From Arthonia radiata (lineage: Eukaryota > Ascomycota > Arthoniomycetes > Arthoniales > Arthoniaceae): 64,000 nucleotides of DNA. Both the position numbers and the translations under genes were made by a program. Position 1 is the stretch's first letter. Each line of letters starts with the position of its first letter. Below the pieces are notes generated by a model. The model worked only from the letters and a program-made list of their open reading frames with translations. It was not told the DNA's origin and searched no databases. This document shows, piece by piece, positions 1 through 64,000 of the stretch. The stretch is taken from the NCBI GenBank assembly GCA_002989075.1, contig PSQN01000017.1, forward strand, positions 1,426,001 to 1,490,000, in the 5' to 3' direction.

Positions 1-3000
1 AGGTAAGTCTGCAAAGAAGAAGCGTTCAGCTCTTCAGAAGAAACGACGCTTTCAAACGAAGCAACGGCTTCGGTCAGGCTTTCGCCCAAGGTGGTCTTCA
101 TGCCAAGCTCTAAAGCAGCAAGCCATTCGTTGACTTTTGGTGTTTTTGTAAGTGAGATCTCTTGCTTTAGTGTAACTTCTTCGCCTTCCTTGGACCTGAA
201 AGCAATAATATTAGAATCTTCTGATACCGCCAAGCCAGAGATGCCGGCAAACATCTTGCCCAGATGTCGACCGACTCGCACAGTGTCGTTGCCGTTGCCA
301 ATGATCTCCAGAAGATCCTCGTCACCGACAAAATAGAAGCGAGGAAACGATACACGTTCCCGCTCGAGATACTCGCCTAGAGCCTTTTGAATTTTTTGCA
401 GGAGATCCGCTAAGCGTTCAAGGGATTTTTGCACACCTGAGATCGCAAGGACGTCCAGTACGAACGGTGAGCGCTGTACCTTCTTCATAACCGCGAAAAA
501 TTCCGAGTTGATATTTTGGAAACGCGAGGACTCAGTAGGTAGAAGATGCTTGATGTCTGCGTTGCCAGTGAATACGCCCTCGAGATACGTCCATTGTCGC
601 TGCACATCAATCCAGACATCGAAGAGTACGAACACTCGGTTGAGCTTATCCTCCCATGAAGAAGCATCCTCTTCGAACTCCTTATAATAAGGTGAATGCC
701 GCATCGCCTGCAGGGAGTTAAGATTTTCACTGCACTTGGCGAAGAGGTCATCCCAGCCACGGATGAGACGGCACTTGTTCTGATAGTTGACCAAATCGAG
801 CGAGTAGTTTTGCCATGTCTCACGGACCTGTTTCAAGAACTCTTCGAGAGCCATTTCGCCTTGAGCTTGAACAAGCACGCCCCTTATTGATGCTTCGTTT
901 ATCATTAGCTGCAAGTCCCAGACATCGCCAAGCGTCATTGAGACTTGAGAGTAGCGCTTGTTGGGTTTGAGATTCTTGAAGATTTTGACCCAATGACGCT
1001 CGCGGACAGCATCAGATCTAAGCTCACCAAGCAGACTGTTGGTCTTTTGCAAATTTTTGATACTATTCTGCAGATGCTCGAAGGGTGCGTATTGGCGCAT
1101 ACGAGCTGGCATTTCCTTGCTCATATTGATCAAGTTGTCCAAAGACTGCCGGAGCTTCCGCGGTTGGACACTGGACCAAGGCATGTCTCGTAAATCATCG
1201 AGGCCAGAGTAAATCGTAGACAGTCCTCCCCAGACAGACTCCAAGTCTCGCACTTCCTCCAAAAGGCTCTTGAGACCCGCATCTGATCCTGGTGGAATGT
1301 CAAGCGCCTCTTTAGCTTTCGTCATCATGTCAAAGTCTGTGCTTAGCTTGCTTAGTCGCAACTTGAAATCTGCAAGGACTCGTAAAGCTTGTTCGGCTGC
1401 GATGGTGCCAGAGATGGGTCTGTCCTCACTCCATTGAGCGGTAATTTCACTAATGCGTTGGGCAATCACCTTGTCCTCAGCTGTGATCTTCGCTCGTAGG
1501 GCGTCTGTCTGGTCCTGCACTATACGTGATTTGCGTTCCAGGATTTCGTTCAAGGCTAACCACTCTCCGTCGATCCGTTCCATGTAAAGCCAGTCTGAAG
1601 GCAGCTGATATCTCTGTCTCGTAAGCGTCGTCTGGCCCTGTCGAAAGCTTTCTATTTCGGGTTCCCAGGAGTTGACCTTGCGCTTAGCGTTCTGGACGGA
1701 GGTGATGAAGCTGACGGCTTGTGTAGTCGACGAAGCTTCCAAAGAAGAGCGTTCCAATTCTTGCCGCGTCCTCTCGACTTCAAGGAACACTTCGTTCATT
1801 CGTGAGCCAAGCTTGGAGGCAAATTTGCTGAGGATGTCGTTCTGCCATAGGTCATACTTCGCGTTGATCTTGACCTGTACCTGCTCGTAGTCGACCGTCA
1901 AATGCCCAAAGCAACGCTTTGGCTCCGAGGTGTCAAAAGTGGAGCGACTTCGGCGGATCTCGCCTAGCATGTTCAACCATTGCTGCAAATCATCGCCAAG
2001 TGCCTCGTATACTTGCTCGCCTTGCAGATCCCACAGAGACTGAAACTGGAGCCATTTGTCTACGTAGTCAGTGATCTTCTGCAATTGCTGCTCAATCAAG
2101 GAGTACGCAGCTGATAATCTCTCAGTGCATTGCGGCAGTAATTGAGAGAAGGTTATGGACCTTCGATCGAGGGATCGATCACGGACATTAAGCTCGTACC
2201 GTGACGCTTGCACCATGGGCAGATCGCAGATCGTGCCAATCCACTCGTGGAGTTGCACTAGCCACGAACTACGTGCAAAATCTAGAGGAGGATCGATATA
2301 GATGAGAGAGTTTCGCATGGAAACTTCATGAACAAGTAATGGGAAATGAGGCGTCTGACTGTCTTCTCCGGATGAACTGTTTGGACGATCTCGGGCAGCG
2401 CTCGATGCACGTTCACGCCCGGCTGCATCAGTGTCTTGGAACGCGGCCATCCAGATGCGGATAGCGTCTTCAAGACGGTTTAGTAGGATTTCGCCTATGC
2501 GCGCGTTCGTCACATCAACCCACTGGCTCAAGTTTGAGAAGCCCTCCAGACTAAGCCGGTCAACCGCTGCTTGAATTGAAGTCATCTCCTGCTGCAACGA
2601 CAAAGCACGATAGTCGCAGTCCTCTAACCTGGATACCGATTGCTGTACGGCGTCGTTGATGGATAAGAGCGTTGACGTCTTGCTTTGCAGAACGGCGACA
2701 GAAGCGGCGAAATCTCTTACGAATTGCACATGCAGACTCTCGCTACGTGCACCTTCTTGTCCTGGCAAGGGGGACACGGGGCGAATGTGGAGATCGTAAG
2801 CATGGACGAATGACTCCCATCTTAATGGCAACCCCTTCGAGACCAGCTTTTGCACGCCGTCTCTATATCCATTCAGCAAGAGAGAAGATTCTGGGATAGC
2901 GGCGATGTCGGAATTCGTCTGAGCTAGCGTGCGCACGCTCTCAATCATGCTCACCGCATAAGGGTAGACTCTTCGCGCATCCTTTGAAATGTTGTTGATG

Positions 3001-5336
3001 GCGTGTGGTATTGTGAACTTTAGCCACAGCAAATTGCGAACCTCTTTGAAAAGCGTGATAATGTGGGGATCGAAATTGACAGCAAGCTCGAGCGCATTAC
3101 CCGAAGCACGGTTTCTGTTAATGTTGAAGAGTCGGCCTGAGATCGTGATGTTCCTGCGTGTCACATCCTGCATCCAGGACTGATACACTGGCATGACGTC
3201 CAGCTTCTTGCGGAAATCTGCGCTTTCTGACTGAAGCCTCTGGCCTTCGCTATGCATGTGCCATTGCGATCCGAGAACATTCTCGACACGCTTCATGTAG
3301 CCATCAAGTTGCCGCTCGATTTGCCTGGCCCACATGATGGAACCAGAAACCGGCGGGACATCATGTAGCTGTGCCATCGAATGGGCTTGTGAATGACCAT
3401 ATTGCTGCTTAAAGCGCTCATGCAACGTGGAGATATCCGCTTTGACGTTGTCTATCAGCTGTGTCTGGTACTCCGAAATGGCGCCACGGATCTTGGGTCT
3501 AATGAAGAGCGCATTGAATTTGGAGAACACACGAAACATCTCGTTTGCGTTCTTCGCTGTTGCAAGCCGATCTCGAAGTCGCGCGATGATGGAATTTTCG
3601 ACTCGTGCCGTCCTCTCGTTGTACGTGGTTTCGGCGCGGTCCCAAGCAAGAGTGCCTTCTTCAGAGACGTCTAAGACGTCTACGTCGCGTAATGCGGCGT
3701 ACGCTTCGGAAACCTCTTGAATGGCATCTACGTCCCCCATCTCCTCGAAAAATCCCGCCTTGGCATCGTCGTCTTGTACATGGCCACCCTCAGGACTGAG
3801 GACGTTCTGAATAGTCAGATGAAGTTGTTCATGATTCGTCCGGAACGTGGTGATGTATTTGAGTCTGTCTCGTGTGCTCGTGTGCGAGTTGGTGAATTTG
3901 ATGGGAATGAAGCGCTCGTTGCGCCGTCTGGTCAGCTCTCGCGCAACGTTGGTGAACTCTTTGACATTGTCGTCCCAAGCCTGCCAGATGGCGGAGGTCT
4001 TGCCCATTGCCTTTTCGAAGTCTCGATAACTCATTCGCATCAGCGCGCGACCGTTCATCAGTGCGTGTATGCGGGCGTCGAGGTCCATCGAAATAGCTTC
4101 GACGAGGCCAAGAGCGCGTTTCACAGGGTACGGACATATTCTGAGTTTTTTGTTGAGATGTGTGAAGATGAGTTCTATCGCATCGCGGACCCTTTCGAGC
4201 GAAGGTGCAGCAAGCAGGTCGTCGATCGGAAAATCACGCATCAGCTGGTTATACTTCTGCACAGTATCCGTTGCCTCTCTCAGACCAGTATCCGTGTTGA
4301 AGCTCTTGGTAGGCGCAAAGCGTTTCGCATTGTTCAAGACTTCAAGAGTCAGCTTGACTCCTTCACTGTGGACCTGATTCTCGACATCTGCCAGTACAGA
4401 CTCCAAGTCCAGCCAGAACTTGATTTCTTGGCTGGCGGTTCCGCTTGTGACCTCTCTGTTTGTCTTCGTAATGGCCTGTATTGACCGCGTCCAGCCATTG
4501 ACAGCATTTTGCAGGTGATTCAAGAATGTGCTGTCGTTGAGGACTGCATGGGGCAATAGTTCGGTTGATACAGGTGTGTGTCTTTCATAGGCGGATTCCA
4601 CCGCGGTTCTAACAGCTGGATGGAAAGGCAGCGCTAGCTGCGGTATCTCGGCATTCTGTTGGAGCTGCAGTAGGCTGAGCTCGAACTCGGCTAACTTCTT
4701 CTTTGCGCCAGGCAAACCAGTGCGCTGTTCATGATCGCCGCGTACTCGTAGATTTGAGCCTGTGTCCTCTCGACTTCTTGAAAACGCATCAAAATAGGGT
4801 GACAGGGCAGAATGTACAACGGAATGGAGAAGCTCAAATGGAGATGTCGTCTGGTTTGCCGTCTGATTTTCCGCAGATAGGTCGCTGATGCCGGGGAGAT
4901 TTACTATTTGCAGTTGTGACTGCAAAGGCTGAGAGAGATCAATTGGCTGTGGGCGCTTCAAGATGGCGACTGATGCAACAGTGCCGGCGAGAAAAGGGAA
5001 GTCGCCAGACATAAGATACAAGAACCGTCTGGGTCCTGATATTGAATCCTCAAGATCTGCTTCGCCATTTGTCTGTCGTTCTGAGGCCTCTCTTTTGGCG
5101 ACGTAGAGGGCAACCCGAGGTCCCAGCAGGAATGTGTTGCAGCGGTCTATCGTTTCCGATCGCCGTATATCTGACAGGAGATTACGCTCGGACTCGAGAT
5201 CATCCTTCGTCGCACCGAGCGTGAGTGTGAGGAGTGACGAAAGATATTGGGTGATCTCTGAGGGATCAAGGGATGCCTCGGAGGCTTGCGGAGGTGGATG
5301 GAAGCCATTGACTGTGGGAGAAGACTCAAGGTCCAT
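1..5336 (-). CDS. DHC1: Cytoplasmic dynein heavy chain, N-terminal tail and start of linker (partial)
   Basis: A single open frame starts at the ATG 5336-5334 and runs without a stop or intron to the window edge, giving about 1,778 residues of a protein that normally exceeds 4,000. The product is the motor subunit of cytoplasmic dynein, which moves nuclei, vesicles and spindles toward microtubule minus ends. Visible landmarks fit the dynein tail and linker: residues near 1390 read [17 protein letters not shown], and near 1515-1590 the conserved block with [16 protein letters not shown] and WTYLEGVF appears. The AAA+ motor ring lies beyond base 1. The start is chosen because it is the first ATG of the frame and is followed by a low-complexity fungal dynein leader. 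The family assignment is firm; only the 3' part is missing. Confidence 0.95.
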
Positions 5337-5842
5337 ATTAGAGTTTGCGAAAGGACCTAGGCGTGGGTTTTTCGGTGGGAGAGTGCATTGCGGAGCATCA
5401 GGAGGAGAGGTAAAAGAACATGCGCCGGTTCGCAAACGGGAAGAGAGCTTGGAGGATGTGTGATAGTGTGTGAATCGATAGATGTGTGGCGGCTCTTCTC
5501 ACTCCCTGTTTATGTGATGACGGCCGTTGCGTCGGTGGGCGTTGAAGTGGATGCTTCTGACTATTACTTTTCGATGTATTTGGGAGACGCGCCAGACACG
5601 CCAACGAGACCTACCTTAACGAGTCAAGATGGAGCTAACCCAGAATTGGTCAGGCGCTCAGCCCTACAAACCAGCACAATCATGCGCCTTCACGCGTTGT
5701 TTCTCCTGCGGTCTCCTCTGATCTTTCATCCTCTTCACCAGATGACAAACTTCGCTGCACAGATGCTCGTTCACTCGCTTTCACAAGACAATCGATTCTG
5801 CTATTAAGAGGCCTCCGCTTCTAAAAGTTGTCATACACTTAG
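5337..5842. other. Intergenic spacer between dynein heavy chain and ADE4
   Basis: About 500 bases between the dynein start codon and the ADE4 stop codon. It should hold the dynein promoter and 5' UTR and the ADE4 terminator. Open frames on the plus strand here have no recognisable domain. I see no RNA gene or repeat. Confidence 0.6.
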
Positions 5843-7662
5843 TCATCTACCAACTCCGTGGTCATTGATATTGTGCAATGCAATGTCTTGGGTATCTTCC
5901 ATCTTTCCTGCCACTGCATTTTCGCCATTTCCGGCGAGCAGCTCAACGTCTTCTTTCTTTGCCACACCATTCGCCACAGCTTGACGAGCTTCTACTTGCT
6001 TCTTCTGCTTCTTGCGTTCTCCTCTGAGGTCTTCCAAGTGTTCGAGATAACCAGGGCTGACAGGAGTGATATATTTCCCACTGAAGACACCAACTTCCAA
6101 TTTCGTAATATTGTGGATCTTGGAATTCTGGATGATTGATTGCTCCATGTCATCCAGCGTCTGATACACAACAGCATCTGCACCGATAGCAGACGCAATT
6201 TGGCTTGGAGACTTCTCTGAGGCTATGAGATCGCTTTTCTGGGCCAGATCGATGCCATATATGTGCGGATGGACAATTGGTGGAGAGCAGCTGGCAAATG
6301 TGACGTTAGTCGCGCCAGCATCTCGCGCCATCTGGACGATCTCATGGCTTGTGTTGCCTCTGACTAAGGTCAACAATTAGTGGGCGTTTCTTCCGATGAC
6401 TGTAAACCAGCTTACCGATGGAATCGTCAATGAGCTAATAGAATGTCAGCACAGCGAACAATCTAGGCAGACCGAATAACAAGAGCTAGACACTCACGAG
6501 GACGTTCTTGCCTTCAAACTCCGAATCATGGGCGTTGAGTTTCCTCCGAACGCCGGTCCTCCTTAATCTTTGGTCGGGCATGATGAAGGTTCTGAACACG
6601 TAGCGGTTCTTTGTGAAGCCATCCACCAGATCCTTTCCGAGTTCCAGGGCAACTACTTTGGCTGCTGTTGCGCTTGTTTCTGGAATGGCCATGACCACGT
6701 CGATCGCTTGCAGAGCTTCCGATCCAAGCTCTCTCGCAATGGTCTTTGCTAGCATCTTACCCATATCGCGCCGAGCTCGGGAAACGGAAATGCCATCAAT
6801 AATGCTATCTGGCCGTGCAAAGTACACCATCTCAAATGCATCCGGCGCATACTCCTTAGCTTTTGCGACGTTGCGAAAGACTGGTGCTTGGCCTTTCTCA
6901 ATGATCACAGCTTCGCCTGGCTGAAGGTCGCGCATGTCTCGAGGGACAGAGCCAAGATGCTTAAGCGCCACAGACTCTGACGCAACCATGTAATCTGTCA
7001 CACCCTCAATCGTTCGGCTGCCGAAGATCAATGGCCTGATGCCATACGAGTCCCGAAAAGCGATCAAGCCGAAGCCAGCGATGAACGCGACGCAAGCAAA
7101 GCCTCCCTCAGCTCTCCGGTACGTCCGCTCAAGAGCCTTGAAGCAGTCCTCGCGATCGATACGAGACTTTTGGGTCTCACTCAACTAATCCAGTCAGCAT
7201 CAACCCAAATTTGAAGCGTTGCGTCCGTACCTCGTGCGCGAAGATATTCAACAGAATCTCAGAGTCCGAGTCCGTGTTGATATGTCGATGCGCCTCCTGG
7301 TCCAAGAACTGCCGCAACTCAAGGGTGTTCGTCAAGTTTCCATTATGCGCAAAACAGATGCCATAGGGGCTGTTCACGTAGAACGGCTGGGCCTCACTTT
7401 GCGAGCTTGTCCCAGCAGTCGGATACCGCAGGTGGCCAATGCCCATGGAACCCACCAACTCCGGAACTCTCTGGCCATCCTGAAAGACCTTCGCGGCCAT
7501 GCCGTTGCCTTTGCACTGGTATATGCGGCCGCCTTGAGCGCATGTCGCGATACCGCATGCGTCTTGTCCGCGATGCTGCAACATGTACAGCGCTTCATGC
7601 AGATCGGCCGCTGCGGACGTTGACGACGAGTCGCCGTGTATGATGGCTGCGATTCCACACAT
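5843..7662 (-). CDS. ADE4: Amidophosphoribosyltransferase (glutamine PRPP amidotransferase)
   Basis: This cytosolic enzyme makes 5-phosphoribosylamine from PRPP and glutamine, the first step of purine synthesis. Four exons are read on the minus strand: 7662-7231, 7184-6498, 6434-6416 and 6363-5843, giving 552 residues, close to fungal homologues. The start is fixed by the catalytic cysteine, since the protein begins [10 protein letters not shown] and Cys2 becomes the N-terminal nucleophile of the class II glutaminase domain. The motif [10 protein letters not shown] follows near residue 30 and FAHNGNLTN near residue 105. The PRPP-binding loop [14 protein letters not shown] is rebuilt only by splicing a 19-base exon (6434-6416) between introns of 63 and 52 bases. 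The first intron is 46 bases. The C-terminal tail of about 60 residues is charged and probably disordered. Confidence is high. Confidence 0.96.
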
Positions 7663-8214
7663 GTTTTGAGTTGTTAACAGAAAGATTATCTTGATTCGCG
7701 ATTACACCTTTGTATTTGATTGTATCTCGCTCCTGAGCAAGCTATACTACCGCCTTGCTTGAGAAACAGCTAACGAGTGTTGGTCGGCCACTAATGCAAA
7801 AGACATTGTCAGAGCAATCGCGCTACCAGGGAGCGCATGGTTGAGGCCACGTTCCGGAACGACGCGCAGTAAGGCGAAAACGCCGACAACGAGAAAGGCG
7901 AGGCGATAGAAAAGATTAGGCAAGCATACGCCGAATCAGATATACCTTGCGACGCGCCTGAAATTTCATGCAGCTTGACGAAAGAAAAAAACAATTTTCC
8001 CTTTTCGCTGCGGGTCGATGCCGGCTCGTGTACTACCGATGTCGGCAATCCAGCACGTGACCGTCGCTCTAGAGAGCAAGCCTGGGACGGGCAATCATAA
8101 GATTACAACGAGGATGTCGTATTCATCGCATGATCCATGACGAGACGCCGTGCACCCAAACAACATGAAGTAGTCAATGATTTCGTTCAAGTCCTCACCA
8201 GGCCACTCTCCACG
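7663..8214. other. ADE4 promoter region and VPS11 3' flank
   Basis: Spacer of 552 bases between the ADE4 start and the VPS11 stop, which lie head to tail on the minus strand. An 80-codon minus-strand frame at 7809-8048 has no family features. Nothing else is recognised. Confidence 0.5.
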
Positions 8215-11200
8215 CTACAACTCCCCCCTCCCCCCATTCATCACCCCCCGTCCCATCCACTCCGCCACAACCCCAAACCGCTCCTCACTCCTCTCCAATT
8301 GCCCCCGGAACACCTCATGCTTCCCCCTACTCTCCTCCTGCGCCCGCTTCACCTGTCTCACCGTCGCATTCCCCGGCGCACACACCGGACACTCCACCTC
8401 ATCCAGCGTCTGCCCGCCCCCCATCCCCTCAATACTATACCCCTCCTCCCCCTCCCCCACATCACTCACATTCAAACACCGCCGATGAAAACTGTGCCCG
8501 CAGAAAAAATGCACCACCGGCGTCTCCAGCGCATAGTGGCAGGCCTTGCACCGTGTCGCTTCAAACGCTTTCGGTTTCTCCCGTAGCACGCGCAGCTGTT
8601 CCTTCTTCGCGGCTGTATCCGCACGGAACGTGTCTGTGGCTTTCTTATCCCGGCTGATTTGCTCGCGCTCCCGGCGTACGGTGTCCTGGAGATACCGCTT
8701 CAGCATGCCCACGGTGGCGACGGAGTTCGTAGAGAGCGTCTGCACGACTTGCAGTGGCGACAACAACCGCTTCCGCTCGATCTCGCGCAGGATCCGGTCG
8801 ATTTCCTCCGCGCCGGCTTCAGCGTACACCTCCGGGGTGCTCGTGAAATACGCCAGCGCCGCGGGATACAGACTCGGATCTTCGGGCCCGTATTTCTTCA
8901 GGCTCTTCAACGCGCCGGGCACGTCGTTGGCGGACGTGTAGCTCCGGAAGATGTCGGCGTAGTGGCGCTGCTGCTCGCGGATTAGGGTGGTGCCGGTTTG
9001 GAAGCGGGAGAGGTCGGAGAGGAGGAGGATGTTGGAGGGGTCGATCGCGCCGGTTGCGGTTTGCGAGGTGGAGGAGGGTTGGGAGGTGATGAGCGCGCGG
9101 GCTTTGGATTCGTAGGAGGTGCGCTGGGAGGGGTGGGTTTGGGATTGGCGGAGGTACATTTCGAAGAGGGTGGTGGTGATGTCGGAGCGGTCGGTTGGGG
9201 TTGGGGTGAGGCGGGGTGGTGTGGTGGGTGTCTCGTCGGTTGTGGAAGGTGCAGGTGCGACAGTATCGACGTTCGAGGAGGATTCGGTGGGTTTGAAGGC
9301 TTCGAGGAAGCGAATGAATTCGTTGGGGTGGTCGACGAAGGCCGAGAAGGCGGCGCGGGGCTTCGGGATGTCGTAGGTGGGTGGTGCCTCGTTGGCGATC
9401 GCTTCGACGATGCGTGTCTCGGTCTTGGTGCCTTCTTCTTGCGTGGTGTCGCGGGTCGGCATGCTCATGTAGGGCAGGGGTAGTATGCTTGCGAGACTTT
9501 GCACAGCATTAGTCGCTGTGCTCGCAAATCCTTTTGTCTCTTTCTCGCTTTCCTCTGACTTATTTGTCGTGGTTGTGATGACAGCATCTTTCTTAGGCTG
9601 GAATTGGCCAGTGTAATAGTCAATGAACAGTTGCGTCGCATCTTCAGGGCAGTGCTCGAGCAGCACCGTCGCGTACTTCATCAGATTCTGATACGCAGCA
9701 TCTGGCTCCAACCGCCAGATGTATGCCAACGCCTCCGCATACTTCTTGAGGTCCTCAACGAGCACAGACACGACGACATCGTGCTCCTGATGCTTTCGTG
9801 CCAGGTATGCGGCCTGATCAAAGTACCCGCCTTGCCGACACATACTGATGGCGGTATCGACATCAAAGCGAGAGTCTCCGGGCGACTTGATGAAGTTCTC
9901 AAGCTTCGTCACGTCGTGTAGCTTGGCGTAGCAGTTCAACAGCAAGATAGTGTGATCACTGTTCGCCTTGCCATGCTCATGTAGCTCCTCGAGATAGTCG
10001 ATCAGGTTGTGAATCCGCTGCGTACCGAGGAATTTACGTATGATCTGAGAGGGCTCGGAAGCATCTATAGCGCGCAGATATTGCTGCATGGCGGTGTCGT
10101 AATCGCGTTTCGAGTACAGGTAGTCGCCATATCGACGGAATATGGCGTTCTGCTGAGCGGTGTCCATACCAGCTCGTTGGGCAATCTGGATGGCGAGAAC
10201 ATAGAGGTTGCGCTGGAAGAGGATGTCAAGACGTTGGGAAAGGGGCTTCTCGTGGTAGCGGATGAGTTTGCCGTCGGTGGTGACGGCGAACAGGGCATCC
10301 CAGCATGCGAAGGTGGTCTGTAGTTGTGATGATAGAGTCTCTGAGTGAGCGATCAGTGTGAAGTCAGTGTTGAGGATGGTGACCTGCGAGTTTTGGGCTG
10401 TCTGGTTGTTTAGTGGTGTTGTTGGCCCGAAGGCAGTTGATCTTGATAACGAAGTGGACGCGGCAGGGGAAGAGTATACGATGTAGTCCTTGAACGTGCG
10501 AAGAAGCGTCTTGTGGCCGTCACACGCGTAAGATGAAGATCGCCCGTGCAGGCCATAGTAGTAGATAGCATCGTCTCGAGCAACGATGATGTCTTGAGTC
10601 GATTTGTCAATGTTCATACATCCGACCGCAGCGCCATTGTCGTCTAATGTTCGTGCTGGCTGTCCTGCGCCTCTGCCAGATATCACTAAGGTCAGTATGC
10701 GCGACGTCGTGGAGATGTACAGCGCCGTGGTGTTGCCTTCACGAAACTCAATGCCTGTGATGGGCTCTTTGGTCTCGAAGACAGTCCGCTGCTTCGCGCC
10801 CCGGTCGTGCACAAGGTCCCCTCGTATCACAGTGACGGCGCCATTGCCAAAGCCGAACGCAAGCTGCGATAGGTCATCCAAGGCAGCAAAGGCCGAGATC
10901 TAAATTGTCAGCATTTATACTCATGTAATCAGTTTGCCACGTATGGCCAGAGGAATCAAACAATACTCACAGGAAACGTCTGCCGATTATTCTGTACTGT
11001 ATGCGTAGACAGACATCTCGGCTGACCCGTCTTCTTCTCGAACTTATCGAGCGCCCAGACCTTGAGGGTTGGCTCACTCGATAGATCCTCTGCGACCGTC
11101 ACAAGCAGATGACGACTGTCAATGTGTTTCATAAACGTGATTGATGCATGGTCGTGAGCTTTGAACGCTCGCCCCACGGTGAGCGAGCGTGAGACGGTAT

Positions 11201-11456
11201 GGACGACGCCGTCTGAAGTGGCGAAGAAGAGCTGCTCCGCGCTCGAACATCTTGCCGTGACCTCATTATGCTTTTCATGTGTGAGAAATAGTATTCTGGT
11301 GTCTGCATTAAATACTTACAAGGAAAGATGATTGCTCCTCAGTGGTCCGAATGTTCACCGTCGAGGAGTCGAAGAACCTGAACGCCTTCCACTTTTAGGC
11401 CATCAGCATTATATAACCCCCAGCGAACGCAGGAGACATACTGAATTCAACGCCAT
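8215..11456 (-). CDS. VPS11: Vacuolar tethering subunit Vps11/Pep5 (HOPS/CORVET, RING finger)
   Basis: Vps11 is a core subunit shared by the HOPS and CORVET tethering complexes that drive endosome and vacuole fusion. Exons on the minus strand are 11456-11442, 11391-11320, 11270-10971 and 10899-8215, giving about 1,023 residues. The first exon encodes only MALNS; the joined N-terminus MALNSWKAFRFFDSSTV matches the family start. A beta-propeller region follows, then alpha-solenoid (clathrin-like) repeats, then a Ser/Thr-rich insert near residues 660-720, and a C-terminal RING-H2 finger with CKACH, FFCGHSFHRRC and ECPVC. All introns are 49-72 bases. The third intron acceptor is chosen because only it keeps the frame (HNEVTARCSS). 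The G-rich plus-strand frames across 8998-9483 are antisense shadows of this gene. Confidence 0.93.
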
Positions 11457-12225
11457 TCTCCAGCGTCGTACATGAGCAAGTCACGCAGTCCTTAAGGGTA
11501 ATGCACAAACTCATCTAGTAAGCTTACGGATGGCAGGGTCGAATGTTTCAAAAGGGGGAAGACGACAACCCGCTTCAAGACAGAAGAACAAAGACAGGCG
11601 GAATGGGATGTAACAACATATTAGCAGAAAGTGAAGTCGACTCGAGATACAAAGCTTTCACGGAAGACGATGAGAAGATAACAGCTGCACTGCAAGACTG
11701 TATATTGCCATGTCAATGATCGCTATTTGTATGGATCTCGCACTCCCTTCCCACTTGTCTAATCTCACTCTGAGACTGCTCTGACATGGCGGCGCGTCAC
11801 GCTCCTTGGTGACCGCTGTGTGCCCTAAACCCATTCCACCACGACCTTGCCCCCGTGCTGCACCCCCCAGCTGAGTAAGCCCTGCAGTCAGCATTGCTCA
11901 AGCCACAGCCATCACGTGTCCACTATAATGCTGAGTGAGCAACCACAGGGAATATTTCATATCCTATCCGGTCGATCCGCGCGTTCGATACCAGTCGTGT
12001 GTGGTGCATTGCGTCCGAGGCAGCCACCCCGTCGGATGATACCTATCGGAGCTGCTCAGCGGGACCTCTAACGTCGGTTCCTGGCTCAGATCCTCCATGT
12101 ACGAACTCAACCTGTGATCATTAGTGCAAGTCTGGCGCTCGCCACGCGGCCTCAAGTGTCGACATGAGCAGCAGCGTCGTCTTATCACTGTAGATAGCTC
12201 AACACATGCGCCTCGTCTGCAAGTT
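11457..12225. other. Spacer between Atp25-N gene and VPS11
   Basis: 769 bases holding the VPS11 upstream region and the 3' flank of the RsfS-domain gene. It is too short to hold the missing C-terminal domain of an Atp25 protein, and no frame in it looks like one. No RNA gene or repeat seen. Confidence 0.55.
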
Positions 12226-13272
12226 TCACAGTTCTTGCTGCAGCTCCGATGGCGGAGACTGTGATAAAAACCGCGCTGTAGTCGGAACGTCTTCCTGGGT
12301 GTGCGATGATCTTGCCGGCTCACGTAACTGCGAAGACGACCTCGCGCTCGAAATCTCATTCTGTCGTTTGAGCGAGGTCTTGAGCACACCAGTCCAAAGA
12401 CCCTCAAGATCCAGCTCTCCGCGCCTGTCTTCCGTCATCATCTGCACCACCAATTTCGTCCCATCCGACCGCTTGCCAAATCCGACAGCTCCCCCTTCAA
12501 GCTGCTCTTCAGCAACCGTGCTTTCATTGACCGTACCCACATTCACACATACCCAACCAGTCGATATCCCATCATCAGGCTCGCTGAGATCTCTCGCGCC
12601 CGCTGCACTTAACATCTTCGTTCTCCGCAGCTTCCTCCTCATCTTCAGCTTGAATTCGTTGCGTCCCAAAAGCCCGTCTGCGTACGGCGTGACTTTGTGC
12701 TCTGTCCTCAACCAGCGGCAGAATCTATCCGCAGACACGTTCAAGTGCTTTTCGCTGCGCGCCGTGCCGAATATCATGATGAGGTTCGTGCCTAGCGCAG
12801 GGGGCGGATCGATCGTGCGGAGATCGACGAGGGAGAGGTAGTCGAGGCCGATGTCGACAGAGAGGTGGTGCAGGACGCCTTCGAGGAGCGGTGGCGGCGC
12901 ATCGGGAAGTTCTGGTAGCTGCTGGCGCGCAGCGATGGAGGTGGGCTGGTCGAATTGAGCGTCCTGGACTTGGAGGTACCATGGCTTGTCCGAGGTAGCA
13001 TCGTATCCGTCCGGTTTCGTTGAGTCTGCGGAGGATACAGGCGCTCCCGAGGAGGTGTCACCTTGTACCCATGTGGTATCTGCTGGTTCGGCTGGAGTAT
13101 CTTGCGACCTGAGAGGCCTTGTGGTTGTCAAACCCCTTCGCTGGTGGACGAAGGGAAATTGTCGGCGCAGTGGCGTATTCCGTGGACTCAGTTGCGGAAC
13201 GAAAGAGCTTAGCAGCCATCGCTGGCATGCTAAGCACCTCAGGCTTTCACACGTCCTCCGCAGAGAAGCCAT
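12226..13272 (-). CDS. Mitochondrial RsfS-like protein, N-terminal half of Atp25
   Basis: A single exon of 348 codons. The N-terminus ([19 protein letters not shown]) is rich in Arg and Ser with no acids, as in a mitochondrial presequence. Residues about 140-300 hold the ribosome-silencing-factor fold found in Atp25: [19 protein letters not shown], then [18 protein letters not shown] and [10 protein letters not shown]. In yeast, Atp25 is a longer protein whose N-terminal RsfS-like half and C-terminal half (needed for OLI1/ATP9 mRNA stability) are separated by cleavage. Here the frame stops about 50 residues after the RsfS domain, in a Ser-rich tail. No C-terminal half is visible downstream. 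The family call is firm; the missing half could sit elsewhere in the genome. Confidence 0.88.
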
Positions 13273-13438
13273 GTTTGGGTTCGTCCGAACAGTCCTCGTG
13301 GAATAGGAAAACCGTCTGGCTATCGTTACATACCTCTTCGAGTAAATATACTAGGGCGAGATGAGATCAATGATATCGCGCGCCGTTTATTGGCAGTGCT
13401 CGCAAATGCAGTTTGCGTCGCCTTCCCTTGAGACGTCA

Positions 13439-13486
13439 TGAAGCGATTCGGCACGCGGTTTTGCCGCTCTTTAGCGAATCGCTTCA
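13439..13486. promoter_or_regulatory. Nested inverted repeat upstream of a TATA-like run
   Basis: Bases 13439-13450 (TGAAGCGATTCG) are the exact reverse complement of 13475-13486. Inside the 24-base loop a second perfect pair, GCGG at 13455-13458 and CCGC at 13464-13467, is nested. The structure ends 2 bases before TATATATAAT (13489-13498). It lies between the divergent RsfS-domain gene and the small plus-strand frame at 13588. It could be a dimeric regulator site or a cruciform; the role is unknown. Confidence 0.55.
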
Positions 13487-13488
13487 GA

Positions 13489-13498
13489 TATATATAAT
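13489..13498 (+). promoter_or_regulatory. TATA-box-like element
   Basis: TATATATAAT lies 90 bases before the ATG at 13588 and directly after the inverted repeat. It is a plausible core promoter for the small plus-strand gene. Evidence is sequence only. Confidence 0.4.
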
Positions 13499-13587
13499 CG
13501 TGCTTCCGGGGTTTGCAATTTCATAGTACACCCTTCGCACCTCCAAACAACATAGTTAGTATAGACAACACCAATCACTCAGCTGCA

Positions 13588-13824
13588 ATGTCCAATACAC
13601 GAGAACGACCCGGGCACCCCCGGCATAGCAAAACGCAACGCACATTCGAAGTTGCGAATCAGTTCCCAGACTCGGAGCGCTTCAAAAACTTCCCGCCTGT
13701 TGCATGGGTTGTTCACCTGGTTCAAAACCTGGTTGCAGTTCTTTTGCTAGCAATCGGCAAGATGATCCAGTTGACGTTCATGCAAGAGAGGCCGAGTCGC
13801 AGAGAGAGGCAGAGAGGGTCGTGA
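13588..13824 (+). CDS. Small hypothetical membrane protein
   Basis: A frame of 78 codons from ATG 13588. The N-terminal half is polar and basic (RERPGHPRHSK); residues about 40-62 form one hydrophobic segment (PPVAWVVHLVQNLVAVLLLA), and the tail is Arg-rich. The frame remains open upstream to 13513, but this ATG is preferred because it follows the TATA-like run at a usual distance. I do not recognise a family. It could be a real tail-anchored small protein or a chance frame. Confidence 0.35.
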   Translation: MSNTRERPGHPRHSKTQRTFEVANQFPDSERFKNFPPVAWVVHLVQNLVAVLLLAIGKMIQLTFMQERPSRRERQRGS

Positions 13825-13972
13825 TCGGTATGCATATATGAGGGAGAGAGTTGAGACATGTCTCTGCTATATCGCTTGAGTTGCGCCAGCCGCCACGAGA
13901 AATCACCATCCTCCACCGCAATCATTCACGGGCGTCGCCATGCGCAGATCAATGCGCATACGCATCAGAGGC

Positions 13973-14383
13973 TCACTCATCAGCCTTCTTCAACTTCATC
14001 GATCCATCCTCATTTTTCTCCAAATGGTCAACCCGGGGACCGTGACCCAGCTTCATCCCACCAGGTCCGCGCCATGGGTTGTTCGCATCCTCCTGAGTGG
14101 TCTTCGGCTTCTCTTCATCCTTGAAGGCAAAGTCATCCGCATCGCTACCGAGGCGAGCGCGCCCGTCCTCGTGGGTCTTCTTCGCGCCTGTTCCAGCAGT
14201 TCCTTGCGACTCTTTGCGCTGGGGTCGGGCGTCGTCGTTGTGGGTGCGGGAGATGTTGGCCGAGGGCATGAAGTCGGGGATGACTGGGCCTGGGCCTAGA
14301 TTGGTATTGCCAGGCCCGATGAAGGCGTTGGCGTTGGGTGGAAGTGGTGGATGGCTTTGCTTGGAGCTTTGGTTGGAAGACAT
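13973..14383 (-). CDS. Hypothetical disordered protein, 136 residues
   Basis: A single-exon frame starting MSSNQSSKQSHPPLPP. It is rich in Pro, Gly, Asn and charged residues, with a GPGNTNLGPGPVIPDF stretch near residues 24-39, an NNPWRGPGGMKLGHGP stretch near 100-115 and a Lys-rich tail. Such composition suggests an intrinsically disordered soluble protein. No catalytic motif, signal peptide or membrane segment is seen. The even amino-acid pattern and the clean start make it more convincing than the frames opposite it. Function unknown. Confidence 0.5.
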   Translation of the reverse strand: MSSNQSSKQSHPPLPPNANAFIGPGNTNLGPGPVIPDFMPSANISRTHNDDARPQRKESQGTAGTGAKKTHEDGRARLGSDADDFAFKDEEKPKTTQEDANNPWRGPGGMKLGHGPRVDHLEKNEDGSMKLKKADE

Positions 14384-14915
14384 TGTTCCTGTGGTGTAAT
14401 TGAATTTGAAGAGATGTGTGGTGATTGAGAGCTTGTGCCCACACCTGCGAAGTTGTCGGCAGGCGCAGAGTGGTTTTGAGAAATGTCTCGTCTGATTGAA
14501 GGCTGGCGTTGTGGATGCGTGAGATGATGGTTTGGATGGCTTTTACGATGTTTCAAAGAATCAGTAAAGTCACTTTGTAGTGTCTTTTAGGCAGTCGCGT
14601 TCCGATCTCGTGAACAAGTGACTCTTGGTAATATTTAAGGAAGTAGTTTAGATGGTTCGAACCCCACCGGCGGAGTCGAGCGTTGCCATCCGAGCGAAAA
14701 CGTGCTACATGACATCATCGGTCGCTTCGGCGCGCAACGTAGCAAGGGCACCATCTCAACAACGATTATCTACTGTGGATAGTGTGAGAATGGACGACGC
14801 TGATGCTGTCTTGAGAAGCCTCAATTGTGTTTACTGCGGGCGCAATACAGACTTTAGAAATTCTGCATTATCTATACCAAGAGCCACGGATCGCTGATAA
14901 GGCTCCTGATTCATC
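14384..14915. other. Spacer between small hypothetical gene and PRP43
   Basis: 532 bases: promoter side of the 136-residue gene and 3' flank of PRP43. A GGTTCGAACCCC string at 14653-14667 resembles a tRNA T-loop, but no cloverleaf can be drawn. Otherwise nothing seen. Confidence 0.5.
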
Positions 14916-17253
<2,338 letters not shown>

Positions 17254-17757
17254 CGGTAAGAGTCAAAGTCTTGGAATTGAAGGATCGTATATCTTGCAGC
17301 GATGAAGGCGATGATTTCTTTGGGTCTGAATCGATAGACTTGCAATAGTGCAGAGGCTAGCGGAAAAGACCGTGTGAGGATGCGGTGGGTGATATCCAAG
17401 CAGTCTAACGCGTGCGTAGCTCCGAGCATGGAAACGTCACGAACATTTTAGACGCGTCCGCTGAGATGTTCGCCAGCAGCAGTTTTCATATTCTATTTCA
17501 TCACTTGATGAGGCTGCTCCATGCGAGAATACAAGAAGCAACATACTGGAAAGCAAAATCGTCTTCTAACTTAGCTACAAGTCTCGCGAGATCGATCGTA
17601 ATTAGGCAGCTTTCAGACGCCATTCTCTCAACGTTTCGAACCTCAGCCCACGCCGACGAAAGATGTAAGAGAGCAAAACACGTTTGCGTGGAGCCATTGA
17701 GGGTGCTCGTCTTGCAAGACTGGTCTACGTTTCGAACTCATTGAGAATAAAGTAAAA
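17254..17757. promoter_or_regulatory. Divergent promoter region between PRP43 and PRMT5
   Basis: 504 bases separate two start codons facing away from each other, so both promoters must lie here. No clear TATA box or repeat was picked out. A 110-codon plus frame at 17412-17744 is not convincing. Confidence 0.55.
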
Positions 17758-20231
17758 ATGGACGTGGGTAGTGCGACCCAGCAGCAATTTGAAACCGTCC
17801 CCTTTTACGTCGGCCACCATGAGCAATCCAGAAAAGAGCTCGTGACAGAGGAAATCTTCCATCACGCCGAGGACTTAGGAGTCAGTTCTCGCAATTTCGT
17901 AGTCCTTCATAACAAATGCTCATTCACTATGTAGTATGACTTCCTCACCGTGCCTATCACGAATGAGGCGCACCGTCGTCGCATTCTGGACGAGTTTTCC
18001 AAACACCAGAGCGAGAAACATATTTCACACGAAGATGCTCAAAACCTCTACTCCGAAATAAGCTCTCTAAAAACTGGGGAGACAGAAGTGTCCCCCGGTG
18101 AGGTCTCCTCACGGTTGCTATACTTTGTTAGTGATTGGATAGAACTCGCAAGCCCGGAGCCCTATATTGCCGATCTCGCAAAACAGGTCCTTTTGCAAGA
18201 AATCACATACGCTGGGTTCTGTGGGGCGACGAACATTGTGCTGCATGGACCGAAGCCTGGCTCGCAGAGAAACCGGATAGCCAATTTTGCTAGTGCGGTC
18301 AGGCAAGCACAAGCCGCGTCACCCAGTGTGAACATATCCATTTTGCTACCTCCAATATTCGGGCCGACCGATCAAGACGAGAACAGTTTCCACAAAGGCA
18401 TCAACGGATCAATTACAGATGGTGATGTCAATGAGTCGCGAGTGCCCCAACCAGATGCCCTAAGTAGTTGGGACATGTGGCACCTGATCAGAGCAGCTTG
18501 TCATTATGATAACCGCGTCAACGTTGGTAAGAAGCAATGACAGACAGAGCCTCGAGGATGGAAGCTAATGAATTGATAGCTCTAACGATACCCAAGCGTC
18601 TTCCGCCAAACTTTGTGCTCGATCGCTGGCTCAGCGAGCCGATCCGGATTATTCATCTGCCCGCCACGTCCTTCACACCCAACAAAATGAACGTCGACGT
18701 TCTCACTCCTGCCCACCAAAGCTTCCTCTCACGCAGCTTGCGCGGCAAGGTCTCACCCTGGATTTTGCTCAGTGGAATCGGGCCACTGCCCGGCTTGGAC
18801 GACGAAGCGGATGGCGACTTCGAGGCAAATTTAAATGGGTTCAGTGAAAGACCATGTGCATCGGAAATCGGGTTTGCCCAGCTCTCCCCTCAGCAGACGA
18901 GTCCGCACCTCATGTACCTGCGAGAACACCTGCAGCGCCGCCAGCCTGCACGGTCGGCTTTGGAGAAATACGGCGCAGGCTACCAAGACTGGCCGCAGAG
19001 CCCGCTTCAGCCGCTTGCAGACAATCTGGACTCAATGACCTATGAGGTATTCGAGAAAGATCCGGTGAAGTATGCGTGGTACGAGTGTGCCGTCCGGTCT
19101 GCGCTTGAGGATTTACGAGCTGAGGGGTGGCCACGTGCTGGCAATGGCGGGAAAGCTGTCGTCGTAGCTGTCGTCGGCGCAGGACGAGGTCCGCTCATGC
19201 AGCGGGTCCTGCAGGCCAGCGCAGCCACCGGAATCGAGGTCGACGCCTGGGCACTCGAGAAGAACCCATCAGCCTTCGTGCACTTGCAGAAACGCAATAT
19301 CAGCGAGTGGAGCAATCGCGTACACCTCGTGCAGAGCGACATGCGCTCATGGACCGGCCCGAAAGCAGCCCACGGTGAACGCGTCGGCATCAACATTCTC
19401 GTATCAGAGCTTCTAGGCTCACTAGGCGATAACGAGCTCTCGCCCGAATGTCTAGAAGGTGTGCAGCATCTCCTCCACCCTACCCACGGTATCTCTATAC
19501 CATCCATTTACACCGCCTTCGCCACGCCAGTAGCAGCGCAGGAGCTCTGGAGGACGATCAAATACCGCGCCTCGCCCGCCACAACAAGCGGGAAGATTGA
19601 AGATCCACTATCGTTGCCTTACGTGAGCTGGCTGCACTCTTTTGACTATCTGTCCAGCATGCAACCTGAAACATCAAAGGACAGTCGCCCAGTAGTCGAA
19701 GACCTCTGGTCCTTCCACCACCCCATCCCTCAACACCATCTCGACAGCCCTGCAGGGAAGTCGAATCACCACAATATCCGCACCGCCCACCGCACCTTCC
19801 GCATCCCCCACCGCGGCGTCTGCCACGGTATCGCAGGCTACTTCGAAGCCGTGCTGTACGACCGATCCTCAACTCTTGCTCGGTTCTCGCTATCTACCAC
19901 CTCTAATGCCCAGCCATCCTCCACACGACCCACAACCCTCCCTCCACCCGTACACCCGTGGCCCTCAGATCCCTCACATGTCGTCCTCTCCACCAACCCG
20001 CTCACCATGCCCACCGCCTCCCCTAACATGATCAGCTGGTTTCCGCTGTTCTTCCCCTTCAAGACGCCTTTCTACGTACCTGATAACGGCGAGTTCGAGC
20101 TAGGCATCTGGCGCAAGACGGACGGGCGAGGCGTGTGGTACGAGTGGTGCGCCGAAGTATTCGGACCGGATGGCGAAAAGGTGGGAGAAAGTGGGTGGTG
20201 TAGTAGTGAGGCTGCGCCGTGTCTATTATGA
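17758..20231 (+). CDS. skb1: Type II protein arginine methyltransferase PRMT5/Skb1/Hsl7
   Basis: The enzyme makes symmetric dimethylarginine on histones and Sm proteins. Exons 17758-17880, 17935-18526 and 18580-20231 join to 788 residues. Exon 1 ends at a GTCAGT donor and the join gives LGYDFLTVPITN, the start of the TIM-barrel domain. The Rossmann methyltransferase domain holds VVGAGRGPLMQR near residue 437, where S-adenosylmethionine binds, and the double-E loop SELLGSLGDNELSPE near 515. The C-terminal beta-barrel has the conserved HRTFRIPHRGVCHGIAGYFE. Introns of 54 and 53 bases are typical. The ATG at 17758 is the first in frame. Assignment is firm. Confidence 0.95.
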
Positions 20232-20796
20232 GTATCGAAGAGCTTGGGGTGATCTGGTTGCTTAAGGTGTTTGTCACCTGACATGCTGTTAGAAGGGCTA
20301 AAGGTAATATACGGAGCTTTCATCTTGTTGACCACGTAGACTATCTTTCGAGTCCCGTCATTTCCTTCACTGACATGTCCGCTTCCATTTCATGTCGCAG
20401 AGAAAGCGCTCAGGTTACCAAGACACGTTTCTGGATCTCGCGCTCAAGATACCTTCCAGAGCACCTCTCTTGAAGAACACTACTCTTAGAAGACTGCGCT
20501 TTAGGCACTCTTGTTACAAACGGTCTCCTAAATGCGGTCTTTGCGACGCAGCTCCTGCGCGCACTTCCTACACCACATCTGTGAATTACCTCCCCTGAAC
20601 CACTCACAGATCTAGTCGCCAACCCACTTACCATACCACTCCCTCTCAAGCAGACTCCCTCAAGATATTGCCCTCTAACACATTCTCCATTAAACGCCAC
20701 CCCTAACGCACTTTCTCAACCGCCCCCCTCAAAACGTCCCATCACAACACCTCCACCAACCTATCCCCCTCAAATCCCCCTCCGTCATCCCAGACT

Positions 20797-20908
20797 GCTC
20801 GCCTCAAACCACTCGCCTCAAACCACTCGCCTTAAACCACTCGCCTCAAACCACTCGCCTCAAACCACTCGCCTCAAACTACTCGCCTTAAATTACTCGC
20901 CTCAAACC
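20797..20908. repeat. Minisatellite, 14-base unit, 8 copies
   Basis: Eight head-to-tail units of ACTCGCCTCAAACC, with a few C/T variants (CTTAAA, CAAACT, TAAATT). The flanks on both sides hold decayed relatives, so the array probably used to be longer. Confidence 0.85.
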
Positions 20909-21420
20909 ACTTCCCTCAAAACACACCCTCACTCCACTCCCCGCAACATCGCCGCCAACATACTTCCCTGAGCCACTCCGCACCAGGCTTGTATCCACCT
21001 ATCCCCAACCTCGGCCCCGAGAACAACCCCTTGACCACATGCACAGTTACCACCACCCTATGTCTATCGCATCTCTCACAGCGCGTCTCAGATGAGGTTA
21101 CATAAGGAATAAGAGTACCAGCAATAGATTGCTACTCGACACGCCTGCTGATTATAAATCCTGTAGATGGTATGACTTCGATGCTATTGTTACGTGAACA
21201 TTGAGTCAATAGAAAGGCGGGGTTTTTCGTAAGCAGCGATTCATGACGAAGCCTTCAGCATAGGTGAGACATACGGTACACATACTGGCGAACCTGCAAT
21301 GGTATTTTAGATAAAGAGGAGTGCCGGGTAAGGGGGATGCGAAGGGGGCGTGCACGCAAGGGAGGAGGTAATGAGGTGATGAAGGCACGCGTAGGTGAGA
21401 TATCGGAGGTGAGTTATAGG

Positions 21421-21600
21421 AGGGTGGGTGATAGGAGGGTGGGTGATAGGAGGGTGGGTGATAGGAGGGTGGGTGATAGGAGGGTGGGTGATAGGAGGGT
21501 GGGTGATAGGAGGGTGGGTGATAGGAGGGTGGGTGATAGGAGGGTGGGTGATAGGAGGGTGGGTGATAGGAGGGTGGGTGATAGGAGGGCGGGTTACAGA
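21421..21600. repeat. Minisatellite, 15-base unit, 11 identical copies plus one variant
   Basis: Eleven perfect head-to-tail units of AGGGTGGGTGATAGG (21421-21585) followed by a decayed unit at 21586-21600. Each unit has two G-triplets, so the plus strand can in principle form stacked G-quadruplexes. The identity of the copies suggests recent expansion. The RRVGD frame through it is a consequence of the 15-base period. Confidence 0.93.
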
Positions 21601-22133
21601 AACGGGTGAATACTGGGCCAGTGATTACGGATGTGATTGTTGAACTCGGGTTGGCTGCTGAACTGGGGCTGGCTGCTGACCTTAGGGTGGTTGTTGAACT
21701 GGCTGTGGCTGTTAAGCTGAGTGTGAGGGCTGGACTAGGTACAGTGGTTGAAACGGTAGGACAAAGAGTGCGAGCGGCACTTGGGAGGTTCAGGTATGAA
21801 GGGAGAGGGAGAGCTTGTTAGGCAGATTTAGGATTCGTAAAATATGTGACATGGTGAAAGGGTCGCAGTAGACGGTCTGGACCTTGCCACGACACCTGGC
21901 ACTAGCATCTACCGAGACTGAGAGCGTGCTAGGCTGTTCAAGACATAGATCTGTAATGAGCTCTATTGCATTCTGGACCGTATCATCTCGTGAAAGCTGG
22001 GGTATCTATCCGTATCCATTGCGGCCGTGATCTCATGAACTGCGCGCCCCAATAGGGAGCACTTCACCTGCCCACCTCCGCGTTCTGCACCCTTGCCCGC
22101 CCCAGCACTGCCGACAGTAGCGGCATCACCTGC

Positions 22134-23385
22134 TCATCTCCTTCTCCCCCAACTCCTCGCCTCCTCCCACACGCCCTCCAGTCGCCACCGTGCCCACCGT
22201 TCCCGCCGCTCCATCCACCCGTTCCAAAACCGACTCAGCACAACACTACTATGTGCATGCTCCTCCGCAAAACACAGACTGTCGCCTCCTCTCGCGGCCA
22301 CGACTCTGGCGGCTTCCCGTAGTAGGGCCTCGCCGATTCCCTGATCCTGAAATTTGCGGGAGACACTCCAGCCGCGAACGATGCCGCGACCTATCCGGCG
22401 CGGTTTGCGGCATTTACCGTGACCAGGGAGTTCGCGGAGGCGGTAAGACAGGACGAGGGTGCCAAGGACGGTGGGGTCGGCGTCGGCTGTATCGTGGGAG
22501 GACGGAACGGCGACGATGACCTCGTCGTGGGCGAGCCAGGTGGTATCAATGGAGAGGGAGGCTTCGCGGTAGGGGAGGCGTAGGGCGAGGTAGGCGACGG
22601 CGGAGGCTATGAGGACGCAGATGGACCATGTGGTGAGGATGGCGAGGGAGAGACGTATAGGCCCGATCGCGGAGATGTATTTGCCGTTCCATTCGGTGCG
22701 GGTGGTGAAGCGAACGAGACGATCGATGAGGAAGAGGAAGAGGGCGAGGCAGGTGACGGTGAGAGGGTGGGTTAGGATGGCGCGGAGGGCGGTGAGCGAT
22801 TGGAAGCGGACGGTGGCGGCAAGGACGTCGAGGGCTTGGGTTTTCAGGGAGGGGTCGGCGGTGAGGTAGACGTTATGGATGCTTTCTTCATTGAAAGGGG
22901 GTTCGAGGTCGCTGTGACGATCTTATGTTAGCGAACAGGTCGTGCGGGGCCACCAGGCGGTGTGAAGGGTACGCCGTACTCATCGAACCTTATGGCGGGC
23001 TTGTGAATACTGCCCTTGCGCGAGCGCTGGCCTCTTCCTTCATATTCACTCGAGGAGGTGGAGTCACACGACCTGTTTTGCTTGTGTGCCTTCGCCGGTG
23101 GACGTGACAGGCTTATTGGCTTGAGGTCTTGTAGAGTTTGTGTATGAGGGCTCTTCTCGACATCTGGCAGGGGTCGTACGACTGGACTGGGTGAAGGTAG
23201 AGGAGAAGCAGAGTTCAAGCGCAAGTTATCGCCAAGAGACGAAAGGAAAGCTAATGTCGTTCGTCAGCCTCGTCGTGTAGTGGGATGTGGAGGGGCTTAC
23301 CAGCAGATGTCTTCAAGGTGATGATGCCATCTTGAACAGCAGAATGACCGAAATGATTATCAGGGGGTGGCAGCAATCGAGCCAT
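22134..23385 (-). CDS. GNAT-family N-acetyltransferase with two membrane segments
   Basis: Three exons, 23385-23301, 23250-22980 and 22911-22134, give 377 residues. Exon 1 encodes MARLLPPPDNHFG and leads into DGIITLKTSAAFLSSLGDN. A Ser/Pro-rich linker follows, then two hydrophobic stretches (AILTHPLTVTCLALFLFLI and IRLSLAILTTWSICVLIASA), then a GNAT core with the acetyl-CoA loop VSRKFQDQGIGEALLREAA and a downstream HSSVVLSRFWNGW helix. Acetyl transfer from acetyl-CoA to an unknown substrate at a membrane is the likely role. The donor of intron 2 (GTACGG) is chosen because it joins FDD to DLEPPF and leaves a CTAAC branch site; a nearby alternative donor cannot be excluded. The last exon lacks an early ATG, so it is easily missed. 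Confidence 0.8.
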
Positions 23386-24336
23386 ACCTCATGGCTGAAA
23401 ATGAAAGCGAGATGCAGATAGGAAGGGCAGAAGATAGTAATAATGTTATGGATACAAGTGGTGAACGCGATAGGCGATGACGGAGAGAGACTACGCAAGA
23501 AACGGCGCGGCTAGGCATTATTAGAAGCATGGCAAGCTGTAGACGGGTCGAGCGATGAGACAAGCTGTCGGATGCGGTCGAGTGGCAGCCAGGACGCCAA
23601 AGAAAGAGGGGCGAATGGTGGGAAAAATGTGGTTGGTGTTGCGTGTGGATGGTGTGAGGATCAGCGAGAGGCGTGCCTGACTCTAATCGGACTGCTTATC
23701 TCTTGACATTTCTAGCAGGTGTCGCTGCCGCAGAGCTGCTTGACAGACCATAGGCAGTCTAGATGTCAGTATCGCCTTGTAGAAGTCATTCATCACCCCG
23801 CACACTTGGCGAACGATGGGTTGCAATCCTTGAAGAGTCGTCACCTCGACGCGACATGCGGACGTGCAGTGTTTCAAGATGAAACGAATTGTGGGAGGAG
23901 GAGCGGCATCCGATTTTAGAATCCTCACTTTGAAACGGCAGCTTTTAACCCTTGAGCTCGGACATCGGACGGCTCCGTGATGCAGCTCTCCTTTTGCTGT
24001 GGCTCAGACTACCGCCTCTCGTTTATGAGCTACCTACAATAATGCATTCTCCCTCGGTGCTGTACCGGTGACGATGATGGACGCGTGTCTCTGTAACGAT
24101 ACCTGTCTTTTGACGTTTTTGTATCCGCAGCTTCATCTGTACAGAAAGTCGAATGGTCTATGAGGCGTTCGTGCTGCTTCAGAATGCCAGCAAATGCGAC
24201 CCTCCCAAACACCCGGCCCCTGTACCAAATCCCAGACGCCTGCGCTCTAGCCTTTTGGTCAAGCTCTGTCAAGCTCTATCTCACCAGTCCTGCTGTATCA
24301 CGTCCTTATCTTGCATGTGAGGCTCTCAAACTCGGA
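23386..24336. other. Spacer between GNAT gene and kinase gene
   Basis: 951 bases: promoter side of the GNAT gene and 3' flank of the kinase. Short frames of 60-81 codons on both strands have no recognisable features. No repeat or RNA gene is seen. Confidence 0.5.
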
Positions 24337-26598
24337 TCACTTCTTGCCTTCTGATGATCCAGCTCCTGGCTCCAGTGTGTGTTCGTGCCCGGCAGCCCGA
24401 TGCACATGTCCGCTCTCGTCCTGACTGCAGCAATCGCGCTGCAGCCAAGCCTCTTTATTGATCTCCTCTAAATCCGCGCGCGTTGCAGGATCTGTGTCCA
24501 GCATCCGTCCGATCACATACCTGCTCTCTCGCGGCAACAAACGTAGCAACCGCCATGGCCCTCGCAGCGATTGCTGACTTGACGAAGCATTTGTTGCTGT
24601 TGACGCTGTCGAAGGGGCCACGCTGGCGTCGTCACCGGCAGACACCGAGCCGTGGTGTGACCTGTCGTGTTGATGAGAAGCGCTGCCATCGTCCGTGGCT
24701 GATGGCCGTCTCTTCAGGCTTTCGATCGAGGGAGTACCAGGGCTTGGTTCCGCCACGAAGTATTTATAGCTGACATCACTTGTACGAGGTAGCTTCCACG
24801 GAAAGCGCCTGAGCGCCATGCAACAGTATATGATGCCGAGCGACCAGATATCGACCGCCTGGGGATTGTACTTGTTTTCGTCGTAGACCTCCGGCGCGAG
24901 GTAAGGATCAGATCCAACAATACCTGTAGAAAACGGGTAAGCCTCGAGATTGCGCTTTCAGTGCGACAAGGACTATGTACTCACCTGATGCTTTGACAAT
25001 CTCGTCCTCAAATGGATATTGGTAGACCACCGCGGACCCGAAATCAATCAGCTTCATAATCCCCTTGTCGTTCACCACCACGTTGTCCAACTTCAAATCA
25101 CGGTGAGCGAGACCCATAGCATGCAGGTACTGTACACCGCTGAGGATCTGCATCCAACAGCACGTCACCTCCTCTCGGCTCATTTTGCCCGTCATGACGC
25201 AAGCAAACAGATCAAATGGTGCGTACTCCATGACCTCGTACCAGTTGCCCTTCTCTTGTATTATGTCCAACGTCTCAATAATATTGCCGTGGTGAAGGGT
25301 CGATCCAACACAAAACTCCGCAGTCACCTTCTTGTTGTACTCTTTCTCCGACTCGTACGTATGTCGAGCTCGAAACTGCTTGACCGCAAATGTCGTGCCG
25401 TCGCTCGCTCGCTTGATAAGCCGCACCGAGCCCCCAGCGCCTGATCCCAGCACCTTCCCGAACTTGCCATACTTGCTCTCCAATCCATGGTCGTCCGAAA
25501 ACGGCATGGGAGTATTGCTTTCCCGATGTTGTGGTGGCGTGTGAGATCCAGTTGACATTGTGAGTGACGATTTCTTTGATTTGCCATCCGCGGAATGGTG
25601 TTTGTGTTTGTGGCCAAATTTGAAGAAGCGTTTGAGGTCATGCATCGAGCCAGCGGGCTTCTCCTTCTCTGCGTGTTCATCATGAACGTGATACAGGCCG
25701 CCGAAAATGCCGCTCTTGCGGTTATTCTGAGCAGTCTTGGATTCGGATCCAGGGTCTTGTCGCGGACGTGGGCGGCTCGGCTCTGGTGGTCCTATTATAC
25801 CGCTGCTCCGGCGCGGATCGCCAGCAGGAATGTGTTTGTACCGAGGATCATAATACTCGGCACCAGGAGCTTGTGGTAATCGGGGGTTGCGCGCATACGG
25901 GTTTTGCTCTTCAATTCGAGGGGCAATAGAATTACGTGGAGAGGAAACGCCACTACCCTTGCGAGCTGGGCTTGTCGTTCTTGATCCTGGAGCTGACCGT
26001 GATGCTTCCTTGCCAATGCCAGTTTCGCCCAATGCTCTGCCTGTACTAGGTCTGGAGCCGAGGAGTGTAGACTGCGACGAGGATGGTGGCGCTTGCTTGT
26101 CCTTCTCATTTGAAGGTGGACTCATCTGTGGTGTGAGCACTGGCGGCTCTGGGGCCTTCTTCACCATGTTCGGAGTTGAGCCATGTCCTCGCTTCAAGCC
26201 GCCTTTGCCTCCGGAAGCGGCGGGTGTGAGGGGCGGAGACTGCGCGGCGGATGCGGTGGGAGTGCCTCGAGCAGATGGGGCGTGTGAACCCGCCTGCGGC
26301 GAAGGTGACGGCGCCTGCACGAAAGGTCAGCAAGTTAGATGGCGAAGCAAAGCTGATTGATCTCAGGCCTTACTCTTGAAGCGGGCAAAGAGACTGGCTC
26401 GAAGTTGAAATCCTCCATTCGCTTTGACTGCAGTCGAGACTTTTGCATACTAATCGAGAGATCTCTAAGCTCTTTCTGCACTTCTGGAGCAACGTCCTGT
26501 CTCTGATTTGCGTCGTTCTCGGCTTCCAAATTTCCTACTTGCTGATTAGGCTCGATTTCCTGGGTCTGTTCGCTAAAGCGAACGCCCGACTCGGCCAT
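24337..26598 (-). CDS. hal4: Serine/threonine kinase of the HAL4/SAT4 (NPR1/HRK1) family
   Basis: Kinases of this fungal family adjust potassium uptake and the stability of plasma-membrane transporters. Exons 26598-26374, 26314-24985 and 24923-24337 give 713 residues. The first 360 residues are Ser/Pro-rich and disordered, with [17 protein letters not shown] and an [17 protein letters not shown] stretch just before the catalytic domain. The kinase core shows the glycine loop GSGAGGSVR near 365, the ATP lysine in FAVKQF near 387, HRDLKLDN near 478, DFGS near 498 and the activation segment [17 protein letters not shown]. The C-terminus HEHTLEPG...KK is a hallmark of the group. Introns are 59 and 61 bases. 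The exact paralogue within the family is inferred. Confidence 0.9.
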
Positions 26599-27718
26599 AG
26601 CGGGGCAGCGCGAGCGCGATCAAGGCTGGCAAGGACTGAATGGAAAGATGCTTTTTAGGGAAGACCAGATGTCAGGGTGTCAAGTGAATAGTCCAGAGCA
26701 GCCGCCTTGTGTTGCACGAATGGTAGCTGAGGGAGCTGGGAAGAATATGTGGTGGTTGGGAGAACGAAATGGAGGTGAGAGATGATTTGACGTGGGGCTT
26801 TAAGGTTTAAAGTACACGCCAATTGACTCAACAGCCACGGAACCCCCGGCTCCTTGGACGAGCGCGCGCAGAGTCTCCAAAAGCGTGCTGAATAGTAGAA
26901 TAGATATGGTGGGAAGTAAAGAAGATGAAAATGGACGTCAAAGAGAAGTCGTGGTGTGTCGGAGGCTAAGAGATGGAAGGGTAACCGTGGACCGAGAAAG
27001 GCTCAGGCTGTGAAAAAGTGGTTAGGGCGGAAGGAAGAAAGGAACTCGAAAAATAGCGCCGACAAGGCAGGAATGAAGGGCCACTGTTGCGCGACGTCAG
27101 ATCGCGCCGAAGGACTCTCCCTCTCGGGGGTGAGCACACGCTGCTTTGGACCGCAACGGCCACGCTCAAGAAAAAACTCACGAACGACGGCGCAAGCTTG
27201 TCACTTTCGTCTCCCTCTCCAGGCACTTCTCGGGATCTGCTTCAATCTCTGTCCGACACTGGCCGAGGCTGATCTTTTCGCTTTAACCTTGCACTGTTGG
27301 ATGAGCAACGACAGGGCGATGAGTCTCACGATTGATCGAGCTGGCCCTGCCACCACTAACGCCAAGCTTTCTCTCTATCGATAGCTTGCGGTCGGTGCCT
27401 GATGGTCATTTCAGACGTCGCTACGACCAGGCCAGCTCACGTCTCATCTCCTCGCCCACACTAGCTCTTCAACCACCCTGCAGTATAACTTCAGATCTAC
27501 AATCCTACTATCGGAGGTCTCGTCTGATCCAGCGACAAAATTGAAACAATCCCACCAGTAGGGTATTGAAATACCTGCCCCACCACAGTCACCATTAGCG
27601 GAAGTCATACCTTCTGCATAGCCCTCAGTTCAAGCTCCTACTGTGGGACTGTTCTCGAGCCTCTTTATCAGATCATACAACGCATCTTGAAGATCCCATT
27701 CCCCCCGAATAGTCAATC
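26599..27718. promoter_or_regulatory. Divergent promoter region between kinase and SVF1
   Basis: 1,120 bases between two start codons facing apart. It must hold both promoters and probably long 5' UTRs. A 142-codon plus frame at 26956-27384 has no domain. No repeat or RNA gene is recognised. Confidence 0.5.
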
Positions 27719-28994
27719 ATGTTTAACTGGGCGCAGCAGCAGTACGTCTGCTCTTAATATGCCAGGCTCAAAAGTGCTGAACTCTCTAGACTCGCCAATG
27801 TCGCAGGCACGCAAGAACCTAAATATGGCCCGTCTGCCATTCAGACGGTCTCTAAACAAGCCGAGTCCACTCCCTACTCAGAAGTGACGACCGACGACCT
27901 GAAATGGATAGCGATGGAGTCGACCTGTGTTGAAACGCATACCTTCTACTTCTTCTCAGACAATGGCGATGTCGGAATGGCTCAGCTAATATACAACAAC
28001 CTCGCGTAAGCTTGCATCCGTCCGCATCTTTGCGGCAACCGAGCTGACACTCCAATTGCAGTGGCATCCGTACTACCACCCAACTCACCACAAAGATCTT
28101 CTACGCAGACGGCCGACCAAATCTTTGGACCTCCGAGCAAGTCGAAATGCAGACCTACCCGAACAACAAAACTTGCTTTCATTCCGACAAGGCTTCTATT
28201 GACCTATCCGCCGATGGCACATCCTACCACATCAAGTCCAACGCTTCTCCCAAGACAGTAGTCGATGTAAAAGTCAAGAGAACAGCACCAAGCTTCAAGG
28301 TGGGAAAGGACGGCACAAGCTACTATGGTACGGATCCGCAAAAGCCATGGGGCTCGATGAAGCACTTCTTCTGGCCTAGATGTGACGTGGAAGGCGACTT
28401 TGTGACCAAAGAGGGCCCCGTCAGCATGAAGGGCCGAGGCATCTTCATCCACGCTCTCCAAGGCATGAAGCCGCACCACTGCGCCGCCCGTTGGAACTTC
28501 TCTAGCTTTCATGGTCCGGAACATTCCGCCGTGATGATGGAGTTCACCACACCGCCTTCGTATGGCTTGACCACCGTGAACGTCGGTGGTATCGTTACAA
28601 ACAACAAGGTTCTTTACGCCGGAGCGTCGAACACTGCAAAGCATACCGAGCACAAGCAAGATAAGGAAGTGGACTGGCCTGAGCCAACGGCTTTCGAATT
28701 CAAGTGGAACGAAGGTGGCTCGGGCACTCACGCCGAGCTCGCCTGCTCATATCCCAAGCGATCAGACCGAGTTGATGTCATGGCCGAGGTGCCTGGGTTT
28801 GTCAAGCAACTCGTAGGTGCCGCAGCTGGCACTCGACCGTATATCTACCAAGTGAGTTTGAGACCTTGTGCTGCTTTGCCTCATGCTGACATTGCTATCA
28901 GTACGTCAACAAACCAAATCTCAAGCTGGAGACGGATGGAAAGACTTCTGAGGAGACGGGCCAGATGTATGTGGAAGCCACATTCATCTCTTGA
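27719..28994 (+). CDS. SVF1: Survival factor 1 (oxidative-stress survival protein)
   Basis: Svf1 supports survival under oxidative and cold stress and has been tied to sphingolipid (ceramide) handling. Exons 27719-27741, 27790-28005, 28062-28851 and 28902-28994 give 373 residues. The N-terminus [21 protein letters not shown] is the family signature; its amphipathic start depends on splicing a 23-base first exon. Lipocalin-like halves follow, with [27 protein letters not shown] and [21 protein letters not shown]. The C-terminus ends [11 protein letters not shown]. Introns of 48, 56 and 50 bases are canonical. The assignment is firm. Confidence 0.94.
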
Positions 28995-29612
28995 CCTTCT
29001 CGGTGAACATGTGACGCTGCTTCACGAGTTGGATATGAAGCCTCACGGATATGCACGATAGAAGCATCAGTAAGTACATACATACGTCTAATGTCTAAAT
29101 ACACTAGTCAGCCACGGTATTTCGATCACAGTAAGATCGCATTTTCAAGAGACATATCTGCACCGTGCATAAGAGTTACTACTTAGCCTCGCTCACCTGC
29201 AGGTCAACCGTAAACACACTTCCAGATCAGGAAAGCAGAGCCTGTTGCTCTTGGCAATCTCACCCCTTATATTGCATCACCTCTCTCAGTTCCTGCAGCG
29301 TAGAGCTTTACGCACACCACCCGGCATCAGCATGGCACTCCGTTCACTCTTACGGAGGGCTGGAGCTCTGTTTGGTCCCCGCAGGAGCTTAAACCACTTC
29401 TTCGAAGCTGTCATGTCGCTCTCCTCAACAGCTTCTCTTTGCCCTTTCACACCTCTACCCCCTTGGTCTACCGTCTCAGCTTCAAGCACCTTCGGTCATT
29501 ATCCTTCTGCTGTACCAAGAGGAAGACTGTTCCACTAGCACGTGTGAGCTGTGGAGCTTTCATTGTACTATATCGCTCTCCTTCAGATCGACATTACAAG
29601 ACCAACTTCAAG
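28995..29612. other. Spacer between SVF1 and the histone variant gene
   Basis: 618 bases holding the SVF1 3' flank and the promoter of the H4-variant gene. Frames at 29165-29538 are unsupported. The region before the ATG is pyrimidine-rich, as usual for fungal 5' UTRs. Confidence 0.5.
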
Positions 29613-30221
29613 ATGGGCGCTCACGCCAACAAGCCCAGAGTGAGCTGGGTCAACGGAGCAGGCCTTGGGCTTCCAGGTGGCCCGAAAAGATTGTAAGCAC
29701 CCCATTCCTATCCTTTTGGACGGGAAGCTGACATCCTCAAGTAAAAAGGTCCAGCGTGACCAGATCAAAATGGCAGCCAGCCAGAGTGCGATCCGGTACG
29801 TGCCACCTCATTCCGCATACATTCTTCTACGCTGACACTACATAACAGTCGCTTCGCCCGTCGCGGTGGTGTGTGCCGTATTAGCGCCACCATATATGAA
29901 ACGACCCGCACCATTCTCAAGCAGAAGCTTCAAGAGATCATCAAGAAGATCGTGGAGCTTGTCGGTGAGCTCACTCTTCCTCAACCTTTCAGTAGTCGGC
30001 TGGCTTGAAACATGGAGTTGCTGACAGGTGCTTAGTCTTCTGCAAGCGTAAGACTGTCTTTCCGATCGACGTCGTGTATGTTCTTAAGATGTTGGGTGAG
30101 ACTATCTATGTGAGTCATGAATGTTCTGTGACGTTCTTTGGAAATTGCTGATGATGCTCAGGGCTTCGGCGTGATTCACAAAGATGGTACTAGGGAGTTG
30201 GTCCCAAAGGGTTCGATCTGA
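29613..30221 (+). CDS. Divergent histone H4 variant
   Basis: Five exons, 29613-29692, 29742-29795, 29849-29964, 30036-30109 and 30162-30221, give 127 residues. The core aligns with histone H4: IRRFARRGGVCRISATIYE against the usual IRRLARRGGVKRISAMIYE, then CKRKTVFPIDVVYVLK against AKRKTVTSLDVVYALK, then LGETIYGFG against QGRTLYGFG. The tail keeps a GLG...GGPKR core but the lysines equivalent to K8 and K12 are Ala and Leu, while those at K16 and K20 remain. There are about 15 extra residues after GFG and an N-terminal lead of about 14. The alpha-2 helix is largely rewritten (ILKQKLQEIIKKIVELVVF). Neurospora also has a divergent H4 variant (hH4v). Role unknown; a specialised nucleosome is possible. 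Confidence 0.9.
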
Positions 30222-30526
30222 GTGTGGATGCTACGATTTGTCTACTTGATGGCACTTTCAGAGTCTATGTGAGGAAGGTGACATGGGAAGTGAGAGATAC
30301 TTGCATATGTTGACCATGCTGTCGAAGCTCACGGCGTATGACGGCTTGCATGGCGTAACGATATCGAGAGTGGATTTGATGCCAACTTTCGCGAGGATAT
30401 GATGTGTGAAAAACTGGATCTTAAGGCAGCTTGCATAGGCCTTGATCAACGAATATTGAGTTCATAACCTCGTTTGTGCGGTGGAAGTACCCACCTATCG
30501 AGGAGTCTCCGCCGCGTCTTAGACTT
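30222..30526. other. Convergent 3' spacer between H4 variant and TYW1
   Basis: 305 bases between two stop codons of converging genes. It holds both terminators. Nothing else is seen. Confidence 0.6.
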
Positions 30527-32878
30527 TCAAACTTCATTGGTGACCTCCACCACTCGCGCTTCCGTCTCCTCTGTCTTCTGCATCGCCTCCTCCCTTTCCT
30601 CCCTGGCCTTCTTTCCCTTCCGCTTCACCCTCTCATCCCTCGGATCAAACCCTCCGTTCCCCCAAAGCGCCCACTCCGGCGTCTTCAACATATACTCCTC
30701 TGGCCTCACACCCCGCTCGCACTCTCCACTTCTTAACCTCTCAAAGAACCTCCCATAATCAATATTCGTCCACCACGTCCCCTCCTTGTAGAACCTGCTC
30801 CTCTCCGCAAGCAAAATACAACAACTATGCGCATGCTCCGCCGCAATCCCATAATCCAATCCCCTCTTCCCACACGCCCTCCCCAACGCCTCCACAAACG
30901 CAACCACCTCCCCATAAAACGGCACATTCCCCATCGTCAACCCCGCGCTCTTACTCGTACTCGTCCCACAATACGTCACCCCCTTCACCTCTACAAAACA
31001 CGGCAGCCCCCTCGCCACCAAATCCGCATACCCCTCCGCCTCCGCCTCCACATTAAACCCCTTCACAAGCGTCAACCGATACACCGTCCGCTGCACCCAC
31101 CGCTTCGCCCGCACAATATCCAAACACCGCAGAAACCGCGCCCAGTAGTCCCTGTGCAGCGGCCTGTCGATCTTCCGCAGCGTCTGCGCGTCCGCGGCGT
31201 CGATGCTCAAGTATAGTTGCGTTACTGGTGTTAAGGCTTGTAGCTGATCCGGGTGCTGCGCGTTACACACCAGAAAACTACTAATCCCCTCCCCATGCAG
31301 CAATGCCAGTAACTCATTAATCCGCGGATAAAAAATCGGCTCCCCAACCAGACTTAATGCACAATGCCGTATCTTCATCGCCTCTTCGAACCGCTCGGCC
31401 CTCACCCCCGGCACGCCCCGCAGCATCTTAATCTTCCGGTAATGGCCTTCCTTCATGCCCGCGAAGATTTGGTCTGGAGGATCGAGCGACCAGCGCCACG
31501 TTGTGCCCACGGGGTTCGTGCCGTGCCGCCAGCAGAAGACGCATTTGTTGGAGCAGCTTAAGGATGGGGTCGCTTCCATGCAGGTGTGCGACGCGATGGC
31601 GTAGAAGGAGTGTTTGTAGCAGGAGCCGCGGCCGCGGAGGGCGGATTTGGTCCAACGGCAGATTTTGACGCCGCTGTGGGTGCCGATGATTGTGTAGCCT
31701 TGTTTTGTGAGGGCGCTGTGCGTGGGGGATGTGAGGGGGACCATTGGTTTGGGGTCTTGAGGGGTGGGAAGGGGGCTGGTGGTCGTGGTGGTGGTCGTGG
31801 TGGTGGTAGTGAAGTCGATGGGGATGGGTATGATGGGGGATGTGAGGCTCGCGGTGGTTGAGGAGGAGCGGAATGTGGCGCCGAGGTTTTCGAGGTCGTC
31901 GAGGGTGGTGGATTTGGAAGATTTGGTGCCGCGGGTTTTGCTTGGACGGGGTTTGACTGAGGCGTCTGGGAGGGTCGTGAAGTCTTCTTCTTCTTCGTCG
32001 CTTTCGAGGGGTTCGCCGCTGCCGGTTACGCCTTCGCCGAGGCCGTTGCCTGCCGCAAGGTCGTGGAGGATGGAGGTGATGCCAGTCTGCCAATCACCCA
32101 CACGAGCTTCTACATCATGGCCTTTGACGTCAATTGTGCCTAGTGGATACGCGCGCTTGTTCGCAGTCAGCTTCGCCAGCCACTGATCGACTTGCTTGGC
32201 TTGAGTGCAGAAGCCTTCTTCTTCTGTTGGCCAGCCCTCTAGATCTCCGAAACCGAGCACTGCGTAGCCGAGTATACCGGCAAGCGGCGCAGTATCGACG
32301 CGGAAGTCATAATGCGTCTCCTGCAGGTGCTCCAAGAAGTTGCTGAGGTTTGTATCGATGTTGTAGGTCGGAAACAGGATGATGTAGAAATAGTCAATGT
32401 TTTCCTCTGACTGCGATGTGGATATGAAGTAGTCGTCTAACTCGACTTCTGAGAGATGTAGCACCTTCGATTCAAGTACTGGAGACTCGCTGTGTTCTGT
32501 AGCTGAAAACGCCGTGCTTAAGCCAGCTGTGATGAACTTAGCATAGCCCTCAGTCCCGCCAGCTACCGTGGCATAGAAGATTAAAGGCTGTATAGTTCTG
32601 CTCGGCTGCGTTCTTGCGGTTGATACTGCCTTCGCGGGTTTTTGCCCCGTCACCCTTCGAGCTGGATCCTTTGGCTTTAGGCCCTTCTTCGTATCAAGGT
32701 TTGCACTTTGAGTGGCCGCAGTGGTCGGCAATAGATTTTTTGCTTGCTCTGTGTCATGCGAATAATCCTTCGAAAACGTTCTCTGCCATCTTCGCACGGT
32801 CAAGATGCCTACAGCGACCGCGAACAGGACGTACCACCTGAGGTCGTGCCATAGCGAGAGCGCACCTGGTGACTCCAT
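30527..32878 (-). CDS. TYW1: tRNA 4-demethylwyosine synthase (wybutosine pathway)
   Basis: TYW1 is a radical-SAM iron-sulfur enzyme that condenses N1-methylguanosine-37 of tRNA-Phe with pyruvate. A single exon of 783 residues. A hydrophobic segment at residues about 14-28 (WYVLFAVAVGILTV) suggests membrane anchoring, as in yeast. A flavodoxin-like FMN domain starts with PLIFYATVAGGTEGYAK near residue 96 and continues through GYAVLGFGD. A linker rich in Glu/Asp, Ser and a run of 12 threonines near residue 360 follows. The radical-SAM centre CSNKCVFCWRHG lies near residue 440, with SLVGEPIFYPRI and SIDAADAQTLRKIDRP after it. The C-terminus is Lys/Glu-rich. Confidence is high. Confidence 0.95.
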   Translation of the reverse strand: MESPGALSLWHDLRWYVLFAVAVGILTVRRWQRTFSKDYSHDTEQAKNLLPTTAATQSANLDTKKGLKPKDPARRVTGQKPAKAVSTARTQPSRTIQPLIFYATVAGGTEGYAKFITAGLSTAFSATEHSESPVLESKVLHLSEVELDDYFISTSQSEENIDYFYIILFPTYNIDTNLSNFLEHLQETHYDFRVDTAPLAGILGYAVLGFGDLEGWPTEEEGFCTQAKQVDQWLAKLTANKRAYPLGTIDVKGHDVEARVGDWQTGITSILHDLAAGNGLGEGVTGSGEPLESDEEEEDFTTLPDASVKPRPSKTRGTKSSKSTTLDDLENLGATFRSSSTTASLTSPIIPIPIDFTTTTTTTTTTTSPLPTPQDPKPMVPLTSPTHSALTKQGYTIIGTHSGVKICRWTKSALRGRGSCYKHSFYAIASHTCMEATPSLSCSNKCVFCWRHGTNPVGTTWRWSLDPPDQIFAGMKEGHYRKIKMLRGVPGVRAERFEEAMKIRHCALSLVGEPIFYPRINELLALLHGEGISSFLVCNAQHPDQLQALTPVTQLYLSIDAADAQTLRKIDRPLHRDYWARFLRCLDIVRAKRWVQRTVYRLTLVKGFNVEAEAEGYADLVARGLPCFVEVKGVTYCGTSTSKSAGLTMGNVPFYGEVVAFVEALGRACGKRGLDYGIAAEHAHSCCILLAERSRFYKEGTWWTNIDYGRFFERLRSGECERGVRPEEYMLKTPEWALWGNGGFDPRDERVKRKGKKAREEREEAMQKTEETEARVVEVTNEV

Positions 32879-33333
32879 GACTGCTGAACCCTGATCTGCT
32901 GTTCATGCAGCACTACTGCGACGACGACGACGAAAAATCTAGTCAGCGTATTACTTATCTAGTCATGGTCGTGAATTGTGACTGTTCAATAATGAGTTGG
33001 GCTGGTCGCGGATTGTGGACCATTGCGTCCAAATGCGGTAAAGCGCCATCAAGAGGAGCACCGATGAAGCAAGGATATGAGACTATATTCTTGATTTCTT
33101 TGAAGAGCGAATAGGGTGTTCGAGGAATATGATGATTATACAATTTAATTGCTATTTTGGGCACTATAGTGACGCTCACAGCTGCATATACTGATGACTC
33201 CCGTAATAGAGCAAGTTCGACGAAAGCCGTCCTAGAACGCCATGCTATGCTCTTCCTCCTTTGCAGTCTGTCTAAATCGCTCGATTGTGTTCCAAATCCG
33301 TCTCTGCTTGGTTGCTAATCAGCTCAATTGCAT
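32879..33333. other. TYW1 promoter region
   Basis: 455 bases between the TYW1 start and the stop of the KP4-like gene, both on the minus strand. A GACGACGACGA run lies 50 bases upstream of the TYW1 ATG. No gene seen. Confidence 0.5.
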
Positions 33334-34362
33334 TTAGGCCACCCAGTGGTCCTCTCGTTTCTCATGGCCAGCTGGGGCGGTAGGTGAGTCCACATTGACG
33401 CGAAGCCATGCCAGGTCGATACCGACGTTCTGGATCATTGCCTGTGCTTCCTCCAGCGATCCCATACCAGATACCGAGACGTTGAGTGGCCCTTCGACGG
33501 TGTCGACAGTCACAATGTGTTCTTCTCTTTCTCCAAGCGTTGATGCCTGCTCTGGTGGGACACCTTGGGTCTCAAGAGGCGCTGTTGCGTTGATAGGTTC
33601 CGAAACGTCCTCTCTTGTCGTGCTATTGGCTGATGGCTGAGCTTGTGCAATGCCTCCTGAAGACGTCTCATCAGCAGCGCCACCGTCCTCAGCATCACCA
33701 AGCTCGCGCTTGTAGTTGCACGATGGCATGTCATAGTCCGGCGGATCATCATAAGGCCAGTGATCCTCATCCCAACACGCGTTTCCCCAGGTCTTCCACC
33801 ATTCGTCCTTCTCCCTGATTAATCTTTCGTTCTCAATGTTTTCATCAGAATGCTGAGGGCAGACGCGATCATTCTTCTCGCCATTGCTAGCGTCAATGCC
33901 ACTCGTACGGCAAACATAATAAAGCGGGTACTCCTTATCCGTGGACGTGCACTCCGGCTCGCACAGTGGCTTATGCACGTTGACCGAATTGACGGTGAAC
34001 TCGCCGTCGTTGACGTTGCTGGTATCCCAATCGGTTGGCGAGCTGCCGCAGGAGATGCAGCCGTGATCGATGAGCCGGACTATCTCGTCGTGGGCCTGGG
34101 AGAGCCAGCCGGAGGCGCCACGTTGGTAGAAGGCGCAGTAGTGGCCTCCGCTCATTTCGGCGTCGACGGCGCAGACGATGTGTTGGCCTTCGTAGTAGAA
34201 GAAATTTCCGCCGAGGGAAAGGGTCATATTCATGGCGTTCTCGAACTTTGCCATGATGTCGTTGCTTTTGTGGCAGTTGTGGGAGCCTCTGCAGTTGATG
34301 CCCAGGGCTGAGATGGCGGGGATGAAGGCGGTGGCCGCGAGGAGAGCGTTATTGGTCTTCAT
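33334..34362 (-). CDS. Secreted KP4-like domain protein with C-terminal extension
   Basis: A single exon of 342 residues that looks whole. Residues 1-19 form a signal peptide (MKTNNALLAATAFIPAISA). The mature start LGINCRGSHNC, followed by HIVCAVD, GHYCAFYQ and HGCISCGSSP, is the cysteine pattern of the KP4 family, best known from a viral smut-fungus protein and found as ordinary chromosomal genes in many ascomycetes. After about residue 130 comes an extension not typical of the short family members: a second Cys-rich part (CEPECTS, YYVCRTSG, MPSCNYKRE), then an acidic Ser/Thr region with potential N-glycosylation sites and KR dipeptides. The role in this fungus is unknown; an extracellular function is inferred. 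Confidence 0.82.
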   Translation of the reverse strand: MKTNNALLAATAFIPAISALGINCRGSHNCHKSNDIMAKFENAMNMTLSLGGNFFYYEGQHIVCAVDAEMSGGHYCAFYQRGASGWLSQAHDEIVRLIDHGCISCGSSPTDWDTSNVNDGEFTVNSVNVHKPLCEPECTSTDKEYPLYYVCRTSGIDASNGEKNDRVCPQHSDENIENERLIREKDEWWKTWGNACWDEDHWPYDDPPDYDMPSCNYKRELGDAEDGGAADETSSGGIAQAQPSANSTTREDVSEPINATAPLETQGVPPEQASTLGEREEHIVTVDTVEGPLNVSVSGMGSLEEAQAMIQNVGIDLAWLRVNVDSPTAPAGHEKREDHWVA

Positions 34363-35478
34363 GTTTGGCTAATGCGGCGAGTTGATGTGCACACGTTGGC
34401 TTTCAAATTGAACTTGGGATGCTCACGCTTTGCGTCTTTGCTTGACTGTGATCGTTGACAATGCTCTGTGTGAGAAGTAGTCTGGCGGAATGCCTAAAAC
34501 AAGAAGAGCAAGGAGAGACATATAAATCATTCATCTTCGGTCTGAGCACATTGATGCTCAGACACTCTTGTTTCTCTTCTAACAAACTTGTACACTTAAG
34601 ATCACCATATGTCACTCTGACGACACGGCCTGTATTCTCGAAACACATTTTAGGGCTCTTACTGCATGTGAAAATGCATGATAGGGGTGTAGTACAAAAG
34701 GCTCACATGTCGGTTTACCCCACACAGTGTGGTTGCTTATGGTGCGCGTCGATGATAGTGTCCTTCCCTAATCAATCGTCCTCACAGGGTTGCCAAACGT
34801 TCATGATAGCACTGTCGCAGACGCTTGCCATGCGATGCAAGTCAATCTTGCTTCTTCATCTTCATCTTGATCCGGGCCTTTGTACGCGCGCATTATGTTC
34901 CGGCTACTGCGCTTGCGTCGAGCCTTGATCATTCAGGAGATGTTCAATATGCCATAGTTGAAAGGGGTGATTAACAGCGCGATCGTTACATTCGTGGGCG
35001 GCGTGTGGGTGATATGGCGTGTGCTCGTCCCGGATCTCAGCAGGTCAGGCGCGGCTCCTAGTACCATAGCGATCGTCGTTACTTCTGCTCTGCCGCCAGA
35101 GGTTCTAAAGTCGGTCTCTATAGGCCAGTATAGGTTGAATCTAGAACACAGAGACATTCCGCTCGGAATTTGAAACCAAAACGGGAGACCGACTACATGG
35201 GTAAGGCTTGGCATTGAGCGTTCAGCTTCCACGGCTTCCTCGATATAGTCCATTTGCCGACATTTCTGGGGCCGCCTGTATAAAATGCACAACAAGAGGA
35301 TGCCAACGGACGGCATATCGAGTATCCGTCCCGCAGCCTTTGGATATATAGCAGGCTTCCCGGTCGTCTGCTTGCTATGCCACAAGCATGCGCATACCTG
35401 GAGCCCAGCATCAAACCTATCGCCAATACCGCATCGTCATCCTAGGAACGTACCCACATCCTCCGTCACTCTGTCACG
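34363..35478. other. Divergent spacer between KP4-like gene and GPI-protein gene
   Basis: 1,116 bases separating two genes for extracellular proteins transcribed away from each other. A minus frame of 150 codons at 34933-35385 shows no domain. A GATATATAGC run at 35343-35352 lies 130 bases before the GPI-protein ATG and may serve as its TATA box. Confidence 0.45.
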
Positions 35479-36132
35479 ATGTGCACACGCGCCGCAATCA
35501 TAGTCGCAGGCCTGGCTGCCGGCAAAGCCTTGGCTCAGTCAACATCGGTCGTCCAACTCTTCGCAGGTAGCGCCAGTCAAGCGAATGTCGTCGCCTCTGT
35601 CGTCGGAGTATCACCCTCCCAGACCACATACCTTCTCAATTGTCCATCAGGCACCGCTCCCGAACAATGCGAGGTTAGAGACTTAACAGTAGCAGCGGGG
35701 GAGACATCCTGGGACGCCGTGACAAACGACCCCACGCAATCCGATGACCCCTATCGACTCAGCTATGCCGTCCACTGTCAAATGGTCTCTTCGACACTGA
35801 GCCCCACGTGCACCGAAAACGCCGTCGATTCGCAGACTCAGACCGTGAGCCAGACCGTCAGCGCCTACGCGACCAGTGACTACAGTCTCTGGACCGTCAC
35901 GATCACCGCGGGCCTGGAAAAGCTGGCGAGCCCGACTGGAAGTACCACGGCTACAGGCAGCACGAGCTCGGGCTCTGCGATGCCGGCTTCATCGATCTCT
36001 GCGTCGAGCGCGTCCGCGACCTCCCAGGCATCGAGCGCAGCTGCTTCCGCGACTGGTAATGTTGGGTACAGCCATCAAGTGCCGTTGTTCGGAGCTGCTG
36101 TGGGCGCTGGTGCGGCTTTGTTGGCCCTCTGA
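35479..36132 (+). CDS. GPI-anchored cell-surface protein
   Basis: A single exon of 217 residues. The first 19 residues (MCTRAAIIVAGLAAGKALA) form a signal peptide ending AQ. A domain of about 130 residues follows, with four cysteines (LLNCPSG, EQCEV, VHCQM, PTCTEN). A Ser/Thr/Ala-rich stalk (residues about 155-195) is typical of wall-exposed fungal proteins. The hydrophobic end VPLFGAAVGAGAALLAL directly before the stop fits a GPI-attachment signal. The exact function is unknown; many such proteins occur in ascomycetes. Confidence 0.85.
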   Translation: MCTRAAIIVAGLAAGKALAQSTSVVQLFAGSASQANVVASVVGVSPSQTTYLLNCPSGTAPEQCEVRDLTVAAGETSWDAVTNDPTQSDDPYRLSYAVHCQMVSSTLSPTCTENAVDSQTQTVSQTVSAYATSDYSLWTVTITAGLEKLASPTGSTTATGSTSSGSAMPASSISASSASATSQASSAAASATGNVGYSHQVPLFGAAVGAGAALLAL

Positions 36133-36864
36133 TTCTAGCTCAAGGAAGCAAAGAAGTTCCTATCGATCAGACTTCACTAGCAACAGCATCAGCGACGGAA
36201 GGTCAGAAGGACGAAGCGTGACGAGGAGATGAAGATATGGTTGTCCAAGGACGCTACAGCAAAGCTTGAGCAAGTGTGGGTGGGTCGAGCTGCAGCTTCG
36301 AGTCACGCCCACGACCAGGAACGAGATCAGGTAGCTTTGTGCTCTTTTACGAGACAATTGAGGGCAAACTAGGCGACGACTGGATGAGCATTTTTGAACT
36401 GAATTATTTGTACTCTTTTTGCTCTTTGTTCGCCCTTGCAGTTTCATGCAGAGCCGTTTGGAACCGTTGCGTCTCGTGGTCGCCCTGGCATCGTACATGG
36501 TCACGCCGAGTCAACATGCTGTTCTAGACACGCATGCCCAGCTCACCGTATGCGGTTGTTGAGACTGTGCTAGCCTGCACGCGCCGGGCTCAACTATATC
36601 GGCGCGCTAGGGTCGGCTTTATGCTGGATCCAGGATGGAAAAGATGGGAGATCGTGATCACGCTGCGCAAACTGGATACGAAAGGCTGCGTACAGGCTCC
36701 ACTCTGCGCACGGGCCTCTCCTGCAAGCTGGTTAGGCCAACTGACGTATCATGCCCCAGAACTATCTCTTCGCCCGCGTCGCTACCTGTTCTTCTACCAC
36801 TCTACTTCTTGCTTCTCTCCACAAAAACAACATACTGAGAGAGGCAGAGATCACCACCGCCGTC
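36133..36864. other. Spacer between GPI-protein and PQ-loop genes
   Basis: 732 bases holding the terminator of the upstream gene and the PQ-loop promoter. No convincing frame, repeat or RNA gene was found. Confidence 0.5.
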
Positions 36865-38015
36865 ATGTCGCCTCCCTTCGTCAACGATGACCACTGCAAG
36901 GACCTGGCGTCTCCGAACATCACCAACTTCATCGTCTCGCTGTACGTAGCCGCCACGCTCGCGCGTCCCACGTTGTTCAGACCACGAGGTTTCAGGCACG
37001 AATCCGTGCTTGGACCTCGCAGGTCTTGCATAAGATCCTGTTGAAGCTCTTACTGACTCCATGGATACCACAGACTCCTCCTCGTCGGCCTCGTCGCGTC
37101 CTACCTCCCGCAACACTACCGCATTATCGCACGGCGCTCTTCCGAAGGCCTCTCAGCATACTGGGTCCTCCTAGGCGCAGTCGCAGGAACATGCGCCATC
37201 GCCAACATCCTCACGCTGCCCACCAGCCGCGATGACATCGCCTGCTGCAAAGTCAACAGCGGCTTCAGCTGTTTCGCCGGGCTGCTAGGAATCGGCCAGA
37301 TCAGCATGCAATGGGCGTGCTTCTTCCTGATGTGCGTGCCATTCAGATACTCTCCCCATTTCCACTTCTCGAGTCGCTCTCATCATCGTCTCCTACCGCG
37401 GAACAACGCATTTTCTAGCGAACGCACGCTAACAAACAATACAGCATGTTCCTCTTCCTAATCTTCATCCCCCGTAACTCCCCCACGCGCTCCTGCCTCT
37501 CCACCCAAGCCAAAGAAGCCATCGGCGTCACCGCCATCTGCTCCATCCACTTCGTCGTCACCCTCCTCGCCGGCGCGCTCATCTCCTCCGCCTTCCCCTC
37601 CCACCTCCAGACCTTCGCCAACGTCATGGGCATCATCGCCTCCGGCTGCGGCGTGATCCAGTATTTCCCGCAGATCTGGCATACGTGGAAGATGCAGGAG
37701 GTGGGGTCGCTGAGCGTGCCGATGATGTGCGCGCAGACGCCTGGAGGTTTCGTTTTCGCGGCGAGTTTGTTTGCGAGGTTGGGCTGGGACGGGTGGAGTA
37801 CGTGGATTGTGTATGTTGTGTTGGCGATTTTGCAGGGGGTGCTGTTGGGGATGGCGACGTGGTTTCATATTCGGGATAAGAGGGCTGCGAAGGCGAAGGA
37901 GGCGGAGGGTGGGGAGGAGACGGAGGAGGAGGGCGTGCAGGAGGCGGAGGGGCACAGTGAGAGGAGTCCGTTGTTGAAGAGGAGTAGTACGGGGCCGAAG
38001 GATCAGCAGGTATGA
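36865..38015 (+). CDS. PQ-loop repeat membrane transporter
   Basis: Exons 36865-36941, 37074-37331 and 37445-38015 give 301 residues. Two PQ-loop motifs are present: ASYLPQHYRIIARRSSEGLS and QYFPQIWHTWKMQEVGSLSV. These define the family of vacuolar and lysosomal seven-helix carriers of amino acids (Ypq, cystinosin, SWEET-like). Hydrophobic segments are spread across the protein (AYWVLLGAVAGTCAIANIL, FLFLIFIP, VTLLAGALISSAF, WIVYVVLAILQGVLLGMA). The tail is acidic and ends near ERSPLLKRSS, a dileucine-type signal often found on vacuolar proteins. The introns are unusually long for this window (132 and 113 bases). The substrate cannot be told from sequence. Confidence 0.88.
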
Positions 38016-38623
38016 GTGATCGATTGTGCTCGCGCGAGAGCAAACAGCGTCAATCAGCCAGCCGATCAGTGGGTGAAGGCGAGAGTTGTATAGAGTAAGC
38101 GGAGTCAGCGTGGTCGTGGTGTTGAAGTGCAAGCATTAGACGACTGAAGCATACCCCGATTGTATAGAAGAGGCGGAGCGAATTCTAGAGCGGCTGGCAT
38201 TTACACCATATTGGAAATCTGATCTTTTTCTGAAGCCTGGGCTTCTTAGTTCATGGACACGGCATGGCGGACGGCGTTTTGGTCGATTTTTACGATGAGC
38301 ACGACGAGTATGCACGAGCAATTGTATGGCATTCAACACGCGCCAAACCCATGTCTTTTCCTTCCCTTATCCTTCTTGTTTGTGAAAGCAACGTAATGAT
38401 GAACTGCAACCGTGAATGCTCGTGGACACATGAGAAGGAAGGAGTAAGGCAAGATAAAGTTGAGCTGGGATGTACACTTCAAATCTAAATACACTTAAGA
38501 ACGTCGAAAGCGCTGAACGCTCGCACAGATGCTGGGGGTGGACACGCTGAGCGCTCCTTTAGTGATCGCCGGTAGGAGCGTCGTATATTACACTGTATGG
38601 TTGATGTTGTTGCTGGTAAGTGC
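38016..38623. other. Convergent 3' spacer between PQ-loop gene and HSP10
   Basis: 608 bases between two converging stop codons. Only short unsupported frames. No repeat seen. Confidence 0.5.
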
Positions 38624-39351
38624 CTATTCGTTGACCTTGGCCAAGAGCCTTGGTAGTACGTCAGCAAGGACACGTCCAGGAGGGAGGAATGATGGGTATG
38701 AACGTACTCATAGTCTCGGAACAGCGAAAAGTCGTCCTCGCCGACTTTGATGGGTTGGCCGCCGAACTGTGGATGTGTACGTCAGCATTCGTCCGTTTCA
38801 TCGCCTCTTGCGTAACGTCGTATCCCAAGTGGCTGCCATTCAGTCGTCCTAGGTTCCGGTCATGTAGTCGTCCCACAGAGTTGCGGAGTATATCATCATC
38901 ATTAAGCCACCATCTTCACAATTTCTGCTCCCTTCATACCCTCTACAACTCTGTCTCCTCTACTATATCTACCTTAAAGTAAGAAACATCACAACTCACA
39001 GTCGGAATCAACACCCGATCTCCCTCCTTCACACTCATCGGTAACCTCTTGCCTTCTTTATCCATCGCGCCGGGGCCCACCGCCAGCACGCGCGCCTCGT
39101 TCAGCTCTTTCTGCGCGGACTCGGGGAGGAAGATGCCGCCGGCGGTTTTGGCGTCGGACTTCATGCGCTGGACCAGGATGCGGTCGAGGAGGGGCGCGAC
39201 GGCCTTGATGGATTTGATGGCGGTAGTCTGGTCATGCTTTAGTCAGTATTGTGAACACGAGATGGGTTGTCAGTTGGACGATGGAATGTCAATGGACGCT
39301 TGGTATAGACTCGGGTCTTGAGCTGGGAATTGAAGGGGATGTGCATACCAT
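38624..39351 (-). CDS. HSP10: Mitochondrial 10-kDa chaperonin
   Basis: Hsp10 caps the Hsp60 ring in the mitochondrial matrix. Four exons on the minus strand: 39351-39349, 39227-39000, 38766-38708 and 38648-38624, giving 104 residues, the normal family length. The first coding exon contains only the ATG and the second begins TTAIKSIKAVAPLLDRILVQ. The mobile loop DAKTAGGIFLPES, the core EARVLAVGPG and GDRVLIPTFGGQPIKVGE follow, and the chain ends ELLAKVNE. Introns are 121, 233 and 59 bases, so more than half of the gene is intron. The spliced reading restores the whole family profile, which supports every junction. Confidence 0.92.
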
Positions 39352-39739
39352 CTCGAAGGGGTTACAGAAGGTACGTGTAGCTGATTTAAAGTGCTTGGGC
39401 TCGGACAGAGGGTGATATTGCTGGGATGTGATGTTGTTAATGCAGGACGACGACGGAGAGATCTGGACGAGGAAGTTCCAATCGAACTTTCGGCAGAGCT
39501 TGGGCCATCCATCGCATAGGCCGGACTTTACAATTCGACAGTTTCTTATGTCCGGTATATAAACCGACGCTGTTTTTGTGTCTTTCTCTTCTGACATACT
39601 CGTGATGGTAGAAATATTCCAGGAAGTCCGAGAAACGAGGTGTGACTGGTGCATCGATATCATGGCTTCTGAAGTCGTCTCTAGCAATCCACATGCGTCT
39701 GCCTTTGCGTACGCTGCGCGAAATGAACTCAACAGTTGA
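39352..39739. promoter_or_regulatory. Divergent promoter between HSP10 and the WD40 gene
   Basis: 388 bases between start codons facing apart; both promoters must share it. Overlapping minus-strand frames of about 146 codons here have no domain. I did not identify a heat-shock element with confidence. Confidence 0.5.
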
Positions 39740-41166
39740 TTGATGACTGCTGATCGAAGCTCTCCAAGGGCGATGGAATTCGACGAGGGTTACACGACGT
39801 CGAAGCCACGACCTCAATGCGTGGTTTCGACAGCGCCAGACGCCGGGGATGAGACAGGCTTTTACCATAGCGTGCAATGGACTCCAGACGGCAAAGCATT
39901 GATAGCTTACACAGATAATGGAATCTTATCTACGTATGCACTGTATGAAATGCCCGCTCCACTGTCCAAAGCTCGCCACATCACCATACGAGCTAATCAT
40001 CCAGCCCAGAATCCATTCTCAAGCAAGCAGAGCACTTTGACGCAGACATCGACGATCTGTCTGCTGGCCAGCCGACTCAACCAGAGACTCTCACGCCAGC
40101 GAACACACTCCACCTCCCCTCTCTCCGCGCTTATGCCATCCATCCCAAATTCTCACTCGACTACCCCTCCAGCACCCTCATCGTCACAGCCCAAACAGAC
40201 ACTCCAATTCAGCTCCGCAACGCAATTCCCTCTCCCTCCTCTGAACCAGACGTCAGCCCGTCCACGCATTCCTTCCCACTCTGCAAGCCAAAATCAGAGA
40301 CTCTCATGACGCCCTCCTCGCTCATCTTCACCTCACCCACGAGCTTCGTCGCCGGCGCCCAAAACCTTCTCTCGACGTTCGACCTCAATCGTCCTGGTGA
40401 GCACGCCAAGATCGTGACGACGGCGCCAGCGAAGAAGTACAGGCGGTCGTACATGTTCGCCGGGCCGCTTGGAATCATTAGCGCGCTGTCTCTGGCGCCT
40501 GCAAATGATGAGGATGCTTCGAGAAGTGTTCTCGCAGCTGGAACTTTGAGCAGAGAAGTTGGGTTGTTTCCCAATGCTGGACGAGACGGCGCGAGTACGG
40601 CTTTCTCGGTGCGTGGCGATGCAGATGCTTACAGAGTCGGCGGCAATGGTGTCACGCAGGTTGCTTGGAGCCCGGGTGGGAGGTATCTTTACGTTGCGGA
40701 GCGGAAGTCAGACGGGATACTGATGTATGATGTCCGCAGCATGCAGCGGTGTCTAGGTGCTTGCCTTGGACGGAGGGCGATGACGAGTCAGCGGATGGGT
40801 TTTGATGTCGTGCAGACGCCAGAAGGGCATGCTGTTGTGGCTGGTGGGACGGATGGGTGCGTGAGGGTCTGGGATAATCCGACGGCTCAAGTGGAGAAAG
40901 TTGGAGCGGGCGATGTTTGGAAGCTGCATGGAGATGTCGTGAGTTCAGTGAACTTCGATCCGTGGGGTGAGATGATGGCAACTTGCTCGGGGTCGAGGTT
41001 CAATGCGAGAGAAGGCGAGGAGCGTGAGTCTGGTGGCGCAGAGAGTTCCTCGATCAGCGACACAGAAGGTATCTCGTCAAGCAACGCATCGTCGGGCTCT
41101 TCAGTTAGTAGTCTTCCGGCCAGTCATCCCAAAGACTACAATCTCAAGCTATGGTCGTTCGGCTGA
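39740..41166 (+). CDS. SWT21: WD40 protein of the Swt21/TCAB1 (WDR79) type
   Basis: Two exons, 39740-39933 and 40005-41166, give 451 residues. The 71-base intron (donor GTATGC, branch-like CTAAT, acceptor CCAG) joins DNGILSTP to ESILKQAEHF; without it two partial frames appear. Repeats include FYHSVQWTPDGKALIAYTDN, IHPKFS, CREVGLFP-type blades, GGNGVTQVAWSPGGRYLYVA and GGTDGCVRVWDN, ending DYNLKLWSFG. In yeast Swt21 is linked to spliceosomal function; animal TCAB1 handles Cajal-body RNAs. An acidic Ser-rich insert precedes the last blade. A role in RNA-protein assembly is inferred from the family. Confidence 0.82.
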
Positions 41167-42880
41167 TGAGTACACAGCGCAGGCTAGCAAGCTATGGAGT
41201 AGTCACAGCGACGCAGCGGCTCTCCAGGAGCAATGAATGTTTCATCCCATCCGCATTCTGCTTTTCGAGAGGCTCAGTCCGCTTCGTCACCTCAAGCCCA
41301 TGGCAGTCCAGACCCGTCGTCAGCTTCGACCTGCGTTGGCAAATCCTTTTGGTGCGAGCACTGAAGGGCTCTCCCAGGCTGGTCCGAATTTCTTCACCAG
41401 GGCGCAAACTATTTGAGCAGCACATTGGCGCGTAATCCTTCTTCTTATTTTCTGCATTTCGTACTGATCCGTACTTTCCGAGTATCAACCTGTATATATG
41501 CAAACAGCAATGTGTTCTGTAGCATTGTCGGCGTCACTGTTCTTGCTCCAGCTGTATTTCATTTTCCAAATCACTATGTAGTCACGGAATCACCTCTCCA
41601 GATACTAGCATCGCGTGAGGTACGTACATACAGCAACGAGCATTCAAGAGGAACACTCCCCCATCACACCCACCCCATTATCCACCCCCCCGAGTCATCC
41701 CCACTAACAACGGCACCACCCGCGCCCACCCGCGTGCATCCGCTGTCAGACGCTCGGACACCGTCAAGCTCCTCTGCAAATGCACCCTTCCTCCATCCCT
41801 CCACCTATCTAACGTCTCCCATCCTCATCCTCATACTTCCATCCATCTGCCCTTGCGAACTCCTCGTCCTCTCACATCCACATTGAGATATCGATATCAC
41901 GATACTGAATTAGACTGAAGAACTCAGCCCAAAGCGAAAGAGGCTAGCGCACCCCACCTGAAACACTCATCTCAGATCGCAAATGCCAAAAGATGACAGT
42001 TCAAAACAGGCAAGTCACTACGCGAATGCGGCAGGTGCAGCGTGGCCAGCACATGGCTCTGTACCGAGCCGTCGGCTCGCAGAAAGCCGGGAGGGCGTGG
42101 AAGGAGTCTGGAAGGAGTCCAGATTCCAGATGGATGCCGCCAGGGAACCGAGGGTCCACGACTCTCTGCTAACCCGCGATTGAAGCGTTCACCCGTGGAT
42201 CGTGACACATAGCACAGTCGAGACAACCGTCACGTACGACAGAGATCGATCACGAGGCTAAAAATTTCGTGAATGTGATTGCGCGGTGCGACTGTACAAT
42301 CCGGCCAGATGACTTGCAGTAGTGCGGTGGTCCTGGCCGCGGCCTGGGACGTGTCGTGGTCGGAGAGTTGTTGAGAGATTCGATTGAGGCAATTTTGCGA
42401 GCATGGGGTACTTCAGGAGGTGCAAGTGACGAGCAGTAGAAGAAGATGTGGAAGGGAGGGGAGAGTTTGCCGAAGAACAGCAGTGTTGACACTGCTCCAG
42501 TATCCGGATTGACGTTCTAGGCTTCTCCGCAGGTCAAGTAGGTCAGTGAGAAGCGGCAGGCTAAAATGACAGTTCGACCATGCAGTGGGTAGAGAAAGAA
42601 GGAAGTGGGTGTTCTGAATGCGATTTCAACCTAGCAGTACCGCATAAGTACTCCGTTTCATAGCGAATGGCGCTCGTTCATGTTGTCCAGAACTTCGTCG
42701 CTGCACCTTTCGCGTCTCACTCAGTGATCGTCCTTGCATCGCGTCGCACCTCTTCGAGCTCGTGTGGGTATTGTAGAAAGCTTTTGACAGACCCCCTTGC
42801 GCCGGTTGTCTCCCAAAACGATGTTGATCCGCAGACATCCTTACCTGAACACCTCTGGAATGCCACAACAGTCGCGATGC
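41167..42880. other. Convergent spacer between WD40 and Ras genes
   Basis: 1.7 kb between converging stop codons. A C-rich stretch at 41660-41880 gives a long plus frame of low complexity that I do not accept. No repeat family or RNA gene is recognised. Confidence 0.5.
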
Positions 42881-43686
42881 TCACATCACCGCACAGCAAC
42901 CGCACGTCTTGCTCTTCTTTGGCTCTTCCTCCTCCATGCCTGTGTAGCCTTGCTTGCCGGCCCCATTCTGCTTGCCATTTGCCGGTGCGCCGAGTTCCCT
43001 GTTGAATCTTCGGATCTCGCGTACTGTGTCGTAGAAGGCGTTTTCAACGTTCACACGGGATTTGGCAGAAGTCTCGATGTAGGGGCAACCGAAGTCATCC
43101 GCTGCTTTTTGGCCCTCTGCGATAGCGTTAGATGAAATCATGAGTATAGTCCAAGACTTTTGTGAACATACGCAATTGCGATACTTTGCGTTCGCCTTCC
43201 AGATCGCACTTATTGCCGACGAGGATCATGGGGAAATAGTCCTTATCCTTGACCCGTAGTATTTGTTGTTGGAATTGGAGCACCTCTTCAAATGATTCTT
43301 TGGACGTGATTGAAAAGACCAGGAGGAAACCTTCGCCGGTCCGCATGTATTGCTCTCGCATGGCTTGATATTCTTCTTGTCCTGCCGTGTCTAATACATC
43401 GAGCAAGGCGACTTCGCCGTCGATCTCGCATTGCTTCCGGTATGAATCTGCAGAGGCGCGTCAATATGCTGCGTGCCCTTCAACAAACGGACGCCACTGA
43501 CCCTCAATGGTTGGATCGTATTCGTCCACAAAGTGACTCTGTATCAACTGTATGGTCAGGCAAGATTTGCCAACACCTCCGCCGCCTACGACGACCAGCT
43601 TGTACTCTCGGAGAAACTGCGTTGCACGGGTCAGCCTGGAAGCACTTCTTCGTCGCTGCCGGAGCGTCGCGGACCTTTGTCGCCAT
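42881..43686 (-). CDS. ras1: Ras GTPase (Ras1/RasA type)
   Basis: Exons 43686-43675, 43616-43502, 43447-43172 and 43116-42881 give 212 residues. The first exon holds only MATK; splicing gives [18 protein letters not shown], matching the start of ascomycete RasA. The P-loop GGGGVGKS lies at 15-22, effector YDPTIEDSYR near 37, switch [13 protein letters not shown] near 62, NKCD and ETSAKS bind guanine. The C-terminus KTCGCCAVM has a CAAX box (CAVM) for farnesylation and neighbouring cysteines for palmitoylation, so the protein should sit at the plasma membrane. It controls morphogenesis and cAMP signalling in related fungi. The first donor (GTCCGC) is non-typical but is the only one giving the conserved start. 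Confidence 0.92.
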
Positions 43687-45526
43687 TATGAACTGAATAT
43701 ATGATTACAATCGTAGATGCGTCTGAGTCGAGCTTGTGATTATGAGCTTCGGTTGCCCGAGCTGGTTGAGATGGACGATCGAAGAGCAGATGATTGAATT
43801 AGAGTTGTTTCAAATGATCGGGAAGTGCGATTAAGCGGATGGTAGATGCGACAGAAGGAGCCTGGTCTTGGAGACGGGAGTGATTCAACGGAGGAAAAAA
43901 GTAGTAGCAGTCAGACAAGATGACAGAAAAGGCGGGTAAGGGCGACGTCAGGCTGATTGTGGGCTGAAGGACGGGATGGCGAAGAAGGATTGAGAGAAAG
44001 GCAAGAGAGACGAGTAAGAAGACAAGAGCGAGGGAGAGGTCGCAGTGCAGTAGCCGCGAAGAAAAAGAGAGGGTTGTAGTTTCCAGATTCTACTTTGGCG
44101 TGCAGCGGAGCGTAGAAGGAGGGTGAGGGTGTGTCTCTCTTAGGGCATGGTCAAGGCTCAACCTGCCCCGAACTTGAGGGAAAAAGAGGGTCCGAGCGGC
44201 CAATCGCAGCCCGTCCCTTCTCAAATGCCGTCCCTCTTCACTTCTCCCTCACTGCACCACATGCGTCCTCTTGCTTCTGCTCCTCTGCGCTGCTTTGCTC
44301 GGCTCTCTCTCCACAAAAACATGCCCTTGTACCTTTCGAGCTTGCAATTCCTGGCTATGTGCAACGAAACGCATCCGCTCCCGATCCCATACATGCAACG
44401 CCTGAGAAAAGACGGCAGCTTGCGTTCACTCTATGCAAGGACCAAAATGCCTCCAATCACTGCACACCTCTAAAAAATAATGCTCCAGAAAAGGAATTCT
44501 GTTCACTATCCGAGCCAGCCAGCATTGGCTTGCTCGAGGGATCAGAGTCAGTGAATGCTGCTCTGCCGGCACTTACGTATGCTTGCAACATGCCTTGAAC
44601 AGTCCCAAGCGAGTCGGAGAAACAGCGACTGATTGTGTACGCCTTGTACGCGACTTCGAGCCCGCTGTTGCATAGGTGAGGTTGACATCGCAAATTACCG
44701 TGCCCATCAACGGATCACATCATCCACAGGCTTCCGATTAATACGCTCTCCATCTCGAAATGCTGTGGCAACGGAGCAATGACACTATCAAGGACAAGCA
44801 GCTGTTGCTAGCGAGGTTCACACGGCGTGATGGTAACGAATATGGTGGGCATCTGAACGCTCCAGATTTTGGAGGACGCAACGCGGCTCGAGAAGACGTC
44901 CCGAGGAAGCACACCCGGTGGCACCCTTCCCGAATCGTCCCATCTTTTTGCACCACTCATGATCCCAGATTCGAGAAGATCTCTCCGCACGGCTGCCCAA
45001 TGACTCGGCGTATCTTAACGCGCCCAGCGAATCAACTCACCTCAAGCCGTCACGACAAGGATTATGGTACATCACGTGCCTGCCTCCACATGTGCAGCGT
45101 CTTTTCTCTCCGATCGGATACAGCGCGTATCTCAGGGCGTAGTGTTACCGCCGCACTGGGAATCGGAAGTTCCTTGGTCTGTTGGAGGCTGCCAAATGCC
45201 GCTAATAGATGCAGCGAGAAAAGCAAACCTTTTGCAACGAGCAATGCACAAGTAAAACATGTACAAAGGTACAAGGGCGAGGGCTCCCGCTTTGCAATCC
45301 TTCCGACGCGGGCAACATCACCGCTAAAAAATTACCGCGCACGTGGGATGCTCATGGCCCGGTATTTGATGTTACAATGCATCGCCTTCGTCCCGGTCCA
45401 CGCTCACCAAAAGAGGCTGTTGCTTCTGATACACAAATCGACCTCCCGTGATTAAGAGAAATACAAGTGTTGGTGAATTGGCTCTCCACCAGCCAAGCCA
45501 GCACTTCCGCTCCGTAACACAGCCTT
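43687..45526. other. Ras upstream region and spacer
   Basis: 1.84 kb upstream of Ras to the stop of the next minus-strand gene. It probably includes a long Ras promoter and 5' UTR; bases 43850-44120 are purine-rich. A plus frame of 231 codons at 44760-45455 lacks domains and is not accepted. No repeat seen. Confidence 0.5.
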
Positions 45527-46633
45527 TCAGCTATCTTTGTCGCTTCCCGAGTCGTCGTCCTCACCCTCTTTCTCGACCCTGCGTCCTTGCACACCTTTCT
45601 CAACTTCCGGAACCAGGCTCTCCATAAAAGACTTGTCCTTACCAACCAGCGTCACCGTATTCCTGGACTTGCCCCATCGCGGATAGCTGCCGACCTTGAC
45701 ACCTTTCGGCTCCGCCTTAGCCGCCAACTCCGTCAGGTACCCCGCCACAGCGCTTTCAGCCAGTGGCGTGCTGAAGTACATCCGATACACACCCTCTCCT
45801 TCGGGATTCGTAAGACGAGGCACAAGTGAAGGCCGTAATCCTTCCAGTAATCTCTCGAATAACCGCGGAACGCCCGGAAGGATGTGGATGTTGCCGTTGA
45901 CCACGCTTATGGGTACCCACAGATCTTCATCCACGAACAGCACTTGATCCTTATCTTCGCGGGACTTGTCTATTGGGAGTATGATCATTCGTTTCTTGGC
46001 TTCCAGTGCTGGTGACGGTGTATCCCAGGAGAAGTTCGGTTGACTCGGGTGTGGCTTTGAGAGCTTCTTCATCTTCTCGAAAGCGGTGTCGTGTAGCACA
46101 AGCGGTAAGTTGAATGCTTTAGCGATCGATTGGTAGGTGATATCGTCGTGGCTATTTAGCTCGTCAGCTTTCTGGAACGTCACACAAGCCCGCGGCAGCC
46201 ACGGAAATGTCTTGAGCGGCGATCCTGGGCCACCGCGGCGGCGCAAGGAGGTCATCACTCACGTGGGCCCAATGCCGCCAGATGTTACCACAAAGTCGTA
46301 ATTGTCCGACATCTTGCGCACGGTGCTCATGATCTCCTCTTCGTCGTCGCCAATGACCTCGACGCGCTTGAGGTTCATGCCCATCTTGAAGCAGAACTTG
46401 GCCATGTAAGCAGAGTTGGTGTCGACGGTCTTACCGCCGAGCACCTCATCGCCGATGATGACACATCCCGCGGTGTGTATCGTCTTCTTGTTCCGCTGAT
46501 CCGCTGACAGCGAGGCATTGGCCATGATGGAGGAAGCAGCGCTTAGTGAGGGACGGTATGCGGTAGAGGCGTGGCCAAAATTCGGACGTGGACGTGCTAG
46601 ATGACGGGCAACCTGGTTTATGCGAGCAAACAT
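45527..46633 (-). CDS. MoaB/Mog (CinA N-terminal)-type domain protein, probably mitochondrial
   Basis: Exons 46633-46263 and 46151-45527 give 331 residues. The start [18 protein letters not shown] looks like a mitochondrial presequence. The domain opens with [21 protein letters not shown] and continues with [20 protein letters not shown], the signature of the molybdopterin-binding fold. In eukaryotes the same fold occurs in FAD synthase (FLAD1), where it hydrolyses FAD, and in CinA-type proteins that act on pyridine nucleotides. [16 protein letters not shown] is also conserved. The C-terminus is acidic ([11 protein letters not shown]). The 111-base intron splits the Thr codon in GPTHDD. The substrate is not decided by sequence. 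It shares a 272-base divergent promoter with POP4. Confidence 0.85.
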
Positions 46634-46905
46634 TTAATAATAGCCAGATGAAGAGTGTTTCGCAATGAGTTGGATGGAAGTCGTGAAGAAATGCCTGTTC
46701 CTTGCGTGCTTTGAGCAAGCACGCCCCAAGATCGGTGACGTCTCGCCCGATCTGCGGAAGGTGTGCCCCGCGAGACCCTCTTTCCAGCACCCCCATTGAA
46801 GCTCTGACTCTTTGCGCTTCCTCAATCACTTCGAGACTTTCGCTCTTTTTGAACACCGCAGTACGGACAACGTGGTCTAAAGCTGTTATCAGCGGCGGCG
46901 ATAGC
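46634..46905. promoter_or_regulatory. Short divergent promoter between MoaB-type gene and POP4
   Basis: 272 bases separate two start codons facing apart, so the two genes probably share a bidirectional promoter. No TATA box stands out. Confidence 0.5.
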
Positions 46906-47796
46906 ATGCCTTCGAAAGCCTCATCATCCCAAGACTCCCTCGTCTACACCCTCCTCCGCCGCGCCAACTCCCCCTCCACCGCCGACGACGTCTACACCTC
47001 CAAAATCCAGAACAAGCGCCTCGCCCTCCTTCCCACAATCTCGAAGAAAAGCAGAGCCCAAGCAAGCATCCCCACCCAACCATCGACAGCATCGCCAACC
47101 CACGCAGACGCCCGCACCCTCCGCCAGCACCGCCGCCGCGCCCTCCTCCAACCCCAAAACCGCAAATGCCGCAACAAACCCAAACCCGCCTCCGCTCAAG
47201 AGATCCGCGAAAAACAACTCTACGCCCTCCCACCAGCGAAGCCGGAGAACTACAAAACATACCAAGGCCTGCACAAGCTGTGGTGCGGCTACATGCGCGA
47301 CGCCCTCGGCCTTTCCGACGCTATAAACTCCGGCCGCGCGAGACAGCAGGGGATCTTCGTGACGCCCGCTGGCGCTGGCCCGATATTGGCGAGCGCAGAT
47401 TACCATGGCGCGGAGATGGAGGTGGTGCGGTCGCGGTGTGAGGGGAGGGTGGGGCTGAAGGGGATCGTGGTGAGGGATACGAAATTTACGTTTGTACTTT
47501 GCTTGAAGGGGGGGAGGTTCGTGACGGTGCCGAAGGAGGGGACGTGGTTTCGGTTTGGAGTCGTGTTGGAAGACGGGGGTGAGGAGGGTGCGGTGGAGGG
47601 CGGAGGGAAGCAGGCGCAGGATGATGGTGGTGAGGAGGGAGGGGGTGAGGAGAGAAATGAGATGGCGAAGGGTGGGGAAGACAGGGAGAAAAGGCTGAAG
47701 CCGCTGGTTTTCGAGATTCTGGGCGACCAGTTCAAGACGAAATCTGCGCATAGGGCGGGGAAGAAATTTAGGTGGCATCCGCCTGGGGATCCTTGA
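46906..47796 (+). CDS. POP4: RNase P/MRP subunit Pop4 (Rpp29)
   Basis: Pop4 binds the catalytic RNA of RNase P and RNase MRP in the nucleus and nucleolus. The single exon from ATG 46906 gives 296 residues; the frame extends upstream to 46702, but this ATG fits the family start MPSKASSSQDSLVYTLLRRA. A basic stretch (QHRRRALLQPQNRKCRNK) may act as a nuclear signal. The Rpp29 core lies at residues about 125-210: KLWCGYMRDALG, ADYHGAEMEVVRSRC, GLKGIVVRDTKFTFVL and PKEGTWFRFGV. A Gly/Glu-rich insert follows, and GDQFKTKSAHRAGKKFRWHP closes the fold. The insert makes the protein longer than animal Rpp29. Confidence 0.88.
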   Translation: MPSKASSSQDSLVYTLLRRANSPSTADDVYTSKIQNKRLALLPTISKKSRAQASIPTQPSTASPTHADARTLRQHRRRALLQPQNRKCRNKPKPASAQEIREKQLYALPPAKPENYKTYQGLHKLWCGYMRDALGLSDAINSGRARQQGIFVTPAGAGPILASADYHGAEMEVVRSRCEGRVGLKGIVVRDTKFTFVLCLKGGRFVTVPKEGTWFRFGVVLEDGGEEGAVEGGGKQAQDDGGEEGGGEERNEMAKGGEDREKRLKPLVFEILGDQFKTKSAHRAGKKFRWHPPGDP

Positions 47797-48697
47797 GGTT
47801 GTGGCGTGTCCCTTTGCAAATTCACAGAGATCGTTGCAGGAACATTGAGCAAAGTCGTGAAGGAAGATTCAAGATACACGCAGCGATAGGCCGTCGCTTC
47901 AAAGCGTGGGGACTTCCGCTATACGTGGCTAATTCATACACGACACGCCATAAACAGACGAGCATGCAGGAAGCTCGGTAATGGAGATTGGTGTGGTAAA
48001 GGCCACGAAGGTCCTCATATGAGGGCGTGGAGACCAAGTATCAACAGCAAGCACGCAAGAGAAACGAGAAGCTGCAACGCTCAGTGACATCTAAACCCTG
48101 GGCAATCGAGTAGGTACAGTGTAAGCATCATCCCTCGGCTTTTTAGGCCCGTGTCGTTTCCATCTTCGTTCACATTGCGAACATGCTCTGAGCGGCTATC
48201 TGCGAGCTTTGTTCTACCTCGCCTGGAATTTGACAAGGGCAGCGGCGTGCTGTCGTATCGAGAGATAGGCGAGCGTTGCTCGCTGAACCATGGTTATGCT
48301 GGAGCTCCAGCACGTGCTTGTTTTCCTGCGCTGACTTGGACGCTGATGCGGCCTGAAGGCGAGCTGGGTTCTGCGCTTCGGAGGCGGGCTGCTTTTTAGC
48401 ACGAGCGAGGCACGGGTTAGATTAGTGGTGGTGTCAAGTTTTGGTCGTGCCAGTGGATTGGAAGAGAATTGGAGATACGGGCGAAGGTGGGTTGGATGTG
48501 GGTTGGGTGTACAATGAATGGCTTGTCGCTGGCTCAACCAAACATGCTGAAAGAGTAGTGGTCACAGGAATCCCGTATCAGCTGAACCCTGCCTAGCGGT
48601 ACGGTCTTCGACTGACACCAATATTCTGCGCTGCAGCGTCTATTCATTCATCTTCTACTTTCATCACGTTGGGCACCCCACGCTTGCGTTCATATTC
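47797..48697. other. Convergent spacer between POP4 and NUP49
   Basis: 901 bases between converging stop codons. No supported frame, RNA gene or repeat. Confidence 0.5.
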
Positions 48698-50107
48698 TCA
48701 CCGCCCTCTACTGACACACTCCACCACCCCTTCCCTCACGCTTCCCACCTTGCCTGCCACCCCGAGGATCCCGCCCTCAAACTCCCTCAACACCGCCGCC
48801 AACTCCCTCACCTGCTCCTCCCGTCCCCTACCTCTCCTGAACGCCGCCGTTCCACTCTGCTGCGCCACGCCCACTTCCACATTCTTCACATGCCGCTCAA
48901 TCTCCCCCAACGTATCCTCATACCCCTTCAACGTTTTCTGCATCTCCGCCGCCTGACCCCCAAAGAATCCCACCAAATCCGTGCCGCTCGTTTCGCTCTC
49001 TTCGTTCTCGCCCGTGCGCTGTAACGAGTTCCCCGAGAACCCGCTATACTGGAAACTCGCCGGCAGCTTCAAATTCTCCACATTCCGGAACACGCGTCGT
49101 GCGTCCTCCGCGTCGCTCTGCACCAGCCCCTTGACCTCGCGCACAGCAACAGAGTCATTATCAATCCCCCCCTCCACCGCCGCCAGCTTCTCCCCTACGA
49201 ACCCCACGTCCGGGCCAATGCTGCCTACATTACTGCCATGCCCCGGTATAATCGCGTCGATCTGGTCTTTGTACCCGATCTCAGCTTGTACCATATCCTC
49301 TATCCGCACGATCTCTTGTTGGAGGCTCTCCGTGAGGTCCGCGAAGCGCGTAGTCCCCCGCAGGTGCTGGAGGTCGATTTTCGTGCCGCTGGGTCCTTGT
49401 TGCGATGATGCAGGTGGCTGCGAGCCTTGGCCTAGTGAGAGCGTAGGCAGGCGCGGGCCGAAGCCTGATTGTTGCGGGGGCGCGGAGGCGAAGAGGGAGA
49501 GGGAAGGGCGGGGAGGCGGGTTCGCGGTGGAGGACTGGAGGTTTGCGGTGTTGGTTGTGGAGCCGCCGAAGAGGGAGGCTTGGGGTTGGGGATGTTGAGG
49601 CTGGTTGGTGGAGGCGCCGAAGAGGTTTGTGGGTTGTTGCTGTTGAGGTTGGTTGTTTGTGGTGGAGCCGAAGAGGCCGAGGCTTTGTTGTTGTGTTGAT
49701 GCTGGCGGTGCTCCGAAAAGGCTGTTTTGCTGGGGTTGGGAGGGGGTGTTGCCGAAGAGACCGCCGCTTGGTGCGGGTTTGGCGCCGAAGAGGCTGTTGC
49801 TTTGTTGGGGTTGGGTGGGTTGGGGTGCGGAGCCGAAGAGGGAGGTGGATTGGGGTTGGGTTGTGGTTGTGGATTGGCTGAAGAGGTTGTTGCTTGCTTT
49901 GAGGTGTTAGTGTCTGCGCTGAAGCACCAGATTTGGGCCATTGGTTGGGTTAGGTGACTTACTTTGGTTGTTCTGCTGGCTGTTGCCGCTGAGGAAGCAA
50001 TATATGTCAGCTCTATCATCCTTACTGTGACTTGTGTAGCACGATGGAGACACAACTTACAATAACGAGCCGCCTGACTGGCCGGACGACTGGCCGAACA
50101 GCGACAT
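48698..50107 (-). CDS. NUP49: FG nucleoporin Nup49/Nsp49
   Basis: Exons 50107-50061, 49988-49963 and 49896-48698 give 423 residues. The N-terminal 180 residues are a Gln/Ser/Asn-rich FG domain with repeated SLFG, NLFG and GLFG motifs, which lines the central channel of the pore. The C-terminal half is helical coiled coil: IRFADLT-like start (TTRFADLTESLQQEIVRIED), then RRVFRNVENLKLP and DLVGFFGGQAAEMQKTLKGY, a pattern of the Nup49/Nup58 partner of Nsp1 and Nup57. The second exon is only 26 bases. Introns of 72 and 66 bases. The G-rich plus-strand frames across 49469-49957 are antisense shadows. Confidence 0.9.
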
Positions 50108-50992
50108 CGCCGTGGGTCAGTCGTGGAGCTGGTGGACTTGGTCTTGCTTGGTGTGGAAGGGCTCAAGGGCCAGATTATTGCAGTATGAAGCAACTTGAGT
50201 ACGTTGTTTGACTGGTACAGTGCGGAGAATCCGTGAGAGAGGTGCAAAATGCTTTTGGTCAAAGGTTTGAATAGTGACTGGCCGAACAATCATCTTCACG
50301 TTGCGTCTTATGAGGTAGAGCTCGGGCCGCCTGCTGAGCAGGGGGTTGACGCTTGAATCCTGGGGCGGCAATCCAACCTTAGAAACGGTCTATGCACCCT
50401 CAGTCATATTCTTTCTCCTAACCACAATACCAATGCCTTGCATTACGGATATTTAGGCTACAGACGTACCGCGTATACAGCTCTACGGTCTGTAAACTCC
50501 GAAAATTCTGTCTCTCTGTATCGCCAGCGCAGACAGCTTACCCACATTGCAACCACTTCCGCTTGACTTCTGACCAGCGTAACAAAAATAGAGCAGCGGC
50601 ACTACGCGTATGCTTGAGCACAGTGGCCGCATCAACCTGATCTATGAGGTTGGATCTCCTCTAGCAATAAAATCGATACGGGACTAAAACACGTAGGGGA
50701 AGCAAAAAGCACGTAGCTCAATGCTGGCCTGCCCATGATCTCGCCGTGTACAAGGAGTAAATTACAATTCACCACCAGTCATCTTCCTCAGCTCCGCGGC
50801 TCATGGGCTGCAAGCCGCAAGCGAGCTTTTCTTCAAGCTTCGCAGTCCCCAAACCGAGCGGGGTCGGCGAAGGCTCGTTCGATGTGCCCATGTCAAGGAC
50901 GTGCTGGCATCATAAGAGCTATAGGGCTGTGAAAGTATCTCTGCGGATGCTCATATAGATCTCTCATTGATTTCGCTGTTGAACGTTTCGCA
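50108..50992. promoter_or_regulatory. Divergent promoter region between NUP49 and the P450 gene
   Basis: 885 bases between start codons facing apart. A CATATAG run at 50952-50958 lies 40 bases before the P450 ATG. No other feature is seen. Confidence 0.45.
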
Positions 50993-52639
50993 ATGACCTC
51001 CACAGAGATACATTTGCTCACCCTTTCACTGACCTTTGGTCTACCAACTCTTGTCTTCGCAGGGTGGACTTTACTATGGTGTCTTGCAAGGATCATTGAA
51101 CCTGCTCATGATCCCAAAGAACCACCGCTGGCCTCGTCAAGGGTTCCATTACTGGGACATGTATGGGGCCTGTACAAACATGGGCCGAAATACTTTCAGC
51201 AAACACTCGCTTTGACTAAGGCCCCCATACACTCACTTAATATCCTCAACGGCAAAGTATACATGATCAGTGAGCCTCACGTGGTTAAGATGGTCTCGAG
51301 GAACTCCAAAGCCATCAGTTTCAATCCTTTCATCGCCGAGGTTGGCACTCGCCTGACCAAGCCATCCGATGAAGCTCGCCAGATCATCGAGCGCAACGTT
51401 AGCGGCAGTCAAGGCACGTACAGCTACGTGATAAACGTCCATGATCGGACTGCCGCTGCTCTTAATCCCGGTTCAGAGATGGATCGCATGACCGACGTCA
51501 CATTACGCGAGGCGTGGCAGCGCTTCCTTAAACCCATCGACGACGAGGTGCGGTCTACTCAGGTCCCGTTCTACCACTTCACACGCCATGTGTTGTCAGT
51601 CGCCAGCACAACCGCGCTATATGGCGAGCGCAACCCTTTTTACGCAAACCCTAAGCTTGAACAAGACTTTTGGGACTTTGATGCTGGAACAAATATGTTA
51701 ATAGTCGACATTTATCCCGAAATAACCGCGCGTAAAGCGCACAAAGCTCGAACCCGTATCGCAGAGGCGTTCAGGCAATATTTCGAGACCGACCCCACTG
51801 GTAACAGCTCAATCTTGACCGAAGCTCGTTACAAGACGGCAAAGGAACATGGTTTGAGCTTAATAGATATGTCACGCCTTGAGACGGGCATATTGATTGG
51901 CGTTCTTGTCAACACAGTGCCCACAACATTTTACCTTCTGTCCCACATATACTCGTCTCCTGCGCTTTTGAACGACATTCGCAACGAGATCAACGAGCAT
52001 GCAATACGTGACGGCGGGAACGGGAAGCTAACACTCAACATCAGCCGACTCCGCTCTCACTGCGTGCTCTTGAACTCCAGCATGCAAGAAACGCTGCGAA
52101 CGTCCAGCGAGGGCGCATCGGTCCGGATGGTGCTTGAGGACACCGTCATCGATGACCGATTCCTGCTCAAGAAGGGCGGGATACTGCAAATGCCTAACTC
52201 TGTTATCCACCGGGACAGAGCGGTGTACGGAGATCTTACTTTTGAACCGCGCCGATTCATGAAAGATCGACAAGCCAACAAGACGAACAGTAAAGGCAAT
52301 GCGATGAGCGGGAAGGCCACCCATACTGACACCAAGGACCAGAAGAACGAACGGTACGGTACAACGTCGACAAGCTCGTTCAGGCCCTTTGGAGGAGGCA
52401 GCACGCTCTGCCCGGGCAAGCACTTCGCTGCGGCCGAGATTATGGGACTCGTCGCGATAATAGTGTGGCGGTTTGATGTGGCGCCGGCCAGCGGTGGGGA
52501 ATGGGTGCTGCCGAAGCCCAGGCAGGACAGCTTTGTAGAGGGAGTGTTTCCGCCTGCTCACGATATCGACGTCAATATAGAGAGGCGTAAAGACATGGAC
52601 GGGTTGTTTGCAAGGCCTTGGGAGATTGTGTTTGACTGA
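50993..52639 (+). CDS. Cytochrome P450 monooxygenase
   Basis: A single exon of 548 residues. Residues about 8-30 form a membrane anchor (LTLSLTFGLPTLVFAGWTLL), so the enzyme should sit on the ER facing the cytosol. The ExxR motif is ETLR near residue 366, and the haem loop FRPFGGGSTLCPGKHF near 463 has its cysteine ligand near 472. The I-helix region reads GILIGVLVNTVPTTFYLLSH; the usual acid-Thr pair is replaced by an N-T pattern, as in the CYP7/CYP8-like fungal group that includes oxysterol-hydroxylase-like and prostacyclin-synthase-like proteins. The substrate is unknown. No synthase of secondary metabolism is next to it, so a biosynthetic cluster is not supported. Confidence 0.92.
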   Translation: MTSTEIHLLTLSLTFGLPTLVFAGWTLLWCLARIIEPAHDPKEPPLASSRVPLLGHVWGLYKHGPKYFQQTLALTKAPIHSLNILNGKVYMISEPHVVKMVSRNSKAISFNPFIAEVGTRLTKPSDEARQIIERNVSGSQGTYSYVINVHDRTAAALNPGSEMDRMTDVTLREAWQRFLKPIDDEVRSTQVPFYHFTRHVLSVASTTALYGERNPFYANPKLEQDFWDFDAGTNMLIVDIYPEITARKAHKARTRIAEAFRQYFETDPTGNSSILTEARYKTAKEHGLSLIDMSRLETGILIGVLVNTVPTTFYLLSHIYSSPALLNDIRNEINEHAIRDGGNGKLTLNISRLRSHCVLLNSSMQETLRTSSEGASVRMVLEDTVIDDRFLLKKGGILQMPNSVIHRDRAVYGDLTFEPRRFMKDRQANKTNSKGNAMSGKATHTDTKDQKNERYGTTSTSSFRPFGGGSTLCPGKHFAAAEIMGLVAIIVWRFDVAPASGGEWVLPKPRQDSFVEGVFPPAHDIDVNIERRKDMDGLFARPWEIVFD

Positions 52640-52765
52640 GCCAAGCCAGACCATTGAAGGTGCTGTATCCAAAATAGTGACAGTGCCGTCATGCTCCACA
52701 GCCTTGTTGGGAATAAACTAGGCCGACAACTTATTCTTACCTGTCTGCGTCAAAACCTCCAATAC

Positions 52766-54170
52766 TCAATAGCGATACCCATTCGCAAAGCCCGACAACG
52801 GCGTATCTCTCATCTCGCGAAACGTCATCCCCTGCCTCATCAGCGCCCCTCGTGCCACACAGTCCGCCTGCACCAACGGACTTGTCGTGGGCGGGGCCAA
52901 TCCCGCTGCAGTCAATTCATTCTTCAGCTGCTGCATCCAAAACGTCGACTCAGCCAGATCTCCAACGACCATCGTGAACTTAGACCGCTTCGTGACGTAC
53001 CACCACTGAGGGCACCGAGCTGCTTCTTTGATCCCTTCTGCGACTTTCGTAGCACTCGTGTAAAAGGCAGCACCAACAGCCGCTGCGCCAATCTGCCCGA
53101 GTTCGAAAGCAACTTTGCCGTTACTTCCGTTTAGCTCGAAGGAGTAGACGTAGTTTGCGCCGGTGAGACGGTGCTTGATTTGGTTGCAGTGCGTGCGGAT
53201 TTCTCTCAGCAACTGCGCTTTCGGTAGGCCGGCTTGGTGAGCTAAGGCTTCGGCGTTCAGCGCACGTACAGGTTCCGTCCATCCAAGGAAGTGTTGTTCC
53301 AAGTAGTTGTCAACTGTGGAGGAGCCGTTGGGAAAGGTTGCTGAACCGCGACAGAGGATCGTGAGTCGCTTTGGAGCTGTGGGGACCCAGGCGATGTGGT
53401 AGAGGGCGTAGGTGACGGTGTCGCCTTTGTCAATGATGATGGAGAATTCGTCGCCTTCAGAGATGGTCGTGTCGAATGATGTGATGGCGTGTGCAGCTAT
53501 GCATTCGATTTCCTTCTCGATGTGGAGCGCTACGAAATCTAGCTTCGAGACTGCGGCACGTACGGGTGACAGATTGAGCCCACTGCCTGCTTGTGGCATG
53601 CACAGGGATAGTCGCTCCAAGTGGATGAGTGATATGTCGATAGACTCCATGCTGGCGATGCATTTGATCGCATATTGTTTCAACTGTGACAGATAGCTCT
53701 CTAATATGCTTGCAATTGCCGTGTGGCTGGTCTCAATGTGCAGAGCTTGGATCTCTTGTGTTACCTGCTGTGCTGGGTCGTTCGGTGTGGGCATGTTTCC
53801 GCTGCCTGCTGGGTTGAGAAGCAAGAGGGTTTTAAGATTTGGCACGTATCCATCGCTATGGGCATCACCTTCACGAGCTTTTGCCTCCCCAGTTGTGCCC
53901 CACAGGACGGTGCCATCGTTGTTGACGAAGAGTGCTGGTGATGTTGTGGAGGTTGAGCCAGGGAAGAGGAGAGCTTTGACTTTGCTTGGCTGTACTCAGA
54001 TGAGCTGAGTGTTACAAAGACCGGCATCTCATGGAAAAGCTTACCTTGATCAGGCCACTCGTAGTGATCTCCCCGTAAGATGCTCTAAGATGCCTATCTC
54101 CAGCATCGAGAGCGAGCCCGAAGTTTCGACGACCAGTCTGAATCTTTTGAGTAGGGCGTGCTAAATGCAT
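52766..54170 (-). CDS. Degenerate Hsp70-like protein (probable pseudo-ATPase)
   Basis: Exons 54170-54045 and 53989-52766 give 449 residues. The layout follows the actin/Hsp70 fold of fungal Hsp70-like proteins: a phosphate-1 strand (FGLALDAG) near residue 17, FVNNDGTVLWGTTGEAKARE near 65, a C-terminal adenosine-side region and ADCVARGALM near the end, which corresponds to the AVARGA motif of this group. The key nucleotide motifs are altered: DAGDRH replaces DxGTT and IIDKGDTVTYALY replaces the DxGGGT loop. Residues about 90-200 are poorly conserved. Ability to hydrolyse ATP is therefore doubtful. The first exon is found only by splicing and gives SGLIKPSKVKALLFPG. It sits beside two better preserved relatives. 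Confidence 0.7.
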
Positions 54171-54906
54171 ATTGATGATGAACACGGCGAAGAGCGAAAA
54201 AGAAAGTCCCCATGTGTGAACAAATCACAGGCTCTTTTGTTTACGTGTTTCGCAGGCAACAAGATCCGAGGCTTGGCAAACATAGGAGATGGAGGATCAC
54301 TTGAGATGACAGCAAGGCCTTTTCTTGGCATACAAGGTGATGGCCACAATGCATTAACCGTTGCTACGCCTGGTTGAGTATCCACGCGCTCGTACTGTGC
54401 ACCCAATGCTCCTCTACAATCATGGGCTCCTCCCGAGTGGGCTTTGCGCTGCTGGCATGCCTCCTACCGTGATAGGGGAAGCGCCAGCTGCATGAAACAA
54501 GGGTGATTCTAATCTATGAGTGAGTACCCCTCGATTAGCATGAAGTCTGAAAATGACATTGAAGCATTGATAATCAGGATCTGACGCGTTCCTTTTTATG
54601 TAGTTTGTGCGACAAGGTCGCTGTGACGAGGACCAAGAATGGCATCAGAGCAGATTTGGACCAGCCCGTGCCTCTTCAAAATATTGAGCTTGATCTAGCA
54701 TTTTGGTAGACAAGTAGCAACGAGGTGTCACATCAGCATCGGGAAAGTCTGGACGGCCAAGATCGCTGGCGGGGCATGTAGCGCATTTATAGCACTCATC
54801 AACGTAGAGCGTGCCGGCTCAAGCGAACAACCAATTTCAATCCTGCTCCGCTCTCAGAATTTCCATCTGCACTTCATCTTTCTTCCCGTCCACCCTATCA
54901 CGTCCA
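54171..54906. other. Spacer between the first two Hsp70-like genes
   Basis: 736 bases upstream of the degenerate Hsp70-like gene and downstream of the middle one. No supported gene; frames of 70-81 codons lack features. Confidence 0.45.
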
Positions 54907-56580
54907 TCAAGGGGTTTCATCGACCGTGTTCTTCTGCTTTTTGGTGCGTATAGCAAGGCCCACGCTGGCCGAAGATTCGAATGCGCGAGCCGGGCTTGCT
55001 GCGGACTCGACCTCGACATGTTTGCGCTTTGATGGCTTGAACCAATCGACTGGGTGGTAGGTCGAACGACCTAAAATCAAGATGTCAGCACAGCTCCTTA
55101 TGAAGTTTGTTTCGGTTTCAAACAAAGTTTTTTGAGACAACGCCGGCGCGCTAGCTGCCGAACGGTGGGTTTGAGACAACAGAAAGGAATGTGCGGATGC
55201 TCTGAGACTTACCCACATTGCCCCGTTACGCACGTATTTTCTGGTCTTGCTGAGTCGTCATCGGCCGGAAATCGATCTGGTCGAGCAAGACCCCTCCCTT
55301 CGAAACGACCATAGTATGATCACCTGTTAAGCCCGTCGTCGTCGGAAGGCCCAGGCACTGCAGAACAAAGCCCAAATGCTTACACCAGTACTCGCATTCT
55401 GAGAATCCACCAAACACAATCGATTTGGTGACCTTTTCCGGGTGTGATATTCTGTCGTCCTCGAACGCTCGCTTGATTGATGCGAACACGAGGCGCACGC
55501 TGTCGTCGAACAGACCGACCAGTGTCTCTCTCTTGATCGTCAACTCGACTCTGCCTTTTGGTCCCCTTAAGGTGAATGAGGCGAACTCGTCCGCCGTGCC
55601 GAACTTGGCTTTCATGTGTCCAACCTCAATCCGGATGTGGCCGTGGACATGGGCTCTGCTGAGTCCGGTCTTTGCTCGATATCGATCAATCAGCTTCTCG
55701 TCTCGATCGATGAACTGTTCGGAGAGTGTACAGTCTATATTCAGCGATCCACCAGCAACGCAGCCGGATGCGCCTTGAAAGAGGACCTGTTTACCGTCGG
55801 CTAGCACTGAGCCTATGCGGTAGAAGCGCCAGTCTGTGGTCCCTGCGCCTCCGTCAATAAGCAAAACCATATCCCCCTCTTTGGCGTGAAGCTGATAGTG
55901 ACGGAAGAGAAACGCGGCTGCGCAATCAACCTCCGGAGCCAATTGCGCGTGTTCAAATCCAAGAGCATCAAGTCCATCTCGCATCGGCTGCGTATGTACA
56001 ACCAGATCAGACTGAGGCGTACAGATGATGAGCTCTTTGATTTGGATTGTGTCCGTAGGCCTCCCTTCTACCTCTGCAATGCTCGTCTTAGCGTGATCAA
56101 TGTACTCGCCAAGGGCGAATTCAACCACCTCGTTTAATGTAGGTGGTTCTTCACCGGCTGTGGGCAGCCGACTGATCTGTACTCTAGTTGCATCTGCCAG
56201 TCGAAGCATCGAACGTTCCCCTTCAGAGAGATCTGACCACTCGGCAGGAACTGGAGCATTGAAAAGGGCGACTTTGATGTTGGCGACCCGACGGTCATCA
56301 TCCACGCGTCCTTCTTTGAACGCTTTGACAGCCTCATGACCCCATACTAGTACATCAGGTTCAGGAAAGGCGATGCATGAAGGTGCTGTGGTCGCTTGTA
56401 ATCCATCGTAAAGGATTCGGCCAACTAGCTCGTGCTGGTGATAACATCAGCGTGAGCAATTTTTTCAAACTCTTTCAGAGCCTCATGACTCACTCTAAGA
56501 CCTTCTCGGAGAGGAAGCGGTGCATATGCTCCTTTCATACGAGCGGTCCCGGCATCGATTGCGACGCGATATTCCGGCAT
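54907..56580 (-). CDS. Hsp70-like ATPase with introner-type introns
   Basis: Exons 56580-56494, 56434-55234 and 55070-54907 give 483 residues. The start MPEYRVAIDAGTARMKG has the phosphate-1 loop (DAGT); LLIDGGAGTTDWRFY is the phosphate-2 loop and IVFGGFSECEY the adenosine loop, so nucleotide binding looks possible. EVDCAAAFLF near residue 190 is typical of the fungal Hsp70-like group. The last exon encodes a Lys/Arg-rich tail (FKPSKRKHVEVES) that may be a nuclear signal. A simpler model stops at 55226 with 431 residues; the spliced model is preferred because the intron it needs (163 bases) matches in length and sequence the intron upstream of the ATG. The substrate-binding domain of true Hsp70 is absent. 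Function unknown. Confidence 0.78.
55071..55233 (-). repeat. Introner-like intron, copy 1
   Basis: A 163-base intron with donor GTGCGT and acceptor TTTTAG. From GAGCATCCGCACATT to CTGTGCTGACAT it runs in step with copy 2 at 56602-56763, sharing GCATCCNCACATT, GGCAGCTAGC, TTTGAAAC and GCTGTGCTGAC. The centre can fold (CAGCTAGCGCGCCGGCG). Both copies lie in one gene in the same orientation. Confidence 0.75.
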
Positions 56581-56601
56581 AGTCGATCTTGAACAACGTA
56601 C

Positions 56602-56763
56602 CTGGAAACAACACGTCAGCACAGCCCCTTCCGAAAATCATTAATGTTTCAAATCGAAGCAATGTAAGGCAACGCCAGCGTGCTAGCTGCCTGGCGATGG
56701 GTTCGAAGCGATAGCAGGAAATGTGTGGATGCTTTAAGGCGTGCATTTCTGTACAGCACTCAC
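56602..56763 (-). repeat. Introner-like intron, copy 2 (5' UTR)
   Basis: A 162-base element with donor GTGAGT and acceptor TTCCAG, ending 21 bases before the ATG of the middle Hsp70-like gene, hence a 5' UTR intron. It holds the perfect pair CGCCAG/CTGGCG around AGCTAGCACG. Homologous to copy 1 over most of its length. Confidence 0.75.
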
Positions 56764-57207
56764 ACCAATTTCGACCGCAGTCGAGTCGATTAATCTAGAG
56801 CGATGTCGGTAAAAGGGCCGGTAAAAGGATCATAAAGAGACAAAATCGAATGCGTGTATGCTCTTTCACTTGCCGAGGCACCTGCTGGGTATGTTCACTA
56901 GCTTAGATGTGGTGGATGGAGATAGACTGGAGAAGCAAAGAAAGCAGAAGATGTAAGAGAAACCAGCCTTTCACCTTTCAGTGATATTGTGTTACTATAT
57001 GTCTCGGCGCTATTTGGTGACGAACGTGCACGTGCCACATCGTTGACCTGCCTTCTTATTTCAACTTGGTTTCTCAAAGGACGACTGTCAGCTCGACACT
57101 ATCTGAAAACCCATCATCTGTGCATCAACCTGAGGCAGGCAACATAACCATACCAGACAGCCAATATCCAGGCCAGGTGATTCAAAGCTTTCTGAAGTTC
57201 GACGGTA
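56764..57207. promoter_or_regulatory. Divergent promoter between Hsp70-like gene and the 620-residue gene
   Basis: 444 bases. A doubled string CCTTTTACCG is read on the minus strand at about 56808-56832, upstream of the Hsp70-like leader exon. No TATA box is assigned. Confidence 0.45.
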
Positions 57208-59123
57208 TTGGAAGCTCAAGGCTTCTTTGACGGTTCATTCTCAGCTATGATGGCAGGGACCGGAAGCAAACACCCGCTCGTTGAGCCAAATGACGCTGAT
57301 GGGCAGCTTCAAGCACAAGGCCTGGCCACAAACAACAATCGTAGATGCTCAGAGCGAATCCGACAGTTGCAGGCCCAAAAACCGAAGTCAGCCATTGCGA
57401 CCGCGAGACAGTCAAGGAATTTCAAGCGTACTAAAATGAACCAGGCGGAAAAATCCGCACGCAAAGAGGAAATCATCAATGCATTGCCTACGCTGCATAT
57501 AGATCGAGTAGAAGGGGGCTGGAAGGACCCACAGCTCGCTGAACGAGATGGATTGCTGATGGCGCCGCCCCCGGCACCGAATATTTTGCCCGCGTCGGCA
57601 AAAGCACCACTGACTGCCACCTATACTGGGCATCATGCGCCGCTCTCACAAGCTGGCGCATCTCCTGCTGAAACTTTTATCCCGAATATGGGGTCGCAGA
57701 CATACAACCTCACGGAAAAGGCTAGCAAAAAGCGTTCACGATTTCATAAACCTGCCACGAACATCAATCCACTGCATACGGGTCTGCCGCCCTCCAACGA
57801 TGGCCGGCATTCGTCCCAGGAGCCCGCTAACAAACGGCGAAAGATGTCAAACGATGGCAAACATGTTCAACCTGTTGAAGATCGCGCTGCGAGCTATGAA
57901 TCATCTGAAAGCTGGCCCTCGGATAACACTTGCTCCAAACTTCGTCCCTCAGTCAACGATCCCTGCAGCGAGCAATCCTATGAAGACCAAGGCATCCAAG
58001 ACCAGCCCACCGGAGAGCAGCCCACCGGAGATCAGCCCACCGGAGATCAGCCCACCGGAGACCAGCTTACCAGAGACCAGCCCACTGCAAAGGCACTCAC
58101 TAGCAAATGCCGATCAGAAAACGCTCCTCCGATCAAGCCAATAATCACACAAACAATCACCCACCACGCAGAGAATCGCATAGCCTCCAACTTGGTCATT
58201 GAACCTTATGAGCCTCAACAAGAGATAAAGGAGTTGTGGGTAGAGTTGCGAAAAACGTCAGACAGCTTTCATAAGTCTCTGAATCTAGTCTGTCCCGCAC
58301 CGCTCACGACGGCCAAAGACCCTGGCTCAGCGCTAACTAGACTATACGATAAAATTTTGCAGTCAAAGGAAGGTGACCATGACTGGGCTCAAAATGCAGC
58401 CTATGTGAGGGGCAATGAGGATCCCTGCAACGCACAATTCTTTGAGGCTCTCATTGGAGCTTGGCTCTCGCAAGAAATCTTGGAGAATCGATCACCAGTG
58501 AGCACACCTGCAGAGATCATCGAGAAGCTTGGCGAGGAAGATGCGCAGACCTTGTGGGGTGGTTTGATGGAGCATCTCAGTGAGTGCCTCCATACTAGCA
58601 TATCTTTTCGTCAACTGATCTCTTTGGCACAGACTGTACCTTACCGCAGCTCTTCCAATATCAAACACTGGTTCAACTGAATCGGAAAGAACTTGATGCG
58701 AAACTACAGCGCCAAAGCAAGCGTCTTACGAAAGATTTCATCGGAGCGCTTGAGCAACACGCTACTACCATGGTCAGTAATCATGGCGCGGATAGACGGT
58801 CAACTAAAGGAACAATGTCTAAGGCGTTGCGGCATCTAAGTGTGAACTGCGAGAAGCTAGCGCTCATGGCATTGAAACTGCGTGTTCGACTTGATTGCGT
58901 ACTGGGACAGTGGAACTTCCGTTGGTTCCAGCGAGGCGAAAAGAAGCAAGCGAGCATAATGCTACACTGTCACAGTCCTTTCGACACGATTGATCATGAT
59001 GAAGACGCAACAGTCGCGTTTCCTATATTTCCATGTTTTGAGAAGCTATCGGACGACACCGATGCTGTGAAGAGCTCGGAGATCATTCAGAGAGGGTTTG
59101 TTCACGCAGAAGTCGAGCTATGA
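57208..59123 (+). CDS. Protein of unknown function with QPTGD repeats
   Basis: Exons 57208-58579 and 58633-59123 give 620 residues. The 53-base intron (GTGAGT to CACAG) joins EHLN to CTLPQLFQYQ; without it the frame stops at 58680. The first 300 residues are polar and disordered, with basic clusters (ASKKRSRFHKP, PANKRRKMS) that suggest nuclear entry. Five copies of a 15-base unit encode QPTGE/QPTGD/QLTRD at residues about 266-290. The C-terminal 290 residues look folded and mostly helical (EIKELWVELRKTSDSFHKSL, FFEALIGAWLSQEIL, ALRHLSVNCEKLALMALKL, DCVLGQWNFRWFQ). I do not recognise a family. It lies between Hsp70-like genes, but any link is speculative. Confidence 0.75.
58003..58077. repeat. 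In-frame 15-base tandem repeat, 5 copies
   Basis: Five units of CAGCCCACCGGAGAN within the 620-residue gene, the last with two substitutions. Because 15 is a multiple of three, copy-number change keeps the frame. Confidence 0.85.
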
Positions 59124-61377
59124 ATTCAGCGAGAGAATGGGAAAAATACCGCTACAAGGTTGCTTCACGTGGCAAGAGAATGGCTAGAGTAGCGACTTGG
59201 AGAAAGTGCCAAGTATTGGTCAGACGCTATCATTAGGCGCTGATCAAACTCTGGGCTAAGCGGAAGAGACTCGGTTTAGGTTGCGAATGATGTACGATGA
59301 ACAATGCCGATGTATTGCGCGCAGACCGCACAGCATAGACGACGGAACGACGCAAAGTATTGGTCAGATGCCACCATCAGGCGCTGACCAAACTCTGGGC
59401 TGAGCGAAAGGAACTCGGTCTAGGTTGCAAGGAGTGTTCAGATGAAAACGACAACGAGCGTCGAGGCTGTGTGAGTAGGATGTCACAGAGACATTGAGTA
59501 TCAGTCGACTGTCGATGTCAGACGTCGATCAGACTCTTGGCTGAGCAGAAGGAACTCAGTCTAGATTGCGAAGAGTGTACGATTACACAGGTGAGGACAA
59601 GACTATGGGTAGGAAGACTGTGAAGACTGCGGTCAGAAGCTCGTTGCACACTTCACGAAAGTCCTGGGTCGAGCCGAAGAGACTAGGCCCGGACTGCGGA
59701 TGAATAATATGCAGCGTATGAAGCAGGGGAGAAGCACAAATTGTGAACCGATGGTACGGCGTCGAGCGAAATGAGAGCAGCGCAAGCGAGAAATGGTTCG
59801 AAAGGTCGTACCACTCTGAAGATCTCGACAAGGCGTGCTTTCTGGTAGAGCTGGAGAGAACGTGGCAGACAGTGAGAGGAAGGGCATCGATCGACCTTAC
59901 CAGCACCAGGAGGCGAAAAAAGCCAAACACTGGTGCGGCAAGATGCACAGGTCGTTTCAGTGCCCAGAAAACGATGAAGTACTTCAAGGACGAAAGAAGC
60001 TGGCTGAGGGACGGAGCGGATGGGATTGGCTGAGGCTGGGAACAAGATAATGCAAAGTATTGGTCTGACGTCGCTGGCAACAGCATTTAGATCAAACTCT
60101 GGGTTCAGCACGTGGAGCTTTACTTAGGTTGCGCTGTAGGGGTTCTATGAGTAGAGTGAATGGCCGTTGGTACATGCGACACGTGCACCGGCGTGAAGAC
60201 TGAGCTGCGCAACGGGCTTGACGAGAAGGTCGCTGCGATAAGCTGTAGGAGTACGAAATGCATTGGACTGGACGAGGCATCGTCGCTCGCGTGCCTTTTA
60301 CTGCATTCTCCTACATCCGTGTCTGCATACTCAATGAGTAATCGATGTGGAGCTCCAGCTAAGGCAAGTAGTCAATCAAGAGTATACCGTATACCCCTCT
60401 GGCTGGTCAATGGAGTGCCAGTGACTTCACCAGCAAGATAGCATGCTCTGACAGAGACCCTACAAGTCCCGATTATGCTGGCTGCTCTGCTCACGCTTCC
60501 GTTTCCTCCACTGAACGCTATCTTCCAACCGCTCGCCTTGAAAGTGTACGTCCACAAGGCAGTACCAGCAGCAGCATTGCTTTGTTCAGCTCGGCTCGGT
60601 CTAGAGTCTGATAAGCCTGTTCAAGCGGTTGCTTCTGTTATTAAGACGACTCATTAGGTGCTCCACGTCCAAGGTGTGTGCCATGGCGGTGATAGAGGTT
60701 TTGATTGTACTGTCCCCATAGAAAATCTACCACATGCTCTCCGGCCTTTACCTCGTTGAGCGATGAGCATGTTTGACTGATTGCACGATTATAGCTCACA
60801 TCAGAGACTGGTTTACCGTAGTACAGTCATCTGTGATCATTTGGAAATGTTCACAAAGAAGCGCTGCATTGCAGCTTTTTGATATAGTGCCTGACTATTG
60901 AGATGCAGTCACTTGATACTGCACGGGTAGGACAGCGAATTGGAGTATTTGAAGGGCTCACACTGATCCCATATCAAAGGTGTGGATTGGAGGTGGTGTG
61001 TTTTGTGGGATGAGCGTGAAGCAGAGAGGTGTAAGTAAGCGAACCCTGACGACGCTAGTAGCCTTAAGTGTGGCTCGTGCACTTGATGTACTTCGACTGG
61101 ACCTGCACCACCTCCCTCTGTTTGTTGATGTTGTTTGTGCGTGCATACCTGCCGGCGCTGTACGTCTTACAATCTTTCAACCTCTGCGAGCACGTTCAAG
61201 CGGCCGACAAGCGCAACAGTCTCTTCCCAGCCGTGGACAGCGCCAGCTCCCTGACCCTTTCACTCACTTCGCATGCGGCCCCCTCTAGCCCAATCACTGC
61301 AATATCTTGACATCGTGATCCTCGGCTGCGATGTGGCGTCTTAACAATTGCTACTATCGCTGTCCGAGATTCAGTCC
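59124..61377. other. Repeat-bearing spacer
   Basis: 2.25 kb between the 620-residue gene and the stop of the third Hsp70-like gene. Its first kilobase holds imperfect tandem repeats; the rest (60142-61377) shows only short frames without features. No RNA gene seen. Confidence 0.55.
59213..60140. repeat. Imperfect tandem repeat, period about 142 bases
   Basis: Related blocks start at 59213, 59357, 59498, about 59632 and 60057. Each begins near GTATTGGTCAGA, then has GCGCTGATCAAACTCTGGGC, then GAACTCGGTCTAGGTTGC. The spacing is 144, 141, about 134 and 425 bases, the last equal to three periods, so two decayed units probably lie between. The blocks are conserved over some 75 bases and diverge in between. 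Confidence 0.75.
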
Positions 61378-63152
61378 CTACAGCTGGAGGCCTATCCCGA
61401 AAAGGTCTGTCGACGCCGACGTCACAGTCGGCAATGTAGGCAAAGCGCTTAGCATTGAATCCATGTTGAACGATTCAGCGTTGCAGACCAGCTGTTCCGG
61501 TGCAGTCCACATGCTTGAACCATGACCCTCTTGCTCTCTCCACTTCGCTTCCTCTTCCTTCTTCTCGAGCACGCCGCCGCACAAAGGCGCTCCACGAGCG
61601 ACAGCATTCCATCTAATCTTCAGTCAGCTTGTGAAGGCAAGAGAAGAAACTTGGATACGTACGCCCTCAGGTCTTGGTCCAGAATCTCGAACTTGTCCGG
61701 GTCGATGCCAAATAGCTTATCCATGGATGCTGAGAGCTTTGCCTTCAAAAGCTTCCTCAAGCAAGGTGAATCCGAAAATCCACCTGTCATCGAGATGTAG
61801 TCAGGGGGTGGCGGCAAGCCCCCTGCATACCAACGTGTCTGAAATTGTTCAGTGATGGCTTGTTCCATGTGTCCTGCGACCGTTTCGAAGACGCGATAAA
61901 TCTCATCGGCATCCAACGTCGCAGAGAATGTTTCTTCTGAGCCTACACGATGATTAGCTTAGTAAGTTCGGACTGTGGCATATGTCGATTCGCGCCGCTA
62001 ACTGCTGGCTCGATCTCCAGACTTACCCTTTATGTCAACGCGCAAAGACTGACGATCCGTGCCAAACTGCATCTTTAGCTTGTCGACTGCAGTGGCAAGC
62101 TTTCTATCAAATTCCATCTCAGACAACCCGATGCGGCGCAACACCCCGGCTGGTCGTCGAACTAGGCCTGTAAGGCTCCTCGTAACGTCTGCAGACCCGA
62201 TTGGCTTGCTCGCCGGTGTTGAATACGGCTGAATGCCGAGAGACCGACGATTCCGGCTGTTCTGAACGATCTTGAATGCCATCATATCAAACGTACCACC
62301 ACCACAATCCAATATCAGGATACGCTTGCCAATCTGCCACTTGGGGTTGCGGAGAGAGATACAAAGTGCGGCCGCGCATTCTGCTTCTCTAGCGACTCGG
62401 ACATTCTGGATGCCAAATTGGCGAGCGGCGTTCACGAGCGGTACGGCCTCATCTTCTGTGAACGCCTGTGGCAAACAGACCTGCAGCTCTTGGAACCCTA
62501 TATTGCCAATAGGTAGATCTTCGGTTTCGGCGATGTCTCGTAGAGCAACGGTGAGATTCATGGACAACATCGCACCTACTGTGAAATTCTGTCGCAAGAT
62601 CGTCAGCTTGAGCACTTGGTCTCCTGCATGCGAAAGGCAAAGCTCAAAAGAACTCACAAACATGTTGAAAGGCCCCCAACGGAGTACCTTGCGTATGTTG
62701 TCAAGTTGAATGATGATGCGTCGGGCCCAACAAGTGAAGCGAGAAAGTGTTGGGTCTTTGTCTTTCTCATGTCCCCACATGTCAGGCGCGTCGTCGTCTG
62801 TGCCATCGTCCGCTTTGATGTTCCAATCTGGTCGGAGGGCCAGCTTAATGCTATCAACGATTTGCTCGGGATGAAGTCTGCCCGCCTCAAAGGCATGTTC
62901 CACGAAGTCACCAGCTGCGATGTTTCCTCCGGCATCGTAGGCAACTTTTGACGATGTCGACGGCCTCCCGTTGAACTTGACAATATGGAGATCAGTGACC
63001 TAGACGGTGAGTTAGTTGCGTCTTGAACGACGTTCACGTTCCCTGCTTACCTCTAAAGGCGTTGATTCGTCAAGCGGATACCAAAGAATCTTGGTCTGTG
63101 TAGTCCCCATGTCAACTACGCAGCCGAACGGGATCCTCTTGCGGTTGTCCAT
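61378..63152 (-). CDS. Hsp70-like ATPase
   Basis: Exons 63152-63051, 62999-62027, 61942-61663 and 61612-61378 give 529 residues. Nucleotide motifs are intact: VVDMGTTQTKILW near residue 13, ILILDCGGGTFDMM near 230 and ISMTGGFSDSPCL near 425, followed by WNAVARGAPL, the characteristic C-terminal motif of fungal Hsp70-like proteins. No peptide-binding domain follows, only a Lys/Glu-rich segment. Introns are 51, 84 and 50 bases. Such proteins are often expanded in filamentous fungi and their clients are mostly unknown. The start is the first ATG before the phosphate-1 strand. It is divergent from the gene at the right edge. Confidence 0.85.
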
Positions 63153-63544
63153 GATGTCCCGGAGCTGTGATGTGTGTAGGCTTGTCAAGAGTTGCGGTGA
63201 GATTTGTTGCAAGCTTTGCAAGAGAGTTGAGGACGCGTGCGGACGCACCAAAAGTAGGAAAGCTTGTGAGGTAAAGGTGGCAGCACTTCTGCCTCTTGTC
63301 AGCCTTGTTTGTTATCACTTTTCACCTCGACCAATTTGCTTGGAGTTATTACATCACATAACGTCATTAGTCAATTCTGTAACTGCTTCTGCTTCCCTAT
63401 CTCGAGCATCTGTCAGAATCTTATTAATTCGTCTTCTAAATTCTTCGATTATCATCACGATCAACTCGCTCGTCCAAGGTATTTCTCATACAAACATCCG
63501 ACTTACTCTCTCTCGCACACAACCCAGTATCTCGGCGGATAGGG
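63153..63544. promoter_or_regulatory. Divergent spacer upstream of the third Hsp70-like gene
   Basis: 392 bases between this gene and the plus-strand frame at 63545. The last 60 bases are pyrimidine-rich, like a fungal 5' UTR for a plus-strand gene. Confidence 0.45.
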
Positions 63545-63820
63545 ATGACGATGCTACCGAAGAAGTCGACGCAGGTCGCGACCCGTCAAGTCGGCGCCGA
63601 CCACAGCCTCCTCGAGCTTCATGGGAAACATGGCAGCCAAAAACGAAAGCTTGAGGAAGATGACCCAAGAAGGGTCGACGATGGAACCCTTCCTAATGAT
63701 GATCGCGTAGGCAACAAGGAAGCTCAGCTGAGCAATGAGACACAGCCACCGAAGAAGAAAATAAAGGAACAGACTTGCACCAGGAGTGGGTCTGTCGTTG
63801 TTGCTGAACAAGACATGTAG
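63545..63820 (+). CDS. Possible start of a nuclear protein gene cut by the window edge
   Basis: A frame of 91 codons from ATG 63545, highly charged, with two nuclear-signal-like clusters (SQKRKLEEDDPRR and QPPKKKIKEQ). After its TAG the same frame is open again to base 64000 (LFDNAGKPDANPTFSSFSFF...), so a short intron near 63770-63821 is conceivable, but no junction is convincing. The opposite strand has an equally long hydrophobic frame that could be its mirror image. Family unknown; the gene may continue beyond the window. Confidence 0.35.
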   Translation: MTMLPKKSTQVATRQVGADHSLLELHGKHGSQKRKLEEDDPRRVDDGTLPNDDRVGNKEAQLSNETQPPKKKIKEQTCTRSGSVVVAEQDM

Positions 63821-64000
63821 CTTTTCGATAATGCCGGCAAGCCGGATGCGAATCCGACTTTCTCAAGCTTCTCTTTCTTCGGATCGCCGCAAACATGGTT
63901 AACGAAAGGCCTTGCAACGCCAACGACGCTTGGGTTCCCCATACCAGCGCAATCTCGCTTGGGTGATGAAGTTTCAAGGCCGCATTCTGAGCCGCTGTCG

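What the first reader, a model, noticed from the sequence alone, without database searches (positions are those of the whole stretch)
55071..56763. Two near-identical long introns in one gene: an introner-like element pair
The 163-base intron at 55071-55233 and the 162-base 5' UTR intron at 56602-56763 share sequence over most of their length, including GCATCCNCACATT, GGCAGCTAGC and GCTGTGCTGAC, and both end exactly at splice sites. Ordinary introns in this window share nothing beyond splice signals. Introner-like elements that spread as new introns are described in Dothideomycetes, with similar length and a stable predicted fold. A pair inside one Hsp70-like gene suggests recent gain or local copying.
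Basis: partly seen in the sequence, partly recalled or inferred. Interest (0 to 1): 0.8.

Follow-up and report, generated by a model that had tools for sequence, protein, structure and literature searches.

The report
Stacking, fusing introners in a fungus
Two look-alike introns in one fungal gene belong to a genome-wide family of spreading introns, which in this fungus often land exactly on the edge of an earlier one and have in some cases fused into longer elements, giving a handle on how new introns arise.

Summary
The two introns are real relatives, but not near-identical: 70% over 142 columns. Both belong to a dispersed introner family with at least 125 sites on 16 of 16 contigs. Removing copies rejoins conserved coding sequence in unrelated genes.

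Copy 1 is a 142-nt "A-type" introner, 55071-55212. Copy 2 is a 272-nt chimera, 56602-56873: its 5' half is a second introner type ("D") lacking branch site and acceptor, its 3' half an A-type lacking its GT. Nine chimeras are held; one rejoins a UBE2C-like gene when removed whole.

Local copying is refuted: copy 1 is 91% identical to a copy on another contig.

Introners also stack. Sixteen of 24 same-strand neighbour pairs abut within 2 nt, 11 of 16 as AG|GT. Partners are no more alike than random copies: independent insertions. No A-in-A nesting was seen.

Best reading: introners spread through excised intron RNA, insertion biased to splice-junction-like sites including their own borders; a fused stack became a new mobile unit. 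Splicing is inferred; no RNA data were available.

The parts
55071..55212 (-). Copy 1: A-type introner, 142 nt, GTAAGT...TTTTAG; in the 3' part of the Hsp70-like gene (coding intron if the upstream donor at 55233 is used, 3' UTR intron if the element's own GTAAGT is used)
   Evidence: family profile hits; 91% identical to the L002 copy on another contig
55213..55233 (-).
   Evidence: read from the sequence; family boundary
56602..56873 (-). Copy 2: D-A chimeric introner, 272 nt, GCAAGT...TTCCAG, in the 5' UTR
   Evidence: A part E 1.8e-37, D part E 1.7e-34
56746..56873 (-).
   Evidence: profile hit 56873-56746; alignment of other chimeras with solo D element L016:583-738; complete solo D also in L097
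56602..56745 (-). A-derived half of copy 2: lacks the GT donor, keeps branch-site motif CTGTGCTGAC and 3' AG
56435..56493 (-). Ordinary short intron (59 nt, GTGAGT...CACCAG) of the same gene, not hit by the family profile
   Evidence: read from sequence; exon edges; no profile hit
54910..56580 (-). Hsp70-like host gene, ATG at 56580-56578: exon 1 about 56494-56580, exon 2 about 55229-56434, exon 3 about 54910-55070 if coding
   Evidence: exon matches; for identity; exon 3 had no match in the other rows

Best explanation
The two introns belong to a dispersed introner (introner-like element) family. Shown by sequence: A-type (about 142 nt) and D-type (about 155 nt) elements begin at a GTAAGT-like donor, end at a branch-site motif plus AG, show no 3-nt flanking duplication beyond chance, and lie in many places; in the genes tested by homology, removing them rejoins the reading frame. 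Shown: copies often abut with no exon between, mostly as AG|GT, and abutting partners are not local duplicates. Shown: some elements, window copy 2 among them, are D-A chimeras that lack the internal acceptor and donor. Inferred: all are removed by the spliceosome. Inferred: the mobile unit is the excised intron RNA, inserted (for example by reverse splicing and copying into DNA) at splice-junction-like G|G sites, including the edges of introners already there. Inferred: a stack D|A lost its internal splice sites by deletion, became one intron, and was then copied as a unit.
For: Dispersion: at least 125 distinct sites on 16 of 16 contigs. The core 26-mer (up to 3 mismatches) has 69 matches against 0 in the reversed control, and the 3' 25-mer 59 against 0. 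Introns: of 10 joined proteins sent to Pfam (of 19 printed), 6 have a family domain crossing the junction (L040, whose stretch did not pass the threshold on its own; L017, L052, L029, L016; L005 by only 6 residues), 2 have a family that stops short, and 2 have none. One that stops short, L002 with a 427-nt three-copy stack, crosses its junction in an alignment to a glutathione transferase (E 9.2e-68, starting 7 residues before the junction). Removing the 273-nt chimera in L035 gives an ungapped UBE2C alignment across the junction (E 5.2e-23). Stacking: 16 of 24 same-strand neighbour gaps are -2 to +1 nt, the other 8 are 34 to 2731 nt; 11 of the 16 junctions read AG|GT, 5 are decayed. No A-in-A nested pattern around 79 full-length hits. 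Independence: mean identity 0.643 for 20 within-stack pairs against 0.646 for 3061 between-stack pairs; the nearest relative was a stack partner for 0 of 29 members. Chimera: 13 of 14 non-self matches to the 5' half start within 3 nt of its GT; solo D elements exist; the profile of the 5' half hits two D elements along their length. A 3-nt flanking direct repeat in only 1 of 31 stacks.
Against: There is no RNA evidence. The general reading-frame test is only modest: 33 of 53 stacks allow at least 30 codons on both sides, against 44.6% of 1060 random GT-AG deletions; 10 of 63 stacks had no GT and AG near their model edges and were dropped from it. The chimeras' A halves are not one clade in the tree (4 changes), though one clade is not rejected (AU p 0.353), so a single fusion is not shown; no unfused D|A stack was read. 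Folding is not better than shuffles, and the near-terminal inverted repeat shows no covariation (472 of 500 shuffles pair at least as well) and is not significant (16 of 200 and 29 of 200 shuffles reach it). No empty sites in relatives could be examined. The held sample was fetched by similarity, not at random.
Confidence: 0.72

Rival explanations
1. Local duplication: one intron of the gene was copied to the second place, and stacks are tandem duplications.
For: Two copies in one gene; head-to-tail stacks. C10:1219840-1220169 shows three pattern matches at an even 152-nt spacing, which could not be read.
Against: Copies 1 and 2 are 70% identical while copy 1 is 91% identical to a copy on another contig. 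Within-stack identity equals between-stack identity, and 0 of 29 members have a stack partner as nearest relative.
Confidence: 0.03
2. DNA transposon (MITE-like) introner: insertion of DNA carrying splice sites, as in algal introners.
For: Near-terminal inverted repeat in the A consensus, 10.3 of 13 pairs kept on average and 79.4% of cells paired at the named register against 36-51% when slid by 1-3 columns.
Against: Only 1 of 31 stacks has a 3-nt flanking repeat (other lengths were not tested); the element ends GTAAGT and TTCTAG are not inverted repeats of each other; boundaries equal splice sites even in chimeras; pair covariation absent.
Confidence: 0.12
3. Random insertion of intron RNA or DNA at breaks, followed by selection; stacking is only what survives.
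For: This kind of model is proposed for Xylariales stwintrons (PMC12403724, discussion section read). Insertion beside an intron does little harm to the protein.
Against: Insertions inside introners should be about as tolerable and more frequent, but no A-in-A nested pattern was seen around 79 full-length hits against 16 abutting junctions. Against the 5 interior GG sites of the consensus and 2 borders, 16 of 16 at borders has probability 2e-9 (assumes equal use of GG sites).
Confidence: 0.15
4. The long element is ancestral and the A- and D-types are cropped derivatives of it.
For: Hypoxylaceae stwintrons give rise to cropped canonical introns (PMC8469720, passages). Chimeras lie near the midpoint of the unrooted A tree.
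Against: The internal A half keeps a relic of a donor region (AAGYCTTAGAGC) that makes sense if A was once an intron end; solo D elements have their own complete branch site and acceptor.
Confidence: 0.12

Closest known systems
Introner-like elements (ILEs) of Dothideomycetes (Fulvia fulva, Dothistroma septosporum, Zymoseptoria tritici)
   Same: Sequence-similar spliceosomal introns in unrelated genes, several families per genome (PMC4457414, introduction and one results section read); seamless integration (PMC8469720 passages) without target-site duplications or terminal inverted repeats (PMC9860276 passages)
   Different: Here copies abut at zero distance; the four two-ILE genes in PMC4457414 have ILEs 145-626 bp apart. 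D-A chimeras are present. Fold stability is not above shuffles. No copy pair above 91% identity was seen in the held sample. The host's class was not established.
[D1,2] sister stwintrons and type-2 cropped sister introns of Hypoxylaceae/Xylariaceae
   Same: Compound introns that propagate as a unit; cropped forms fuse 5' sequence of one intron to 3' sequence of another by internal deletion (PMC8469720 passages; PMC12403724 abstract and discussion)
   Different: A stwintron is one intron nested in another's split donor; here complete introns stand end to end (AG|GT), and the fused pair are two different introner types.
DNA-transposon introners (Micromonas, Aureococcus and others)
   Same: Dispersed elements acting as introns
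   Different: Many of those have target-site duplications and/or terminal inverted repeats; ascomycete families are described as outliers (PMC9860276, passages), as here.

Membership tests
Introner (sequence-similar introns across unrelated genes) | Many similar copies dispersed in the genome | tested here: met
   at least 125 sites on 16 of 16 contigs; 136 branch-to-acceptor motif matches against 12 in the reversed control
Introner (sequence-similar introns across unrelated genes) | Similarity spans the intron from 5' to 3' splice site in unrelated genes | tested here: met
   44 of 63 stacks start with GT and 44 of 63 end with AG exactly at the model ends; homology crosses junctions in GST, phosphorylase, transporter, dehydrogenase, GH28, peptidase and UBE2C genes
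Introner (sequence-similar introns across unrelated genes) | Removed from transcripts | not testable with these tools
   no RNA reads; only coding continuity
Dothideomycete ILE | Seamless insertion without target-site duplication | tested here: met
   3-nt flanking repeat in 1 of 31; alignment across the junction is ungapped in L035 and has one gap 5 residues before it in L002
Dothideomycete ILE | Stable predicted secondary structure | tested here: not met
   z -1.09 to +1.82 for 8 stretches, +0.33, -0.45 for the consensus and -0.39, -0.42 for two 150-nt D stretches
Dothideomycete ILE | Near-identical copies showing current activity | tested here: inconclusive
   maximum nearest-neighbour identity 0.91 among 79 held copies; only a sample was held, and D. 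septosporum ILEs are also divergent (PMC4457414)
Dothideomycete ILE | Host is a dothideomycete | not tested
[D1,2] stwintron | Internal intron splits the external donor between nucleotides 1 and 2 | tested here: not met
   11 of 16 junctions read AG|GT with a whole donor after the acceptor, 5 are decayed
MITE-like DNA-transposon introner | Target-site duplication and terminal inverted repeats | tested here: not met
   for 3-nt duplications; the inverted repeat is only near-terminal and not significant

The most novel reading that the evidence does not exclude
Introner insertion is directed to splice junctions, so new introners land on the borders of existing ones. Stacks form this way, lose internal splice sites, and the fused product is excised and copied as a new mobile unit: introners evolve by modular fusion, and the unit of mobility is whatever the spliceosome releases.
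Probability: 0.45. Interest if true: 0.8.

Novelty: new variant of a known kind. Interest (0 to 1): 0.6.

Why it matters
How spliceosomal introns are gained is an open question, and fungal introners lack the DNA-transposon marks found in algae. Exact stacking of unrelated copies without nested insertions says where the machinery acts, and chimeras that keep only outer splice sites say what is moved. Both favour a splicing-linked route and can be checked in one genome with RNA reads and a few close relatives.

Tried and rejected
Local duplication of the two introns: rejected by identity. Polarity of stacking (new copies always upstream): upstream copy scores higher in 9 of 16 pairs, p 0.80, rejected. 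RNA fold as a hallmark: not above shuffles; the RNAalifold consensus has 7 pairs and none with both sides changed; the near-terminal stem has no covariation. Rfam: no match up to E 1 in 54000-58000. Single origin of chimeras: neither shown nor rejected. Literature: six searches did not turn up zero-distance introner stacks or two-family chimeras in the listings, sections and passages I saw. The 2012 Current Biology paper and PMC3609843 were not held, so I do not claim these features are absent from print.

Rows dropped: HMM hits under 40 bits were left out of the 79 copies (threshold in the scripts), although several weak hits abut full copies downstream (L005, L018, L032, L048). One of 79 was left out of the tree (cut-off 50 bits). 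Ten of 63 stacks lacked a GT or AG near the model ends and were left out of the frame test. Of the 99 loci, L001-L096 were merged to 68 stretches; L097-L099 were read apart. The site count used coordinates pasted (47 of 50 rows; 40 of 44); a site is a group within 100 bp; matches of the D type are included. Counts by genome search are lower bounds, as the tool states: only 40 candidates were scored. The nesting test sought A inside A only, and its 79 hits were counted over the merged loci plus the window, so the window's own copies can be counted twice there. The within/between comparison uses the held sample, which was fetched by similarity to the two window copies and a few motifs, not at random.

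Full report
What was checked. The window's minus strand carries two related introns in one Hsp70-like gene. They share 70% identity over 142 aligned columns. That is far above chance for unrelated introns (profile E 1e-44 and 1.8e-37 in the window) but not near-identity. The profile finds no third full copy in the window.

Genome-wide family. DNA searches of the window's own genome with each copy gave 50 and 44 matches, with only 40 candidates scored each. Short motifs confirm a family: 136 against 12 in the reversed control, 69 against 0, 59 against 0. Merging coordinates printed (7 weak rows left out) gives at least 125 distinct sites on 16 of 16 contigs.

Boundaries. The A-type element is about 142 nt, GTAAGT to TAG. 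Copy 1 is therefore 55071-55212. Exon 3 had no match in the other rows, so this stays open. Copy 2 extends to 56873 and is 272 nt, with a GC donor.

Copy 2 is a chimera. Nine held loci share a longer form (L001/L031, L011/L046, L032, L034, L035, L036, L050, L053, L058). Its 5' part matches a second introner type, D, which exists alone with its own branch site and acceptor (L016:583-738; L097). A profile of the 5' part hits two D elements over positions 4-131 and 1-130 (E 8.2e-11 and 1.7e-6 in the wider set). The chimera lacks D's branch site and acceptor and A's GT: what a deletion across the junction of a D|A stack would leave. No unfused D|A stack was read; A|D stacks were (L018, L044). In one search, 13 of 14 non-self matches to the 5' half begin within 3 nt of its GT, so the 5' edge is sharp; these 14 include both chimeras and solo D elements. 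In L035, removing 273 nt rejoins a UBE2C-like protein with an ungapped alignment. Of the nine chimeras, one search found an AG near the model end for eight (in L034 and L036 the 3' end is degenerate); open frames of at least 70 codons on both sides are seen in three (L035, L050, L011).

Introns, not just repeats. Nineteen joined proteins were printed. Ten went to Pfam: six have a domain crossing the junction (L005 by only 6 residues; the L040 stretch passed only for the whole protein), two a domain that stops short, two none. One of those that stop short, the three-copy stack in L002 (427 nt), crosses in a glutathione transferase alignment that starts 7 residues before the junction. The four-copy stack in L040 and the two-copy stack in L029 are among the six. 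The general open-frame test is positive but modest, 33 of 53 against 44.6% of 1060 controls.

Stacking. In 68 merged stretches (217,625 bp), 79 copies of at least 40 bits fall into 63 stacks, with 29 copies in 13 stacks of two to four. Of 24 same-strand neighbour pairs, 16 have gaps of -2 to +1 nt; the others are 34, 261, 286, 312, 925, 1389, 1453 and 2731 nt. Eleven of the 16 junctions read AG|GT; five are decayed. The partners are not duplicates: mean identity 0.643 within and 0.646 between, random sets reach the within mean in 59% of draws, and the nearest relative is a partner for 0 of 29. No A-in-A nested insertion pattern was found. There is no order of age along stacks (9 of 16, p 0.80). 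Further weak, older relatives abut the 3' side of several copies.

Insertion sites. In 44 stacks with GT at the model start the base before the element is G in 36; in 44 with AG at the model end the base after is G in 28; other positions are less marked; a 3-nt direct repeat flanks 1 of 31. This resembles the AG/GY preference that PMC8469720 attributes to the 2012 ILE paper (passage seen), but A at -2 is not marked here (14 of 44).

Structure. No sequence tested folds significantly better than shuffles. A near-terminal inverted repeat is visible in the A consensus and mostly kept but shows no covariation and is not significant as found. It recalls the NTIRE-10 elements of Xylariales stwintrons (PMC12403724, abstract and discussion), as resemblance only.

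Mechanism. Seamless ends, lack of duplications, exact stacking, and a chimera whose edges are the outer splice sites all fit copying from excised intron RNA with integration at splice-junction-like sites. This is inference; reverse splicing itself was not tested.

Novelty. Introners and compound propagating introns are known. Zero-distance stacks of independent copies and a two-family chimera propagating as one intron were not found in what I could read (searches). The key 2012 paper was not held.

Noticed in passing
G000 C10:1219840-1220169: Three matches to the pattern CTAG plus introner head (3 or 2 mismatches, letters not shown) at an even 152-nt spacing: possibly a truly local tandem amplification, unlike the stacks that were read.
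   Followed up: no
L023 1454-1496 (L019 1315-1357) and L098 around 217: Short inverted introner-head fragments lie between stacked copies (reverse-strand hits; L098 read from the sequence), which may be traces of rearrangement.
   Followed up: partly
L005, L048, L049, L075 downstream edges; C8:218767, C13:1438802, C5:49991: A further head type (GTAAGTTYAACAGCGTCCAC and close forms) occurs both directly after other copies and apparently alone.
   Followed up: partly
window 52808-53980 and 61986-62549 (minus): Further Hsp70-like paralogues on the same strand; the second has an in-frame TAG in its matched stretch. They suggest a local gene cluster.
   Followed up: partly
window about 58000-58070 (plus): Short repeat of a CAGCCCACCGGAGAT-like unit inside an open frame.
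   Followed up: no
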